From contig JACQYE010000062.1 in the NCBI GenBank assembly GCA_016208355.1, positions 1 to 45,511 on the forward strand: a stretch of 45,511 nucleotides of DNA, written 5' to 3'. The position numbers and the translations under genes are program-made. This stretch comes from Chloroflexota bacterium. GTDB lineage: Bacteria > Chloroflexota > Anaerolineae > Anaerolineales > Villigracilaceae. The number at the start of each line of letters is the position of its first letter. Positions within the stretch are counted from its first letter, which is position 1. This document shows, in pieces, positions 1 to 45,511 of this stretch. The notes under the pieces were generated by a model, which did no database searches, was not told where the DNA came from, and saw nothing but the letters and a program-made list of their open reading frames with translations.

Positions 1-1309
1 TGGCAAGGGTCACTACCGGGCGATTGCAGACATCGGCCTTGATCTGGTTCCAGAGCCGACTGCGCGCCCCGCCGCCTGTCGAGCGAATTTCCTGGACCGA
101 GATGCCGGTCCGCTCGATGGACTCGAGATTGCGCCTGAGCAGGAACGCCACGCCCTCGAGCAGGGCGCGCACGAAATGACCACGGGTGTGGCTGAGGGTA
201 AACCCGGCGAACGAACCGCGTGCCTGCAGGTTGGGTTCCGGGCTGAAGGCGCCCATCAGGTGGGGTAACATCACCAGTCCATCCGCGCCGGGCGGAACGG
301 CTTCGGCAAGTTTCGTCAGGCGATCATAGGAATCGGATTTGCCCGCTTCCGCCGCCCGGATTTCATCCTGGAAGAACGTATCCCGCAGCCACTTGAAAGC
401 CATGCCCGCCGTGGGGCAAACGGGAACGAATAAATATTGACCCGGCACGCTGTGATAATACACAGGCACCGTGTGAGACTGGTCAATCATTGGGTCGGAG
501 ATCGTCGCCTGGATGGCGAGCGCTGCGCCGGTCGTTTCAGACACTTTGCCGGGTTTGAAATTTCCCGCGCCGATGGCACCCACCGACTGGTCCATCCCGC
601 CGGTGACGACAAGAGTCCCGGTCGTCAACCCAAGCTGACGGGCCGCGTCCGCAGTCAAATGCCCAACGCTGGTACCCGGCTGGACGAGTTCGGGCAGCTG
701 CCCGGTCCGGATGCCGATCGCATCCTGAACGTCCGTCCACCAGGCGTTCTTCGTCAGGTCATAGTTCAGGGTGGTGCATGAGATCGAACCGTCGGTGACG
801 ATTCTGCCAGTTAACCTAAAAATGAGATAATCCTGTACCAGTAGGAATTTGTCGGCACGCGCAAAGATTTCGGGTTCGTTCTGGCGCAGCCACAGGATTT
901 TGCAGGCAGGCCAGGTGGCGACGATTTCGGGGATGCCGGTGCGCATATAAACTTCCTCGCCGAAACGTTCAGCGAGGAATACGGCCTGTTCGACCGCCCG
1001 GTTATCCAGCCAGACCAGGGCCGGGTAGATCACCTGTCCGGTCGCATCCAGTGTAATGGTCGTCTCGCCCTGGCTGGAGACCGCCGCAGCCTTGACCTGC
1101 TCTGGCTGAATGCCCGCCTGGTCGAGGGCGCCGCGTACGGTCTTCACGCAGGCTTGCCAGTAGATTTCGGGGTCGAGTTGGGCGCGGCCGGGGGCGGGGG
1201 TATCGAGCTGGTACTCCTGGCGGCCAACGCCCAGGCAGCGGCCATCCGGCGCGAACAGCCCGGCCTTGACCGATGTGGTGCCAGCGTCTATCCCAAGAAG
1301 TACATCCAT
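1..1309 (-). CDS. FGGY-family carbohydrate kinase (xylulokinase-like), C-terminus outside window
   Basis: Predicted cytoplasmic sugar kinase that transfers phosphate from ATP to a sugar or polyol. My translation from the ATG at 1309 begins MDVLLGIDAGTTSVKAGLF, the phosphate-1 motif of the FGGY/actin-like fold. Further on it shows SSQGET, the WLDNRA segment, GGMDQSVGAIG and a C-terminal STGGGARS nucleotide-binding motif. About 436 codons are present, against roughly 490-510 usual for the family, so only the last part is cut off by the window edge. The start lies one base after the stop of the upstream aldolase gene, so the two are translationally coupled and last in the ABC-transporter operon. 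The sugar cannot be read from sequence; xylulokinase or an LsrK-like kinase are both possible. Confidence 0.9.
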   Translation of the reverse strand, partial: MDVLLGIDAGTTSVKAGLFAPDGRCLGVGRQEYQLDTPAPGRAQLDPEIYWQACVKTVRGALDQAGIQPEQVKAAAVSSQGETTITLDATGQVIYPALVWLDNRAVEQAVFLAERFGEEVYMRTGIPEIVATWPACKILWLRQNEPEIFARADKFLLVQDYLIFRLTGRIVTDGSISCTTLNYDLTKNAWWTDVQDAIGIRTGQLPELVQPGTSVGHLTADAARQLGLTTGTLVVTGGMDQSVGAIGAGNFKPGKVSETTGAALAIQATISDPMIDQSHTVPVYYHSVPGQYLFVPVCPTAGMAFKWLRDTFFQDEIRAAEAGKSDSYDRLTKLAEAVPPGADGLVMLPHLMGAFSPEPNLQARGSFAGFTLSHTRGHFVRALLEGVAFLLRRNLESIERTGISVQEIRSTGGGARSRLWNQIKADVCNRPVVTLA

Positions 1310-1310
1310 T

Positions 1311-2129
1311 TCAGTCCAGTTTGTACTTGGCGGCCACTTTGTCGGGCGCCTGGAAATCCTTGACGACTTCCTTCAGGGCATCCAGCAGGCGGTCGGGGTC
1401 TTTCGACTGGATCACGTTGCGACCATAGACGATGCCGCGCGCGCCTGCTTCGACCGAGACGGCTGCCAGCTTGAGGGCGTCGCTCTCTTTAGGGAGCTTC
1501 TTCGCACCCAGGGCCAGCACAGGGACTGGCGTAGCGGCGCAGATTTCGTTAAAGCGCTTGCCGGTGTAGAAGGTCTTGACCAGGTCCGCGCCCAGCTCAG
1601 CGATGATGCGGCAGCCGACGAAGATTTCGTCCTGCAGGTCTTCCGGCTGGAGGTCATCGCCGCCGGTCGGGTAGACCTCGCCGATGAGCGGGATGCCGAG
1701 GGCACGCGCCTGGGCCACGCAGTTGGAGAAAACTTCCACATTGTGGGCATCTTCGGCTTCGTCGGGATTCTTCAGGCTCAGGCTGCCAATGACCAGGTCC
1801 GCGCCCTGCGCCACTGCATCTGCCACGGAGGTCATCAAGACGCTGTGTGAGTGCCTGTATTTCCACATGGCGGCGTAGTTGGAGCCCCAGTTTAACCGAA
1901 TAATCAAGGCTGGAGCGCCACGCTTCGAGAAGATGGATTGGCAATGAGCGGGCATACCGGGGGCCATCAGGATGGCGTCTGCGCCGGAAACCTTATCCAT
2001 GACCGAAGGGAGATCAATCATCCCCGGCAGCGGGCCGAAATAAAGGCCGTGGTCCACGGCCACAATGACCGCATTCTTTCCTTCTGAAAATAACCTAGAA
2101 AAACGTATCGATTCACCTGTCACAGGCAT
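1311..2129 (-). CDS. Class I aldolase, DhnA/FbaB/LsrF type
   Basis: A 272-residue TIM-barrel aldolase of the DeoC/FbaB superfamily. Visible marks are VAVDHG near residues 24-28, where DhnA-type aldolases bind phosphate and substrate, and the strand GADLVKTFYTG with K185 as the likely Schiff-base lysine. A GARGIVYGRN phosphate-binding loop follows near the C-terminus. Members include archaeal fructose-bisphosphate aldolase and LsrF, the thiolase of AI-2 breakdown. Beside an FGGY kinase and an ABC importer the likely job is cleavage of the phosphorylated sugar, but the exact substrate is not visible. It follows the solute-binding protein gene in the same operon, separated by a strong hairpin. 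Confidence 0.88.
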   Translation of the reverse strand: MPVTGESIRFSRLFSEGKNAVIVAVDHGLYFGPLPGMIDLPSVMDKVSGADAILMAPGMPAHCQSIFSKRGAPALIIRLNWGSNYAAMWKYRHSHSVLMTSVADAVAQGADLVIGSLSLKNPDEAEDAHNVEVFSNCVAQARALGIPLIGEVYPTGGDDLQPEDLQDEIFVGCRIIAELGADLVKTFYTGKRFNEICAATPVPVLALGAKKLPKESDALKLAAVSVEAGARGIVYGRNVIQSKDPDRLLDALKEVVKDFQAPDKVAAKYKLD

Positions 2130-2226
2130 GAGATGCTCCTCTGTAAATTTTATTACACTTGTGCAAAGAAATTAGAACAAGGCCATTCAAACTCAATCAC
2201 AGAAAAACTGCGATGAATACAGTGTT

Positions 2227-2256
2227 GGGATGGGGCAGGTTTATCTGCCCCATCCC
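2227..2256 (-). other. Perfect 12-bp hairpin between binding-protein and aldolase genes
   Basis: Two perfectly complementary 12-base arms (2227-2238 and 2245-2256) enclose a 6-base loop, just downstream of the solute-binding protein stop. Neither strand has a T-run after it, so it is not a standard intrinsic terminator. In ABC operons such hairpins commonly protect the 3' end of the binding-protein message and lower downstream expression; that role is inferred here. Confidence 0.7.
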
Positions 2257-2276
2257 GTGAGAAAGGGAAACCGGGG

Positions 2277-3389
2277 TTACGGAGCGATCAGGGACCAACC
2301 GTCCGCAATCGCGATGCTGGCGGCATCAAGAGCGGCATAGTTGGTGGGGAAGCTGACAACGGCGTAGGCTTCTGCCGGCGGGAACTTCTCCAGCAGGTCG
2401 GCGGGCAGCACAACGCTGGAGCGAATCGGGTGAACGAAACCCTGGGCGTAGGCCAGTTGGCCTTCATCGGAATACTCGTATTCCAACAGGAGTTTGGCCG
2501 CGTTCACATGCGGTGCACCCGCGGTGACGAACTGGATGTACATCCCGGCCACGGTGCCGTCCGAGGGGATGACCACCTGCAGGTTCATGTTCGGATTGCC
2601 ATACTTGTTACTCAGGGCATCAAAATCCCACTGAATGGCAATAGGGCACTCACCCTTCTGGATGTTGGAAGACGATGGGGAGACGCCGTTAAGAATGCCG
2701 CCATCGATCAAGAGCTTGAAGTAATCAAGGCCGGGCTGGACATTGGTCTCATCGCCGCCGTAAGCAAAGGCAGCTGCCAGGACACTCATCTGAGCCGTAG
2801 CGGAGGAGCGAGGATCCTTCATGCAGACCGTGTTGGCGTATTCGGGTTTGGTGAGGTCTTCCCAGGTTTGGGGAACATTGGCCACTAGATCGGCATTGAC
2901 CAGGAAGGCCATCACGCCGTAGTAAGCAGCCGACCAGAGGCCATCGGGATTCTTGGCGTAATCGGGAATCTCATCCCAATAGGCGTTCATATAAGGTTGG
3001 GACAATCCTTCATCTTCCACCAGCTTGGCGAAGGCCAGGCCCAGGTCGGTGGTATCGGCCACGGGGGCAGCAACTTCGGCCATCAGGGTAGAAATGATGG
3101 TACCGCTATCCATATCGGTATCCTGGCGGGCAATGCCATATGCGGCGGTAAAGCCTTCGAAAAGGCCGCCATAGTTCACCCAGTCATCCGGCAGGCCATA
3201 GGACACGATCGTGCCTTCAGCCTGGGCATCCGCGATCAACTGGACCATCGGGTCCACCACAGGGGGCTCGGTGGCAGGTGGCTCGGTCACTACGACAGCC
3301 GGTGTGGAGGTCGGGGCCGGTGTGCAAGCTGTAAAAGCAAGCGCAAAGACCACAAACAGACCTACAATTGTAAAGATCTTTTTTGACAT
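2277..3389 (-). CDS. ABC transporter solute-binding lipoprotein (family 1, PotD/Fe3+ type)
   Basis: Extracytoplasmic binding protein delivering substrate to the permeases encoded at 6080-7823. The start at 3389 gives a lipoprotein signal: KK, a hydrophobic stretch and a lipobox ending in C22 (AFTAC). A Thr/Pro-rich linker common in Chloroflexota lipoproteins follows. A longer in-frame start at 3479 is unlikely because it would add 30 charged residues before the signal peptide, whereas 3389 has an AGGAGAG ribosome site. The mature part fits the fold of extracellular solute-binding proteins used with PotA/ThiQ-like ATPases. Those systems carry polyamines, iron, thiamine, phosphonates or some sugars, so the substrate is open. 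A possible -10 lies at 3494-3499. Confidence 0.88.
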   Translation of the reverse strand: MSKKIFTIVGLFVVFALAFTACTPAPTSTPAVVVTEPPATEPPVVDPMVQLIADAQAEGTIVSYGLPDDWVNYGGLFEGFTAAYGIARQDTDMDSGTIISTLMAEVAAPVADTTDLGLAFAKLVEDEGLSQPYMNAYWDEIPDYAKNPDGLWSAAYYGVMAFLVNADLVANVPQTWEDLTKPEYANTVCMKDPRSSATAQMSVLAAAFAYGGDETNVQPGLDYFKLLIDGGILNGVSPSSSNIQKGECPIAIQWDFDALSNKYGNPNMNLQVVIPSDGTVAGMYIQFVTAGAPHVNAAKLLLEYEYSDEGQLAYAQGFVHPIRSSVVLPADLLEKFPPAEAYAVVSFPTNYAALDAASIAIADGWSLIAP

Positions 3390-3413
3390 CTCATCTCTCC
3401 TAATTTTGAATTT

Positions 3414-3431
3414 CCGGTCAGGATTGACCGG
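3414..3431 (-). other. Small perfect hairpin in the leader of the binding-protein gene
   Basis: Arms 3414-3420 and 3425-3431 (CCGGTCA/TGACCGG) enclose a 4-base loop, lying between the candidate -10 and the ribosome site of the solute-binding protein gene. It could stabilise the 5' end of that message. No regulator is suggested by the sequence. Confidence 0.45.
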
Positions 3432-3493
3432 TTGATATGAACGAGCATTTTCCAGGATTGTTCTATTTGCAGATCTCACCTCCTCGCGCAGAA

Positions 3494-3499
3494 ATTATA
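3494..3499 (-). promoter_or_regulatory. Possible -10 box for the binding-protein gene
   Basis: TATAAT on the minus strand, about 105 bases before the ATG at 3389. No convincing -35 was found at 16-18 bases. A purine-rich GGAGGTGA just downstream has no good start codon after it. An internal promoter would fit the usual excess of binding protein over membrane components. Confidence 0.35.
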
Positions 3500-3534
3500 A
3501 GGTTTTAGGCGCACGGGTAATCCAGACCACAGCC

Positions 3535-5004
3535 CTAACGACCGTCCACCTGAACCTCGCGGGATTCGGGTCGGATCTCCAGCACTCGCCGGGCGGGATC
3601 GAACATCCATCCCGGCCCCGCATCCAGCGTTTCCACTTGCGCAAGCATTTTTCCGCTCGCCAGGATGCGCACAGGTTGGAATGTCAGCCGGAACTTCTGG
3701 GTTCCCACGGCCTCCGCAGTCCGGTAAGAAATCTGGTAAGGTCGGTACGATATATCCTGCACTACCGCGGTCGAACGGAGCATGTGATCACTGTCTGCCG
3801 GCGCCAGTTCAGGCAGGCACGCCATCCCCTCGATGAAGTGCGGGACGTAGTCGAAGTAGCCGTCCGTGAACCAGCACTGGTTGTAGTAATCCGGGCGGTC
3901 CACCCCCACGGTGACGATTCCGTCATCGGTCGCCATGTAGCTGGCCCAGTTGAAGGAGCGGATAGCCTGTTCGCGGTAGGCCGGATCGCCGGTCACTTCG
4001 GCATACAAGGCCGACAGGCAGGCGAAACGGGCGGTGTGGCTGCCCATCGGGAAGTAACAGTATTTCTGTTCATGGACCGGGATGGCTGTATAGAAAGGGT
4101 GCCCGCCGAGGGTTTCCCTGACCCAGTCGATCAGACCCTTGACCTGGACGCGCCATTCCGGGAATTTGTCCCTGTTTTCAAGGATGTACCGGGCCGTCTC
4201 CAGGCAGGAGACCTGGTCGCGGTTCTCGTTATGGGGATCAATGCGGATATCCTCGAAGTGTCCCTTCCAGATATTGTTCCTGAGAGGGTATTGCTCGATC
4301 CACATCCAGACCTGGTCACGGATGGGCCGGTAGTCGTCCACGCCCAGGCGGGTTAGTTCCTCGAAGAGGCGGACAGCCGGAATCCAGTGGGAGGTGTATT
4401 CCTCCACAACGCTGCCATCGCGCACATCCGCCCGGAAAGGCCAGGGGGAATGGGTCGCGTCGCCGGGGCAGATCTTCTGCGCCAACACATCGGCACAGCG
4501 CGTGCCGATCTCTAGGTATTTTTTCTCGCCGGTCAGCGCGTAGAAGTCGAGATAGGCGCGACCAACCTGGGCAACCTTGTCGGGTTCGGTGGCAAATTCC
4601 CCGTCGGCGCGGGCGCCGAAGTAGACGCCAGTACCAGGGTGGGCGGAAGCGTAGGGAACATCCGGCCAGGCATAATGCCCCGGGGTACGGTACTCCCATA
4701 GCCGGTCCAGCATTGTGCGGACGATCTGGATGTGGCTCGTATCCCCGGAGTAGGGATAGTATTTCAGCAGGGTCGTCACCGCCCAAGCAAATTTCCCGGC
4801 GGGGTTGTCCGGCCAGATAGTCGGGCGCAGGGGATCGGTCCAGAAACAGGAATATTGCAGGTACCAGGGCAATCCGTTCGCCGGGTCCACCGGGCAATTC
4901 TTGATGAAGTCCATCGCCAGTTGGACAACGCGGCCGTGGGGAGTCCAGGCTTCCAGCCGTTCCTGTTTATCCAGTACGATCTCGTGCTCGTTGATAAAAA
5001 TCAT
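3535..5004 (-). CDS. Predicted alpha/alpha-barrel (six-hairpin-like) glycosidase, family not recognised
   Basis: A 489-residue cytoplasmic protein without signal peptide. It is rich in aromatic and Trp residues arranged in repeated helical segments (for example GKFAWAVTTLLKYY, AYLDFYALTGEKKYL, ACLSALYAEVTGDPAYR). This is the look of six-hairpin (alpha/alpha) toroid enzymes such as unsaturated glucuronyl hydrolases and epimerases. I could not assign a GH family or catalytic acids. The start at 5004 was chosen because its ATG overlaps the TGA of the upstream ATPase gene (ATGA); the longer frame to 5313 only shadows that gene. Its place between transporter ATPase and binding protein suggests it processes the imported compound. 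Confidence 0.7.
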   Translation of the reverse strand: MIFINEHEIVLDKQERLEAWTPHGRVVQLAMDFIKNCPVDPANGLPWYLQYSCFWTDPLRPTIWPDNPAGKFAWAVTTLLKYYPYSGDTSHIQIVRTMLDRLWEYRTPGHYAWPDVPYASAHPGTGVYFGARADGEFATEPDKVAQVGRAYLDFYALTGEKKYLEIGTRCADVLAQKICPGDATHSPWPFRADVRDGSVVEEYTSHWIPAVRLFEELTRLGVDDYRPIRDQVWMWIEQYPLRNNIWKGHFEDIRIDPHNENRDQVSCLETARYILENRDKFPEWRVQVKGLIDWVRETLGGHPFYTAIPVHEQKYCYFPMGSHTARFACLSALYAEVTGDPAYREQAIRSFNWASYMATDDGIVTVGVDRPDYYNQCWFTDGYFDYVPHFIEGMACLPELAPADSDHMLRSTAVVQDISYRPYQISYRTAEAVGTQKFRLTFQPVRILASGKMLAQVETLDAGPGWMFDPARRVLEIRPESREVQVDGR

Positions 5005-6065
5005 TCTTCGGCAGCCATGACCTGGCAGGCTTCTGGTGGGAAGGTGAGCCAGAGTTTCTGGTTCAGGGAGACCGGCTGGGTGTTGGCGACTGTGATATCG
5101 GCCACCACCCGCTGGCCGTTGATGTTCACGCCCAGGCGGGTGACAGCCCCGTGGAAGGTGATCGTCTCGACCACACCGGGGATGATGTTGCAGTTCTCCT
5201 GTTGGGGCCTTTCGACCTGCACCTGGATGGTCTCCGGGCGGACCAGCACCACCACGGACTGCCCAGCGTTGAATTCTTTCAGACTGCCGGTCAGGAGTTC
5301 GACATTGACGCAAATCACTTTATTTTTTTCAGACGTTTGACCCGGGAACTGGTTGGCCGTGCCGATGAAGGTGGCGACAAAGCGGGTATTCGGCGCCCGG
5401 TAGATTTCCTCCGGCGTTCCGACCTGTTCGATGAGGCCTTTGTTCATGACCACAACCTTGTCCGAGATCGATAGGGCCTCTTCCTGGTCATGGGTCACGT
5501 AAACGGTGGTAATGGCAAGTTCGGACTGGATGCGGCGGATCTCACCGCGCAACACAACGCGTACCTCGGCATCCAGGGCCGAGAGTGGTTCGTCCAGGAG
5601 CAGGACGCGCGGCTGGACAGCCAAGGCACGCGCCAGGGCGATACGCTGCTGCTGTCCGCCCGAGAGTTGGTGGGGGAAGCGCTTGCCCGTATCTTGCAGG
5701 CGCACCATGTCGAGAACACTGTCGACGCGCTTTTCGACATCTTCTTTGGGAGTCTTCTTCATCCGCAAGCCGAAAGCTATGTTTTCCCGCACGGTCATGT
5801 TTGGAAAGAGCGCATACGCCTGGAAGACCATGCCAATGTCACGCCGGTTGGGTGGAACAGGGACAATGTCATTGCCATCCAGCAGGATCGTACCGCTGTC
5901 AAGCTGTTCAAAGCCAGCGATCATCCGCAGCGTGGTGGTCTTGCCGCAGCCGGAAGGACCAAGGAATGAAACCAGCGACCCCTTCTCGATATCCAGGCTG
6001 AAATCGTGGACCGCCGCCACTCCGCCAAAGGATTTATTGACATTCTTCAGTTCCAGATAAGCCAT
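5001..6065 (-). CDS. ABC transporter ATP-binding protein, PotA/UgpC-like
   Basis: ATPase that powers the importer. It has Walker A GPSGCGKTT, the Q-loop MVFQAYALFP, signature LSGGQQQR, Walker B LLLDEP and the switch His in VTHDQEEA. The last third is a TOBE-like domain typical of the spermidine/iron/sugar group (355 residues total, normal length). The start at 6065 (MAYLELKNVN) has a GAGGA ribosome site; the in-frame extension to 6134 lies upstream of the natural start. The gene follows the second permease by 14 bases and overlaps the next gene by 4. Confidence 0.95.
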   Translation of the reverse strand: MAYLELKNVNKSFGGVAAVHDFSLDIEKGSLVSFLGPSGCGKTTTLRMIAGFEQLDSGTILLDGNDIVPVPPNRRDIGMVFQAYALFPNMTVRENIAFGLRMKKTPKEDVEKRVDSVLDMVRLQDTGKRFPHQLSGGQQQRIALARALAVQPRVLLLDEPLSALDAEVRVVLRGEIRRIQSELAITTVYVTHDQEEALSISDKVVVMNKGLIEQVGTPEEIYRAPNTRFVATFIGTANQFPGQTSEKNKVICVNVELLTGSLKEFNAGQSVVVLVRPETIQVQVERPQQENCNIIPGVVETITFHGAVTRLGVNINGQRVVADITVANTQPVSLNQKLWLTFPPEACQVMAAEE

Positions 6066-6079
6066 TGCAATATCCTCGT

Positions 6080-6928
6080 CTACCGGGCTTGAATTGATTC
6101 GACTTTTTCCGTCTGGCCCTTGCTGCCGACCCACAGGATCAGGAGCGAGACCAGCCAGGCGATGGTAAAGGAAATTACTGAGAAAGCCGCTGCAACATTC
6201 CCGTTGATGCGGGTGAACTCGACCAGCAGCAGCGGGAATGTTTTGAACCGGGCGCCGACAATCAGGGAAGTCAGCGTATATTCTGCAAAAACCGTGGCGA
6301 AGACCAGGAGGCTGCCGCTCAGAAGCCCCGGCAGGATATTGGGGATGATGATTTTTGCCAGCACTTGGAAAACATTCGCTCCCAGGCTTTGACCGGCCTC
6401 GGTCAGGACATGGACGTCAATCGCCTGGATGGCATTCGAAACCGGACGGTACATGAAAGGCATGGAATAAACGACCACCGCCCCGATCAGCAGGAAGGGG
6501 GAGCGCGCCAGCGGGGCAAAATTGTAGACCTGGACCAAAGCCAGCGCCAGAACAACAGTCGGGATTCCGAAGGGCAGGATCATCAAAATATCCAGCAATG
6601 GTTTGGCGCGTCCCAGGCGAGTATGTACCCAGTAGACTGTCGGAACGATGATAAGCAAACTTACCAGGACGGTGGCCAGGGACAGGACCAGTGAATTCCG
6701 CAGGGTGGTTGTGAAGTAAGATGCCTCGAATGCCCTTTTATAAAACTCGAGAGTGTACCCCTCGGGAAGGATTGTTCTATCCCAGCGTGTGGCAACTGAA
6801 AAAACATAGGTGGATATAATCGGAACAAGCATGTAGAAGAGGAAAAAACCAACCGTCGCCACCTGCCAGCCGGCCGGGTAAACTTTTTTATTCAATGCAC
6901 GCATGGGAGTGGAGCGACTTTTCGCCAC
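6080..6928 (-). CDS. ABC transporter permease, PotC/ThiP-type
   Basis: Inner-membrane permease with about six hydrophobic segments and the MetI-like loop near EAGQSLGANVFQVLAKIIIPNILPG, the EAA motif that docks on the ATPase. Length 282 residues fits the family. Translation probably starts at GTG 6928, which has AGGTGA about 6 bases upstream; an ATG at 6904 is the alternative. It follows the first permease by 28 bases. Together with the gene at 6957-7823 it forms the heterodimeric channel. Confidence 0.92.
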   Translation of the reverse strand: MAKSRSTPMRALNKKVYPAGWQVATVGFFLFYMLVPIISTYVFSVATRWDRTILPEGYTLEFYKRAFEASYFTTTLRNSLVLSLATVLVSLLIIVPTVYWVHTRLGRAKPLLDILMILPFGIPTVVLALALVQVYNFAPLARSPFLLIGAVVVYSMPFMYRPVSNAIQAIDVHVLTEAGQSLGANVFQVLAKIIIPNILPGLLSGSLLVFATVFAEYTLTSLIVGARFKTFPLLLVEFTRINGNVAAAFSVISFTIAWLVSLLILWVGSKGQTEKVESIQAR

Positions 6929-6956
6929 TATTTCACCTGTTTTGAGAAAAATTCCG

Positions 6957-7823
6957 CTACGCTTTCGACCATCGGCGGGCGCGCCGGGTAGCCGCCTGGT
7001 AAATCCAGATACTCAGCCCCATAATGATCAGGGAAAGGACTGCCATTGCCATACCGACCGCCTGGTTCTGGCGCACTTCCCCGGCGATCATGTAACCGAT
7101 CTGGAGCGTCACCAGTGACAGTTTGGCCTGAACGAGGGTATAAGCAGTGGCGTACGCGCCAAAAGCATTGGCGAACAGGAGCGTAAGGCCGGCAATCAAA
7201 GATGGCGTCAGGACAGGGATGCCGATCCGCCACCAAAACTGGAACGTCCCTGCGCCCAGGCTCTGGGCTGATTCCTGCCATTCTTTCTTGATGCCGGCAA
7301 AAGCCGGGAGGATTAGCAGCACCATCAAAGGTAGTTGGAAATAGACATAAGCCAGGGTCAGCCCGGAGAAGGAGTAAATACTGAATTTCGGATAGAGTTC
7401 GTAATCGAGATATTGCAAGAGGAACTGCGTGATGACCCCATTCAACCCGAGGATTACAACAAAGGCGAAAGCCAGCGGAGCGCCGGCGAAGTTTGTGGTC
7501 ACGTCGGAGAGGGAGATCAATGCTTGGCGGACGCGCTCCGAAGGCCAGCGGTAGACCGCATACCCGATAAAGGTGCCCAAGATAACCCCGATGATCGCGG
7601 TCAGGCCGGAAATTTTGATGCTGTTTATGAAAGAATTGACATAGATGGGGCGTTGTAAATCAATGTAATTCTGAAGAGTAAATTGCTGGGTTGATCTTTC
7701 GATAAAGCTGCCTCGCAGCAGGAAAAGAATCGGCACAATCTCAAACGCCAGGCAAAAGAGCAGGAAGGGGGCAAATCCCAGCCAATCAGATGCAGTGCTT
7801 CTTGTTTTTTTCGATGGCGACAT
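6957..7823 (-). CDS. ABC transporter permease, PotB-type, first gene of operon
   Basis: Six-helix MetI-like permease, 288 residues from the chosen start. The EAA loop is seen at EWQESAQSLGAGTFQFWWRIGIPVL. The start at 7823 (MSPSKKTR) is preferred over an upstream in-frame ATG at 7856. The latter falls inside the spacer of a near-perfect promoter (7843-7870) and so cannot be transcribed from it, while 7823 is preceded by GAGAGG. The gene heads the minus-strand operon that runs to the FGGY kinase. Confidence 0.92.
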   Translation of the reverse strand: MSPSKKTRSTASDWLGFAPFLLFCLAFEIVPILFLLRGSFIERSTQQFTLQNYIDLQRPIYVNSFINSIKISGLTAIIGVILGTFIGYAVYRWPSERVRQALISLSDVTTNFAGAPLAFAFVVILGLNGVITQFLLQYLDYELYPKFSIYSFSGLTLAYVYFQLPLMVLLILPAFAGIKKEWQESAQSLGAGTFQFWWRIGIPVLTPSLIAGLTLLFANAFGAYATAYTLVQAKLSLVTLQIGYMIAGEVRQNQAVGMAMAVLSLIIMGLSIWIYQAATRRARRWSKA

Positions 7824-7842
7824 GAGGGCCTCTCTGATGTTT

Positions 7843-7870
7843 ATTATACCCCGCATGTTTCGTATGTCAA
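7843..7870 (-). promoter_or_regulatory. Consensus sigma70-type promoter of the transporter operon
   Basis: On the minus strand TTGACA (7865-7870) and TATAAT (7843-7848) are separated by 16 bases, both hexamers being exact consensus. The expected start point near 7836 gives a leader of about 13 bases before the ATG at 7823. Confidence 0.85.
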
Positions 7871-7940
7871 TGTTTTTGTTTTGTTTTGTTATGTTTGACT
7901 GTTTATTTGATAGATGTTAGAATGAAAAACGAAACATCCG
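7852..7940. repeat. Pair of near-identical 12-bp sites in the divergent promoters (operator candidate)
   Basis: ACGAAACATGCG (minus strand, 7852-7863) lies in the spacer of the leftward promoter. ACGAAACATCCG (plus strand, 7929-7940) lies just after the -10 of the rightward promoter. They match at 11 of 12 positions and face opposite ways. The plus copy continues into a second CGAAAC. One repressor acting on both promoters is the natural reading; no regulator gene is nearby, so this is inference. Confidence 0.5.
7895..7923 (+). promoter_or_regulatory. Promoter of the GHMP kinase gene
   Basis: TTGACT (7895-7900) and TAGAAT (7918-7923) lie 17 bases apart, each one mismatch from consensus. It diverges from the transporter promoter, with the two -35 boxes about 25 bases apart. 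Confidence 0.7.
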
Positions 7941-7976
7941 AAACCTTCGCCAGAAACCCATTTCAGGAGTCGCGTC

Positions 7977-9440
7977 ATGGACCAGACCTTAGAACAAATA
8001 ATGGAACAATATCCCGATCTGGCAAAATTCGAGCAGGGTATCGCCAAGCTGGTCGACTCAGGATACTTCCAAAAAGGCCCGGAAATCCTCGTCAACCGGA
8101 CCCCCGGCCGGCTGGACCTGATGGGTGGGAACGATGACTACACCGGAGGCTTGGTCTTCGAGACCACCATCCGGGAGGCCACCTGGGTGGCCCTCCAGCC
8201 GCATTCCAACCCGGTCGTGAAATTCTACAACCCGGCGGTCAAATCCATCGGCTGGAAAGAGCAGATCGAATTTTCACTGGATGACCTAATGGAAAATGGA
8301 CAGGTCAAACCCTTGGAAATCGTGCGCGAGTGGATTAACCGCGATCCCAAGAATTCCTGGTGCGCCTACATCCTAGGCGACTTATATTTCCTGCTCAAGA
8401 AATTCCCTCAGAAAATAACCCGCGGCTTTTCCATGTATCTGGAATCGGATGTGCCGCTGGGCAAGGGCGTCAGTTCTTCCGCCGCCTTGGAAGTTGCTCC
8501 GATGAAAGCTATGGCGGAAATGTATGGCATCCAGGTCCAGGGTGTGGAACTGGCCGAGTGGACCCAGTGGGTTGAGATCGCCCTGACCCAGTCCGCCTGC
8601 GGAATCATGGACCAGTTGGCTGTTGTCATGGGCGATGAAGGCTATTTCGTACCTATGCTCTGCCAGCCCTGCCAACCCTGGCCGCTGGTCAAGTTACCTG
8701 AAAACCTGCGCATCTGGGGCATCGACTCGGGCATGCGCCACTCGGTGGCCGGCATAGAGTATGAATCTGCCCGGGCTGCCACCTTTATGGGCTACCGCTT
8801 CTTGTGTGATTGGGAAAAGCTGGATCCGATCTTGGATGAAAGCGGTGCCCTGCCCCGCTGGGTGGAATCCAAATGGAATGGATACCTGTCGAACCTCACT
8901 CCCTCCCAATTTCGCGCCAACTACGAAGCCAAGCTGCCCGAAAAAATGTCCGGGATGGAATTCAACAAATTGTATGCCACGCACCTCGACCCATTCACAC
9001 CAGTCCGGCCAGAAGTGGGTTACCCGGTCCGCGCCGCCACGCGTTACGCAGTCGAGGAAAACTGGCGGGTGCAAAGTTTTTTCAGCCTGATCTCTCGTCC
9101 GGCAGAGATGTTTGATAGGCGTATGGGCGCACTCCTTGGTGAGCTAATGTACCTGGCGCACCTGGGTTACAGTGAGTGTGGACTCGGTTCCGAGGCTACA
9201 GATAAAATCGTCGAACTCGTGCGGGAAGAGGCTGCCAACGATTTGCTTGGAGCAAAGATCACAGGGGGCGGGGCAGGAGGAACGGTGGCCATTCTAGGCT
9301 GGAATAGCTTCCTTGCCGAGGAGGCCTTTCAGCGCGTACTGAAAAAATATGCTGCCTGGAGCAAAAGTGAACCGTATGTATTTTCCGGATCATCAGCAGG
9401 CTGCGACAAATTCGGCGTTGTGCGGATCAAGTATTCCTGA
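7977..9440 (+). CDS. GHMP-family sugar kinase, resembling the L-arabinokinase/galactokinase group
   Basis: Predicted to phosphorylate a sugar at C1 with ATP. The substrate loop PGRLDLMGGNDDYTGG (about residues 43-57) replaces the galactokinase signature GR.N.IGEH.DY. It resembles, from memory, the kinase domain of plant L-arabinokinase (PGRLDVMGG..DYSGS). The phosphate loop PLGKGVSSSAALE and the third motif KITGGGAGGTVAI are both present. At 487 residues it is longer than galactokinases (about 380-400), with an insert in the middle. A CAGGAG ribosome site precedes the ATG. The gene diverges from the ABC operon under a possible shared operator. The specific sugar is not certain. Confidence 0.85.
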   Translation: MDQTLEQIMEQYPDLAKFEQGIAKLVDSGYFQKGPEILVNRTPGRLDLMGGNDDYTGGLVFETTIREATWVALQPHSNPVVKFYNPAVKSIGWKEQIEFSLDDLMENGQVKPLEIVREWINRDPKNSWCAYILGDLYFLLKKFPQKITRGFSMYLESDVPLGKGVSSSAALEVAPMKAMAEMYGIQVQGVELAEWTQWVEIALTQSACGIMDQLAVVMGDEGYFVPMLCQPCQPWPLVKLPENLRIWGIDSGMRHSVAGIEYESARAATFMGYRFLCDWEKLDPILDESGALPRWVESKWNGYLSNLTPSQFRANYEAKLPEKMSGMEFNKLYATHLDPFTPVRPEVGYPVRAATRYAVEENWRVQSFFSLISRPAEMFDRRMGALLGELMYLAHLGYSECGLGSEATDKIVELVREEAANDLLGAKITGGGAGGTVAILGWNSFLAEEAFQRVLKKYAAWSKSEPYVFSGSSAGCDKFGVVRIKYS

Positions 9441-9542
9441 CATTTGTCTTCTCACCTTATCGGTGTTCATCGTCTGATGTGAAAAATGATCAAACCCGGG
9501 GAATCCATCTGAACAGCAATGAATTTCTAACAGGATTCTTGT

Positions 9543-9571
9543 TTGACCGAATTCAACCCCTCGGTTATAAT
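9543..9571 (+). promoter_or_regulatory. Promoter of the rpmH-rnpA-yidD-yidC-jag operon
   Basis: TTGACC (9543-9548), a 17-base spacer and TATAAT (9566-9571), giving a leader of about 70 bases before rpmH. The rest of the 207-base gap (9441-9647) holds no recognised DnaA-box cluster or other element. Confidence 0.8.
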
Positions 9572-9647
9572 TGCCGCTCGTCTCTGGAAACCCCCGGCGG
9601 GCTGCCGCCGTTTGGCGTTTGAAATCTTGTTATCATAAGGAATAAGC

Positions 9648-9821
9648 ATGGCAACAAAGCGTACGTACCAACCCCGCATCCGCCGCCGTGTGCGCGTGCA
9701 TGGCTTCCGCCAGCGCATGTCCACCGCCGATGGCCGCCAGGTGCTGAAGCGCCGCCGTCTTAAAGGCCGCTACCGCCTGACTGTCCGTTCCAACGCGCAT
9801 GTCAAGCACGTCCGTTGGTAG
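9648..9821 (+). CDS. rpmH: 50S ribosomal protein L34
   Basis: Small basic ribosomal protein of 57 residues. It begins [20 protein letters not shown] and continues RQRMST...[18 protein letters not shown], which is the L34 pattern. A short C-terminal tail of about ten residues ([10 protein letters not shown]) goes beyond the usual 44-46 residue length. AAGG lies ahead of the ATG at 9648. As in most bacteria it is followed by rnpA; the usual upstream neighbour dnaA is replaced by a sugar kinase gene. Confidence 0.96.
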
Positions 9822-9870
9822 GAGAGAACAACGCAGCAGGTAAACCTGACCAGGCATATTCGAGGCACAG

Positions 9871-10221
9871 GTGAAGCGGCGTTTTCGCCTGACCCGGTCA
9901 ACCGATTTCAAGCGGGTGCGGCGTTCCGGCAAGTCCTATGCCCACCCGCTTATCGTGTTGTATGTGCTGAGGTCAGAGCACCCGGTGACGCGTGTGGGCG
10001 TAACAGCAGGGATTGCAGTCGGCAATGCCGTTCGGCGCAACCGGGCCAAGCGGTTGCTGAGGGCGGCGATGAATGCTCTTTTACCGGTGACAGTTCCCGG
10101 GTCCGACCTGATGCTGATCGCCCGTTCCCCCCTGGCCGATTCGAACCTCGAGCAGACCCGCGTCGCCTTATCCAGTCTGCTGCAACGCGCCGGACTCCTT
10201 TCTCTTTCTCATGACGGTTGA
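9871..10221 (+). CDS. rnpA: Ribonuclease P protein component
   Basis: Protein subunit that helps RNase P RNA cleave the 5' leader of pre-tRNAs. The start is [22 protein letters not shown], and the RNR motif appears as [12 protein letters not shown] near residues 53-64. Length 116 is normal. Translation starts at GTG 9871 after a GAGGCA site. The end overlaps yidD by 11 bases. Confidence 0.95.
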
Positions 10222-10501
10222 ATATTTGCCCAGCGAGTATCCCAACGAACCGCGCCTGCGCGACCTGCCGCGCAAGGTGTGGAATTGGCCGCGCCTGGGC
10301 ATGCTGGCGCTCATCCGTTTCTACCAGATGACGATTGCCAAGGGCATGCCGCCCAATACCTGCCGGTACTACCCTTCCTGTTCCCACTATGGCTACCAGG
10401 CGGTGTACAAATTTGGCGTATTGAGGGGTGGGGTCATGGCAATCTGGCGGGTGCTGCGCTGTAACCCGTTTAACCCCGGGGGTTACGACCCCGTTCCTTA
10501 G
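10211..10501 (+). CDS. yidD: Membrane protein insertion efficiency factor YidD
   Basis: Short membrane-associated protein acting with YidC in inner-membrane protein insertion. It contains [32 protein letters not shown] and the later [17 protein letters not shown], both hallmarks including the paired cysteines. At 96 residues it has an N-terminal extension of about 20 residues compared with short forms. It sits in the standard rpmH-rnpA-yidD-yidC order. Confidence 0.96.
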
Positions 10502-10516
10502 GAGATATTACGCTCC

Positions 10517-11566
10517 ATGAAGACCAAACTTTTGCTTCCGATTGCCGCGCTGCTTGTTGTGAGCCTTTTCCTGGGTGGATGCGCCACTGGCATGACGCCT
10601 TCCTCCTGGAATGGCATGACATCCGACGCGGACTATGCTTACATCTCTGGCGGCCCGTATGTGTACGCCATCAACCTGGAGACCCACGCCGAAGCATGGC
10701 GATTCCAGGTCAAGACGTCTGCCTTTGCCGCCCCGGTGTTAACTGGCGATGGGCAATTGCTCGTTGGCGGCTACAACAATATCCTCTACAGCCTCGACCC
10801 TGCGGATGCCAGCGAAAACTGGCAGTTCGCCCAGGCCCGTGACCGCTGGATCGGTTCCCCGCTCGTGGCGGAGGAGACGATCTACGCTCCCAATGCCGAT
10901 TACAGCCTGTACGCCCTCGACATGGACGGCAACCTGCTCTGGTCGTTCAAAGCTGACCAGTCCATCTGGGGCACGCCGGTGACCGACGGCGAACTGGTCT
11001 ACTTTGGCACGCTTGGGAGCAAGGTGTATGCCCTCGAGGTCGCCACCGGCGAACTGGCCTGGGAAGTGGAAATGGATGGAGCGGTGCTCGGTTCGCCCGT
11101 CCTGCAAGATGGCATGCTTTATTTTGGCCTGTTCAACGGCGCATTGACCGCCCTCGACTCGCGTGACGGCAATCTGCTCTGGCAAGAAGCGCTGGAATCC
11201 TGGGCCTGGTCCGGTCCGCTTCTGGCAGGCGAGACTCTCTACATCGGTGATGGCGCGGGCAACTTGTCTGCCTACAGTCTGCGCGGAGACCTGCTCTGGA
11301 AGCAGGAACTGAACGGCGCAATTGTCGGTCCGCCGGTGCTTGTGGCGGGTGAAATCGTTGTCGGCTCGGATGCGGGCGACATCTACTTTGTTTCCCTGGA
11401 TGGGGAGGATGTTCGCACCGTTTCGGTGGGCGGGCAGGTCTATGGTCCCCTCCAGCCAGCCGGGACGCTCATCCTGGTCAGCCCAACGGAGAGCGAGAGT
11501 GAATCTCTCTTCATCGCGCTGGACGAGAACGGCGCCCAGGCCTGGGACTTCACCCCGGCGAAATAA
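10517..11566 (+). CDS. PQQ-repeat beta-propeller lipoprotein (BamB-like)
   Basis: Predicted exported lipoprotein with lipobox LGGC (C22) followed by repeated blades of the type LYALDMDGNLLWSFKADQSIWGTPVTDGELVYFGT, at least seven times along 349 residues. This is the PQQ-like (YVTN/BamB) propeller. In Gram-negatives BamB helps outer-membrane protein assembly; here it is inserted between yidD and yidC, with 15 bases before and 11 after. A role in folding or handling membrane proteins beside YidC is a guess from position; other propellers simply bind proteins or PQQ. Confidence 0.88.
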   Translation: MKTKLLLPIAALLVVSLFLGGCATGMTPSSWNGMTSDADYAYISGGPYVYAINLETHAEAWRFQVKTSAFAAPVLTGDGQLLVGGYNNILYSLDPADASENWQFAQARDRWIGSPLVAEETIYAPNADYSLYALDMDGNLLWSFKADQSIWGTPVTDGELVYFGTLGSKVYALEVATGELAWEVEMDGAVLGSPVLQDGMLYFGLFNGALTALDSRDGNLLWQEALESWAWSGPLLAGETLYIGDGAGNLSAYSLRGDLLWKQELNGAIVGPPVLVAGEIVVGSDAGDIYFVSLDGEDVRTVSVGGQVYGPLQPAGTLILVSPTESESESLFIALDENGAQAWDFTPAK

Positions 11567-11577
11567 GGAAATCAGCC

Positions 11578-12363
11578 ATGTGGGAAACCATCATTGTTAA
11601 CCCCCTTACCAATATCCTGCTGTTTATTTATCAGCTCGTTGGCAGCCAGTTTGGCATTGCCATCATTATTTTTACCATCCTCATCCGGGTGGTGACCCAT
11701 CCCCTGATGGCCAAGCAGATCAAAGGTTCCCAGGCCATGCAGGAATTACAGAGCAACAAGGAATGGCAGGACATCCAGAAGAAACACAAGGGCGATAAGG
11801 AAAAACTTGCCCAGGAACAAATGCGGCTCTACAAGGAACTGGGCATCAACCCCTTTGCCTCCTGCCTTCCGACCCTGATCCAGATGCCCATCATCTTCGG
11901 CCTATACCAGAGCATTGTGCGCGCCCTGGCGGCCTCGCCAGCCCAACTGCTCATCCTGACCGGCGCGGTCTGGCCGTTTGGCGGGCTGGATCAACTTATC
12001 TCAGTTAACAGTCAATTCCTGTGGATGAATCTGGGCCAGCCGGAGCGCGTCTATATGTTCGGTGTGGGCGTCCCGGTGCTTGCCATCCTGGTGGCGATCA
12101 CCACGTACATCCAATCCAAAGTGACCATGACGCCCTCGGCCTCACCGAACGACCAAGCTGCGTCAATGAACAAAATGATGTCACTGTACATGCCGCTCCT
12201 GCTCGGTTACTTTGCTTACAACTACGCCTCCGGCCTGGCAGTTTACTTTATCGTCAGCAACCTGGCCGGTCTGGTGCAATATGCCTTGCTCGGCAAAGTC
12301 AATTGGAAGGCGCTCCTGCCCGGGAAGAAACCGGCCCAGAAGTCCTTGGCGAGGACAAAATGA
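11578..12363 (+). CDS. yidC: Membrane protein insertase YidC/Oxa1 family
   Basis: Inserts and folds inner-membrane proteins. The 261-residue form lacks the large periplasmic domain of proteobacterial YidC and resembles SpoIIIJ/Oxa1. The first helices include IIIFTILIRVVTHPLMAKQIK with the conserved hydrophilic-groove Arg. A charged cytoplasmic loop follows (ELQSNKEWQDIQKKHKGDKEKL), then LPTLIQMPIIFGLYQSI and two late helices. The C-terminal tail is basic. It overlaps jag by 4 bases. Confidence 0.95.
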   Translation: MWETIIVNPLTNILLFIYQLVGSQFGIAIIIFTILIRVVTHPLMAKQIKGSQAMQELQSNKEWQDIQKKHKGDKEKLAQEQMRLYKELGINPFASCLPTLIQMPIIFGLYQSIVRALAASPAQLLILTGAVWPFGGLDQLISVNSQFLWMNLGQPERVYMFGVGVPVLAILVAITTYIQSKVTMTPSASPNDQAASMNKMMSLYMPLLLGYFAYNYASGLAVYFIVSNLAGLVQYALLGKVNWKALLPGKKPAQKSLARTK

Positions 12364-13067
12364 ACGAGCGCGCCACCCTCGAAAAGATCGCCCCAACAGT
12401 CGAAGAAGCCGTGGCCGAAGGATTGGCGGAACTCGGCCTGACTGAGGACGCGGTTGACGTGGAAGTGTTGGATAACGGCAGCCGCGGCTTGCTCGGTATT
12501 GGCGGGCGGCAAGCGCGCGTTCGCTTGAGCATTAAAGCTGCCCCGGTCGCGGGACCTGAGACCGGCCAGCCCGGTCAGGACGCCCCCTCCTCAGGGGACG
12601 ACGAGACCTTGCGCCTGGCGCGCCAAATTGTCACCGAAATGCTCGAAAAGATGAAGGTCAACGCGTCGGTTGAAGCTCACTACGGCGAACCCGAAGAAGA
12701 AGGCGAACGCCCCATCCTGATGGACATCAGCGGCTCCGACTTGGGCATCCTCATTGGCCGCCATGCCGAGATCCTGAATGCCATGCAATACTTGGTCAAC
12801 CTGATGGTCAGCAAGCAAGTGGAACGCTGGGTGCAGGTGGTGGTTGACGTGGAAGGGTACCGCGCTCGCCGTGAACGCCAATTGCGCCAATTAGCGCGCC
12901 GCATGGCCGACCAAGTGATGAAAACAGGCCGCCGTCAGAGCCTGGAGCCGATGCCTGCCAACGAACGTCGCTTCATTCACTTGGAATTGCGTGACCATCC
13001 CAGCGTCATCACCCAGTCCGTGGGCGAAGAGCCGGGACGAAAGGTAACGATTGTCCCCAAGCAATAA
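12360..13067 (+). CDS. jag: Jag/KhpB-type RNA-binding protein (Jag_N, KH, R3H)
   Basis: RNA-binding protein usually encoded after yidC. The start ATG at 12360 overlaps the yidC stop (ATGA). Residues 1-50 form the Jag_N domain with the GLLGIGG turn, a flexible linker rich in Gly/Pro/Asp follows, then a KH domain around ILIGRHAEILNAMQYLVN and an R3H motif in ERRFIHLEL near the end. Length 235 fits. Last gene of the operon, 27 bases before the terminator. Confidence 0.94.
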   Translation: MNERATLEKIAPTVEEAVAEGLAELGLTEDAVDVEVLDNGSRGLLGIGGRQARVRLSIKAAPVAGPETGQPGQDAPSSGDDETLRLARQIVTEMLEKMKVNASVEAHYGEPEEEGERPILMDISGSDLGILIGRHAEILNAMQYLVNLMVSKQVERWVQVVVDVEGYRARRERQLRQLARRMADQVMKTGRRQSLEPMPANERRFIHLELRDHPSVITQSVGEEPGRKVTIVPKQ

Positions 13068-13094
13068 AGCGTAATGTTCAAGGTATAAGAACAG

Positions 13095-13130
13095 AAGGTC
13101 ATCTCTTCGGCTGGAAGGATGGCCTTTTCT
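13095..13130 (+). terminator. Intrinsic terminator after jag
   Basis: Arms AAGGTCATC (13095-13103) and GATGGCCTT (13118-13126) pair with one G-T, and inside them CTTC/GAAG extends the stem. TTTTCT follows. Confidence 0.8.
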
Positions 13131-13166
13131 ATTACCTTCTTGCTTCTTAGTTCTCACGCCTCAGTG

Positions 13167-13172
13167 TATAAT
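13167..13172 (+). promoter_or_regulatory. -10 box placed for a leaderless PfkB transcript
   Basis: Exact TATAAT ends 6 bases before the ATG at 13179, so the usual transcription start falls on the A of the start codon. The -35 is weak (TTCTTA at 13144-13149). No ribosome site is present. Confidence 0.55.
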
Positions 13173-13178
13173 CTATCC

Positions 13179-14027
13179 ATGTCAGCCCTCGTACCGCTCA
13201 AACCAGTAGACTACGTTGTCATCGGACACCTTACCTGCGACTTGACCCCGCAAGGCTCGCGCCTGGGCGGGACTGCCGCTTATAGCGCGCTGACGGCGCA
13301 GGCGCTCGGCCTGCGCGTGGGCATCGTCACTGCCTTTGGAGGGGAGGTCTCTCTCGAGATGCTGGACGGCATCCAGGTCCGCAACGTGACGACCGGGCGC
13401 AGTACCACCTTCGAGAACGTTTACACTCCATCAGGCCGTATCCAGTATGTGCATCACGTTGCCCCGGACCTGACTCTTGCCCATGTTCCAGAGATTTGGC
13501 AGCGCGCCCCGATATTTCACATCGGGCCAATCGCGCAGGAAGCCAAGACGCTGGTCAAGGATGGGCATGGCGGCTCGATTCTGGGGCTGACCCCTCAGGG
13601 ATGGCTGCGCGCCTGGGATGGCAGTGGGCGAATCCATCCCGTTGCCTGGAAAGAAGCTTCGGTCATGCTTCCCAAAGCCGGAGCGGTCGTGATCTGCGTT
13701 GACGATGTAGGCGGGGACGAGGAACAACTCGAAGCGATGGCTTCGGCCACCCATGTGTTGGCCGTGACGGAAGGCCCTTCCGGGTCAAGGTTGTACTGGA
13801 ACGGCGACTTGCGCCGCTTCCGCGCCCCTGAAAGGGAGGAAGTAGATGCCACCGGCGCGGGCGATATTTTTGCTGCTGCATTCTTCTGGAGACTTTATGC
13901 CACTCGAGACCCCTGGGCGGCGGCGCGCTTTGCCACCCACTTGGCCTCGTTTTCAGTCATGCGGCGTGGGCTGGAGAGCATTCCAACCAAAGAAGAAATC
14001 CAAACCTGTCTCGTGGAGGTTCTGTAG
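13179..14027 (+). CDS. PfkB-family carbohydrate/nucleoside kinase
   Basis: Ribokinase-like kinase of 282 residues. It begins MSALVPLKPVDYVVIGHLTCDL and shows the early Gly-rich GGTAAYSA motif and the C-terminal DATGAGDIFAAAFFW signature with the catalytic Asp. The start at 13179 is taken because the TATAAT ends only 6 bases before it; an upstream in-frame start at 13119 would lie over the jag terminator. The stop shares one base with the parA start, so it opens a co-directional run toward parAB and the signalling genes. Substrate unknown. Confidence 0.88.
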   Translation: MSALVPLKPVDYVVIGHLTCDLTPQGSRLGGTAAYSALTAQALGLRVGIVTAFGGEVSLEMLDGIQVRNVTTGRSTTFENVYTPSGRIQYVHHVAPDLTLAHVPEIWQRAPIFHIGPIAQEAKTLVKDGHGGSILGLTPQGWLRAWDGSGRIHPVAWKEASVMLPKAGAVVICVDDVGGDEEQLEAMASATHVLAVTEGPSGSRLYWNGDLRRFRAPEREEVDATGAGDIFAAAFFWRLYATRDPWAAARFATHLASFSVMRRGLESIPTKEEIQTCLVEVL

Positions 14028-14818
14028 TGGGACGCGTTTACACACTGGTCAATCAGAAGGGTGGGGTGGGGAAAACCACCACTGCCATTAACCTGGGAGC
14101 CTACCTGGCCCAAATGGGCCAGCGCGTCCTGATTGTTGATATTGACCCGCAAGCAAATGCAACTTCATCTCTTGGTGTAGACAAGCACACCGTAAAAGGC
14201 GGCACTTATGAAGCCTTGTTAGGGCAGGTATCGGTCTCGGCAAATATCCTCCACAACCCACGCTTGAACCTGTCAATCTTACCCTCCTCTCCAGCCCTGG
14301 CTGGCGCGGAAGTAGAACTGGTCAATGAGTTGGGGCGCGAGTCCAAACTTAACCACGCGATTGCTCCTCTGGTGGGGCGATACGATTACATGCTCGTAGA
14401 CTGCCCGCCCTCGCTCGGCCTGTTGACGGTAAATGGTTTGATGGCGGCCCAGGATGGGGTGCTGATCCCGGTGCAGTGCGAGTATCTGGCGCTGGAAGGT
14501 CTGGGCGAGTTGACTCGCACCGTGCAACGCGTGCGCTCGGCGCTTTTCCCCACACTGAAAGTGCGCGGCGTGATCTTGACGATGTTCGACAGCCGCACCC
14601 ACCTTTCCGCCGACGTGGTAAGTGAAGTCCGCAAATATTTCAATGGGCAGGTTTTTGAGACGATCATCCCGCGCAGCATCCGCCTGGCGGAAGCGCCATC
14701 GTACGGACTGCCGGTCTCGGCGTATGCTCCCGGCTCGAACGCGGCCAAATCGTACGAATCGCTGGCGCGAGAACTGCTGGAAGGCGACGGCGTCGCCATC
14801 GCGCAAGTAATGGCTTGA
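14027..14818 (+). CDS. parA: Chromosome-partitioning ATPase ParA (Soj)
   Basis: ATP-dependent DNA-binding ATPase that, with ParB and parS, segregates chromosome origins. It has the deviant Walker A QKGGVGKTTTAINLG near residues 10-24, A' motif DIDPQANATSSLG and Walker B YMLVDCPPSLG. At 263 residues with no N-terminal HTH it is the chromosomal Soj type. GTG start at 14027 with GGAGG 7 bases upstream, overlapping the pfkB stop by one base. parB follows after 22 bases. Confidence 0.95.
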   Translation: MGRVYTLVNQKGGVGKTTTAINLGAYLAQMGQRVLIVDIDPQANATSSLGVDKHTVKGGTYEALLGQVSVSANILHNPRLNLSILPSSPALAGAEVELVNELGRESKLNHAIAPLVGRYDYMLVDCPPSLGLLTVNGLMAAQDGVLIPVQCEYLALEGLGELTRTVQRVRSALFPTLKVRGVILTMFDSRTHLSADVVSEVRKYFNGQVFETIIPRSIRLAEAPSYGLPVSAYAPGSNAAKSYESLARELLEGDGVAIAQVMA

Positions 14819-14840
14819 TTTAGGTATCCAGGAGAATCTT

Positions 14841-15695
14841 ATGGCCCAAAAATCTGGTCTCGGACGCGGCCTTGGGGCGCTCCTCCCCGGTGGGGAAGCT
14901 GCCCCGGCAGAAAATGGCGTGACAATGGTTTCGGTGGACCTTGTCTCCCCAAACCCACGCCAGCCGCGCAGCGCAATGCGCCCGGAGGAATTGCAGGAAC
15001 TGACCGAATCGGTGCGCGAGCACGGGGTGCTCCAGCCGTTGATTGTCACTCCCAGTGATTCCTCCGGTTATTATGTGCTGATTGCCGGGGAACGCCGCCT
15101 GCACGCCGCCCGGCTGGCGGGTCTCACGGCAGTGCCGGTGATTGTCCGGCAGGCAACCGACCAGCAGAGGCTGGAACTGGCTATTATCGAGAACGTCCAG
15201 CGGTCCGACCTCTCGGCACTGGAAGAGGCCGAAGCCTACCGGCAACTTGCCGAGGATTTTGGCTTGTCTCACGAAGCGATTGCAGGCCGCGTGGGCAAGA
15301 GCCGCGTGGCAGTGACGAATACGCTCAGGCTGATGAAACTCCCTGATTCGGTCAAAAATGCCCTTATCGAAGGGCGCATAACTGAAGGGCACGCGCGTGC
15401 CCTGCTGGCGCTGCCCACTCCGGAAGCCCAGACGGCCGCCTTGCGCACGGTTGTCTCCCAGGAACTCAATGTCCGCCAGACGGAGGAATTGGTGCGCAGG
15501 CTTTCTGGCGAAAAACCGCCTGTCAGGCCCAGGCCGACCACCTCGCCGGAAATTTCCTCTCTGGAAGAACGCCTGCGCGCCAGCCTGGGCACGAAGGTTA
15601 GCCTGCGCGCCAGCCGGAAAGGGGGAACGATGACGATTCACTACTACTCCAACGAGGAACTCGAAGCCTTGCTGGCGCGCTTATTGAATGACTGA
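14841..15695 (+). CDS. parB: Chromosome-partitioning protein ParB (Spo0J)
   Basis: CTP-dependent DNA clamp that loads at parS sites. It begins MAQKSGLGRGLGALLP, the segment that stimulates ParA. ParB/Srx motifs are LVSPNPRQPR, HGVLQPLIV and the CTP-binding GERRLHAARLAG box. The HTH lies near LSHEAIAGRVGKSRVAVTNTLRL, and a short dimerisation tail ends the protein. The 284-residue length is normal. I saw no clear parS copy in the window by eye. Confidence 0.95.
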   Translation: MAQKSGLGRGLGALLPGGEAAPAENGVTMVSVDLVSPNPRQPRSAMRPEELQELTESVREHGVLQPLIVTPSDSSGYYVLIAGERRLHAARLAGLTAVPVIVRQATDQQRLELAIIENVQRSDLSALEEAEAYRQLAEDFGLSHEAIAGRVGKSRVAVTNTLRLMKLPDSVKNALIEGRITEGHARALLALPTPEAQTAALRTVVSQELNVRQTEELVRRLSGEKPPVRPRPTTSPEISSLEERLRASLGTKVSLRASRKGGTMTIHYYSNEELEALLARLLND

Positions 15696-15705
15696 CAGAG
15701 GTCGC

Positions 15706-17283
15706 ATGAGACTCCTCTACAATGCCCGCATCTATACCCTGAACACTCGCCAGCCATCCGCGTCGGCCATCGTCCTTGACGAGGGAAAGATCCTGGCTGT
15801 CGGTAGCGAAGAACTCCTGCGAGAGTACCCGGATGCTGAAAGGGAAGATCTGGCTGGCCGTGTTATCCTCCCCGGTCTCACTGATGCGCATATCCACATG
15901 CAACTCTATGTCCTTAACCGGCAGAAGATTGATTGCGAAGTGCCGGAAAGGGAAGAAATACTGGATCGCGTGGCCGAACGCGTCAAAGCAACGCGGGTGG
16001 GGGAATGGATCCTCGGTCACGGCTGGAACCAGAATGCCTGGGGCGGCCAATGGCCGACTGCCGCGGACCTCGACGCTGTTGCGCCGTTAAATCCGGTTTT
16101 TCTAACTGCCAAATCCCTGCATGCCGCGTGGTGCAATTCCTCTGCCCTGCGTAGGGCCAGGATAAAAAAGAGCACCCGCGACCCAAAGGAGGGCGTGATC
16201 CTGCGCGACCCGCGAGGTCATCCCAGTGGCATCCTGTTGGAAAAGGCCACAAACCTGGTTGAAAATGTCATTCCCAAGCCGCACCCGGAGGATTTAGCGG
16301 ACCTTTTCGAGCAGGCAATCCCAACGCTCTGGCAAATGGGGCTGACGGGTATCCACAATTTCGACCGCGAGGCTTCCTTCCGCGCTTTGCAAATCCTCAA
16401 TACGCGCGGAGCGTTGCGTCTGCGCGTCCTCCAGGCCATCCCGCGCGAGGATATGGAAATCACCGCGCGCCTCAGCCTGCGCACTGGCATGGGGGACGAT
16501 ATGCTCCGCTTCGGCCCGGTCAAGCTCTTTGCCGATGGCGCCCTGGGGCCGCATACGGGAGCCATGCTCAATCCCTATGTTGACGAGCCGGAAAATCGTG
16601 GTATTCTGTTAATGGACGCGGACGACATATTCGAGTATGGCCGCGACGCGGTACGCGCAGGTCTCAGTTTGGCAGTCCATGCAATTGGCGACCGCGCCAA
16701 CCGCGAGGTCCTGGATGGCTTGGCCCGCCTGCGCGATTACGAAAAAGAGCGCGGCCTGCCGGCTTTGCGCCACCGCATCGAGCATGTTCAGGTGCTCCAT
16801 CCGGACGATACAGCGCGGCTGGCCGAACTGGATGTAATCGCCTCGATGCAGCCCATTCACGCCCTCTCAGACATGGAGATGGCGGATAAATCTTGGGGCA
16901 GGCGTTCAGCCCTGGCTTACGCGTGGCGTACCCAGGTCCGGCACGGGGCGCAGCTGGCGTTCGGTTCGGATGCGCCGGTGGAGAGTCCTAATCCATTCTG
17001 GGGACTCCACGCTGCCGCCACCAGACGGCGCGTCACGGGGTTTCCCGGTCCGGATGGCTGGTACCCGGAACAGCGCCTGACGGTCCACGAGGCGCTCGAA
17101 GCGTACACCCTCGGCCCTGCGTACGCAGCCGGCATGGAAGACCGCTTGGGAAGGCTGGCTCCCGGTTATCTGGCTGACTTGATTGTTTTGGAGATAGACC
17201 CATTTACCTGTAATCATTCTGTATTACGTGAGACTCAGCCGCGTGCAACCATGGTTGCCGGGGAGTGGGTCTGGCAAGCATGA
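15706..17283 (+). CDS. Amidohydrolase-superfamily protein, YtcJ-like
   Basis: Metal-dependent hydrolase of the Amidohydro_3/YtcJ group, 525 residues. Metal-ligand motifs are visible: DAHIHM after the first beta-sandwich, VHAIGDRA, LRHRIEHVQVL and FGSDAPVESP. The start at 15706 has AGAGG 6 bases before it; an in-frame ATG at 15688 inside the parB end has none. It lies 10 bases after parB and 9 before a histidine kinase gene. YtcJ relatives cleave N-substituted amides, but the substrate is rarely known. Confidence 0.9.
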   Translation: MRLLYNARIYTLNTRQPSASAIVLDEGKILAVGSEELLREYPDAEREDLAGRVILPGLTDAHIHMQLYVLNRQKIDCEVPEREEILDRVAERVKATRVGEWILGHGWNQNAWGGQWPTAADLDAVAPLNPVFLTAKSLHAAWCNSSALRRARIKKSTRDPKEGVILRDPRGHPSGILLEKATNLVENVIPKPHPEDLADLFEQAIPTLWQMGLTGIHNFDREASFRALQILNTRGALRLRVLQAIPREDMEITARLSLRTGMGDDMLRFGPVKLFADGALGPHTGAMLNPYVDEPENRGILLMDADDIFEYGRDAVRAGLSLAVHAIGDRANREVLDGLARLRDYEKERGLPALRHRIEHVQVLHPDDTARLAELDVIASMQPIHALSDMEMADKSWGRRSALAYAWRTQVRHGAQLAFGSDAPVESPNPFWGLHAAATRRRVTGFPGPDGWYPEQRLTVHEALEAYTLGPAYAAGMEDRLGRLAPGYLADLIVLEIDPFTCNHSVLRETQPRATMVAGEWVWQA

Positions 17284-17292
17284 GGTTTTTCC

Positions 17293-18312
17293 ATGACGAC
17301 CCCGTTAACACCTGAAGTACTTGTGCCTCGCTTGGGAGAATACTTGGTGCAAAAAGGCACCATTACCGATGCAGATCTGAAAAGAGCGCTGGCATATCAG
17401 ACAGAGATTCAAAGCACTGGCAAACGCTGCTTTCTGGGCCAGGCCCTGATGGAATTGGGTCTGGTGGAGCGCCGCCAGCTGGACCATGCCGTCACCGAAC
17501 AGATTATCCAACTCCGTAATGCTCTCGAAGACGCCAACCGCTTCCTCGAACGACGCGTGCAAGAGCGTACCTCCGAATTGCAGGACGCTTTGCAGAAACT
17601 TTCCGAGTTGAGCCAGTTGAAAGCCAATTTCGTTGCCAATATCTCACACGAACTGCGCACCCCCCTCACGCACATCAAAGGGTATCTCGAACTCCTGGCA
17701 ACCGGATCTTTGGGCGGATTGACCGCAGAACAAAAAAACGCTCTCCAGGTGAGCCAGCGAGCAACGGGGCAATTGGAAAGCCTGATTGACAACCTCATCC
17801 TGTTCTCCCAGGCTGAGCGCGGCGAAATGACGCTTCATCTCCTACCCGTAGATATTGCGAAGGTGGCGGGCGAGATCATCAACTATTCCCTTACCAAAGC
17901 CAGCAATCGTAATGTGACTCTGGAGCACGAAATAACCATTGACTTACCCTTTGTCCAGGCTGACGAGGAAAAAATATCCTGGGCGATTCTGCAGCTGCTC
18001 GATAATGCCATAAAATTCACTCCTGCTGGCGGGAAAGTGCTCCTGTCCATCCAGCCGGAAGCGGACAACCTGATCATGGTTTCAGTGATTGATACTGGCA
18101 TTGGCATTCCTGCGAATCGCCTGGAAGAAATATTCGAGCCTTTCCACCAGTTGGATAGCTCATCCACCCGCCGCTATGGAGGCACCGGGCTGGGTTTGGC
18201 GTTGGTGCGTGATATTCTCAATGCGCACGGTTCGATCATTGAGGTTGAGTCAGATGAAGGGAAAGGTTCCACTTTCCGCTTCCCCCTGCTGTCGGCCAAA
18301 ATTGTCATGTGA
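17293..18312 (+). CDS. Histidine kinase with MshEN-like (c-di-GMP-binding type) N-terminal domain
   Basis: A 339-residue soluble sensor kinase. Residues 13-36 match the MshEN/GspE-N motif RLGxxLxxxGxxxxxxLxxxLxxQ at every fixed position. A second copy at 47-70 lacks only the leading Arg and has Val for one Leu. In MshE-type ATPases this tandem motif binds cyclic di-GMP. A coiled coil (about 72-110), a HisKA domain with H119 in NISHELRTPL and a HATPase with N, G1 (DTGIGIP) and G2 (GGTGLGLAL) boxes follow. It overlaps the next kinase by 4 bases. Sensing c-di-GMP is an inference from the motif; the gap between copies is 10 residues rather than the 5 I recall for MshE. Confidence 0.88.
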   Translation: MTTPLTPEVLVPRLGEYLVQKGTITDADLKRALAYQTEIQSTGKRCFLGQALMELGLVERRQLDHAVTEQIIQLRNALEDANRFLERRVQERTSELQDALQKLSELSQLKANFVANISHELRTPLTHIKGYLELLATGSLGGLTAEQKNALQVSQRATGQLESLIDNLILFSQAERGEMTLHLLPVDIAKVAGEIINYSLTKASNRNVTLEHEITIDLPFVQADEEKISWAILQLLDNAIKFTPAGGKVLLSIQPEADNLIMVSVIDTGIGIPANRLEEIFEPFHQLDSSSTRRYGGTGLGLALVRDILNAHGSIIEVESDEGKGSTFRFPLLSAKIVM

Positions 18313-19520
18313 CGATTGGATTGTGCATGGAGATTGAAACGCTCGAAGAGCTTACTCGGTTGTCCCCCTCCAACGTAAAAGGCGATTGGATAAAATATCT
18401 TGATTCCCTGTTTACCACCCTGAGAAAGCGCTTCGTTTTTGACAATCTGTGCATATACAAAGTGGAGAAAGCCAATGGCGTTGTAGAGGCTGTATACGCC
18501 CGTGCGATTGGACGAGGACGGAGCAAGGAGGCCGATGCTCCCTGGGGAGACGACATAGCCAACCAGGTGATCGCTTCCGGCAAATTGACATTCTCCGCCC
18601 CGCATAAGGGCGCCGACTCCGACCGGATCGCAATGCCTCACTTGTTTGGCCTCCCGCTGGTCCTCCCTTCCGGGCAGGGCGCGCTCGTTTTTGTTCGCTT
18701 TGGCGGACCGGATTACACAGCAGAACAGCTTTCCTGGGCTCTGCTGGCAGCCAGCCAGGTGACGCGCGGTTTCGAGCACCGTTCATTACAGGAGGCGTTG
18801 GACCAACTCGAACTAGCCCGTCGCCACACCCGGTTGCAGGATGATTTCATTGCCACGATCTCCCACGAATTGCATACCCCTCTGGGTTTTATCAAAGGCT
18901 ATACCACTTCGCTCCTGCGGCCCGATACTACTTGGGACGCCGCGACGCAACGGGAATTCCTCACCATTATTGACGAAGAAACCGACCAGTTGGTGATGCT
19001 CATTGACCGGATGCTTGACTCAGCCCGCCTGCAGAGCGGAAATATGATTATGGACTTCCAACCGGTGCGCCTGGAAGCCCTCCTCCGTGATGTTGTCATC
19101 CGCATCCAGGGACGGCATAAAGGTCTCGAGATCGGCCTGGACCTGGAACAGGCCGCCCCCATCTTGGCAGATACCGTCCGCCTGAGCCAGGTTTTCAACA
19201 ACCTGTTCGATAATTCCATCAAGTATGCTCCCGGCGCGGCTATTGAGATCTGCCTGACGGCGGATGAAAAGCGCCAGATCGTAACCTTCACAGACCACGG
19301 GCCCGGCATACCGGCTGAGCATTTGCCCTACCTTTTCGACCGGTTTTATCGGGTCCCTGATGGCAACAACAAGCGTGGCACCGGACTTGGATTGTTCATC
19401 TGCAAGCAGATCATCCAGGCCCATACTGGGCACATATCCGTCAAGACCGTCCCCGGAAAAGGGACCTCTTTCCGCATCGAATTACCAGCCCAGCCGGCAG
19501 CAATTTCCCCAGAGAGGTGA
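18309..19520 (+). CDS. Histidine kinase with GAF-like N-terminus
   Basis: Soluble sensor kinase of 403 residues. An N-terminal GAF-like region (about 10-160) is followed by a short coiled coil. HisKA has H186 in the box TISHELHTPLGF, where the usual Arg after Glu-Leu is His. The HATPase shows N (NNLFDNSIKYAP), DHGPGIP and GTGLGLFICKQ. The GTG start at 18309 overlaps the previous stop; an ATG at 18327 is an alternative and neither has a clear ribosome site, which fits translational coupling. It ends 2 bases before the response regulator start. Two kinases beside one regulator suggests they may work on it together. Confidence 0.9.
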   Translation: MTIGLCMEIETLEELTRLSPSNVKGDWIKYLDSLFTTLRKRFVFDNLCIYKVEKANGVVEAVYARAIGRGRSKEADAPWGDDIANQVIASGKLTFSAPHKGADSDRIAMPHLFGLPLVLPSGQGALVFVRFGGPDYTAEQLSWALLAASQVTRGFEHRSLQEALDQLELARRHTRLQDDFIATISHELHTPLGFIKGYTTSLLRPDTTWDAATQREFLTIIDEETDQLVMLIDRMLDSARLQSGNMIMDFQPVRLEALLRDVVIRIQGRHKGLEIGLDLEQAAPILADTVRLSQVFNNLFDNSIKYAPGAAIEICLTADEKRQIVTFTDHGPGIPAEHLPYLFDRFYRVPDGNNKRGTGLGLFICKQIIQAHTGHISVKTVPGKGTSFRIELPAQPAAISPER

Positions 19521-19522
19521 AT

Positions 19523-20218
19523 ATGCCTGTACGCATTCTGGTCGTGGACGATGAACCCCGTTACCTGCGCCTTTTGGAAGCCAACCTGCTGACCGAAGGC
19601 TATCAGGTCTATACCGCCTCAGATGGCGAAGCGGCCTTGGAAGCCTTCTCTGGCGGCCCGGTTGACTTGATCCTGCTGGATGTGATGATGCCGCGCATGG
19701 ACGGATTTACCGTTTGCCAGCGCATCCGCCAGTTCTCCAATGTGCCTATTATCATCCTGACCGCCAAAGGCGAAGAACAAGACCGGGTGCGCGGCCTGGA
19801 CGTTGGCGCCGATGATTATCTGGTCAAGCCGTTCTCCATCACCGAATTATTGGCGCGCGTCCGCGCTGTTTTGCGCCGTGCCCAGGTCTCGGAGGTCGGC
19901 CAGGAACGATTCTTTTCTCATGGCGGCTTGCGGATTGATTTTGCCCGCGCTGAGGTCTGGCTGGCTGAAACGCCGGTATACCTCTCGGCCACCGAATACC
20001 GCCTGCTTCTCCAGTTCACGCATAACATCGGGAAAGTACTAACGGCCGAGGAATTGCTCACCAGCGTTTGGGGACCGGAATATCGCGAGGATAAGGAAAT
20101 CCTGTGGGTCACGATTGCCCGGTTGCGCCAAAAGGTGGAAGAAGATCCGCATACCCCCCGGCATATCGTCACCCGCTCCGGGTTGGGATACCTGATGCCC
20201 CCGCTGGAAACAGCATAA
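19523..20218 (+). CDS. OmpR/PhoB-family response regulator
   Basis: Transcription factor with receiver domain (acidic pair D9-D10, phospho-acceptor D53 in LILLDVMMPRMDG, switch Thr in ILTAKG, Lys in YLVKPF) and a C-terminal winged helix (EYRLLLQFTHNIGKVLTAEELL, then RLRQKVEEDP and GLGYLM). The 231-residue length is standard. Start at ATG 19523 with GAGAGG upstream, preferred over an in-frame GTG at 19517 that lies inside that ribosome site. Presumed partner of the two kinases just upstream. Confidence 0.94.
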   Translation: MPVRILVVDDEPRYLRLLEANLLTEGYQVYTASDGEAALEAFSGGPVDLILLDVMMPRMDGFTVCQRIRQFSNVPIIILTAKGEEQDRVRGLDVGADDYLVKPFSITELLARVRAVLRRAQVSEVGQERFFSHGGLRIDFARAEVWLAETPVYLSATEYRLLLQFTHNIGKVLTAEELLTSVWGPEYREDKEILWVTIARLRQKVEEDPHTPRHIVTRSGLGYLMPPLETA

Positions 20219-20235
20219 CTCCTGGAAGGTAAAGT

Positions 20236-21387
20236 ATGGACCGACCACCTGTTACTGTTCTAATCATAGATGGAGATGCAGCCAGCCGGAATTACCTGTC
20301 GGCCATGCTGCTCAAGGAGGGCTACCAGGTATTGACCGCCTCGCTTGGGCGCGAAGGACTGATCTCTGCCTGGAAGGACCAACCCGGAATCATCATCATT
20401 GATCCTGTGCTCCCTGATATCCCCGGTCTGGAAGTGGTCGCCCGCCTCCGGCAGGATCGGCGCACGGCCAAGGTCCCGTGTGTGGCGCTCTCCAGCCAGG
20501 AAGACGCGCAGGAAATGTCGGCGTTGCTGGCGGCTGGCTGCAACGAGTACATGCTCAAGTCTGGCGACGCCCTCGCGCGCCTGTTCCAGTTCCTGCCACG
20601 CTTATCGAATAAGGAAAGCACACTGGCAAAACGCGGCAAAATGATTGCGTTCTTGAGTGCCAAAGGAGGCACGGGCACCTCGTCATTGTGCGCCAACATT
20701 GCCATGTGTGTTGCGAGCACAAAAGCGGATAAGCGCGTGGCTGTTCTCGACCTGGTACTCCCCATCGGCTCGATTGCCAATATTGTGGGCTATGATGACC
20801 GCACCAACCTGATTTTCACAGCCTTGCAAAAGCCGGAAGCCACCAATGCGACTTATTTCAAGGAAAACCTGCCTCGCATCTCTGGCTGGTACTTTTACCT
20901 TCTTGCCGGCCCCCCGGACCCTGCCTCATCCACCCAACTGGCTAGTGATCGCGTAGCCGGGATCATGGATGCGCTCCTGGATTCCCATGATTATCTTTTT
21001 GTAGATTTAGGCCGTTCCCTCTCGCGCATTAGCCTGCCTATTATCCAACAGGCCAACGCGCTGGCTTTGATCTTGGGCACCGATCTGGCAACCTGTACCC
21101 TAACGCAGACAATCCTTGAATACCTGAAAACTCTTGGAATAGACACCCGGCGAATCTTTGCCATCCAGAACCGTTCGGTGGGCCTGGAAGGTTTGACGAA
21201 ACCCGAAGCCGAGAAGTTGATCGGGCTGCCCATCCAGGTCACCATTCCTTACCTGGGAGATAACCTTACTGTTGCCAATAACCGCCATGAGCCATTTATT
21301 TACAGATTCCCCAACGACGCAACCTCAATGGCTTTACGGCAAGTTGCCTCCCAGGTGCTTGAATTGTCTGAAAAGCAGTTTCGCTGA
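20236..21387 (+). CDS. Receiver domain fused to MinD/ParA-like ATPase (CpaE/TadZ-like)
   Basis: A 383-residue protein with a receiver domain (residues 6-120) keeping D12, D14, D56, a Ser in ALSSQ and Lys in YMLKSG, so it can probably be phosphorylated. It is fused to a ParA/MinD-type ATPase with deviant Walker A SAKGGTGTSSLCANIA and Walker B-like YLFVDLG. CpaE/TadZ proteins of this build place Flp/Tad pili at the cell pole. No other tad genes are in the window, so the target may be different. It follows the OmpR-type regulator by 17 bases. Confidence 0.88.
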   Translation: MDRPPVTVLIIDGDAASRNYLSAMLLKEGYQVLTASLGREGLISAWKDQPGIIIIDPVLPDIPGLEVVARLRQDRRTAKVPCVALSSQEDAQEMSALLAAGCNEYMLKSGDALARLFQFLPRLSNKESTLAKRGKMIAFLSAKGGTGTSSLCANIAMCVASTKADKRVAVLDLVLPIGSIANIVGYDDRTNLIFTALQKPEATNATYFKENLPRISGWYFYLLAGPPDPASSTQLASDRVAGIMDALLDSHDYLFVDLGRSLSRISLPIIQQANALALILGTDLATCTLTQTILEYLKTLGIDTRRIFAIQNRSVGLEGLTKPEAEKLIGLPIQVTIPYLGDNLTVANNRHEPFIYRFPNDATSMALRQVASQVLELSEKQFR

Positions 21388-21445
21388 ACAGGAGCGGTCG
21401 CAACCCTCAATCTGCCACAGGGCGCTGGCTAGCCATAAATCTCTT

Positions 21446-21454
21446 TGCTATAAT
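21446..21454 (+). promoter_or_regulatory. Extended -10 promoter of the V4R operon
   Basis: TG-C-TATAAT (TG at 21446-21447, TATAAT 21449-21454), an extended -10. A poor -35 (TGGCTA) lies 17 bases upstream. It leaves a leader of about 18 bases with AAAGGAAA before the ATG at 21479. Confidence 0.65.
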
Positions 21455-21478
21455 GCTTCTAATGAAAAAGGAAATCCT

Positions 21479-22156
21479 ATGAGCATTCAGGCACAGGTTG
21501 TTGTTCGTTCCAAGAAATTAGGCGTCCTCATCCGGGATGCCCGTCTGGCGCAGAGGAAGACCATACCGGAGTGTGCCACTGCCACTGGCGTACCGGCCGG
21601 CTTTTTACGCGCCTGGGAAGAAGGGCGTAAATCCCCCTCTTTGCCTGAACTGGAAGTGCTCGCTTATTACTTCTCCCTGCCCATGAGCCATTTTTGGAGC
21701 AAGGACGCCCGTTCTGATAATTCCATCCCGACCGGGGCCATGAACCTGCCTGCCCTTGTGGGTATCCGCCAGCGCCTGGTGGGTGCGATGCTCCGCCAGG
21801 AACGCGAGAAAGCCAGCCTGTCCCTGCGGGCGCTTTCCGAATCATCAGGCATTTCAATCCCCCGGCTGAAATCCTATGAACTGGGGGAACGCCCGATCCC
21901 TTTGCCGGAATTGGAAGGGCTGATGTCTTTGCTGGGTGGGCGGGTCGAATCCCTCTTTGACCAAAACGGACCCGTTGGTCTGTGGATGGCGGAACAAAGG
22001 GCCATTGCGGATTTTCTCCAAATGCCCCGTGAAATGCAGGATTTTGCCTCCAAGCCGGTCAATCGTCCTTATCTTGAACTCGCGATGAAGTTGAGCAATA
22101 TGTCAACCGATAAACTGCGCTCGGTGGCTGAAGATTTACTGGATATCACTCTCTAA
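21479..22156 (+). CDS. Tandem helix-turn-helix (XRE-type) regulator
   Basis: A 225-residue protein with two Cro/C1-type HTH domains. The first (about 13-75) contains AQRKTIPECATATGVPAGFLRAWEEGRKSPSLPELEVLA; the second (about 100-165) contains REKASLSLRALSESSGISIPRLKSYELGERPIPLPELEGL. A helical tail follows. The start at 21479 is set by the promoter at 21446-21454. The stop overlaps the next start by one base (TAATG). It probably controls its own operon; no ligand domain is seen. Confidence 0.85.
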   Translation: MSIQAQVVVRSKKLGVLIRDARLAQRKTIPECATATGVPAGFLRAWEEGRKSPSLPELEVLAYYFSLPMSHFWSKDARSDNSIPTGAMNLPALVGIRQRLVGAMLRQEREKASLSLRALSESSGISIPRLKSYELGERPIPLPELEGLMSLLGGRVESLFDQNGPVGLWMAEQRAIADFLQMPREMQDFASKPVNRPYLELAMKLSNMSTDKLRSVAEDLLDITL

Positions 22157-22683
22157 TGTCCAAACATTCCGACCCTCAAACCCTGGCTGTACAAGCCAAA
22201 CAAGTTTACGAAATGGGTGATTTCCCCGCCGCTGGACAGGCCTTTGCAGATGCAGCTGAGGCTTTTCTCTCCGCGGGCGATAAACTCATGGCCGCGGAGA
22301 TGAAGAACAACCAGTCTGTTTCGCTCCTGCGTGCGAAGCAGGCTCAATCTGCCCTGGATGCCGTGGAAGGGACCGAGGCTGTCTTTGCTGACGCTGGCGA
22401 TTTTCGCCGCCTGGGGATGGCTCACGCCAACCGCGCCTCTGCCCTCGAGGCACTAAGACGTCACCCGGACGCCATTGCCGCCTACGAAAAAGCCGGAGAG
22501 TCGCTGGAAAAAGCCGGGGAAGACCAAATGCGCGCCCAGGTGATGCAGTTGCTCTCGGCGCTTTACCTGCGGCGCTGGAAATTCCTGAACGCTGTTATTT
22601 CCTTACAGTCCGGGCTGGCGGGTGTCAAGGATCCTACACCGAAGCAGCGCCTGATGAAGAAACTGCTGTTCTTCCGGTTATGA
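22156..22683 (+). CDS. Small TPR-repeat protein
   Basis: A 175-residue helical protein with tetratricopeptide-like repeats, for example QAKQVYEMGDFPAAGQAFADAAEAF and NRASALEALRRHPDAIAAYEKAGESL. No signal peptide or membrane helix. It is probably a protein-protein adaptor for the other products of this operon. Start overlaps the HTH gene stop by one base; its own stop overlaps the acetyltransferase start by 4. Confidence 0.8.
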   Translation: MSKHSDPQTLAVQAKQVYEMGDFPAAGQAFADAAEAFLSAGDKLMAAEMKNNQSVSLLRAKQAQSALDAVEGTEAVFADAGDFRRLGMAHANRASALEALRRHPDAIAAYEKAGESLEKAGEDQMRAQVMQLLSALYLRRWKFLNAVISLQSGLAGVKDPTPKQRLMKKLLFFRL

Positions 22684-23537
22684 TATTCGAAAGCCTTGTC
22701 CGCTCGGCGGTATTCACAGACCAGCGCCCGCTGTCTCGGTTGATCGAGAACAACTACTTTGTCCATCGCCACCTGGACTGGCGTGAGCCATTGAGCTGGA
22801 TTGGATCCGCGCCTTTCCTGGTGCTGGAACGCCGGGGAGAATTGGTCGGCGCCCTGGCCTGCCCTCAAGATCCTCCTGGAGTGGCCTGGCTGCGGCTCTT
22901 TGTTATTTATGAAGTCGAAAACGAGAAAGAGGTTTGGCAGATGCTGTGGGAGGCTGCCTCCCGCGAACTCTCCCAGCATATTGGTATCATGGTCGCGGCC
23001 ATTGTCATGCTGAAGCGGATGGCTCCCATGCTGATCGAGAGCGGGTTTACCACCCAACAACAACTTGTGATGCTCGAGAAGAACGACGGTGGTTATTCTG
23101 GCGACACCTCCTGTGGACAGGGAATATCCATCCGCCCGATGCTGATCCACGACCTGTCCGCCGCGGCGGACGTGGACGCGTCGGCTTTTGCACCTCTCTG
23201 GCGGAACTCGCTCCCGGATCTCTCCCGCGCTCATACCCGGGCGCTCCTTGCGGCAGTAGCCGAGGTGGAAGGGCGGGTGGTTGGGTATCACATCAGCACC
23301 CGGAACTCTATCGGGATCCACCTCGCCAGGCTGGCGGTCCGGCCAGATGCGCAGGGACGCGGCATCGGTCAGTCCCTGATGAATGATCTATTCGTCCAGG
23401 CTGAACGGCACGGCATCCACCGCTTTACTGTCAATACCCAGAGCGATAATGCCGTCTCACTGGCGATTTACAAGAAACTGGGTTTCTTTGAAACTGGTGA
23501 ACGCTACCCGGTGTACCAGCGCCAGGTTTCACATTGA
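22680..23537 (+). CDS. GNAT-family N-acetyltransferase
   Basis: A 285-residue protein whose C-terminal half (about 150-285) is a clear GNAT domain: acetyl-CoA loop VRPDAQGRGIGQSLMNDL, then NTQSDNAVSLAIYKKLGFFETGERY. The N-terminal half looks like a second, decayed GNAT-like domain, but without a clean acetyl-CoA loop. Substrate is unknown. Overlaps the TPR gene by 4 bases and is 9 bases before the first V4R-like gene. Confidence 0.85.
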   Translation: MIFESLVRSAVFTDQRPLSRLIENNYFVHRHLDWREPLSWIGSAPFLVLERRGELVGALACPQDPPGVAWLRLFVIYEVENEKEVWQMLWEAASRELSQHIGIMVAAIVMLKRMAPMLIESGFTTQQQLVMLEKNDGGYSGDTSCGQGISIRPMLIHDLSAAADVDASAFAPLWRNSLPDLSRAHTRALLAAVAEVEGRVVGYHISTRNSIGIHLARLAVRPDAQGRGIGQSLMNDLFVQAERHGIHRFTVNTQSDNAVSLAIYKKLGFFETGERYPVYQRQVSH

Positions 23538-23546
23538 GGAGGCAGT

Positions 23547-24167
23547 ATGGTCAACCCGGAAGAGGCTGTCATTGTTAATGCGCTCGTACGGCAGGCATTG
23601 GTGTCGGCCCAGGAAGTGATGGGTGAGAATGGCCTGAATGCTGTCCTGCGGAGCGTTGGGCTGGGGCGGTTTATCGGTAATTTCCCGCCCAATGACACCA
23701 ACCCTGGTATTAAGACCACAGAGTATGCCAGATTTAATGAGGCGATTGAATCCTTTTATGGTCGGGGCGGCAAGGGGATGCTGCGCCGGATTGGGAAGGC
23801 ATCGTTCCAATATGGCGTGCGTGAACAGGGCGCACTGATGGGAGTGGCCGGCGCGGCACTTAAACTCATGCCCGCTAGAAGTCGCATTAAGTTTGTGCTG
23901 AACGGCATGGTCAACGCCCTGAAAAAAACAAACCCACAGGTGAACGCCTGGGTGGAAGAAGACGGCGACAGAATTGCCTATTGCGAATCCACGTGCGCCA
24001 TCTGCCTGGGGCGGCATAGCGACCAGCCTGTCTGCCACCTCTATGTCGGCTCGGTGGGGGAGGCAGTGCGCTGGGCTACCGACCAGGATTATGAGATCGT
24101 CGAGACACACTGCGTCGCCAGAGGCGACGCCTATTGTCGTTTTGAAGTGGGCGAGGTGCTTGCGTGA
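23547..24167 (+). CDS. V4R-domain protein 1
   Basis: A 206-residue soluble protein. The C-terminal part (about 125-204) matches the V4R domain, a small-molecule and metal-binding fold found in BchJ and in sensors. It has a Cys cluster YCESTCAICLG...PVCH and the closing motif ETHCVARGDAYCRFEV. The N-terminal helical half contains FYGRGGKGMLRRIGKASF, which recurs in the next gene. GAGG precedes the ATG. It overlaps the next start by 4 bases. Ligand unknown; a Zn or Fe-S site is possible. Confidence 0.8.
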   Translation: MVNPEEAVIVNALVRQALVSAQEVMGENGLNAVLRSVGLGRFIGNFPPNDTNPGIKTTEYARFNEAIESFYGRGGKGMLRRIGKASFQYGVREQGALMGVAGAALKLMPARSRIKFVLNGMVNALKKTNPQVNAWVEEDGDRIAYCESTCAICLGRHSDQPVCHLYVGSVGEAVRWATDQDYEIVETHCVARGDAYCRFEVGEVLA

Positions 24168-24742
24168 TCTCTACGCGCCTGGCGAAGACATTCATCGCAG
24201 CGGCCGTGGATGAGACCGGGATCCATAATCTCCCGTCCGTCCTTGCCAAGTCTGGTCTGACGCCGGGAGACCTGGAACGGGTGGACGCTGGCTCGGCAGG
24301 CGACATTTATGCCCGTTACCAGCATGCTCTGCGTTTATTTTACGGCCGCGGGGCGCGCGGGATGCTGCTGCGCATTGGCCGCAGCATGTGGGACCGGCTA
24401 TCGGAGGGGACTGGGCTGAAGGAGAAGGCTGAACTCGAAATCGTCCGCAGGCTCCCGGTCCCGGCCCGGCGGAGGCGGGTGCTGGACTTGGTCGCGGCGC
24501 GCCTCCAGGAGGGCGGAGGCAGCGCCTCGGTCCACACCCTGGACCTGGACCTCCTCCTTGTGGATCGGACTGGCGCGGCGGTGATAGGGCAGGAGGAAGG
24601 TGAACCCATCTGTTACGTCACGCTTGGCTTGATTCAGGAGGCTTTTTTCTGGGCAACCGGCAAGGAAGCCGATGTGGATGAAATCTCGTGCAAGGCGGCC
24701 GGCGCTCCGGCTTGTGAATTCAAAGTAAAACTTGGAGGCTGA
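24164..24742 (+). CDS. V4R-domain protein 2 (paralogue, partly lost Cys cluster)
   Basis: A 192-residue relative of the preceding protein. It shares FYGRGARGMLLRIGRSMW at a matching position and ends with DEISCKAAGAPACEFKV, the V4R closing motif. The middle Cys cluster is reduced to a single ICY, so metal binding may differ or be lost. GTG start at 24164 overlaps the previous stop. The pair probably arose by tandem duplication and may form a heterodimer (inference). Confidence 0.78.
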   Translation: MISTRLAKTFIAAAVDETGIHNLPSVLAKSGLTPGDLERVDAGSAGDIYARYQHALRLFYGRGARGMLLRIGRSMWDRLSEGTGLKEKAELEIVRRLPVPARRRRVLDLVAARLQEGGGSASVHTLDLDLLLVDRTGAAVIGQEEGEPICYVTLGLIQEAFFWATGKEADVDEISCKAAGAPACEFKVKLGG

Positions 24743-24744
24743 TT

Positions 24745-25572
24745 ATGCAAACCCGTGAATGGAACTTCAAATCATTTGATGGCCTGGAAATGTACGCGCG
24801 CGACTGGACGCCCGACGGCAATATGAAAGCGGCCGTGGTGCTTGTCCATGGACTGGGGGAACACTGCGGGCGGTATGCCCATGTGGGCGCGACGCTGGCG
24901 AAGAACGGCTATGGCTTGTTTGGGTTCGACTTGCGCGGACATGGCAAATCAGGCGGGCCGCGCGGCCATTCCCCTTCCTTCGAAGCGTTCATGAAAGACA
25001 TTGATGGAATGTTCGAGAAAGTGAAAGAAAAATTCCCCGGCAAGCCCCTATTCGTTTACGGGCATAGCCTGGGCGGCATCCTGGTGCTGAATTACATCCT
25101 GCGGCGAAAGCCGGAATTGAAAGGCGCGGTGGTCACCTCGCCCGGTATGCGGACGGCGTTGGAGGAACAAAAAGCCAAGGTTGCCCTGGCAAAATTGCTT
25201 GGCTCGCTTGCCCCCTCTGCCAGCCTGCCCAGCGGCCTGGATGTAGACGTGCTCTCTCATGATGTCGAAGTTGTCCGTGCCTATAAAGCAGATCCGCTCG
25301 TGCATGACAAAGTCTCTTTCGGAATGGGGAAGAACTTGCTTCAAGCCATTCAATGGGCGTTCGATCACGCTTCAGAGTTTTCGGTCCCGCTCCTGCTTAT
25401 GCACGGCACGGAAGACCAGATTGCCTACCCGCGCGGCAGCCAGGAATTTGCCTCGCTGGTGAAAGGGGACTGCACCCTGAAGCTCTGGGAAGGGATGTAC
25501 CACGAAACCCACAATGAGCCGGAAAAAGAACAGGTCTTTACTTACCTGTTGGAATGGCTGGCAAAACATTGA
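24745..25572 (+). CDS. Alpha/beta hydrolase, monoacylglycerol lipase/lysophospholipase-like
   Basis: A 275-residue serine hydrolase. Oxyanion region LVHGLGEHCGRY, LRGHGKSGGPRGH, nucleophile elbow YGHSLGG, acid in HGTEDQIAYP and His in MYHETHNEPEK form a complete triad of the Hydrolase_4 group. No signal peptide, so a cytoplasmic ester hydrolase. It is the last gene of the six-gene operon, 2 bases after V4R protein 2, and is followed by a hairpin. Confidence 0.88.
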   Translation: MQTREWNFKSFDGLEMYARDWTPDGNMKAAVVLVHGLGEHCGRYAHVGATLAKNGYGLFGFDLRGHGKSGGPRGHSPSFEAFMKDIDGMFEKVKEKFPGKPLFVYGHSLGGILVLNYILRRKPELKGAVVTSPGMRTALEEQKAKVALAKLLGSLAPSASLPSGLDVDVLSHDVEVVRAYKADPLVHDKVSFGMGKNLLQAIQWAFDHASEFSVPLLLMHGTEDQIAYPRGSQEFASLVKGDCTLKLWEGMYHETHNEPEKEQVFTYLLEWLAKH

Positions 25573-25596
25573 GCCTGAATTAAAAGCCCATTAGAA

Positions 25597-25628
25597 GAAA
25601 CCCGTTTTCTGCCCGGAAAACGGGTTTC
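25597..25628 (+). terminator. Terminator-like hairpin after the hydrolase gene
   Basis: Perfect 13-bp stem (25597-25609 and 25616-25628) with 6-base loop. The tail TCTCTC is pyrimidine-rich but not a pure T-run, so strength is uncertain. Confidence 0.65.
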
Positions 25629-25691
25629 TCTCTGGACAAACCTTCCCGGTTATGGCAAAATCCGACCACTTTGCATATGAAGGAGCCAAGG

Positions 25692-26456
25692 ATGAGTAAA
25701 CGACAGGAAATACGCGAAAGGCGCCGCCGCGAACGGATGCGCAATCAGATATTGGTGGTTCTGTTTATTGTTGCCGGCGCGTTATTGATTACTTTCGCGT
25801 TGGTCATGCCAACGGTGCAAGGGCTGATTAACAGAGCCAATGCCACCGAGATTCCGGTGACGCCAGTAACGACGCGAACATTCAACGCCCCGGTGGATGG
25901 CACCAGCCTTGGCGACCCGAATGCACCCGTCAGGGTGGATGTGTGGGAGGATTTCCAATGCCCGGCGTGCAAGACCTATACTGAAGGTACAGAAGTCCAG
26001 GTGATCGCGACCTACGTGGAGACCGGAGTAGTCTACTACACCTTCTATCAATACCCTTTTATTGACGGGACTCTTTCCGAGCGAACCATTGCCTGGAATG
26101 ACGGCGAATCAGACCACGCTGCCAACGCTTCATTGTGCGCCGCCGAGCAGGATCGTTTCTGGGACTATCACGATATGCTCTTTGCCAACTGGAACGGCGA
26201 AAACCAGAATGCCTTTGCAGACGAGCGTTTGCTGCGGTTCGCCGAAGTGCTGGAGCTGGATATGGATTCCTTTACCCAGTGCTTTGAAGACGACCGTTAC
26301 CGCGACCGGATCGAGGAAGAATATACACTGGGGCAGCAGTGGGGCAATACCGGGACTCCCAGCGTTTACGTGAATGGTGTTCTGGTGTCTCCGGGCTATG
26401 TCCCTTCATTCGAGCAGGTGGCCGCGGCGATCGAAGCCGCGTTGAACGGGGAATAA
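25692..26456 (+). CDS. Membrane-anchored DsbA-family thiol-disulfide protein
   Basis: A 254-residue protein with a basic N-terminus (KRQEIRERRRRERMR), one transmembrane anchor near residues 20-44 and an extracytoplasmic thioredoxin fold. Active site is CPAC in FQCPACK, with the cis-Pro loop in NTGTPSVYVNG. This is the BdbD/DsbA-like Thioredoxin_4 family, which oxidises or isomerises exported protein disulfides. ATG 25692 is preferred, with AGGAG upstream, over in-frame ATGs at 25671 and 25677. Monocistronic, bounded by hairpins. Confidence 0.9.
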   Translation: MSKRQEIRERRRRERMRNQILVVLFIVAGALLITFALVMPTVQGLINRANATEIPVTPVTTRTFNAPVDGTSLGDPNAPVRVDVWEDFQCPACKTYTEGTEVQVIATYVETGVVYYTFYQYPFIDGTLSERTIAWNDGESDHAANASLCAAEQDRFWDYHDMLFANWNGENQNAFADERLLRFAEVLELDMDSFTQCFEDDRYRDRIEEEYTLGQQWGNTGTPSVYVNGVLVSPGYVPSFEQVAAAIEAALNGE

Positions 26457-26477
26457 TTTGCAAAGCCTTGAAAAAAT

Positions 26478-26509
26478 CTCCCGGAGCAGGCCGCTTCGGG
26501 AGCTTTTTT
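26478..26509. terminator. Bidirectional terminator between convergent genes
   Basis: Stem CTCCCGGAGC/GCTTCGGGAG (26478-26487 and 26493-26502), with one G-T pair and a 5-base loop. An A-run flanks it on the left and a run of six T on the right, so it works in both directions for the DsbA-like and adenosyltransferase genes. Confidence 0.88.
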
Positions 26510-27055
26510 CTATTTCTTCGCCAGGCTGGTCTCCTGCCCGGCGGCTTGGTTTTCGTACAGTTCGAGCAGGAAACACAGCGAGGAGAGTCTGTTTAGATAG
26601 GGGAGTATCACCTCGTTGGCCACTTCGCCCCGGCTGGTGAGTTCAGCCACCCTCCGCTCGGCGCGGCGGACAATTGTCCGCGCCAGGGAGAAGGCCGCAC
26701 CGGGAAGCGAGTCGCCGGGCAGGATGAATTCGTTTGGGGGCGGGACTTGCGTTTCCAGCGTATCGGCCTGGGATTCCAGCCATTCGAGGCGCGGCCGGTC
26801 CAGGGTCCGGAACCGGCTGGCATTCTCGGGGGTGGCGGCCACTTCGGCCATCAGGGCATACAGGTCGCGCTGTATCTCTTTCAGGATGGCGATGGTTTGC
26901 TGGGAGTGGGAGAGGGCGCGCGCCAGTCCCAGCGCAGCTGAGGCTTCGTCCAGCGCGCCGAGGGTTTCGATGCGCGGGTGGTATTTGGGCAGGCGGCCTT
27001 CGCCAAGCAAACCGGTGCTGCCGTCGTCGCCCGTGCGGGTGTAGGTAGGGGACAT
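26510..27055 (-). CDS. Corrinoid adenosyltransferase, PduO type
   Basis: Makes adenosylcobalamin from cob(I)alamin and ATP. The N-terminal ATP loop TRTGDDGSTGLLGEGRLPK and later ARTIVRRAERRV with EVILPYLNRLSSLCF are the PduO/MMAB hallmarks. Length 181 is typical. The start at 27055 lies 6 bases after a TATAAT, suggesting a leaderless message; an upstream in-frame start at 27088 would precede the promoter. Its presence implies B12-dependent metabolism and fits the cobalt-type chelatase gene at 39.5-41.6 kb. Confidence 0.94.
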   Translation of the reverse strand: MSPTYTRTGDDGSTGLLGEGRLPKYHPRIETLGALDEASAALGLARALSHSQQTIAILKEIQRDLYALMAEVAATPENASRFRTLDRPRLEWLESQADTLETQVPPPNEFILPGDSLPGAAFSLARTIVRRAERRVAELTSRGEVANEVILPYLNRLSSLCFLLELYENQAAGQETSLAKK

Positions 27056-27061
27056 GCTGAA

Positions 27062-27067
27062 ATTATA
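27062..27067 (-). promoter_or_regulatory. -10 box for leaderless adenosyltransferase transcript
   Basis: Minus-strand TATAAT separated by 6 bases from the ATG at 27055. No good -35 was found. It lies back to back with the -10 at 27101-27106. Confidence 0.5.
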
Positions 27068-27100
27068 ACCATTTTGGTGGGGAATCACAGTCTTTTGACG

Positions 27101-27106
27101 TATAAT
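27101..27106 (+). promoter_or_regulatory. -10 box for the cyclase gene
   Basis: TATAAT 31 bases before the ATG at 27138, leaving a leader of about 25 bases that includes CGAGGAT as ribosome site. The -35 region is poor. Confidence 0.5.
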
Positions 27107-27137
27107 TCAAAATTATTTAGCCGAGGATTCTCGTGTT

Positions 27138-29912
27138 ATGGAAACCAAACGATCCCGCTTTGCCTGGTACTCTCACTTCGTCCCGGTCACCGCCACCCTG
27201 TTGGCGGTGGCTATGCTGGTGCTGACGCCCATCTGGGCGGTGCAGGTGTACCGCCAGCCGTTTATTGGCGTTTTGCTGGAACCGAACAATATCGTCAGCA
27301 AGATCACCGGCGATAAATGGCCGGTGGCTGGAGTGGGGGCGCGCTGGCCCGACCAGTTGGTTGCAGTCAACGGGCAGCCGGTGACAACTGCAGCGGAATT
27401 CTATGCCGCCCTCGACTCAAATGGGTTCGACTCGATAGAACTAACCTTCCAGCGCCCGGACATTGGTGTGCCAACCGGCGTGTATTTGAAGCCTATCCAA
27501 ATGCCGCTATGGGATTTCATCAGCCTGTTTGTGATCCCCTACCTGGTGGGTCTAGTGTTCCTGATTATCGGTGTGTGGGCCTATCGCGTGCGCAGCGGGT
27601 TGCGCGCCAGCCGCGCCCTGCTGGTCTTTGCTGCTTCGGTAAGTGTGGCGACCACCACTTTCTTTGATATGAATACCACCCACCATGTGGTGGCGCTGTG
27701 GACGCTGAGTCTGCCGGTAGCAGCCAGCGCCTGCATCCACCTGGCGCTGGTGTTCCCGAAACAGATGCGCCTGGTGGACCGCTGGCCGGCGCTGCGTTTC
27801 ATTTCCTGGATTCTGTGCCTGGCTTTTGCCATCCCGGCCGTCTACGAGATCCTGTATCCATCCGGGACGCTGAATTACATTTCCGGCTGGCAGGCTTCCT
27901 ACTTCTTCATGGCGCTCGCGATGGGCCTGCTATTTCTGACGCTTACCTGGCGACTTTTCCGCAGCGACTCGCCTGTGGTGCGCCAGCAGAGCCGCGTCAT
28001 GGTCTTTGGCGCAACGCTGGCATTCGCCCCGATGATGCTCTTCTACCTCCTGCCAACCGCGCTTGGCGCGCCGCAGGAATTCCGCGCCTCGATCTATTTT
28101 CCGCTTCTCATCATTCTGCCGCTTTCCATCACCTATGCCATCCTGCGTTACCGCCTCCTCGATGTGGACCGCGTGCTTGCCAAAGTGCTGGCTTACACTG
28201 TAACCACCGCTGCGGCAGTGGCGATTTTTTTTGGCTTGGTAACGTTCTTGTCTGTCTTTATCAACCAGACGGTGCAGCCGGATAATCCCCTTTTGATTGC
28301 CATCTACCTGTTGATCCTGGTGGTGGGACTTTCCCCCCTGCGACACCTGGTGCAGCGTGGCATTGACCGCCTTTTCTACCGTTCCCCGGCTGACTATCGC
28401 CGTGTGCTCAACGCCCTCTCGACCAACCTGGTCATCACCCCGAACCTCGAGCGGACCCTTGATCTGCTGGCCGAACAACTCCAGCAGGCGCTCGCTCCGG
28501 AGCGGTTTATCGTCTACCTGTATGATGACAACCATGCCTTCTACCTGCCACACGCTCATACCGGCGGCGAGTTCCCCTCTTTCCCTGCCGAGGACTTGCT
28601 GGTCGTCTCCATCCGCGCGGCCGAGGCCCCCCTGTATTATCCTCCCGACAGCGACCTGCCCGGCGGCCTGGATCATTCCCCGTACTACCTTGCCCTGAAT
28701 TGCGCCGCTTTTGTCCCCCTGCGCTACGAAGGCAGCCTGATTGGCTTCATGGCGCTTGGCAATAAACGCTCTGGCGACCCCTATACTAGTGACGACCTCG
28801 ATTTCCTCGGCACCGTGGCCGGGCAATCTGCCCTGGCTCTGGAGAATGCCCGTCTCTTCACCAACCTGCGCCGGACCCTCGACCAGACCCTGGAAATGAA
28901 GAATCTGATGGACGATATCTTTGCCTCCATCGCCACCGGCGTTATTACCACAGACGTGGAGCGCAAGGTCACACTCTTCAATCGCGCATCCGAAAACATT
29001 CTCGGCATTTCGATGAAGGAGGTAATGGGGAAGTACCTCCCTGATGCGCTGCCGCTCTGCCCGGACCTGGAAACTGCCGCCATCGAAGCAGTCGAACACG
29101 GCGTGGTGACGTTATCTCGCGAAGTCACCCGCAATATTCCACCGCGCGGCGACCTCTACCTGCGCCTCTCCTGCTCACCCCTGCGCGATGCCTACCTCGG
29201 TACGAAAGGCGCCACCATCGTCTTTGAAGACCTCACCGAACGCCGCCAATTGGAAGCTGAGCAGGAGCGCATCCGCCAGACCTTTGGCCGGGTGGTAGCC
29301 CCGCGCGTGCGCGACCGCCTGCTCTCTGACCCGTCCCACCTGCGGCTGGACGGCACGCGCCAGACGGCCACCATCCTGTTCGCCGATATTTCCGGCTTCA
29401 CCTCATTCAGCGAGAAGGAGGCCCCGGAGGTGCTTTTCAAGATCCTGAACCACTACCTCTCCCTGGCGGCCCAGGCCATCCTCGAAGAAGAAGGCACCCT
29501 GGACAAGTTCTGGGGCGATGGCGTCCTGGCGCTCTGGAACGCCCCCGACCCGCAGCCTGACCATGCCCTGCGCGCGGCCCGCGCCGCTTTGACCATCCTG
29601 GAGCGTTCTATTCAGGCGCACAAACGTTTTACCGATCCGCTCCACCACCTGAACTTTCACATCGGCATTTCCACCGGTGATGCCATGGTTGGCAATGTTG
29701 GCACCAGTGACCTGTTCAACTACACCGCGATTGGCGATACCGTCAACGTGGCCCAACGCCTTGAAACAGCTGCCGGGCCGGGACAGGTGCTGATTGACCA
29801 GTTTACCCATACCAGCATCGCCGGAAAAGTCAATGCTGAACCCCTGGCTCCTCTACAGGTAAAAGGCAGGACTCAGCCAGTATCCGTTTTTCATCTTACA
29901 AACCTGAAATAG
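27138..29912 (+). CDS. Membrane class III adenylate/guanylate cyclase with PDZ-like, multi-TM, GAF and PAS domains
   Basis: A 924-residue sensor cyclase. Order: one N-terminal membrane helix (about 15-37); an external PDZ-like domain (about 40-110, with WPDQLVAVNGQPV); seven or so membrane helices (about 120-410); a cytoplasmic GAF domain (about 440-580); a PAS domain (about 590-710); then the class III cyclase domain. Both metal-binding Asp are present, D750 in FADISGFT and D794 in KFWGDGVLAL, and TAIGDTVNVAQRLE carries the late catalytic residues, so it should be active. The substrate-setting Lys (LDKFW) fits ATP better than GTP, making cAMP the likely product. Single gene with its own promoter. 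Confidence 0.9.
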   Translation: METKRSRFAWYSHFVPVTATLLAVAMLVLTPIWAVQVYRQPFIGVLLEPNNIVSKITGDKWPVAGVGARWPDQLVAVNGQPVTTAAEFYAALDSNGFDSIELTFQRPDIGVPTGVYLKPIQMPLWDFISLFVIPYLVGLVFLIIGVWAYRVRSGLRASRALLVFAASVSVATTTFFDMNTTHHVVALWTLSLPVAASACIHLALVFPKQMRLVDRWPALRFISWILCLAFAIPAVYEILYPSGTLNYISGWQASYFFMALAMGLLFLTLTWRLFRSDSPVVRQQSRVMVFGATLAFAPMMLFYLLPTALGAPQEFRASIYFPLLIILPLSITYAILRYRLLDVDRVLAKVLAYTVTTAAAVAIFFGLVTFLSVFINQTVQPDNPLLIAIYLLILVVGLSPLRHLVQRGIDRLFYRSPADYRRVLNALSTNLVITPNLERTLDLLAEQLQQALAPERFIVYLYDDNHAFYLPHAHTGGEFPSFPAEDLLVVSIRAAEAPLYYPPDSDLPGGLDHSPYYLALNCAAFVPLRYEGSLIGFMALGNKRSGDPYTSDDLDFLGTVAGQSALALENARLFTNLRRTLDQTLEMKNLMDDIFASIATGVITTDVERKVTLFNRASENILGISMKEVMGKYLPDALPLCPDLETAAIEAVEHGVVTLSREVTRNIPPRGDLYLRLSCSPLRDAYLGTKGATIVFEDLTERRQLEAEQERIRQTFGRVVAPRVRDRLLSDPSHLRLDGTRQTATILFADISGFTSFSEKEAPEVLFKILNHYLSLAAQAILEEEGTLDKFWGDGVLALWNAPDPQPDHALRAARAALTILERSIQAHKRFTDPLHHLNFHIGISTGDAMVGNVGTSDLFNYTAIGDTVNVAQRLETAAGPGQVLIDQFTHTSIAGKVNAEPLAPLQVKGRTQPVSVFHLTNLK

Positions 29913-29923
29913 TCTGGATTTGG

Positions 29924-30547
29924 ATGCATACCAAATACCACCGCCTCATCACGGCCGAGGCCTTGCAAAGCCGTTTTAGCCCAACCGCCCTTGAGATCAT
30001 TATTGCTGCCAACCTGGGGCAGGATGCCCTGCGCGGCCAGATCGGACACGATGAGTTCCATTTCGATTCCAATGCCTTTGCCGCCAGCCGGGAGTATATC
30101 GAGCGGAACCGAGCCCTCATCCGTCTCGCGCTGGAGGGTGGTGATGGCACCTCGGCGCAGAAGGCCTTTGGGCGTCTCACCCACACGGCGCAGGATTTCT
30201 ACGCCCACAGCAACTACGTCACGCGCTGGCTGGCGCGCTTCCCTGATAACGGCTGGCCGCCTCCGGAGGAGATAGACCCGTTCGACGGCAGCCTGCTCGA
30301 CGGTCCCGGATTGCGCTCCGGGAAGTTGTATTATCCGCTCGAAGCGCTGAGTTTTATCCCGTTCTTGAAGAAAATTGTCCTTCCACTCCTGCCGCGCGAT
30401 TCGCACGCCTGGATGAACCTGGATACCCCGGAGCAGGGGCCGAAATTCCCCTACGCCATTGCCGCCGCCATTAAGCGCACGCGGTATGAGTACGAGGAAA
30501 CGATTCGCAGTCTGTCAGATGAGATGGTCTTGCTTTTTTGTCGTTGA
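29924..30547 (+). CDS. HET-C-like / zinc phospholipase C-fold protein
   Basis: A 207-residue protein with no signal peptide. It has the metal-ligand pattern of the S1/P1-phospholipase C-HET-C fold: early H in HTKYHRLIT, LGQDALRG, HDEFHFDSNAF, and the strong motif GRLTHTAQDFYAHSNYV, which resembles the fungal HET-C box (HTLEDF.AHSN). Predicted metal-binding hydrolase, possibly on phospholipids; catalytic activity is not proven by the motif. Starts 11 bases after the cyclase stop with a weak ribosome site, so it may be co-transcribed with it. Confidence 0.7.
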   Translation: MHTKYHRLITAEALQSRFSPTALEIIIAANLGQDALRGQIGHDEFHFDSNAFAASREYIERNRALIRLALEGGDGTSAQKAFGRLTHTAQDFYAHSNYVTRWLARFPDNGWPPPEEIDPFDGSLLDGPGLRSGKLYYPLEALSFIPFLKKIVLPLLPRDSHAWMNLDTPEQGPKFPYAIAAAIKRTRYEYEETIRSLSDEMVLLFCR

Positions 30548-30615
30548 TGCGGGCTGGATATTTCCCAGCCGTTGTCTGGCAGCAGGTATTACCCTGCTCT
30601 GCAATCCCCAAGAGG

Positions 30616-30621
30616 TATAAT
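30616..30621 (+). promoter_or_regulatory. -10 box for leaderless yqeY transcript
   Basis: TATAAT ends 6 bases before the ATG at 30628, the same spacing as at 13167 and 27062. The -35 is not evident. Confidence 0.5.
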
Positions 30622-30627
30622 GAAACC

Positions 30628-31074
30628 ATGGAAACAAAAGTCAAATTAGAACAAGCCCTGAAAACTGCCATGAAAGCCGGCGACGATGTGACCAAGCGCA
30701 CCGTACGCATGGCTCTGGCTGCCATCCGCCAGGTGGAGATTGACAAACGGGTGAGCCTGGATGAGACTGCCGTGCTTGGCATCCTCCAGAAGGAGATCAA
30801 GACCCGCCGGGAGTCAGTGGAAGAGGCCAGCCAGGCCAACCGCGCCGATATTGTGGCTGCCACCCAGGCCGAGATCAAGGTCCTGGAAGCCTATCTGCCG
30901 GCCGCCCTGAATGCGGACGAGTTGAACGCGCTTGTCCAGGCTGCTATTGCCGAGGTGGGGGCAACCGTCCCGGCCGACATGGGCAAGGTGATGAAAGTGC
31001 TCATGCCGCGCGTGGCTGGACGCGCCCCCGGAGACCTGGTCAGCGCCGCAGTCCACAGCCTGTTGCAGGGATAA
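30628..31074 (+). CDS. GatB/YqeY-domain protein
   Basis: A 148-residue helical protein of the YqeY family, related to the tail domain of GatB and thought to bind tRNA. Recognisable features are KLEQALKTAMKAGDDVTKRTVRMALAAIRQVEID, LPAALNADELNALVQAAIAEVGA and DMGKVMKVLMPRVAGRAPG. Start at 30628, not the longer in-frame 30538, because the TATAAT lies between them. In many bacteria it neighbours pgpH-ybeY-dgkA, as here. Confidence 0.9.
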   Translation: METKVKLEQALKTAMKAGDDVTKRTVRMALAAIRQVEIDKRVSLDETAVLGILQKEIKTRRESVEEASQANRADIVAATQAEIKVLEAYLPAALNADELNALVQAAIAEVGATVPADMGKVMKVLMPRVAGRAPGDLVSAAVHSLLQG

Positions 31075-31084
31075 GGAGCCCGAG

Positions 31085-31106
31085 GGCGCTGGTAACCGCC
31101 AGCGCC
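31085..31106 (+). other. GC-rich hairpin between yqeY and pgpH-like gene
   Basis: Perfect 8-bp stem GGCGCTGG/CCAGCGCC (31085-31092, 31099-31106) with a 6-base loop, ending 12 bases before the next ATG and without a T-run. It leaves no visible ribosome site for that ATG. It may act as a weak terminator or mask translation. Confidence 0.5.
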
Positions 31107-31118
31107 CCGTCTGATAAA

Positions 31119-33097
31119 ATGGCAACTCCCCGACGACGAATCTTCTGGCCGACGCTGGTGCTGGTGTGCACTGGCATCCTGGCCTTCCTGGCGCTCATCC
31201 AGTCCTGGGCGCTCCGGCAGGACAACCTGCCGCTCCAGGCCGGTGATGTAGCCTCGCAGGATTTGCATGCCCCGCGCGATATCCAATATGTCAGTGAGGT
31301 GCTCACCGAGCAGGCGCGTGACGCTGCCGAGCGTGCTGTCGCTCCCGTCTACGGCGCGCCGGACCCCGCTATCGGCCGCGCCCAGACCGATCAACTTAAT
31401 CTCCTCCTCCAGCAAATTTCCGCCATTCGCGACGATGAGGTGGAAATCACCTTTGAACAAAAACTGATTGATCTGGCCGCTTTGCGCGATCCCCCCATCC
31501 CAAACAATTCAGCCAGCTTTCTCCTTACCCTGCCTCCTGAGCGCTGGGACCTGGTGCGCTCCGAGGCTGTCAGCCTGCTTGGCCGGACGATGCGCAGTGC
31601 GGTTCGCACGGAGGACTTAGACACTATTCGCCAGGGACTTGCCTCGCTGGTCAGTTTTACTTTGAGCGAGGAAGAGGCGGCGCTGGTTGTGGAGTTGCTA
31701 TCCCCTCTGGTAACGGCGAACAGTTTCTACAGTCCGGAACTGACCGACGCGGCGCGCCAGGCAGCGCGGGATGCGGTGGAACCGGTCACGCAGTCCTATC
31801 TTGAAGGGCAGGCCGTTGTTTTGCGCGGCCAGTTGGTCACGGATGTTATTTTCGAGGCGCTTACCCAGGCTGGGCTTGTCCAGCCGAAAGATCCGCTCTA
31901 TGAATATCTGGGCGCGGCAGTTGTGGTCACGATTTCCGCCATGCTGGCCGCGCTGTATTTTTTCCGCCGTCAGGCAGAGCTCCTCGCCGACCTGCGAGGT
32001 CTGCTCCTGCTGGCCGGGATGTTCCTGGTTTTCCTTTTTGCGGCGCGGGTGGCAATTCCCAATCGAACTTTACTGCCCTATCTTATTCCCGTGCCAGCGT
32101 TTGCTCTGCTGGTCTCGGCCTTATTTGGCCTGGAACGCGGCATGATCTTCGGCCTGCTGATGAGCGTGCTGACTGCCTATGGGATGCCCGATAGTCTGGC
32201 GCTGATGCCCTATTCACTGAAACCGACTGGGTCGGGATTGCCACCCTGCTCGGCGCGGCGGTTTTGTATGGCATCGCCTCTTCGGCAATTGTCCTGCCGC
32301 TGCAATACCTGCTGGCACAGTTCCTTGGCGTTACCACCCCGATGCAATTGCTCGAAATCTCCCGTCCCGACGGCCCCCTGCTCAATTACTTCCTCCAACG
32401 CGCCCCTGGCACCTACCAGCACAGTCTACAGGTTGCCAACCTGGCTGAGCAGGCCGCTGAACGCATCGGCGCGGATACCCTCCTGACTCGCGTCGGCGCC
32501 CTCTTCCACGACGTGGGCAAAGCCGCCAACCCGCTTTTCTTCGTCGAAAACCAGCCTCCCAGCCAGATTGACTCGCACGATGGCCTGCCGCCCGAAGAGA
32601 GCGCCGCTGCCATTATCCGCCACGTCACCGATGGGCTGGTACTGGCGCGCAAATACCGTCTGCCGCGCCGCCTGTACGATTTCATTTCCGAGCATCACGG
32701 CACGCTCACCACCCGTTACCAGTACAACCGCGCTGTGCAGGCCGCCGGGGGCGACGCCTCTCAGGTGGATGAAAGCCGCTTCCGCTATCCCGGCCCCACG
32801 CCGCGCTCGAAAGAGACCGCCCTGCTGATGTTCGCCGATGGCGTCGAAGCGCGCGCCCGCGCCGAGCGTCCGAAGAACGACGAGGAGATGCGCGTCATCG
32901 TTCGCAGCGTCATCGAATCCCGCCAGAAGGATGGGCAGTTGAACGATGCCCCGCTTACCCAGCGTGACCTGTCCGAGATCGCCGAGTCCTTCGTCGCCAC
33001 CCTGCAAGTCACCTATCACCCGCGTCTCGAGTACCCGAAAGAACCATCTGCTGCCGTGGCGGATGTCCCCACCCAGCCCATGGAGAAACCAAAATGA
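31119..33097 (+). pseudogene. PgpH/YqfF-type 7TM-HD c-di-AMP phosphodiesterase gene, internally deleted and frameshifted
   Basis: The first frame (31119 to about 32215) encodes an N-terminal helix, the extracellular 7TMR-HDED region (about residues 30-260) and four membrane helices, ending in LALMPYSL. From about 32216 the protein continues in another frame (TETDWVGIATLLG) with a last membrane helix and a complete HD domain: GTYQHSLQVANL, LFHDVGKAANP, ENQ, IIRHVTDG and EHHGT. Intact relatives have seven helices; the fifth and sixth seem missing, so this looks like a deletion of roughly 100-170 bases rather than a single-base slip. The first frame itself runs on to a stop at 32486. An HD-only product could start at TTG 32264, but no ribosome site is seen. 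Assembly error is possible. Confidence 0.75.
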
Positions 33098-33540
33098 TTT
33101 TCCTGGAACTGGAGACCCGACCGGATTTTTCCGATGCTTTGCTGGAAGAAGCTGCCCGCGCGACCCTGAACCTGTCTGCTGCACCGGAATCCGACCTGAC
33201 CCTTGTCCTGACCAATGACGAAGCAATCCGTGCCCTCAACCGGGATTTTCTTGGCACTGATGCACCGACGGACGTCTTATCTTTCCCTGCCGACGAAGCG
33301 GACCCGGAAACCGGGCGCCGTTACCTGGGCGACGTAGTCATCTCCCTGCCACGCGCCACTGAACAGGCTGCAGCGCGCGGCCATGCCGTGGAAGCCGAGG
33401 TGCAATTGCTGGTTGTGCACGGGGTTCTGCACCTGATCGGTCACGACCACGCCGAAGCAGACGAGAAAACCCGCATGTGGGCGGCACAGGCGAACGTGCT
33501 GGATAAACTTGGCGTGAAGATCGAAGTTTTGGAAGAGTAG
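33094..33540 (+). CDS. ybeY: Endoribonuclease YbeY
   Basis: Zn-dependent RNase for 16S rRNA 3'-end maturation and ribosome quality control. The metal motif HGVLHLIGHDHAEADE (H-x3-H-x5-H form) and PTDVLSFPADE are clear. The 148-residue length is normal. Its ATG overlaps the preceding stop by 4 bases (ATGA), so its translation normally depends on ribosomes finishing the pgpH-like frame. Confidence 0.96.
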   Translation: MIFLELETRPDFSDALLEEAARATLNLSAAPESDLTLVLTNDEAIRALNRDFLGTDAPTDVLSFPADEADPETGRRYLGDVVISLPRATEQAAARGHAVEAEVQLLVVHGVLHLIGHDHAEADEKTRMWAAQANVLDKLGVKIEVLEE

Positions 33541-33547
33541 AATTTTA

Positions 33548-33934
33548 ATGAGAGATTTCTTCCTCTCCCGCATCCACGCCTTCGGACATGCCTTACGCGG
33601 ATGGTGGTATGTTCTCCGTACACAGCGCAACGCCTGGATCCACGCTCTGGCGACAACGCTGGTCGTGTTGCTGTCTGCATGGCTGAAACTCCCCGCCCGT
33701 GATTGGGCAGCGCTCATCCTGGCGGTTGCCCTGGTCTGGACAGCGGAGTTCATCAACACGGCGCTGGAGGCAGTGGTGGATTTGGCCAGCCCGCAACACC
33801 ATCCGTTGGCGAAAGTCGGCAAGGACGTTGGCGCGGCAGCGGTTTTGATTGCCGCGCTGATCTCGGTGGTGGTTGGCCTGCTCATTTTGGGTCCGCCATT
33901 GTGGCAGAGGATCAAACTCTACGTCGGTGGATAA
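33548..33934 (+). CDS. dgkA: Diacylglycerol/undecaprenol kinase
   Basis: Small three-helix membrane kinase of 128 residues. It shows FGHALRGWWYVLRTQRNAWIH, the signature TAEFINTALEAVVDL and KVGKDVGAAAVLI. In Gram-positive-type cells this family phosphorylates undecaprenol for cell-wall lipid recycling. It starts 7 bases after ybeY, the usual gene order. Confidence 0.93.
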   Translation: MRDFFLSRIHAFGHALRGWWYVLRTQRNAWIHALATTLVVLLSAWLKLPARDWAALILAVALVWTAEFINTALEAVVDLASPQHHPLAKVGKDVGAAAVLIAALISVVVGLLILGPPLWQRIKLYVGG

Positions 33935-33941
33935 GGTTGGT

Positions 33942-35012
33942 ATGCAATCGAATCGCGTCACTTCTATTTTTCAAGCATTATTGGCTGCCCTCCTTTTTGG
34001 AGCGAGCGCTCCGCTTTCAAAATTATTGCTTGGAGAAATCTCACCGGTATTACTGGCGGCTTTTCTATATCTTGGCTCGGGCATTGGCTTATTGTTCGCG
34101 AAACTAATGGGAAAGGTAATATACGCCGAGCAGAAAGAAGCACGTCTTACACGGTCAGACTGGCCCTGGCTTGCTGGGGCCGTCCTGGCGGGTGGAGTGA
34201 TCGCTCCAATTACGCTCATGATAAGCTTACGCCATGCACCTGCGGCTACTGCATCTCTTCTCTTGAACTTTGAGAGCGTAACAACTACGTTGATTGCCGC
34301 TATCGTTTTCAAAGAGGCTGTCGGTCGCCGCGCATGGTGGGCGATTGCTTTGATTACACTCGCCAGCATTCTGCTTTCCACGGACTTTACGAATAATTGG
34401 GGACTTTCATTGAGCGCCCTTGGAGTATTGGCAGCCTGCTTCATGTGGGGGGTTGACAACAATTTAACGCGCAATATATCCGCAAAAGACCCGCTGGTTA
34501 TTGTTACAGTGAAAGGCTTGGGGGCAGGCCTGGTGTCGCTCATGATCGCTGTTGCTTTAGGAGACCCTTTTCCTACATTGAGCGTTATTCTTCTTTCTTT
34601 GTTGTTAGGTAGCCTGAGTTATGGATTGAGTATCTTCTTGTTTGTACATGCCATGCGTGGATTAGGGGCAGGTCGCACGAGCGCTTTGTTTGGAACAGCT
34701 CCCCTGGCAGGAATACTTTTATCGCTCATAATCTTTCGGGAAAGTCCTGGCATCTTGTTTGCCATCGCGTTACCGATTATGGCAGCAGGGGCTTTCGTTC
34801 TGGTTAAAGAAAACCACGAGCATTTGCACGTTCACGAAGAATTAACTCACGAACACAATCATTCCCACACTGACAACCATCATCAACATGAGCATGAAAC
34901 CGTTCTCGTTGCTAGATTGCATTGCCATGTGCACGTCCATGCCAGAATGGAACATTCCCATGACCATGCACCGGATATTCATCATCGTCATTCCCATGTT
35001 TTGGAACCATAG
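33942..35012 (+). CDS. EamA/DMT-family permease with His-rich C-terminal tail
   Basis: A 356-residue transporter with ten predicted membrane helices in two EamA repeats (LLAALLFGASAPLSKLLL; LGVLAACFMWGVDNNLTR). It ends in a hydrophilic tail of about 65 residues holding over 20 His in patterns such as HEHNHSHTDNHHQHEHE and DIHHRHSHVLEP. The tail probably binds Zn, Ni or Co, so metal efflux or metal-gated transport is likely. Start 33942 lies 7 bases after dgkA; the longer frame to 33873 runs inside dgkA. Codons are visibly AT-richer than in neighbours, a possible sign of transfer. Confidence 0.88.
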   Translation: MQSNRVTSIFQALLAALLFGASAPLSKLLLGEISPVLLAAFLYLGSGIGLLFAKLMGKVIYAEQKEARLTRSDWPWLAGAVLAGGVIAPITLMISLRHAPAATASLLLNFESVTTTLIAAIVFKEAVGRRAWWAIALITLASILLSTDFTNNWGLSLSALGVLAACFMWGVDNNLTRNISAKDPLVIVTVKGLGAGLVSLMIAVALGDPFPTLSVILLSLLLGSLSYGLSIFLFVHAMRGLGAGRTSALFGTAPLAGILLSLIIFRESPGILFAIALPIMAAGAFVLVKENHEHLHVHEELTHEHNHSHTDNHHQHEHETVLVARLHCHVHVHARMEHSHDHAPDIHHRHSHVLEP

Positions 35013-35040
35013 TAACGTAGTGCCTTGAGGCGGAGAGTGT

Positions 35041-35895
35041 ATGTCTCTTTCTTTCAAATTTGGCACCGTCGGGTCCCCGCAAGCCACACCGCCCAAACCC
35101 GGCGGCACGGTCGGCGGCATCCAATATGCTGCTTCCATCGGCCTGGATGCGCTGGAACTGGCCTGGGTGCAGGGCGTGCGCGTCGGCGAGGCAGCCTGCG
35201 CGGCCATCAAGAAAGCAGGGGAGGATGCGGGCCTGGCGCTCTCGGTTCACGGGCCGTATTACATCAATTTGAATGCCGAGGATGAAAAGTGGCCGCGCTT
35301 GCGCCAGTACCTCATGGACGCGGCGCATTTTGGCAACCTGGCTGGCGCCACCGACATTGTCTTCCATCCCGGTTCTTACTTTGCCCGACCGGCGGACGAA
35401 GTGCTCAAGAAGGTGCTGCCGCGCCTGGAAGGTTGTGTGGAGGAGATCCGCGCGGCTGGCAACCCGGTCACCTTGCGGCCCGAGGCGATGGGCAAGACAG
35501 CCGTCATTGGCTCGCTGGAGGATGTACTTGCATTGGCAAAAATTCCCGGCGTTGTTCCTTGCATTGACTTTGCCCACCTCCATGCCCGCGCCACCGACGG
35601 GACGATGAATACCTACGATGAGTGGATGCACGTGCTGGATGCCTGCCACAAAACTTTGGGCGACGCGTCCATGAAACAGATGCACATCCACCTTTCAGGG
35701 ATTGAGTATGGGCCGAAAGGCGAAAAGAATCACCTCGTGATGGAGGAGGCCGACTTGGATTTTCGCGCTCTGTTCCGCTCTTTGCGCGCGGCCGGAGCAG
35801 GGGGGCGGCTGTTGTGCGAAAGCCCGGTGCTCGAAGTGGATGCCCTCAAGTTCCGGGAGTTGTGGATGGAGATCAGCGGAGAGTCTGCCGCTTAG
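35041..35895 (+). CDS. Endonuclease IV-like TIM-barrel protein
   Basis: A 284-residue protein of the AP endonuclease 2 / Nfo superfamily. Metal-ligand segments are in order: SVHGPYYINLN, FHPGSYF, LRPEAMGK, CIDFAHLHAR, MHIHLSGI, NHLVMEEADLDF and CESPVLE. Real Nfo enzymes cut DNA at abasic sites with three zinc ions, and the ligand pattern here looks complete. Ribosome site GGCGGAGAG. Starts 28 bases after the DMT permease gene. Confidence 0.88.
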   Translation: MSLSFKFGTVGSPQATPPKPGGTVGGIQYAASIGLDALELAWVQGVRVGEAACAAIKKAGEDAGLALSVHGPYYINLNAEDEKWPRLRQYLMDAAHFGNLAGATDIVFHPGSYFARPADEVLKKVLPRLEGCVEEIRAAGNPVTLRPEAMGKTAVIGSLEDVLALAKIPGVVPCIDFAHLHARATDGTMNTYDEWMHVLDACHKTLGDASMKQMHIHLSGIEYGPKGEKNHLVMEEADLDFRALFRSLRAAGAGGRLLCESPVLEVDALKFRELWMEISGESAA

Positions 35896-36012
35896 CAAGC
35901 AACGGGATAAGGGTCCGATCTGGGCTTGACTTGGGGAGGTTTCAACGGCTTTCAACTTGCTAACAATACCGATGGGCCGGGTTGAAATCGGTTAAACTAT
36001 TCGAGAGTGGAC

Positions 36013-39000
36013 ATGAACTGGTCTTACGCGCTGGCGTTGTTCGTCTCGTCCCTGGCGGCAATTGTTATCACCATCATTGCATGGCAGCATCGTAACGTTC
36101 CGGGTGGGGGAAGCCTGGCCGCTACGGGAGTGGCCATGGCAGTCTGGACATTAGCCTATGGCTGTTATTGGTTATCTTCAGAGGCTCAGTCCAGGCTGAT
36201 TTGGTTCAATCTGGCAAATATGGGGGTTGTAGCCGCGCCAGTCACTTTCCTACTATTTTCCCTCCGTTATACAAACCGCATCCATTGGGTAAAGAAACGC
36301 ATCATCACGTTACTGGCTACTCTGCCGGTCATTACGTTAATCCTCATATGGACTGATCCTCTTCATGGATTGATTTATGGCGGGTATTCCCCCGAAAACT
36401 TTCTTTCTGGCGGAGGCGAATGGTTCTGGGTTTACCTGATTTATTCTTATGGGATGATACTTTTCGCTTTCGGGTTGTTGGTGCGGGCCTGGTTCTCCAC
36501 TGTCCGCCCTCTCCGCCCGCAATTGAGCGCCATTATCTTGGGGGCGCTGACACCCCTGGTTGTTAATATTGCCATGGTCTTGGGATTCAAACCTTTTCCC
36601 GGCCTGGACCTGACGCCGTTTGCATTTATTATCAGTGGTTTCTGTGTTGTCATAGCATTTTCCCGTTACCGCCTGCTCGATATTATTCCGATTGCGCGCT
36701 CGGTTGTTATTGATCGGATGACGGACGGCTTCATCGTTTTGGATACCCAAAACCGCGTGGTGGATGTGAACAGGACGGCGCAGGAGATGCTTGGTAAGCC
36801 AATCGGTGAAATCGTAGGGACGCCAGCTGACTTGGTGTTTAGGAACTTATCCCCCATTTTTGAACAATTTCGCGATACGCTTGTCTTGCAGGAAGAGATT
36901 TTTGTTGAGACGGATCCTCCAACCTATCTCGATTTGCGTATCACCCCATTGTATGACCGGAAAGGGTATTTCAGCGGGCGGTTGATTGTGGCCCGCGATG
37001 TAACTGATCGCAAGAATGCCGAACAAGCCGAGCACGAACAGCGCATCCTGGCGGAGGCGCTGCGGGATACGGCCGCGGCGTTGAACCAGTCGCGAAGTTT
37101 CGATGAAGTGTTGGATAATATCCTGGACAATGTCGGGCGCGTTGTTTCCTATGACCTTGCCACCTTCCTTTTGTCTGATAATGATGGAATCGCGCATCTG
37201 GCGCGCGAGCGCGGTTACCGGGAAAACGGGCTGGAAGATTGTTTACGTCGAGTGAGTTTTACTTATAACAATCTGCCAAGCCTGAAACTAATGATTGAAA
37301 CTGGGGCAGCAGTTGTTTTTTCGGACACTTCGAAAGAGCCGCGCTGGAAGAAAATTGAAGGTTTGGAAGGGTTGCATTCTTATGTGGGTGCACCCATCCG
37401 GGTGCGGGATTTCGTTGTCGGTTTTTTGGACCTGATCAGTTTTACTCCCGGTTTTTTCAGCCAAGTCCATGCCGACCGGCTGCAGGCATTTGCCGACCAG
37501 GCGGCCATCGCCATTGAGAACGCGCGTTTGCTGGAAGAAGCCCGGCAGCGTGCAGAGGAATTGTCAGTCTTGTTGGATATCGGCCTGGCGGCCACCTCTG
37601 GTCTGGAAATGGACAATCTCCTCAAGGCGATCCTGGAGAAGTGCAAACGAGTCCTTCCCATCGAAGCCTTTTACATCGCGACCTATGATAATGAAACCGA
37701 GATGATTGGATATCCCCTGTTTTATGACGAGGGTGAAATCAATGTATTGCCTGCGCATAATATTCGCCAATCTCCAGGGTTGACCGGGCACGTCATCCAG
37801 ACCAGGCAGGTACTTTATCTATCAGATGCTCTCTCAGAGGAGACTGCGCGGAAATTCAATATTGTCCAAATTGGCGGTGACCCGAGTCGTTCATATGTAG
37901 GTGTGCCGCTTATGGTGGGAGATCGGGTGGTGGGTGTTATATCTGTGCAAAGTTCCCAGCCAAATGCCTATCATCAAGACCATATCCGTCTATTGGAAAC
38001 AATTGCCACCCAGATCGCGGGAGCGATAGAAAATGCCCGGTTGTTCGAGGAAGTGCGACATCGCGCCGAAGAGATGACAGCACTCTTCGATATCGGCATA
38101 ACGGTCACATCGGGCTTGAACATGGAACAGGTTCTGAGAACATTGTTGGAGAAATGCCGGCAAGTACTCCCAGTGGAGGCATTTTATATAGGTATACTGG
38201 ACTCGGATACCGGTTTGATTAACCACCCCCTTGCCTACGACATGGGCGAATACCCGCAGATACCAACCCGTGACATTCGCAAAAACCCAGGCCTAAGCGG
38301 ACATGTCCTCAACACCCGGCAGACGCTTTACATCCCGGATATGACCTCCCCCGATGCGATCAAGACGTTCCAGATCTTCCGCACCACCGGCACGCCCACG
38401 CAGGCTTATGTCGGCGTCCCCATGATTGTCGGTGACCATGTGGTAGGGGTCATTTCAATGCAGAGTTACCAGTCAAACGCCTACGACCCTGGCCAGATCC
38501 GGCTGTTGGAAACAATTGCCACCCAGGCCGCTGTGGCCATCGAAAACAGCCGCTTGTATGCAAAGGCTCAACAGGAAATCCTTGAACGGGAGAAGGCAGA
38601 ACATCGCTACAGGGCATTGTTCGAACAATCCCATGACGCGGTCTTCATTATCGGTTTTGATGGCAGACATTTGGAATCCAACCAGAGAGCGTCTGATATG
38701 CTTGGGTATTCCCTTGAAGAGATGCGATCCCTGTATGTCATGGATATATCCGCGCAGCCGAAGGAGAGCGACCGCATCCTCGAGAAATTGATGGCTGGGG
38801 AGCAAATCCCCCTCTATGAACGCCAGTTCCGAAAAAAGGACGGGGAAGAGATCATCGTTGAGATAAACGTCGAACTTGTGCGTGATGTGGATGGGAAGCC
38901 GCTCCACATCCAGAGTGTTGTCCGTGACATCACAGAACGCAAGCAGAGCGAACTTGCCATCCATGAGGCCAATGAGAAATTGCGCCTTCAATTGTCTGAG

Positions 39001-39528
39001 ATTGAGGTATTACAGACGCAGTTGCGTGAACAAGCCATTCGCGACTCGTTGACAGGTCTGTTCAACCGCCGCTATCTCGAGGAGACTCTGGAACGCGAGT
39101 TCTCCCTCGCCAAACGCCAGGCGACAACCGTCTGCCTGGTGATGATGGATATTGACGGATTCAAAGGTTTCAACGACACCTATGGTCACGACGCCGGGGA
39201 CTTCCTGCTCAAAAAACTTGGCGACCTGCTTCGCAAGGAAGTCCGCCACTCTGATGTTTCCTGCCGTTTTGGCGGGGAGGAGTTCCTGGTGGTCATGCCG
39301 GGAGCGCCGCTGGAACAGGGAAAAGAACGCGCCGAGCGCCTGCGCAAGGCGTTCAGTTCCGGGAGATTCCGTCACATGGGAGTGAAATTGAACGCCACCG
39401 CCTCGCTCGGCGTGGCGATCTACCCCGAACACGGCAAAACCTGGGAGCAGGTGCTGCACGCCGCCGACCGGGCCATGTACGCCGCCAAAGCGGCGGGCAA
39501 AAACAGGGTCCGTTCAGCCGGAGATTGA
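36013..39528 (+). CDS. Membrane diguanylate cyclase with 7TM, PAS and GAF sensor domains
   Basis: A 1171-residue sensor. N-terminal region of seven membrane helices (about 1-220, histidine-kinase N-terminal 7TM type), a PAS domain (about 235-335), a first GAF (about 345-510), two near-duplicate GAF domains (about 515-680 and 690-855), a second PAS (about 865-985) and a C-terminal GGDEF domain. Active site GGEEF at 1087-1091, substrate loop DIDGFKGFNDTYGHDAGD, and inhibitory I-site RHSD at 1078-1081 five residues before it. It should make cyclic di-GMP under feedback control. ATG 36013 has GAGAG upstream; GTG at 36007 does not. Its last 15 bases overlap the convergent chelatase gene. Confidence 0.92.
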   Translation: MNWSYALALFVSSLAAIVITIIAWQHRNVPGGGSLAATGVAMAVWTLAYGCYWLSSEAQSRLIWFNLANMGVVAAPVTFLLFSLRYTNRIHWVKKRIITLLATLPVITLILIWTDPLHGLIYGGYSPENFLSGGGEWFWVYLIYSYGMILFAFGLLVRAWFSTVRPLRPQLSAIILGALTPLVVNIAMVLGFKPFPGLDLTPFAFIISGFCVVIAFSRYRLLDIIPIARSVVIDRMTDGFIVLDTQNRVVDVNRTAQEMLGKPIGEIVGTPADLVFRNLSPIFEQFRDTLVLQEEIFVETDPPTYLDLRITPLYDRKGYFSGRLIVARDVTDRKNAEQAEHEQRILAEALRDTAAALNQSRSFDEVLDNILDNVGRVVSYDLATFLLSDNDGIAHLARERGYRENGLEDCLRRVSFTYNNLPSLKLMIETGAAVVFSDTSKEPRWKKIEGLEGLHSYVGAPIRVRDFVVGFLDLISFTPGFFSQVHADRLQAFADQAAIAIENARLLEEARQRAEELSVLLDIGLAATSGLEMDNLLKAILEKCKRVLPIEAFYIATYDNETEMIGYPLFYDEGEINVLPAHNIRQSPGLTGHVIQTRQVLYLSDALSEETARKFNIVQIGGDPSRSYVGVPLMVGDRVVGVISVQSSQPNAYHQDHIRLLETIATQIAGAIENARLFEEVRHRAEEMTALFDIGITVTSGLNMEQVLRTLLEKCRQVLPVEAFYIGILDSDTGLINHPLAYDMGEYPQIPTRDIRKNPGLSGHVLNTRQTLYIPDMTSPDAIKTFQIFRTTGTPTQAYVGVPMIVGDHVVGVISMQSYQSNAYDPGQIRLLETIATQAAVAIENSRLYAKAQQEILEREKAEHRYRALFEQSHDAVFIIGFDGRHLESNQRASDMLGYSLEEMRSLYVMDISAQPKESDRILEKLMAGEQIPLYERQFRKKDGEEIIVEINVELVRDVDGKPLHIQSVVRDITERKQSELAIHEANEKLRLQLSEIEVLQTQLREQAIRDSLTGLFNRRYLEETLEREFSLAKRQATTVCLVMMDIDGFKGFNDTYGHDAGDFLLKKLGDLLRKEVRHSDVSCRFGGEEFLVVMPGAPLEQGKERAERLRKAFSSGRFRHMGVKLNATASLGVAIYPEHGKTWEQVLHAADRAMYAAKAAGKNRVRSAGD

Positions 39529-40506
39529 CGTCGGTCCCGATTTCTTCTTCGGCTCGGCCATCTCCTGCCGGACGGTCAGTAATAAATTTTCCGCCTTAAG
39601 TTCGTTTAGTGTATAGCAGGGGGCTTCGAGGTGGTCGGCCAGCGCCTGTGCCAGGCCCTGGTCGAATGAAGCATGCTCCATGTTGATGACGACAGAACGG
39701 AAATCCCGACCCGCGATCTGCCCGGCGAACCCGTAGGCTTCCTCCTGCGGCGGGATGGGGCCAATCGAGACGTTCCCTGCCCCATCGGTCAGGACAATGA
39801 GCAGGGCTTCGATGTCCGGGTGGGTGATGGCTTCCTGGGCCAGCACTTCGTAAGCCAGCAGTAATCCTGCCGAGAGCGGCGTCTTGCCGCCCACGGGGAT
39901 ATCCACCAGGGCGCGCCGGGCGAGTTGGACCGAGTTGGTGGGGGGCAGGATGAGGGTGGCGCGGTCCTTCTGGAAGACGATCAGCCCCACCCGATCGCGG
40001 CGCTGGTAAGCGTCTGTCAGCAGGGACAGGATGGCACCCTTCGTGGCGGCCATGCGTTCGGCCACGGCCATGGACCACGACGCATCCACCAGGAAGAGCA
40101 CCAGGTTGGCGGTTCTCTTGACCCGCACCTTGCGCTGGAGATCGCCTTTCTCGATGGCAAACGCCAGCCGTTTACGCTGTTCGGTGCGCCGCTTCTGGAA
40201 CGGGGCCGCGGCGCGGATCGTGGCGTCGAAAGCAATATCGTCTGTCTTGCCATTGGCGGGACGCGCTTGAATATAGCGCCCGCGTTTCCGCTCGGTATGC
40301 GTGCGGGACCTGCGGCCTGCGTGCCGCCGCGTGAGTTTATCCAACGGGGTATCGAGTTTACGTGGGTCGAAGGTCTCTCCCACCTTGACTTTTTTCCCGC
40401 CGTCCCACCAGTGGGCATCCTGGGCATTAAAAATCGCCTGCTGCGGGGATGGCTCCGCAGATGGCGGCTGGTCGGTTGATTCTTCTTCGGCTGAATCAGT
40501 TATGAC
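39514..40506 (-). CDS. chlD: VWA (ChlD/BchD-type) part of chelatase, read by -1 frameshift from the AAA+ gene
   Basis: Open frame of 330 residues in the -1 frame relative to the AAA+ gene. It starts with an acidic Pro/Gln-rich linker (EEESTDQPPSAEPSPQQ), then GETFDPRKLDTP, an Arg-rich RRHAGRRSRT segment and a von Willebrand A domain with MIDAS residues DASWSM, Thr in GGKTPL and Asp in LTDGAGN. No ATG, GTG or TTG occurs in frame between the shift site and GTG 40383, which would cut off the linker. The full fusion would be about 696 residues. In Mg/Co chelatases this part binds the AAA+ ring to the large subunit. Confidence 0.85.
   Translation of the reverse strand, partial: VITDSAEEESTDQPPSAEPSPQQAIFNAQDAHWWDGGKKVKVGETFDPRKLDTPLDKLTRRHAGRRSRTHTERKRGRYIQARPANGKTDDIAFDATIRAAAPFQKRRTEQRKRLAFAIEKGDLQRKVRVKRTANLVLFLVDASWSMAVAERMAATKGAILSLLTDAYQRRDRVGLIVFQKDRATLILPPTNSVQLARRALVDIPVGGKTPLSAGLLLAYEVLAQEAITHPDIEALLIVLTDGAGNVSIGPIPPQEEAYGFAGQIAGRDFRSVVINMEHASFDQGLAQALADHLEAPCYTLNELKAENLLLTVRQEMAEPKKKSGPTSISG
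40441..40460 (-). other. Second hairpin downstream of the frameshift site
   Basis: CTGCGG/CCGCAG arms (40441-40446, 40455-40460) with 8-base loop, about 45 bases downstream of the slippery site in the message. It is probably too far to stimulate shifting by itself. Confidence 0.35.
40477..40498 (-). other. Hairpin just downstream of the slippery heptamer
   Basis: In the message TGATTC pairs with GAATCA (40493-40498 and 40477-40482), loop 10 bases, starting 7 bases after the heptamer. The position suits a -1 frameshift stimulator, although a 6-bp AT-containing stem is weak. Confidence 0.5.
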
Positions 40507-41603
40507 TTTTTTCTTACCGAATCTTCGTCCGGCTCGGGGTTTTCCTTTGGCTCGGTCGGCTCGCCTTCACTGGATGAGCCAGCCAGGTTCTCGATGCGTT
40601 CCTGTAACTGTTCGGGCGTAATCTCGGCCTGCTGGAACGGACCGCGCTTGATGCGGTGCGGCAGGGCAAGTTCGGCGGCCAGGGCGATGTCGCGGTCGGT
40701 GATCGAGGCGCGGCCTTCGAATGCCGCGTGGGCGCGTGCCGCTTTCAGGATGACCAGGTCGGCGCGATGGCCGTCCACGTTCAAGGAGGCGGTCAGCGCG
40801 GCAATAGCCAGCAGGTCGCGGCGGGAGTACTTGATATCATCCACCATGGTGCGCGCCTGGGCGATGACCCGGCTTAGTTTTTCCTCGTGCGGAAGCCAGG
40901 TCTTGCGGAAGGCGTCCGCGTCGGACTCAAAGGCCAGGTTGTTTTCGATGATGGTGACCCGGTCGCGTGCGTCCCGGATTCCGGTGATGTCCACTGAGAG
41001 GGCGAAACGGTCGAGCAATTGCGGACGCAGGTCGCCTTCTTCAGGGTTCATCGTCCCGACCAGGATGAAACGCGCCGGGTGAGTGAAGGAAATGCCTTCC
41101 CGTTCGACGATGTTCATGCCCATGGCGGCCGAGTCGAGCAGCACGTCCACCACGTGGTCGTCGAGCAGGTTGACTTCGTCAATGTAGAGCAGGCCGCGGT
41201 TGGCGGCGGCCAGCACTCCCGGTTCGAAATGGCGCTCACCCTTCTGGATGGCCTGTTCGATGTCGAGCGTGCCGACCACCCGGTCTTCGGTGGCCGAAAC
41301 GGGCAGGTTGACGAACGGGATGGGTTTCTCTTCCACGGGCAGCGGCTCACCGGAGGTGACCTTCTCGCGGCACTCGGTGCACCACGAGGTGGGTTGGTCG
41401 GGATCGCAGCCGAAGCGGCAGCCGCGCACAGCCCGGACTTTTGGCAGGAGCGCCGCCAGGGCGCGCGCCGCCGTGGATTTGGCAGTGCCGCGTTCGCCGC
41501 GGATGAGCACGCCGCCGATGCGGGGATCAACGGCGTTGAGGATAAGTGCGCGTCTCATGCGCTCTTGTCCGACAATGGCAGTGAAGGGGTAGATTGTGGG
41601 CAT
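40500..41603 (-). CDS. chlI: AAA+ chelatase subunit, ChlI/BchI-type (unshifted product)
   Basis: ATPase ring subunit of a magnesium- or cobalt-chelatase, 367 residues when no frameshift occurs. Walker A GERGTAKST at 36-44, Walker B LLYIDEVNLL, sensor TMNPEEGDLRPQLLDRF and late helices ADLVILKAARAHAAFEGR. Four Cys (62, 66, 75, 78) form a CxxxC...CxxC insert of the kind that binds zinc or a cluster. The end is an acidic linker (EPTEPKENPEPDEDS) cut by TAA right after the slippery site. The large metal-inserting subunit is not in the window. It starts 30 bases from the divergent permease gene. Confidence 0.93.
   Translation of the reverse strand: MPTIYPFTAIVGQERMRRALILNAVDPRIGGVLIRGERGTAKSTAARALAALLPKVRAVRGCRFGCDPDQPTSWCTECREKVTSGEPLPVEEKPIPFVNLPVSATEDRVVGTLDIEQAIQKGERHFEPGVLAAANRGLLYIDEVNLLDDHVVDVLLDSAAMGMNIVEREGISFTHPARFILVGTMNPEEGDLRPQLLDRFALSVDITGIRDARDRVTIIENNLAFESDADAFRKTWLPHEEKLSRVIAQARTMVDDIKYSRRDLLAIAALTASLNVDGHRADLVILKAARAHAAFEGRASITDRDIALAAELALPHRIKRGPFQQAEITPEQLQERIENLAGSSSEGEPTEPKENPEPDEDSVRKKS
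40506..40512 (-). promoter_or_regulatory. Slippery heptamer A AAA AAG for programmed -1 frameshift
   Basis: The AAA+ frame reads AGA AAA AAG TCA TAA, so the heptamer A AAA AAG sits in exact phase two codons before the stop. Slipping back one base gives AAA AAA GTC ATA ACT, which is the frame of the VWA part. This is the same heptamer used in E. coli dnaX. Confidence 0.8.
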
Positions 41604-41633
41604 GAATTTCTCCGGGCTGGAATTAAAATTCTC

Positions 41634-42542
41634 GTGACCCTCATCGCCCTCCTGCTCGTCACTGTTTCAGCCTTTACCCACGCCTTCTGGAATTTCCTCA
41701 GCAAGCGCCAAAACCCCCAGGCGGCCTTCTTCCTGATGGCTTCCATCGCTTCGGCGGTGATCCTCTCGCCCATCCTGGTTATTTTCGGGGATGGGCTGCC
41801 TGCAATTCCTCTCGCCGTCTGGGGATTGATCGCTGCCACCGGCGCGGTGCAGGCGGTCTACTACATCTTCCTCGCCGCCGCCTACCGGAGTGGGGACCTG
41901 TCACATGCCTACCCATTAGCGCGCTCCCTGCCGGTTGTTCTGGTGGCGCTCGTCAGCGTGATGTTGGGACGCGGCAGCCAGATTCACCCGCTGGCCTACG
42001 TTGGTTTTGCAGCGGTAACGATTGGTTGCATCCTCCTTCCTGTGCCGAAGTTCAGCGACATCCACCCGCGGCATTACCGTCACAAATGGGTATTGTTCGC
42101 GTTGCTGGCTGCAGTCTGCATCACGGGTTACACCCTGCTGGATGACCAGTCTCTGCGGATATTACGTTCTCTCCCTGAGACGCCGCTCTCCAACTTCGGC
42201 TGGGCGTTGCTTTTCGGCGAACTCGAAGCCATCAGCATTTCGCTTTTCTTGACTGTATTCCTCCTCGGCTGGGGACCCGAGCGGCGTTCGTTGATGCAGG
42301 CCCGAGGTCCAGAATGGCGCACGGCGGCGGTGATGGGACTCATCATCACTTCCACATACGGGCTAGTCCTGCTGGCGATGGCTTACGTCAGCAACGTCAG
42401 TTATGTCTTGGCCTTCCGCCAGTTGAGCATCCCCATCGGCGCGGCGCTTGGGATTCTGGTTCGCAAAGAAGCGGCTTATCCCCCGAAACTGGTGGGGATT
42501 GGGGTTGTGGTAGTGGGATTGATTTTGGTTGTAGTGGGGTAG
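41634..42542 (+). CDS. EamA/DMT-family permease
   Basis: A 302-residue transporter with about ten membrane helices (TLIALLLVTVSAFTHAFWNFLSKR at the start, then AAYRSGDLSHAYPLARSLPVV, a typical EamA segment, and late VGIGVVVVGLILVVVG). The likely start is GTG 41634; sequence further upstream in frame is antisense to the chelatase gene and not believed. It may carry a metabolite or amino acid; not predictable. Its TAG stop lies within the palindromic repeat at 42539-42595. Confidence 0.8.
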   Translation: MTLIALLLVTVSAFTHAFWNFLSKRQNPQAAFFLMASIASAVILSPILVIFGDGLPAIPLAVWGLIAATGAVQAVYYIFLAAAYRSGDLSHAYPLARSLPVVLVALVSVMLGRGSQIHPLAYVGFAAVTIGCILLPVPKFSDIHPRHYRHKWVLFALLAAVCITGYTLLDDQSLRILRSLPETPLSNFGWALLFGELEAISISLFLTVFLLGWGPERRSLMQARGPEWRTAAVMGLIITSTYGLVLLAMAYVSNVSYVLAFRQLSIPIGAALGILVRKEAAYPPKLVGIGVVVVGLILVVVG

Positions 42543-42595
42543 GTCACGCTTTCAGCGTGACAAGCCCGAAATGTCACGCAAAATGCGTGACCTAC
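42539..42595. repeat. 57-bp palindromic REP-like repeat, copy 1
   Basis: Ends are perfect 11-base inverted repeats (GTAGGTCACGC ... GCGTGACCTAC). Inside are two hairpins, GTCACGC-TTTCA-GCGTGAC and GTCACGC-AAAAT-GCGTGAC. It contains the stop codons of both convergent genes and codes for the last residues (ILRDISGLSR) of the radical SAM protein. A second copy lies at 44393-44450. Confidence 0.85.
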
Positions 42596-43610
42596 TTTGC
42601 AGGAACGGCTCTTCCGCCGTAAGTGAGCCGTAACAGACCTGCGCCGAAGCCTTGCAGCCTCCCTGGCATTCCAAACGGCGGGCGCAGTCCGCGCAGAAGG
42701 CGGGAATGGCGCAGGTGAAAGTTGACATACGCTCGGGGGCGATCAGGTCGGCGAACGATTCTTTGAACAGATTCCCCAAAATCATGTCGGTGTGGTTACA
42801 GGCGCGCAGGTTGCCCAGCGGGTCGAGGGTATAGTAGGCGCGTTCGCTCCCGGCGGCGCAGAAACCGAAGCCCAGGTGCGGGTACCGGCTGATATCAATC
42901 AGGCAGGGCTGGACGGGGATGGAACACGAGATGGGGAGGCTGAGTTCTGTCGCCGTGGACTCGGCCACAGAGAGAGCATCTCGAACCTGATCAACGGTTG
43001 GCAGTAATTCTTCGAGATGCTCTCTGCCGCGCCCGCCCGGGTTGAAGCGGTTGAACATCACGCCGCGCGCCCCGAATGCGAAGGCCAGCCGGAGGGTCTC
43101 GCCGAGATGCTCAATGTTTTTGCGTGTTGCGACGAAAGCCGCGACAACCTGCCCGCGGTGCAGGCGAATATTTGCCATGGCGGCCAGGACCGCGTCCCAC
43201 GCGCCGGGTACGCCGGACAGTTCGTCGTGGACCTCGCGCCGATGGCTCAACAGGGGTAGTTCAAACAACCCAACGCCGCGCTCCAACAGGGAGACAGCGG
43301 TCCGTTCGTCGAGCAAACGACCGTTGCTGATGACCGTCACCTGGACACGCCGCCGCTGGAGGCACTCCAGGATCTGGGGTAAGTCGGAACGAAGGAGTGG
43401 CTCGCCGCCTGTCAGCGTGACATGGGAGCAGAGGGTCTCGTCGAGGGCTTTGGCAAGCAGGTCAAGGGTCCGGGCGGTATCGAGCTGGCCGCGCGGATAG
43501 GGGACAGGTTGAGGTCCCTGCCAGACGTTATAACAGTGCAGGCAGGCGTGGTTGCAGGCCTGGGTGATTTCAAAGATAAGCGACTGGAGACGAGGTCGGA
43601 CAGCGGTCAT
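42552..43610 (-). CDS. Radical SAM/SPASM-type enzyme
   Basis: A 352-residue enzyme with the 4Fe-4S/SAM motif CNHACLHC (C19, C23, C26) and GGEPLL. Its C-terminal Cys-rich region (FGFCAAG, LRACNHTD, CAIPAFCADCARRLECQGGCKASAQVC) resembles a SPASM/twitch extension with auxiliary iron-sulfur clusters. Such enzymes usually modify peptides or proteins (thioether or C-C links, sulfatase Ser/Cys oxidation) or act in haem and PQQ pathways. Its start overlaps the stop of the Tat lipoprotein gene by 4 bases. The C-terminus is encoded by the repeat. Confidence 0.9.
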   Translation of the reverse strand: MTAVRPRLQSLIFEITQACNHACLHCYNVWQGPQPVPYPRGQLDTARTLDLLAKALDETLCSHVTLTGGEPLLRSDLPQILECLQRRRVQVTVISNGRLLDERTAVSLLERGVGLFELPLLSHRREVHDELSGVPGAWDAVLAAMANIRLHRGQVVAAFVATRKNIEHLGETLRLAFAFGARGVMFNRFNPGGRGREHLEELLPTVDQVRDALSVAESTATELSLPISCSIPVQPCLIDISRYPHLGFGFCAAGSERAYYTLDPLGNLRACNHTDMILGNLFKESFADLIAPERMSTFTCAIPAFCADCARRLECQGGCKASAQVCYGSLTAEEPFLQSRSRILRDISGLSR

Positions 43611-44305
43611 TGGCCGGTGAGCAGGTTAATGATGAACTGCGCGGCGGCCTGGGCATCGGGCGTGATCTCCAGTTCCAAATCTTCGAAGGCCGGGACGGCT
43701 TGCTGAGACTGCCATTCAGTAACGAGGCGTTCGTACAGAGCGGAGACCTCCTCATCGGTCAGGGCGTAGAAGGCCATATCGTGTTCGAGGGCGGCCTGGG
43801 CTTTCGTTAGGGTTTCCGGGTCAATCGTACTCTCGTCCGCTATCTCACCTAAAACATCAGACTGCTGAACAAGGATCGCCGCGCTGACGGGGGCATAATC
43901 CACGATCATGGGCTCGTAGCAAGTCATCGGGGCGTTGGAACGCCAGATGTGATAAACGGCAGCGCCGTAGGCTTCCTGGACCAGGTCGGCCACCGAGGCG
44001 GTGAGTGCGCCACTGGTAACCAATTCGTCCAGGGCGAGGCGGTGTTCGGCGACCAATTCCTGGCCGAAGGTATTCTCGCTGATTCCCTGGTTGGACTCTT
44101 CGACAGTTGCCTGCGCCAGTTCCCCGAAACTCAGCCAGCAGCGGCGCAGGCGGTCACGGGCGGAGAGCGGGAGATCGGTTGGGTAGGGAGAGGGCGGCAG
44201 GGGGGCGTAACAGGTGACCCCGATGGGAGGAATGCAGCGCGTCAGCGCCAGTGAGGCGACAGATACCCCAACCAATTTCATAAAATCACGGCGGGAGATG
44301 CTCAT
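43607..44305 (-). CDS. Tat-exported lipoprotein of unknown function
   Basis: A 232-residue protein starting MSISRRDFMKLVGVSVASLALTRC, a twin-arginine signal (SRRDFMK) with a lipobox ending in C24. Two further Cys lie near residues 32 and 57 and one near 127. The rest is acidic and helical (for example EESNQGISENTFGQELVAEH) with no family I recognise. Strong ribosome site GGAGG. Translationally coupled to the radical SAM gene, which suggests a substrate or partner of that enzyme; Tat export also suits proteins folded with a cofactor in the cytoplasm. Confidence 0.8.
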   Translation of the reverse strand: MSISRRDFMKLVGVSVASLALTRCIPPIGVTCYAPLPPSPYPTDLPLSARDRLRRCWLSFGELAQATVEESNQGISENTFGQELVAEHRLALDELVTSGALTASVADLVQEAYGAAVYHIWRSNAPMTCYEPMIVDYAPVSAAILVQQSDVLGEIADESTIDPETLTKAQAALEHDMAFYALTDEEVSALYERLVTEWQSQQAVPAFEDLELEITPDAQAAAQFIINLLTGQ

Positions 44306-44392
44306 GGGGACCTCCAGAAGAAAGATCGGATGCGAAATTCTATATCTTCTCTGACGTTATGGAGCGGAGCAATGTTCCAAGGGGAATGTTTT

Positions 44393-44450
44393 GTAGGTCA
44401 AGCTTGTAGCGTGACAGCACATCAGAAGCCACGCGAAATGCGTGACCTGC
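44393..44450. repeat. 58-bp palindromic REP-like repeat, copy 2
   Basis: Same orientation and build as copy 1 (GTAGGTCAAGC ... AGCGTGAC ... CACGCGAAATGCGTGACCTGC), with a divergent centre. It ends exactly at the stop codon of the YghO-like gene. The rest of the gap (44306-44392) holds the upstream region of the Tat gene, without a clear promoter. Confidence 0.8.
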
Positions 44451-45511
44451 TAAATCTTCTTCTCGTACACCCGGTACCTTCTCAATGGTGTGGCTTCCAA
44501 TTTCTTGATGGCATTGATCATCGGCCAGTTGTCTTCCAGCACGTAATTGATCTCCATCCATACATCCAGTGCATAGAGTGTTTCGTACATGGCGCGGTAG
44601 ATGAGGCTGTCTATCGCCTTGCCCTGGTATTCCGGGAGCACGCCCAGAGCGAACATGCGGTAACGCCGCAGGCGCGGGATGCCAGCCAGGAGTTTGAGAA
44701 AGCCGAAGGGGAAAAGGCGCCCGTTCAGGCCTTTTAGCAGGGTGTTAACGTCCGGCAGGGTGATGGCGAAACCGATGGGTTTTCCGTCCGCATCTTCGGC
44801 GAAGAGCACGCCCTTCGGCTGGATCACCGGTTTCATGTCGCGTGCCATTGCTGTGACCTCAGCCTCGGTCACGGGAGAATAACCCCAGTTATCAATGATG
44901 GTACTGTTGGCGAGTTCGATGATGATTTTCACTTCCTCGTCGTAGCGTTTCATGTCCAGTTGGCGGATGCGGACATTGTAGCGCTTCTGCACGGCGTCCG
45001 TCAGGCGCAGGATGCGTTCCGGGACCCGGTAGCCTTCAGCAGCGGAAATGTACCAGCACAGCAAGTCCTTGACCTTTTCCAGCCCGAAAGCAGTGTAGTG
45101 GTCGTTGTAATAAGGCGGATTGTAGGGACCCATAACAACCGGCGAAGGAGTGAACCCCTCCACCACCGACCCCCATTCCTGCGAGACGAAGGACCACGGT
45201 CCGCGCATGGAGGTGCAGGCTTTGGTCAGCAGCCAGGTCCGCGCCGCTTCGAGCAGGGCACGCCCAGCATCCAGGGCTTGCCCTGAGCCTGTCAAAGGGT
45301 CCGGGACGCACTCGAAGTAGCCAAAAAGTCCGATGCGCTCCTTCCAGAAGTCCACAGCCAGCAGGTCAATGAACGCCGCGATGCGTCCGATGTATTTTCC
45401 TTCGTCTTCCAGCAAAAAGAGTTGCCATTCGCAATGATCGAGCAGGGGATTACGTTTCGGGTCGAACTGGCCGCGCTGTTCGTCGCGCAGCGGCGGGACC
45501 CAGACCGGGTC
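44450..45511 (-). CDS. YghO-like GNAT-fold protein, N-terminus outside window
   Basis: Open frame continues through the right edge of the window, so the start is missing; the apparent ATG at 45415 is internal. The visible start DPVWVPPLRDEQ...NPLLDHCEW, followed by GRIAAFID, the segment GLFGYFECV, MRGPWSF and NPPYYNDHYTAFG, is typical of YghO/N-acyltransferase-like proteins. The C-terminal half holds the acyl-CoA region ALGVLPEYQGKAIDSLIYRAMYE, like a GNAT loop with the RxxGxG Gly pattern weakened. About 353 codons are present. Function is unknown; lipid-linked acyl transfer has been suggested for relatives. Confidence 0.8.
   Translation of the reverse strand, partial: DPVWVPPLRDEQRGQFDPKRNPLLDHCEWQLFLLEDEGKYIGRIAAFIDLLAVDFWKERIGLFGYFECVPDPLTGSGQALDAGRALLEAARTWLLTKACTSMRGPWSFVSQEWGSVVEGFTPSPVVMGPYNPPYYNDHYTAFGLEKVKDLLCWYISAAEGYRVPERILRLTDAVQKRYNVRIRQLDMKRYDEEVKIIIELANSTIIDNWGYSPVTEAEVTAMARDMKPVIQPKGVLFAEDADGKPIGFAITLPDVNTLLKGLNGRLFPFGFLKLLAGIPRLRRYRMFALGVLPEYQGKAIDSLIYRAMYETLYALDVWMEINYVLEDNWPMINAIKKLEATPLRRYRVYEKKI

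What the first reader, a model, noticed from the sequence alone, without database searches (positions are those of the whole stretch)
21446..25628. Undescribed six-gene operon: tandem HTH, TPR, GNAT, two V4R proteins, lysophospholipase
Six genes have junctions of 1-base overlap, 4-base overlap, 9, 4-base overlap and 2 bases, with an extended -10 promoter at the front and a strong hairpin at the end. Such coupling implies one system. Parts suggest ligand sensing (V4R), acyl chemistry (GNAT, lipase), an adaptor (TPR) and a regulator. I know of no named system with this composition.
Basis: partly seen in the sequence, partly recalled or inferred. Interest (0 to 1): 0.62.

Follow-up and report, generated by a model that had tools for sequence, protein, structure and literature searches.

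The report
Chloroflexota regulator operon with V4R sensors
This is a real, evolutionarily conserved bacterial operon made of a DNA-binding regulator, its TPR partner and an acyltransferase, into which two metal-site sensor proteins and a fat-splitting enzyme have been added in one group of uncultured Anaerolineales; its composition is undescribed, but each part belongs to a known family and the signal it responds to is unknown.

Summary
In detail: six co-directional genes (HTH, TPR, tandem GNAT, V4R1, V4R2, alpha/beta hydrolase) with the stated junctions, an extended -10 in front and a strong hairpin behind. It is not chance packing. In 49 loci of the same GTDB family with enough sequence, HTH-TPR-GNAT is present in 49, V4R1 in 29, V4R2 in 33, the lipase in 38, and all six in 18. 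The promoter is conserved in 50 of 58. But the six are not one indivisible system. HTH-TPR alone is the class-wide core, sometimes with a sensor kinase between them. A sister family has HTH-TPR-GNAT only. V4R1, V4R2 and lipase lie between GNAT and a downstream thioredoxin gene and were gained or lost repeatedly. V4R1 also stands alone in about 10 genomes. The whole lies downstream of a conserved kinase/kinase/response-regulator/CpaE/CpaF cluster. Both V4R proteins carry an invariant Cys-Glu-Cys-Cys site with exactly the MopR zinc-site spacing; V4R1 adds CxxC, as in the redox regulator MsvR. The 'lysophospholipase' is a monoacylglycerol lipase. Best model: an autoregulated HTH-TPR-acyltransferase unit with plug-in V4R sensors acting in trans. 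Ligand and targets are unknown.

The parts
21446..21454 (+). Extended -10 promoter TGCTATAAT, 24 nt upstream of the HTH start
   Evidence: TATAAT within 80 nt upstream of HTH in 50 of 58 family loci, commonly as TCTCTGCTATAAT
21479..22156 (+). Tandem Xre-type HTH regulator (225 aa) with a conserved C-terminal tail
   Evidence: Pfam HTH_31/HTH_3/HTH_25; SinR, C.BclI and ClgR among nearest solved structures; ortholog in 60 of 61 family genomes
22156..22683 (+). TPR (SNAP-like) protein, 175 aa; constant neighbour of HTH
   Evidence: Pfam SNAP/TPR_12; beside HTH, or one gene away, in 40 of 46 genomes of the class that hold both
22680..23537 (+). Tandem-lobe GNAT N-acyltransferase, 285 aa; C-lobe carries the CoA motif QGRGIG
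   Evidence: Pfam Acetyltransf_1; AF2 pLDDT 94; nearest folds VipF, MAB_4324, MshD; in 49 of 49 family loci
23547..24167 (+). V4R1, stand-alone V4R sensor protein, 206 aa; C163/E186/C189/C197 plus C150xxC153
   Evidence: Pfam V4R 41.6 bits; residues invariant in 32 of 32 orthologs; ungapped match to the MopR zinc-site segment; AF2 pLDDT 90
24164..24742 (+). V4R2, paralogous stand-alone V4R protein, 192 aa; C150/E173/C176/C184, no CxxC
   Evidence: Pfam V4R 41.0 bits; four residues invariant in 34 of 34; 29% identical to V4R1
24745..25572 (+). Monoacylglycerol-lipase-type serine hydrolase, 275 aa; GHSLGG S108, D224, H253
   Evidence: phmmer to solved MGL 6qe2 E 1.6e-51, M. tuberculosis MGL 6eic 3e-48, 3pe6 monoglyceride lipase 3.5e-37; triad near-invariant in the family
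25597..25628 (+). Strong hairpin closing the unit (probable intrinsic terminator)
   Evidence: MFE -25.5 kcal/mol, z -4.5, no shuffle as stable
17293..21387 (+). Upstream conserved cluster in the same direction: two histidine kinases (17293, 18309), OmpR-type response regulator (19517), CpaE-like receiver-ParA protein (20236)
   Evidence: Present upstream of HTH in 40-41 (HK1, HK2, RR) and 31 (CpaE) of 45 family loci with enough upstream sequence
25671..26456 (+). Downstream DsbA/thioredoxin-like protein; frequent 3' neighbour, with the V4R and lipase genes lying between it and GNAT
   Evidence: Pfam Thioredoxin_4; in 36 of 49 family loci; directly follows GNAT in sister-family locus L231

Best explanation
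A lineage-specific, probably autoregulated operon. Shown: HTH and TPR form a conserved pair across the class; GNAT joined it in one order, with overlapping reading frames; the unit has its own conserved promoter; and two V4R proteins with a MopR/MsvR-type Cys-Glu-Cys-Cys site plus a monoacylglycerol lipase are present as optional parts in one family. Inferred: the tandem HTH protein binds its own promoter, with the TPR protein as its partner or signal adaptor (HTH and TPR domains on two chains). The V4R proteins act in trans as zinc- or thiol-site sensors of a hydrophobic ligand or redox state and feed into the HTH-TPR switch, in the way the fused V4R domain of MsvR or MopR acts in cis. The acyltransferase and the lipase are the metabolic output, acting on an acyl or glycerolipid substrate.
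For: HTH-TPR directly adjacent in 28 and one gene apart in 12 of 46 genomes that hold both; the other 6 have them on different contigs. HTH-TPR-GNAT in 49 of 49 loci, all six in 18. Conserved extended -10 in 50 of 58. TPR/GNAT overlap conserved. Sister-family locus HTH-TPR-GNAT-TRX without V4R or lipase. Cys-Glu-Cys-Cys invariant in 32 of 32 V4R1 and 34 of 34 V4R2, ungapped with MopR C155/E178/C181/C189; zinc coordination by three Cys and one Glu in MopR, DmpR and PoxR (PMC10715001). The three MaMsvR cysteines C206/C232/C240 have the same 26/8 spacing, and MthMsvR has a CX2C in its V4R domain (PMC3729527). Two-component genes are the usual upstream neighbours, and a GAF kinase lies between HTH and TPR in genomes of other families. 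Lipase close to solved monoacylglycerol lipases.
Against: No experiment or expression data. V4R1 and V4R2 are absent from about 40% and 33% of the loci, so HTH-TPR-GNAT must work without them. V4R1 is found alone, away from the operon, in about 10 genomes, so its partner may not be this operon. Presence of V4R1 and V4R2, or of V4R and lipase, is not significantly associated (Fisher P 0.21 and 0.18). No operator sequence was identified. V4R dimerisation and metal binding are untested.
Confidence: 0.42

Rival explanations
1. Stepwise genome packing without functional unity: HTH-TPR-GNAT is one small regulatory unit, and V4R1, V4R2 and the lipase are independent genes that settled behind a good promoter.
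For: Facultative presence with 13, 13 and 8 parsimony changes, close to shuffled labels; V4R1 alone beside SMC and peptidyl-prolyl isomerase genes in genomes whose HTH locus lies elsewhere; no significant co-occurrence.
Against: The genes always fall in the same slot and order (GNAT-V4R1-V4R2-lipase) across many genera; 18 of 49 loci keep all six; frames often overlap or nearly so. V4R1 is the most conserved protein of the set (63-88% identical).
Confidence: 0.33
2. The unit is the output or accessory arm of the upstream two-component/CpaE/CpaF cluster, i.e. part of surface-structure or envelope signalling, and HTH-TPR-GNAT respond to that rather than to V4R ligands.
For: HK1, HK2 and RR precede HTH in about 40 of 45 loci, DUF6812 and CpaF in 35, CpaE in 31; nearly the same order occurs in the sister family; thioredoxin/DsbA gene as frequent downstream neighbour.
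Against: HTH-TPR occurs without these genes in almost all loci of other families examined. G185, G194 and G172 keep the operon without the upstream cluster. The conserved promoter right before HTH argues for separate transcription. CpaF is missing at this place in the window.
Confidence: 0.18
3. Split RRNPP-like quorum sensor: the TPR protein binds a peptide and controls HTH in trans.
For: Conserved, closely spaced HTH and TPR genes; a Rap protein appears among weak profile matches of TPR.
Against: TPR matches are generic (designed TPRs, kinesin light chain, SNAP, AfsR); no peptide gene was looked for; HTH and TPR are separate chains.
Confidence: 0.07

Closest known systems
MsvR (methanogen redox regulator, HTH fused to V4R)
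   Same: V4R domain with three cysteines at the same 26/8 spacing and, in MthMsvR, a CX2CX3H as in V4R1 of the window; autoregulatory HTH
   Different: Here HTH and V4R are separate proteins, V4R comes as a pair, and TPR, GNAT and lipase are added; NCBIfam MsvR score 23-25 bits against a cutoff of 220
MopR/DmpR/PoxR/XylR aromatic sensors (V4R + AAA+ sigma54 activator)
   Same: Zinc-site Cys-Glu-Cys-Cys aligned without gaps; DmpR Z 11.1 over 142 residues
   Different: No AAA+ or sigma54 domain; no conserved His in V4R1 before residue 157 to anchor a phenol; stand-alone proteins
Pre-PcyA/BBAG clusters (Fe-S protein, two V4R proteins of clades A and B, globin, FDBR, haem oxygenase; PMC10151467)
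   Same: Two paralogous stand-alone V4R genes side by side
   Different: None of the Fe-S, globin, FDBR or haem oxygenase genes in the operon or among the flanking proteins scanned
Monoacylglycerol lipases (6qe2, M. tuberculosis 6eic, 3pe6)
   Same: Sequence family and catalytic triad
   Different: Operon context
Tandem GNATs (VipF, MAB_4324, MshD)
   Same: Two-lobe GNAT fold with a CoA motif in the C lobe
   Different: Substrate unknown; identity only about 15-20%

Membership tests
V4R domain (PF02830) | Match above the curated Pfam cutoff | tested here: met
   41.6 and 41.0 bits, cutoff 31
MopR/DmpR-type zinc V4R sensor | Zinc ligands Cys, Glu, Cys, Cys at MopR 155/178/181/189 spacing | tested here: met
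   V4R1 163/186/189/197 in 32 of 32; V4R2 150/173/176/184 in 34 of 34; the metal itself was not measured
MopR/DmpR-type zinc V4R sensor | Phenol-anchoring His and Trp | tested here: inconclusive
   Invariant W135 in V4R1; no conserved His before residue 157; no residue-level structural superposition available
MopR/DmpR/XylR regulator | Fused AAA+ and sigma54-activator domains | tested here: not met
   Only the V4R domain found in either protein, 206 and 192 aa
MsvR | N-terminal HTH fused to V4R; NCBIfam cutoff 220 bits | tested here: not met
   23.0 and 24.8 bits, V4R part only
H-NOX (haem NO/O2-binding) | Fold | tested here: met
   AF2 model of V4R1 aligns to H-NOX over 172 residues, Z 14.5, rmsd 3.5
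H-NOX (haem NO/O2-binding) | Proximal haem-ligating His in the helical region | tested here: not met
   Window V4R1 has no His before residue 157 and no position before it is conserved as His
BchJ (4-vinyl reductase name-giver) | NCBIfam TIGR02019 cutoff 74.3 bits | tested here: not met
   21.7 and 15.1 bits
Pre-PcyA/BBAG V4R cluster | Co-encoded FDBR, globin, Fe-S protein | tested here: not met
   None in the six genes or the two flanking proteins scanned; recurrent family neighbours are HK, RR, CpaE, CpaF, TRX
RRNPP quorum sensors | HTH and TPR in one chain | tested here: not met
   Separate genes in the loci mapped
Monoacylglycerol lipase | Sequence family and Ser-Asp-His triad | tested here: met
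   6qe2 E 1.6e-51; S108, D224, H253 near-invariant; activity not testable
Anti-phage defence systems | PADLOC model matches beyond generic HTH | tested here: not met
   Only HTH-type matches to the first protein; none for the other five

The most novel reading that the evidence does not exclude
A trans-acting, split version of MsvR/MopR regulation: a pair of stand-alone zinc/thiol V4R receptors that plug into an HTH-TPR transcription switch and couple a lipid-derived or redox signal, generated or consumed by the co-encoded lipase and acyltransferase, to gene expression in uncultured Chloroflexota.
Probability: 0.2. Interest if true: 0.6.

Novelty: new variant of a known kind. Interest (0 to 1): 0.4.

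Why it matters
Stand-alone bacterial V4R proteins (relatives of Bet3/TRAPP and H-NOX) are widespread but almost functionless on paper. This locus gives a tractable case: a pair with an invariant metal/thiol site, a conserved promoter to read out, and two enzymes that may supply the ligand. It also shows how an old two-gene regulator core collects sensors and enzymes step by step, with intermediate stages preserved in living relatives. HTH-TPR as a class-wide two-chain regulator of Anaerolineae appears undescribed.

Tried and rejected
PADLOC defence search: only HTH-type matches, so a defence role was dropped. Haem binding by V4R1, suggested by the H-NOX fold match, was rejected for lack of a conserved His. 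BchJ/vinyl-reductase function rejected on score. Bilin-cluster membership considered because of the V4R pair, rejected for missing partners. Test for correlated presence of V4R1, V4R2 and lipase: not significant. Parsimony counts barely differ from shuffled labels, so V4R presence carries little lineage signal. The promoter scanner did not list the 21446 promoter, probably for want of a good -35; it was recognised by conservation instead. Papers on Anaerolineae CpaF and on HTH/TPR/acetyltransferase/V4R combinations gave nothing on this locus. Locus L232 (GNAT-only, G034) was fetched but not analysed.
Full report
OBSERVATION. The HTH gene starts at ATG 21479. The extended -10 TGCTATAAT lies at 21446-21454, and a 13-bp hairpin at 25597-25628 folds far better than shuffles. 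Pfam supports each domain call. The hydrolase is closest to solved monoacylglycerol lipases, so 'lysophospholipase' is too specific a name and probably wrong. The GNAT is a tandem-lobe enzyme (AF2 pLDDT 94) nearest to VipF, MAB_4324 and MshD, with the CoA motif in the C-terminal lobe.

HOW FAR THE OPERON IS CONSERVED. Three nested levels came out.

(i) Class: in 150 genomes drawn from the class, 46 hold both a good HTH and a good TPR ortholog. In 28 the two are directly adjacent and in 12 they are about 1.7-2.0 kb apart, room for one gene, always on the same strand and in the same order; in the other 6 they are on different contigs. Two of the intervening genes were identified by Pfam as GAF-HisKA_3-HATPase sensor kinases of about 570 aa, and the others examined match the same cluster. 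A phylum survey with the HTH profile gave matches only inside the class.

(ii) Order: a sister-family genome has AMIDO-HK1-HK2-RR-DUF6812-CpaF-HTH-TPR-GNAT-TRX with no V4R and no lipase.

(iii) Family: HTH is in 60 of 61 genomes. Of 49 loci with at least 5 kb downstream, TPR and GNAT are in 49, V4R1 in 29, V4R2 in 33, lipase in 38, TRX in 36; 18 have all six genes. The slot is always GNAT-[V4R1]-[V4R2]-[lipase], usually followed by TRX.

V4R1 and V4R2 each need 13 changes on an HTH+GNAT tree, the lipase 8, so these are facultative parts. One genome (G027) keeps only a 52-residue V4R2 remnant. The TPR/GNAT junction is an overlap in most loci (median -4 nt; 50 of 54 at most 10 nt).

PROMOTER. 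TATAAT occurs within 80 nt upstream of the HTH start in 50 of 58 loci, very often as TCTCTGCTATAAT. This supports transcription starting at HTH, although the next upstream gene is often only 50-300 bp away. No operator was found.

LARGER CONTEXT. Upstream of the unit in the family lie two histidine kinases and an OmpR-type regulator (40-41 of 45), a CpaE-like receiver-ParA protein (31), DUF6812 and a CpaF/T2SSE ATPase (35 each). In the window CpaE is followed directly by the promoter; DUF6812 and CpaF are absent there. Three loci (G185, G194, G172) keep the operon without the upstream cluster.

V4R PROTEINS. V4R1 is the most conserved of the six (63-88% identical across the family). Sequence search against solved structures aligns it without gaps to MopR residues 149-190, pairing C163/E186/C189/C197 with MopR C155/E178/C181/C189. 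Zinc in MopR, DmpR and PoxR is held by three Cys and one Glu (PMC10715001; PMC7264223). These residues are invariant in 32 of 32 V4R1, and the corresponding C150/E173/C176/C184 in 34 of 34 V4R2. The three V4R cysteines studied in the redox regulator MaMsvR, C206/C232/C240 (PMC3729527), have the same spacing; V4R1 further has an invariant C150xxC153, comparable to the CX2CX3H of MthMsvR. The AF2 model (pLDDT 90) matches H-NOX over 172 residues (Z 14.5) and also TRAPPC3, Bet3, PoxR and DmpR, in line with the known V4R/Bet3 relationship (PMC2253512). No conserved His exists to bind haem. So both are zinc/thiol-site V4R receptors by inference; metal and ligand are unmeasured.

V4R1 OUTSIDE THE OPERON. 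In a scan of named genomes, 63 loci encode V4R1, and the record titles point to Anaerolineae or Chloroflexota almost throughout. In most it follows GNAT, but in L162-L166, L169-L172, L198 and L216 it is not beside HTH/TPR/GNAT. Those genomes hold the HTH locus on other stretches, where HTH-TPR-GNAT is seen. V4R1 can therefore exist without the operon beside it.

MECHANISM. Shown: conserved unit, promoter, domain content, metal-site residues, facultative nature of V4R and lipase. Inferred: HTH autoregulates, TPR is its partner, V4Rs are trans-acting sensors feeding into this switch, GNAT and lipase are the output on acyl or glycerolipid substrates. I give this about 0.42, against 0.33 for simple accretion without functional unity.

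NOVELTY. No literature hit describes the combination. Every part is of a known family. The two-chain HTH-TPR core and the split V4R arrangement make it a new variant, not a new kind.

Noticed in passing
window 20236-21481 and L065-L070, L104-L155: DUF6812 and a CpaF/T2SSE ATPase normally lie between CpaE and HTH in the family; they are missing there in the window and in G163, G192, G182, G159 and G150.
   Followed up: partly
L075 2172-3932, L080, L095, L096, L099, L101, L102: A GAF-HisKA_3 sensor kinase gene of about 570 aa sits between HTH and TPR in genomes of other families.
   Followed up: partly
L162-L166, L169, L170 (around 7001 in most): V4R1, about 70% identical to the window's, stands alone near an SMC gene and, in most, a PPIC-type peptidyl-prolyl isomerase gene.
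   Followed up: partly
L176 3268-6991: A DNA methylase, an EcoRI-type methylase and a GmrSD-type nuclease lie between GNAT and V4R1, as if a restriction system had landed inside the operon; the last two also precede V4R1 in L179.
   Followed up: no
G027 C1:3784288-3784443 (in L070): A 52-residue V4R2 remnant just before the lipase, apparently a decaying copy.
   Followed up: no
window 17293-17520: The N-terminus of the first histidine kinase looks like the N-terminal helical domain of type II/IV secretion ATPases (by eye); Pfam did not match it.
   Followed up: no
window 25671-26456: The downstream DsbA/thioredoxin-like protein resembles the Rcas_1661 (seleno)lipoprotein family (102.8 bits, cutoff 190) and is a frequent neighbour of the unit.
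   Followed up: no
L009 1432-2094: A 61% identical V4R1 in a genome of another family (G057), on a short contig with a PKD-domain gene; possible horizontal transfer or binning error.
   Followed up: no
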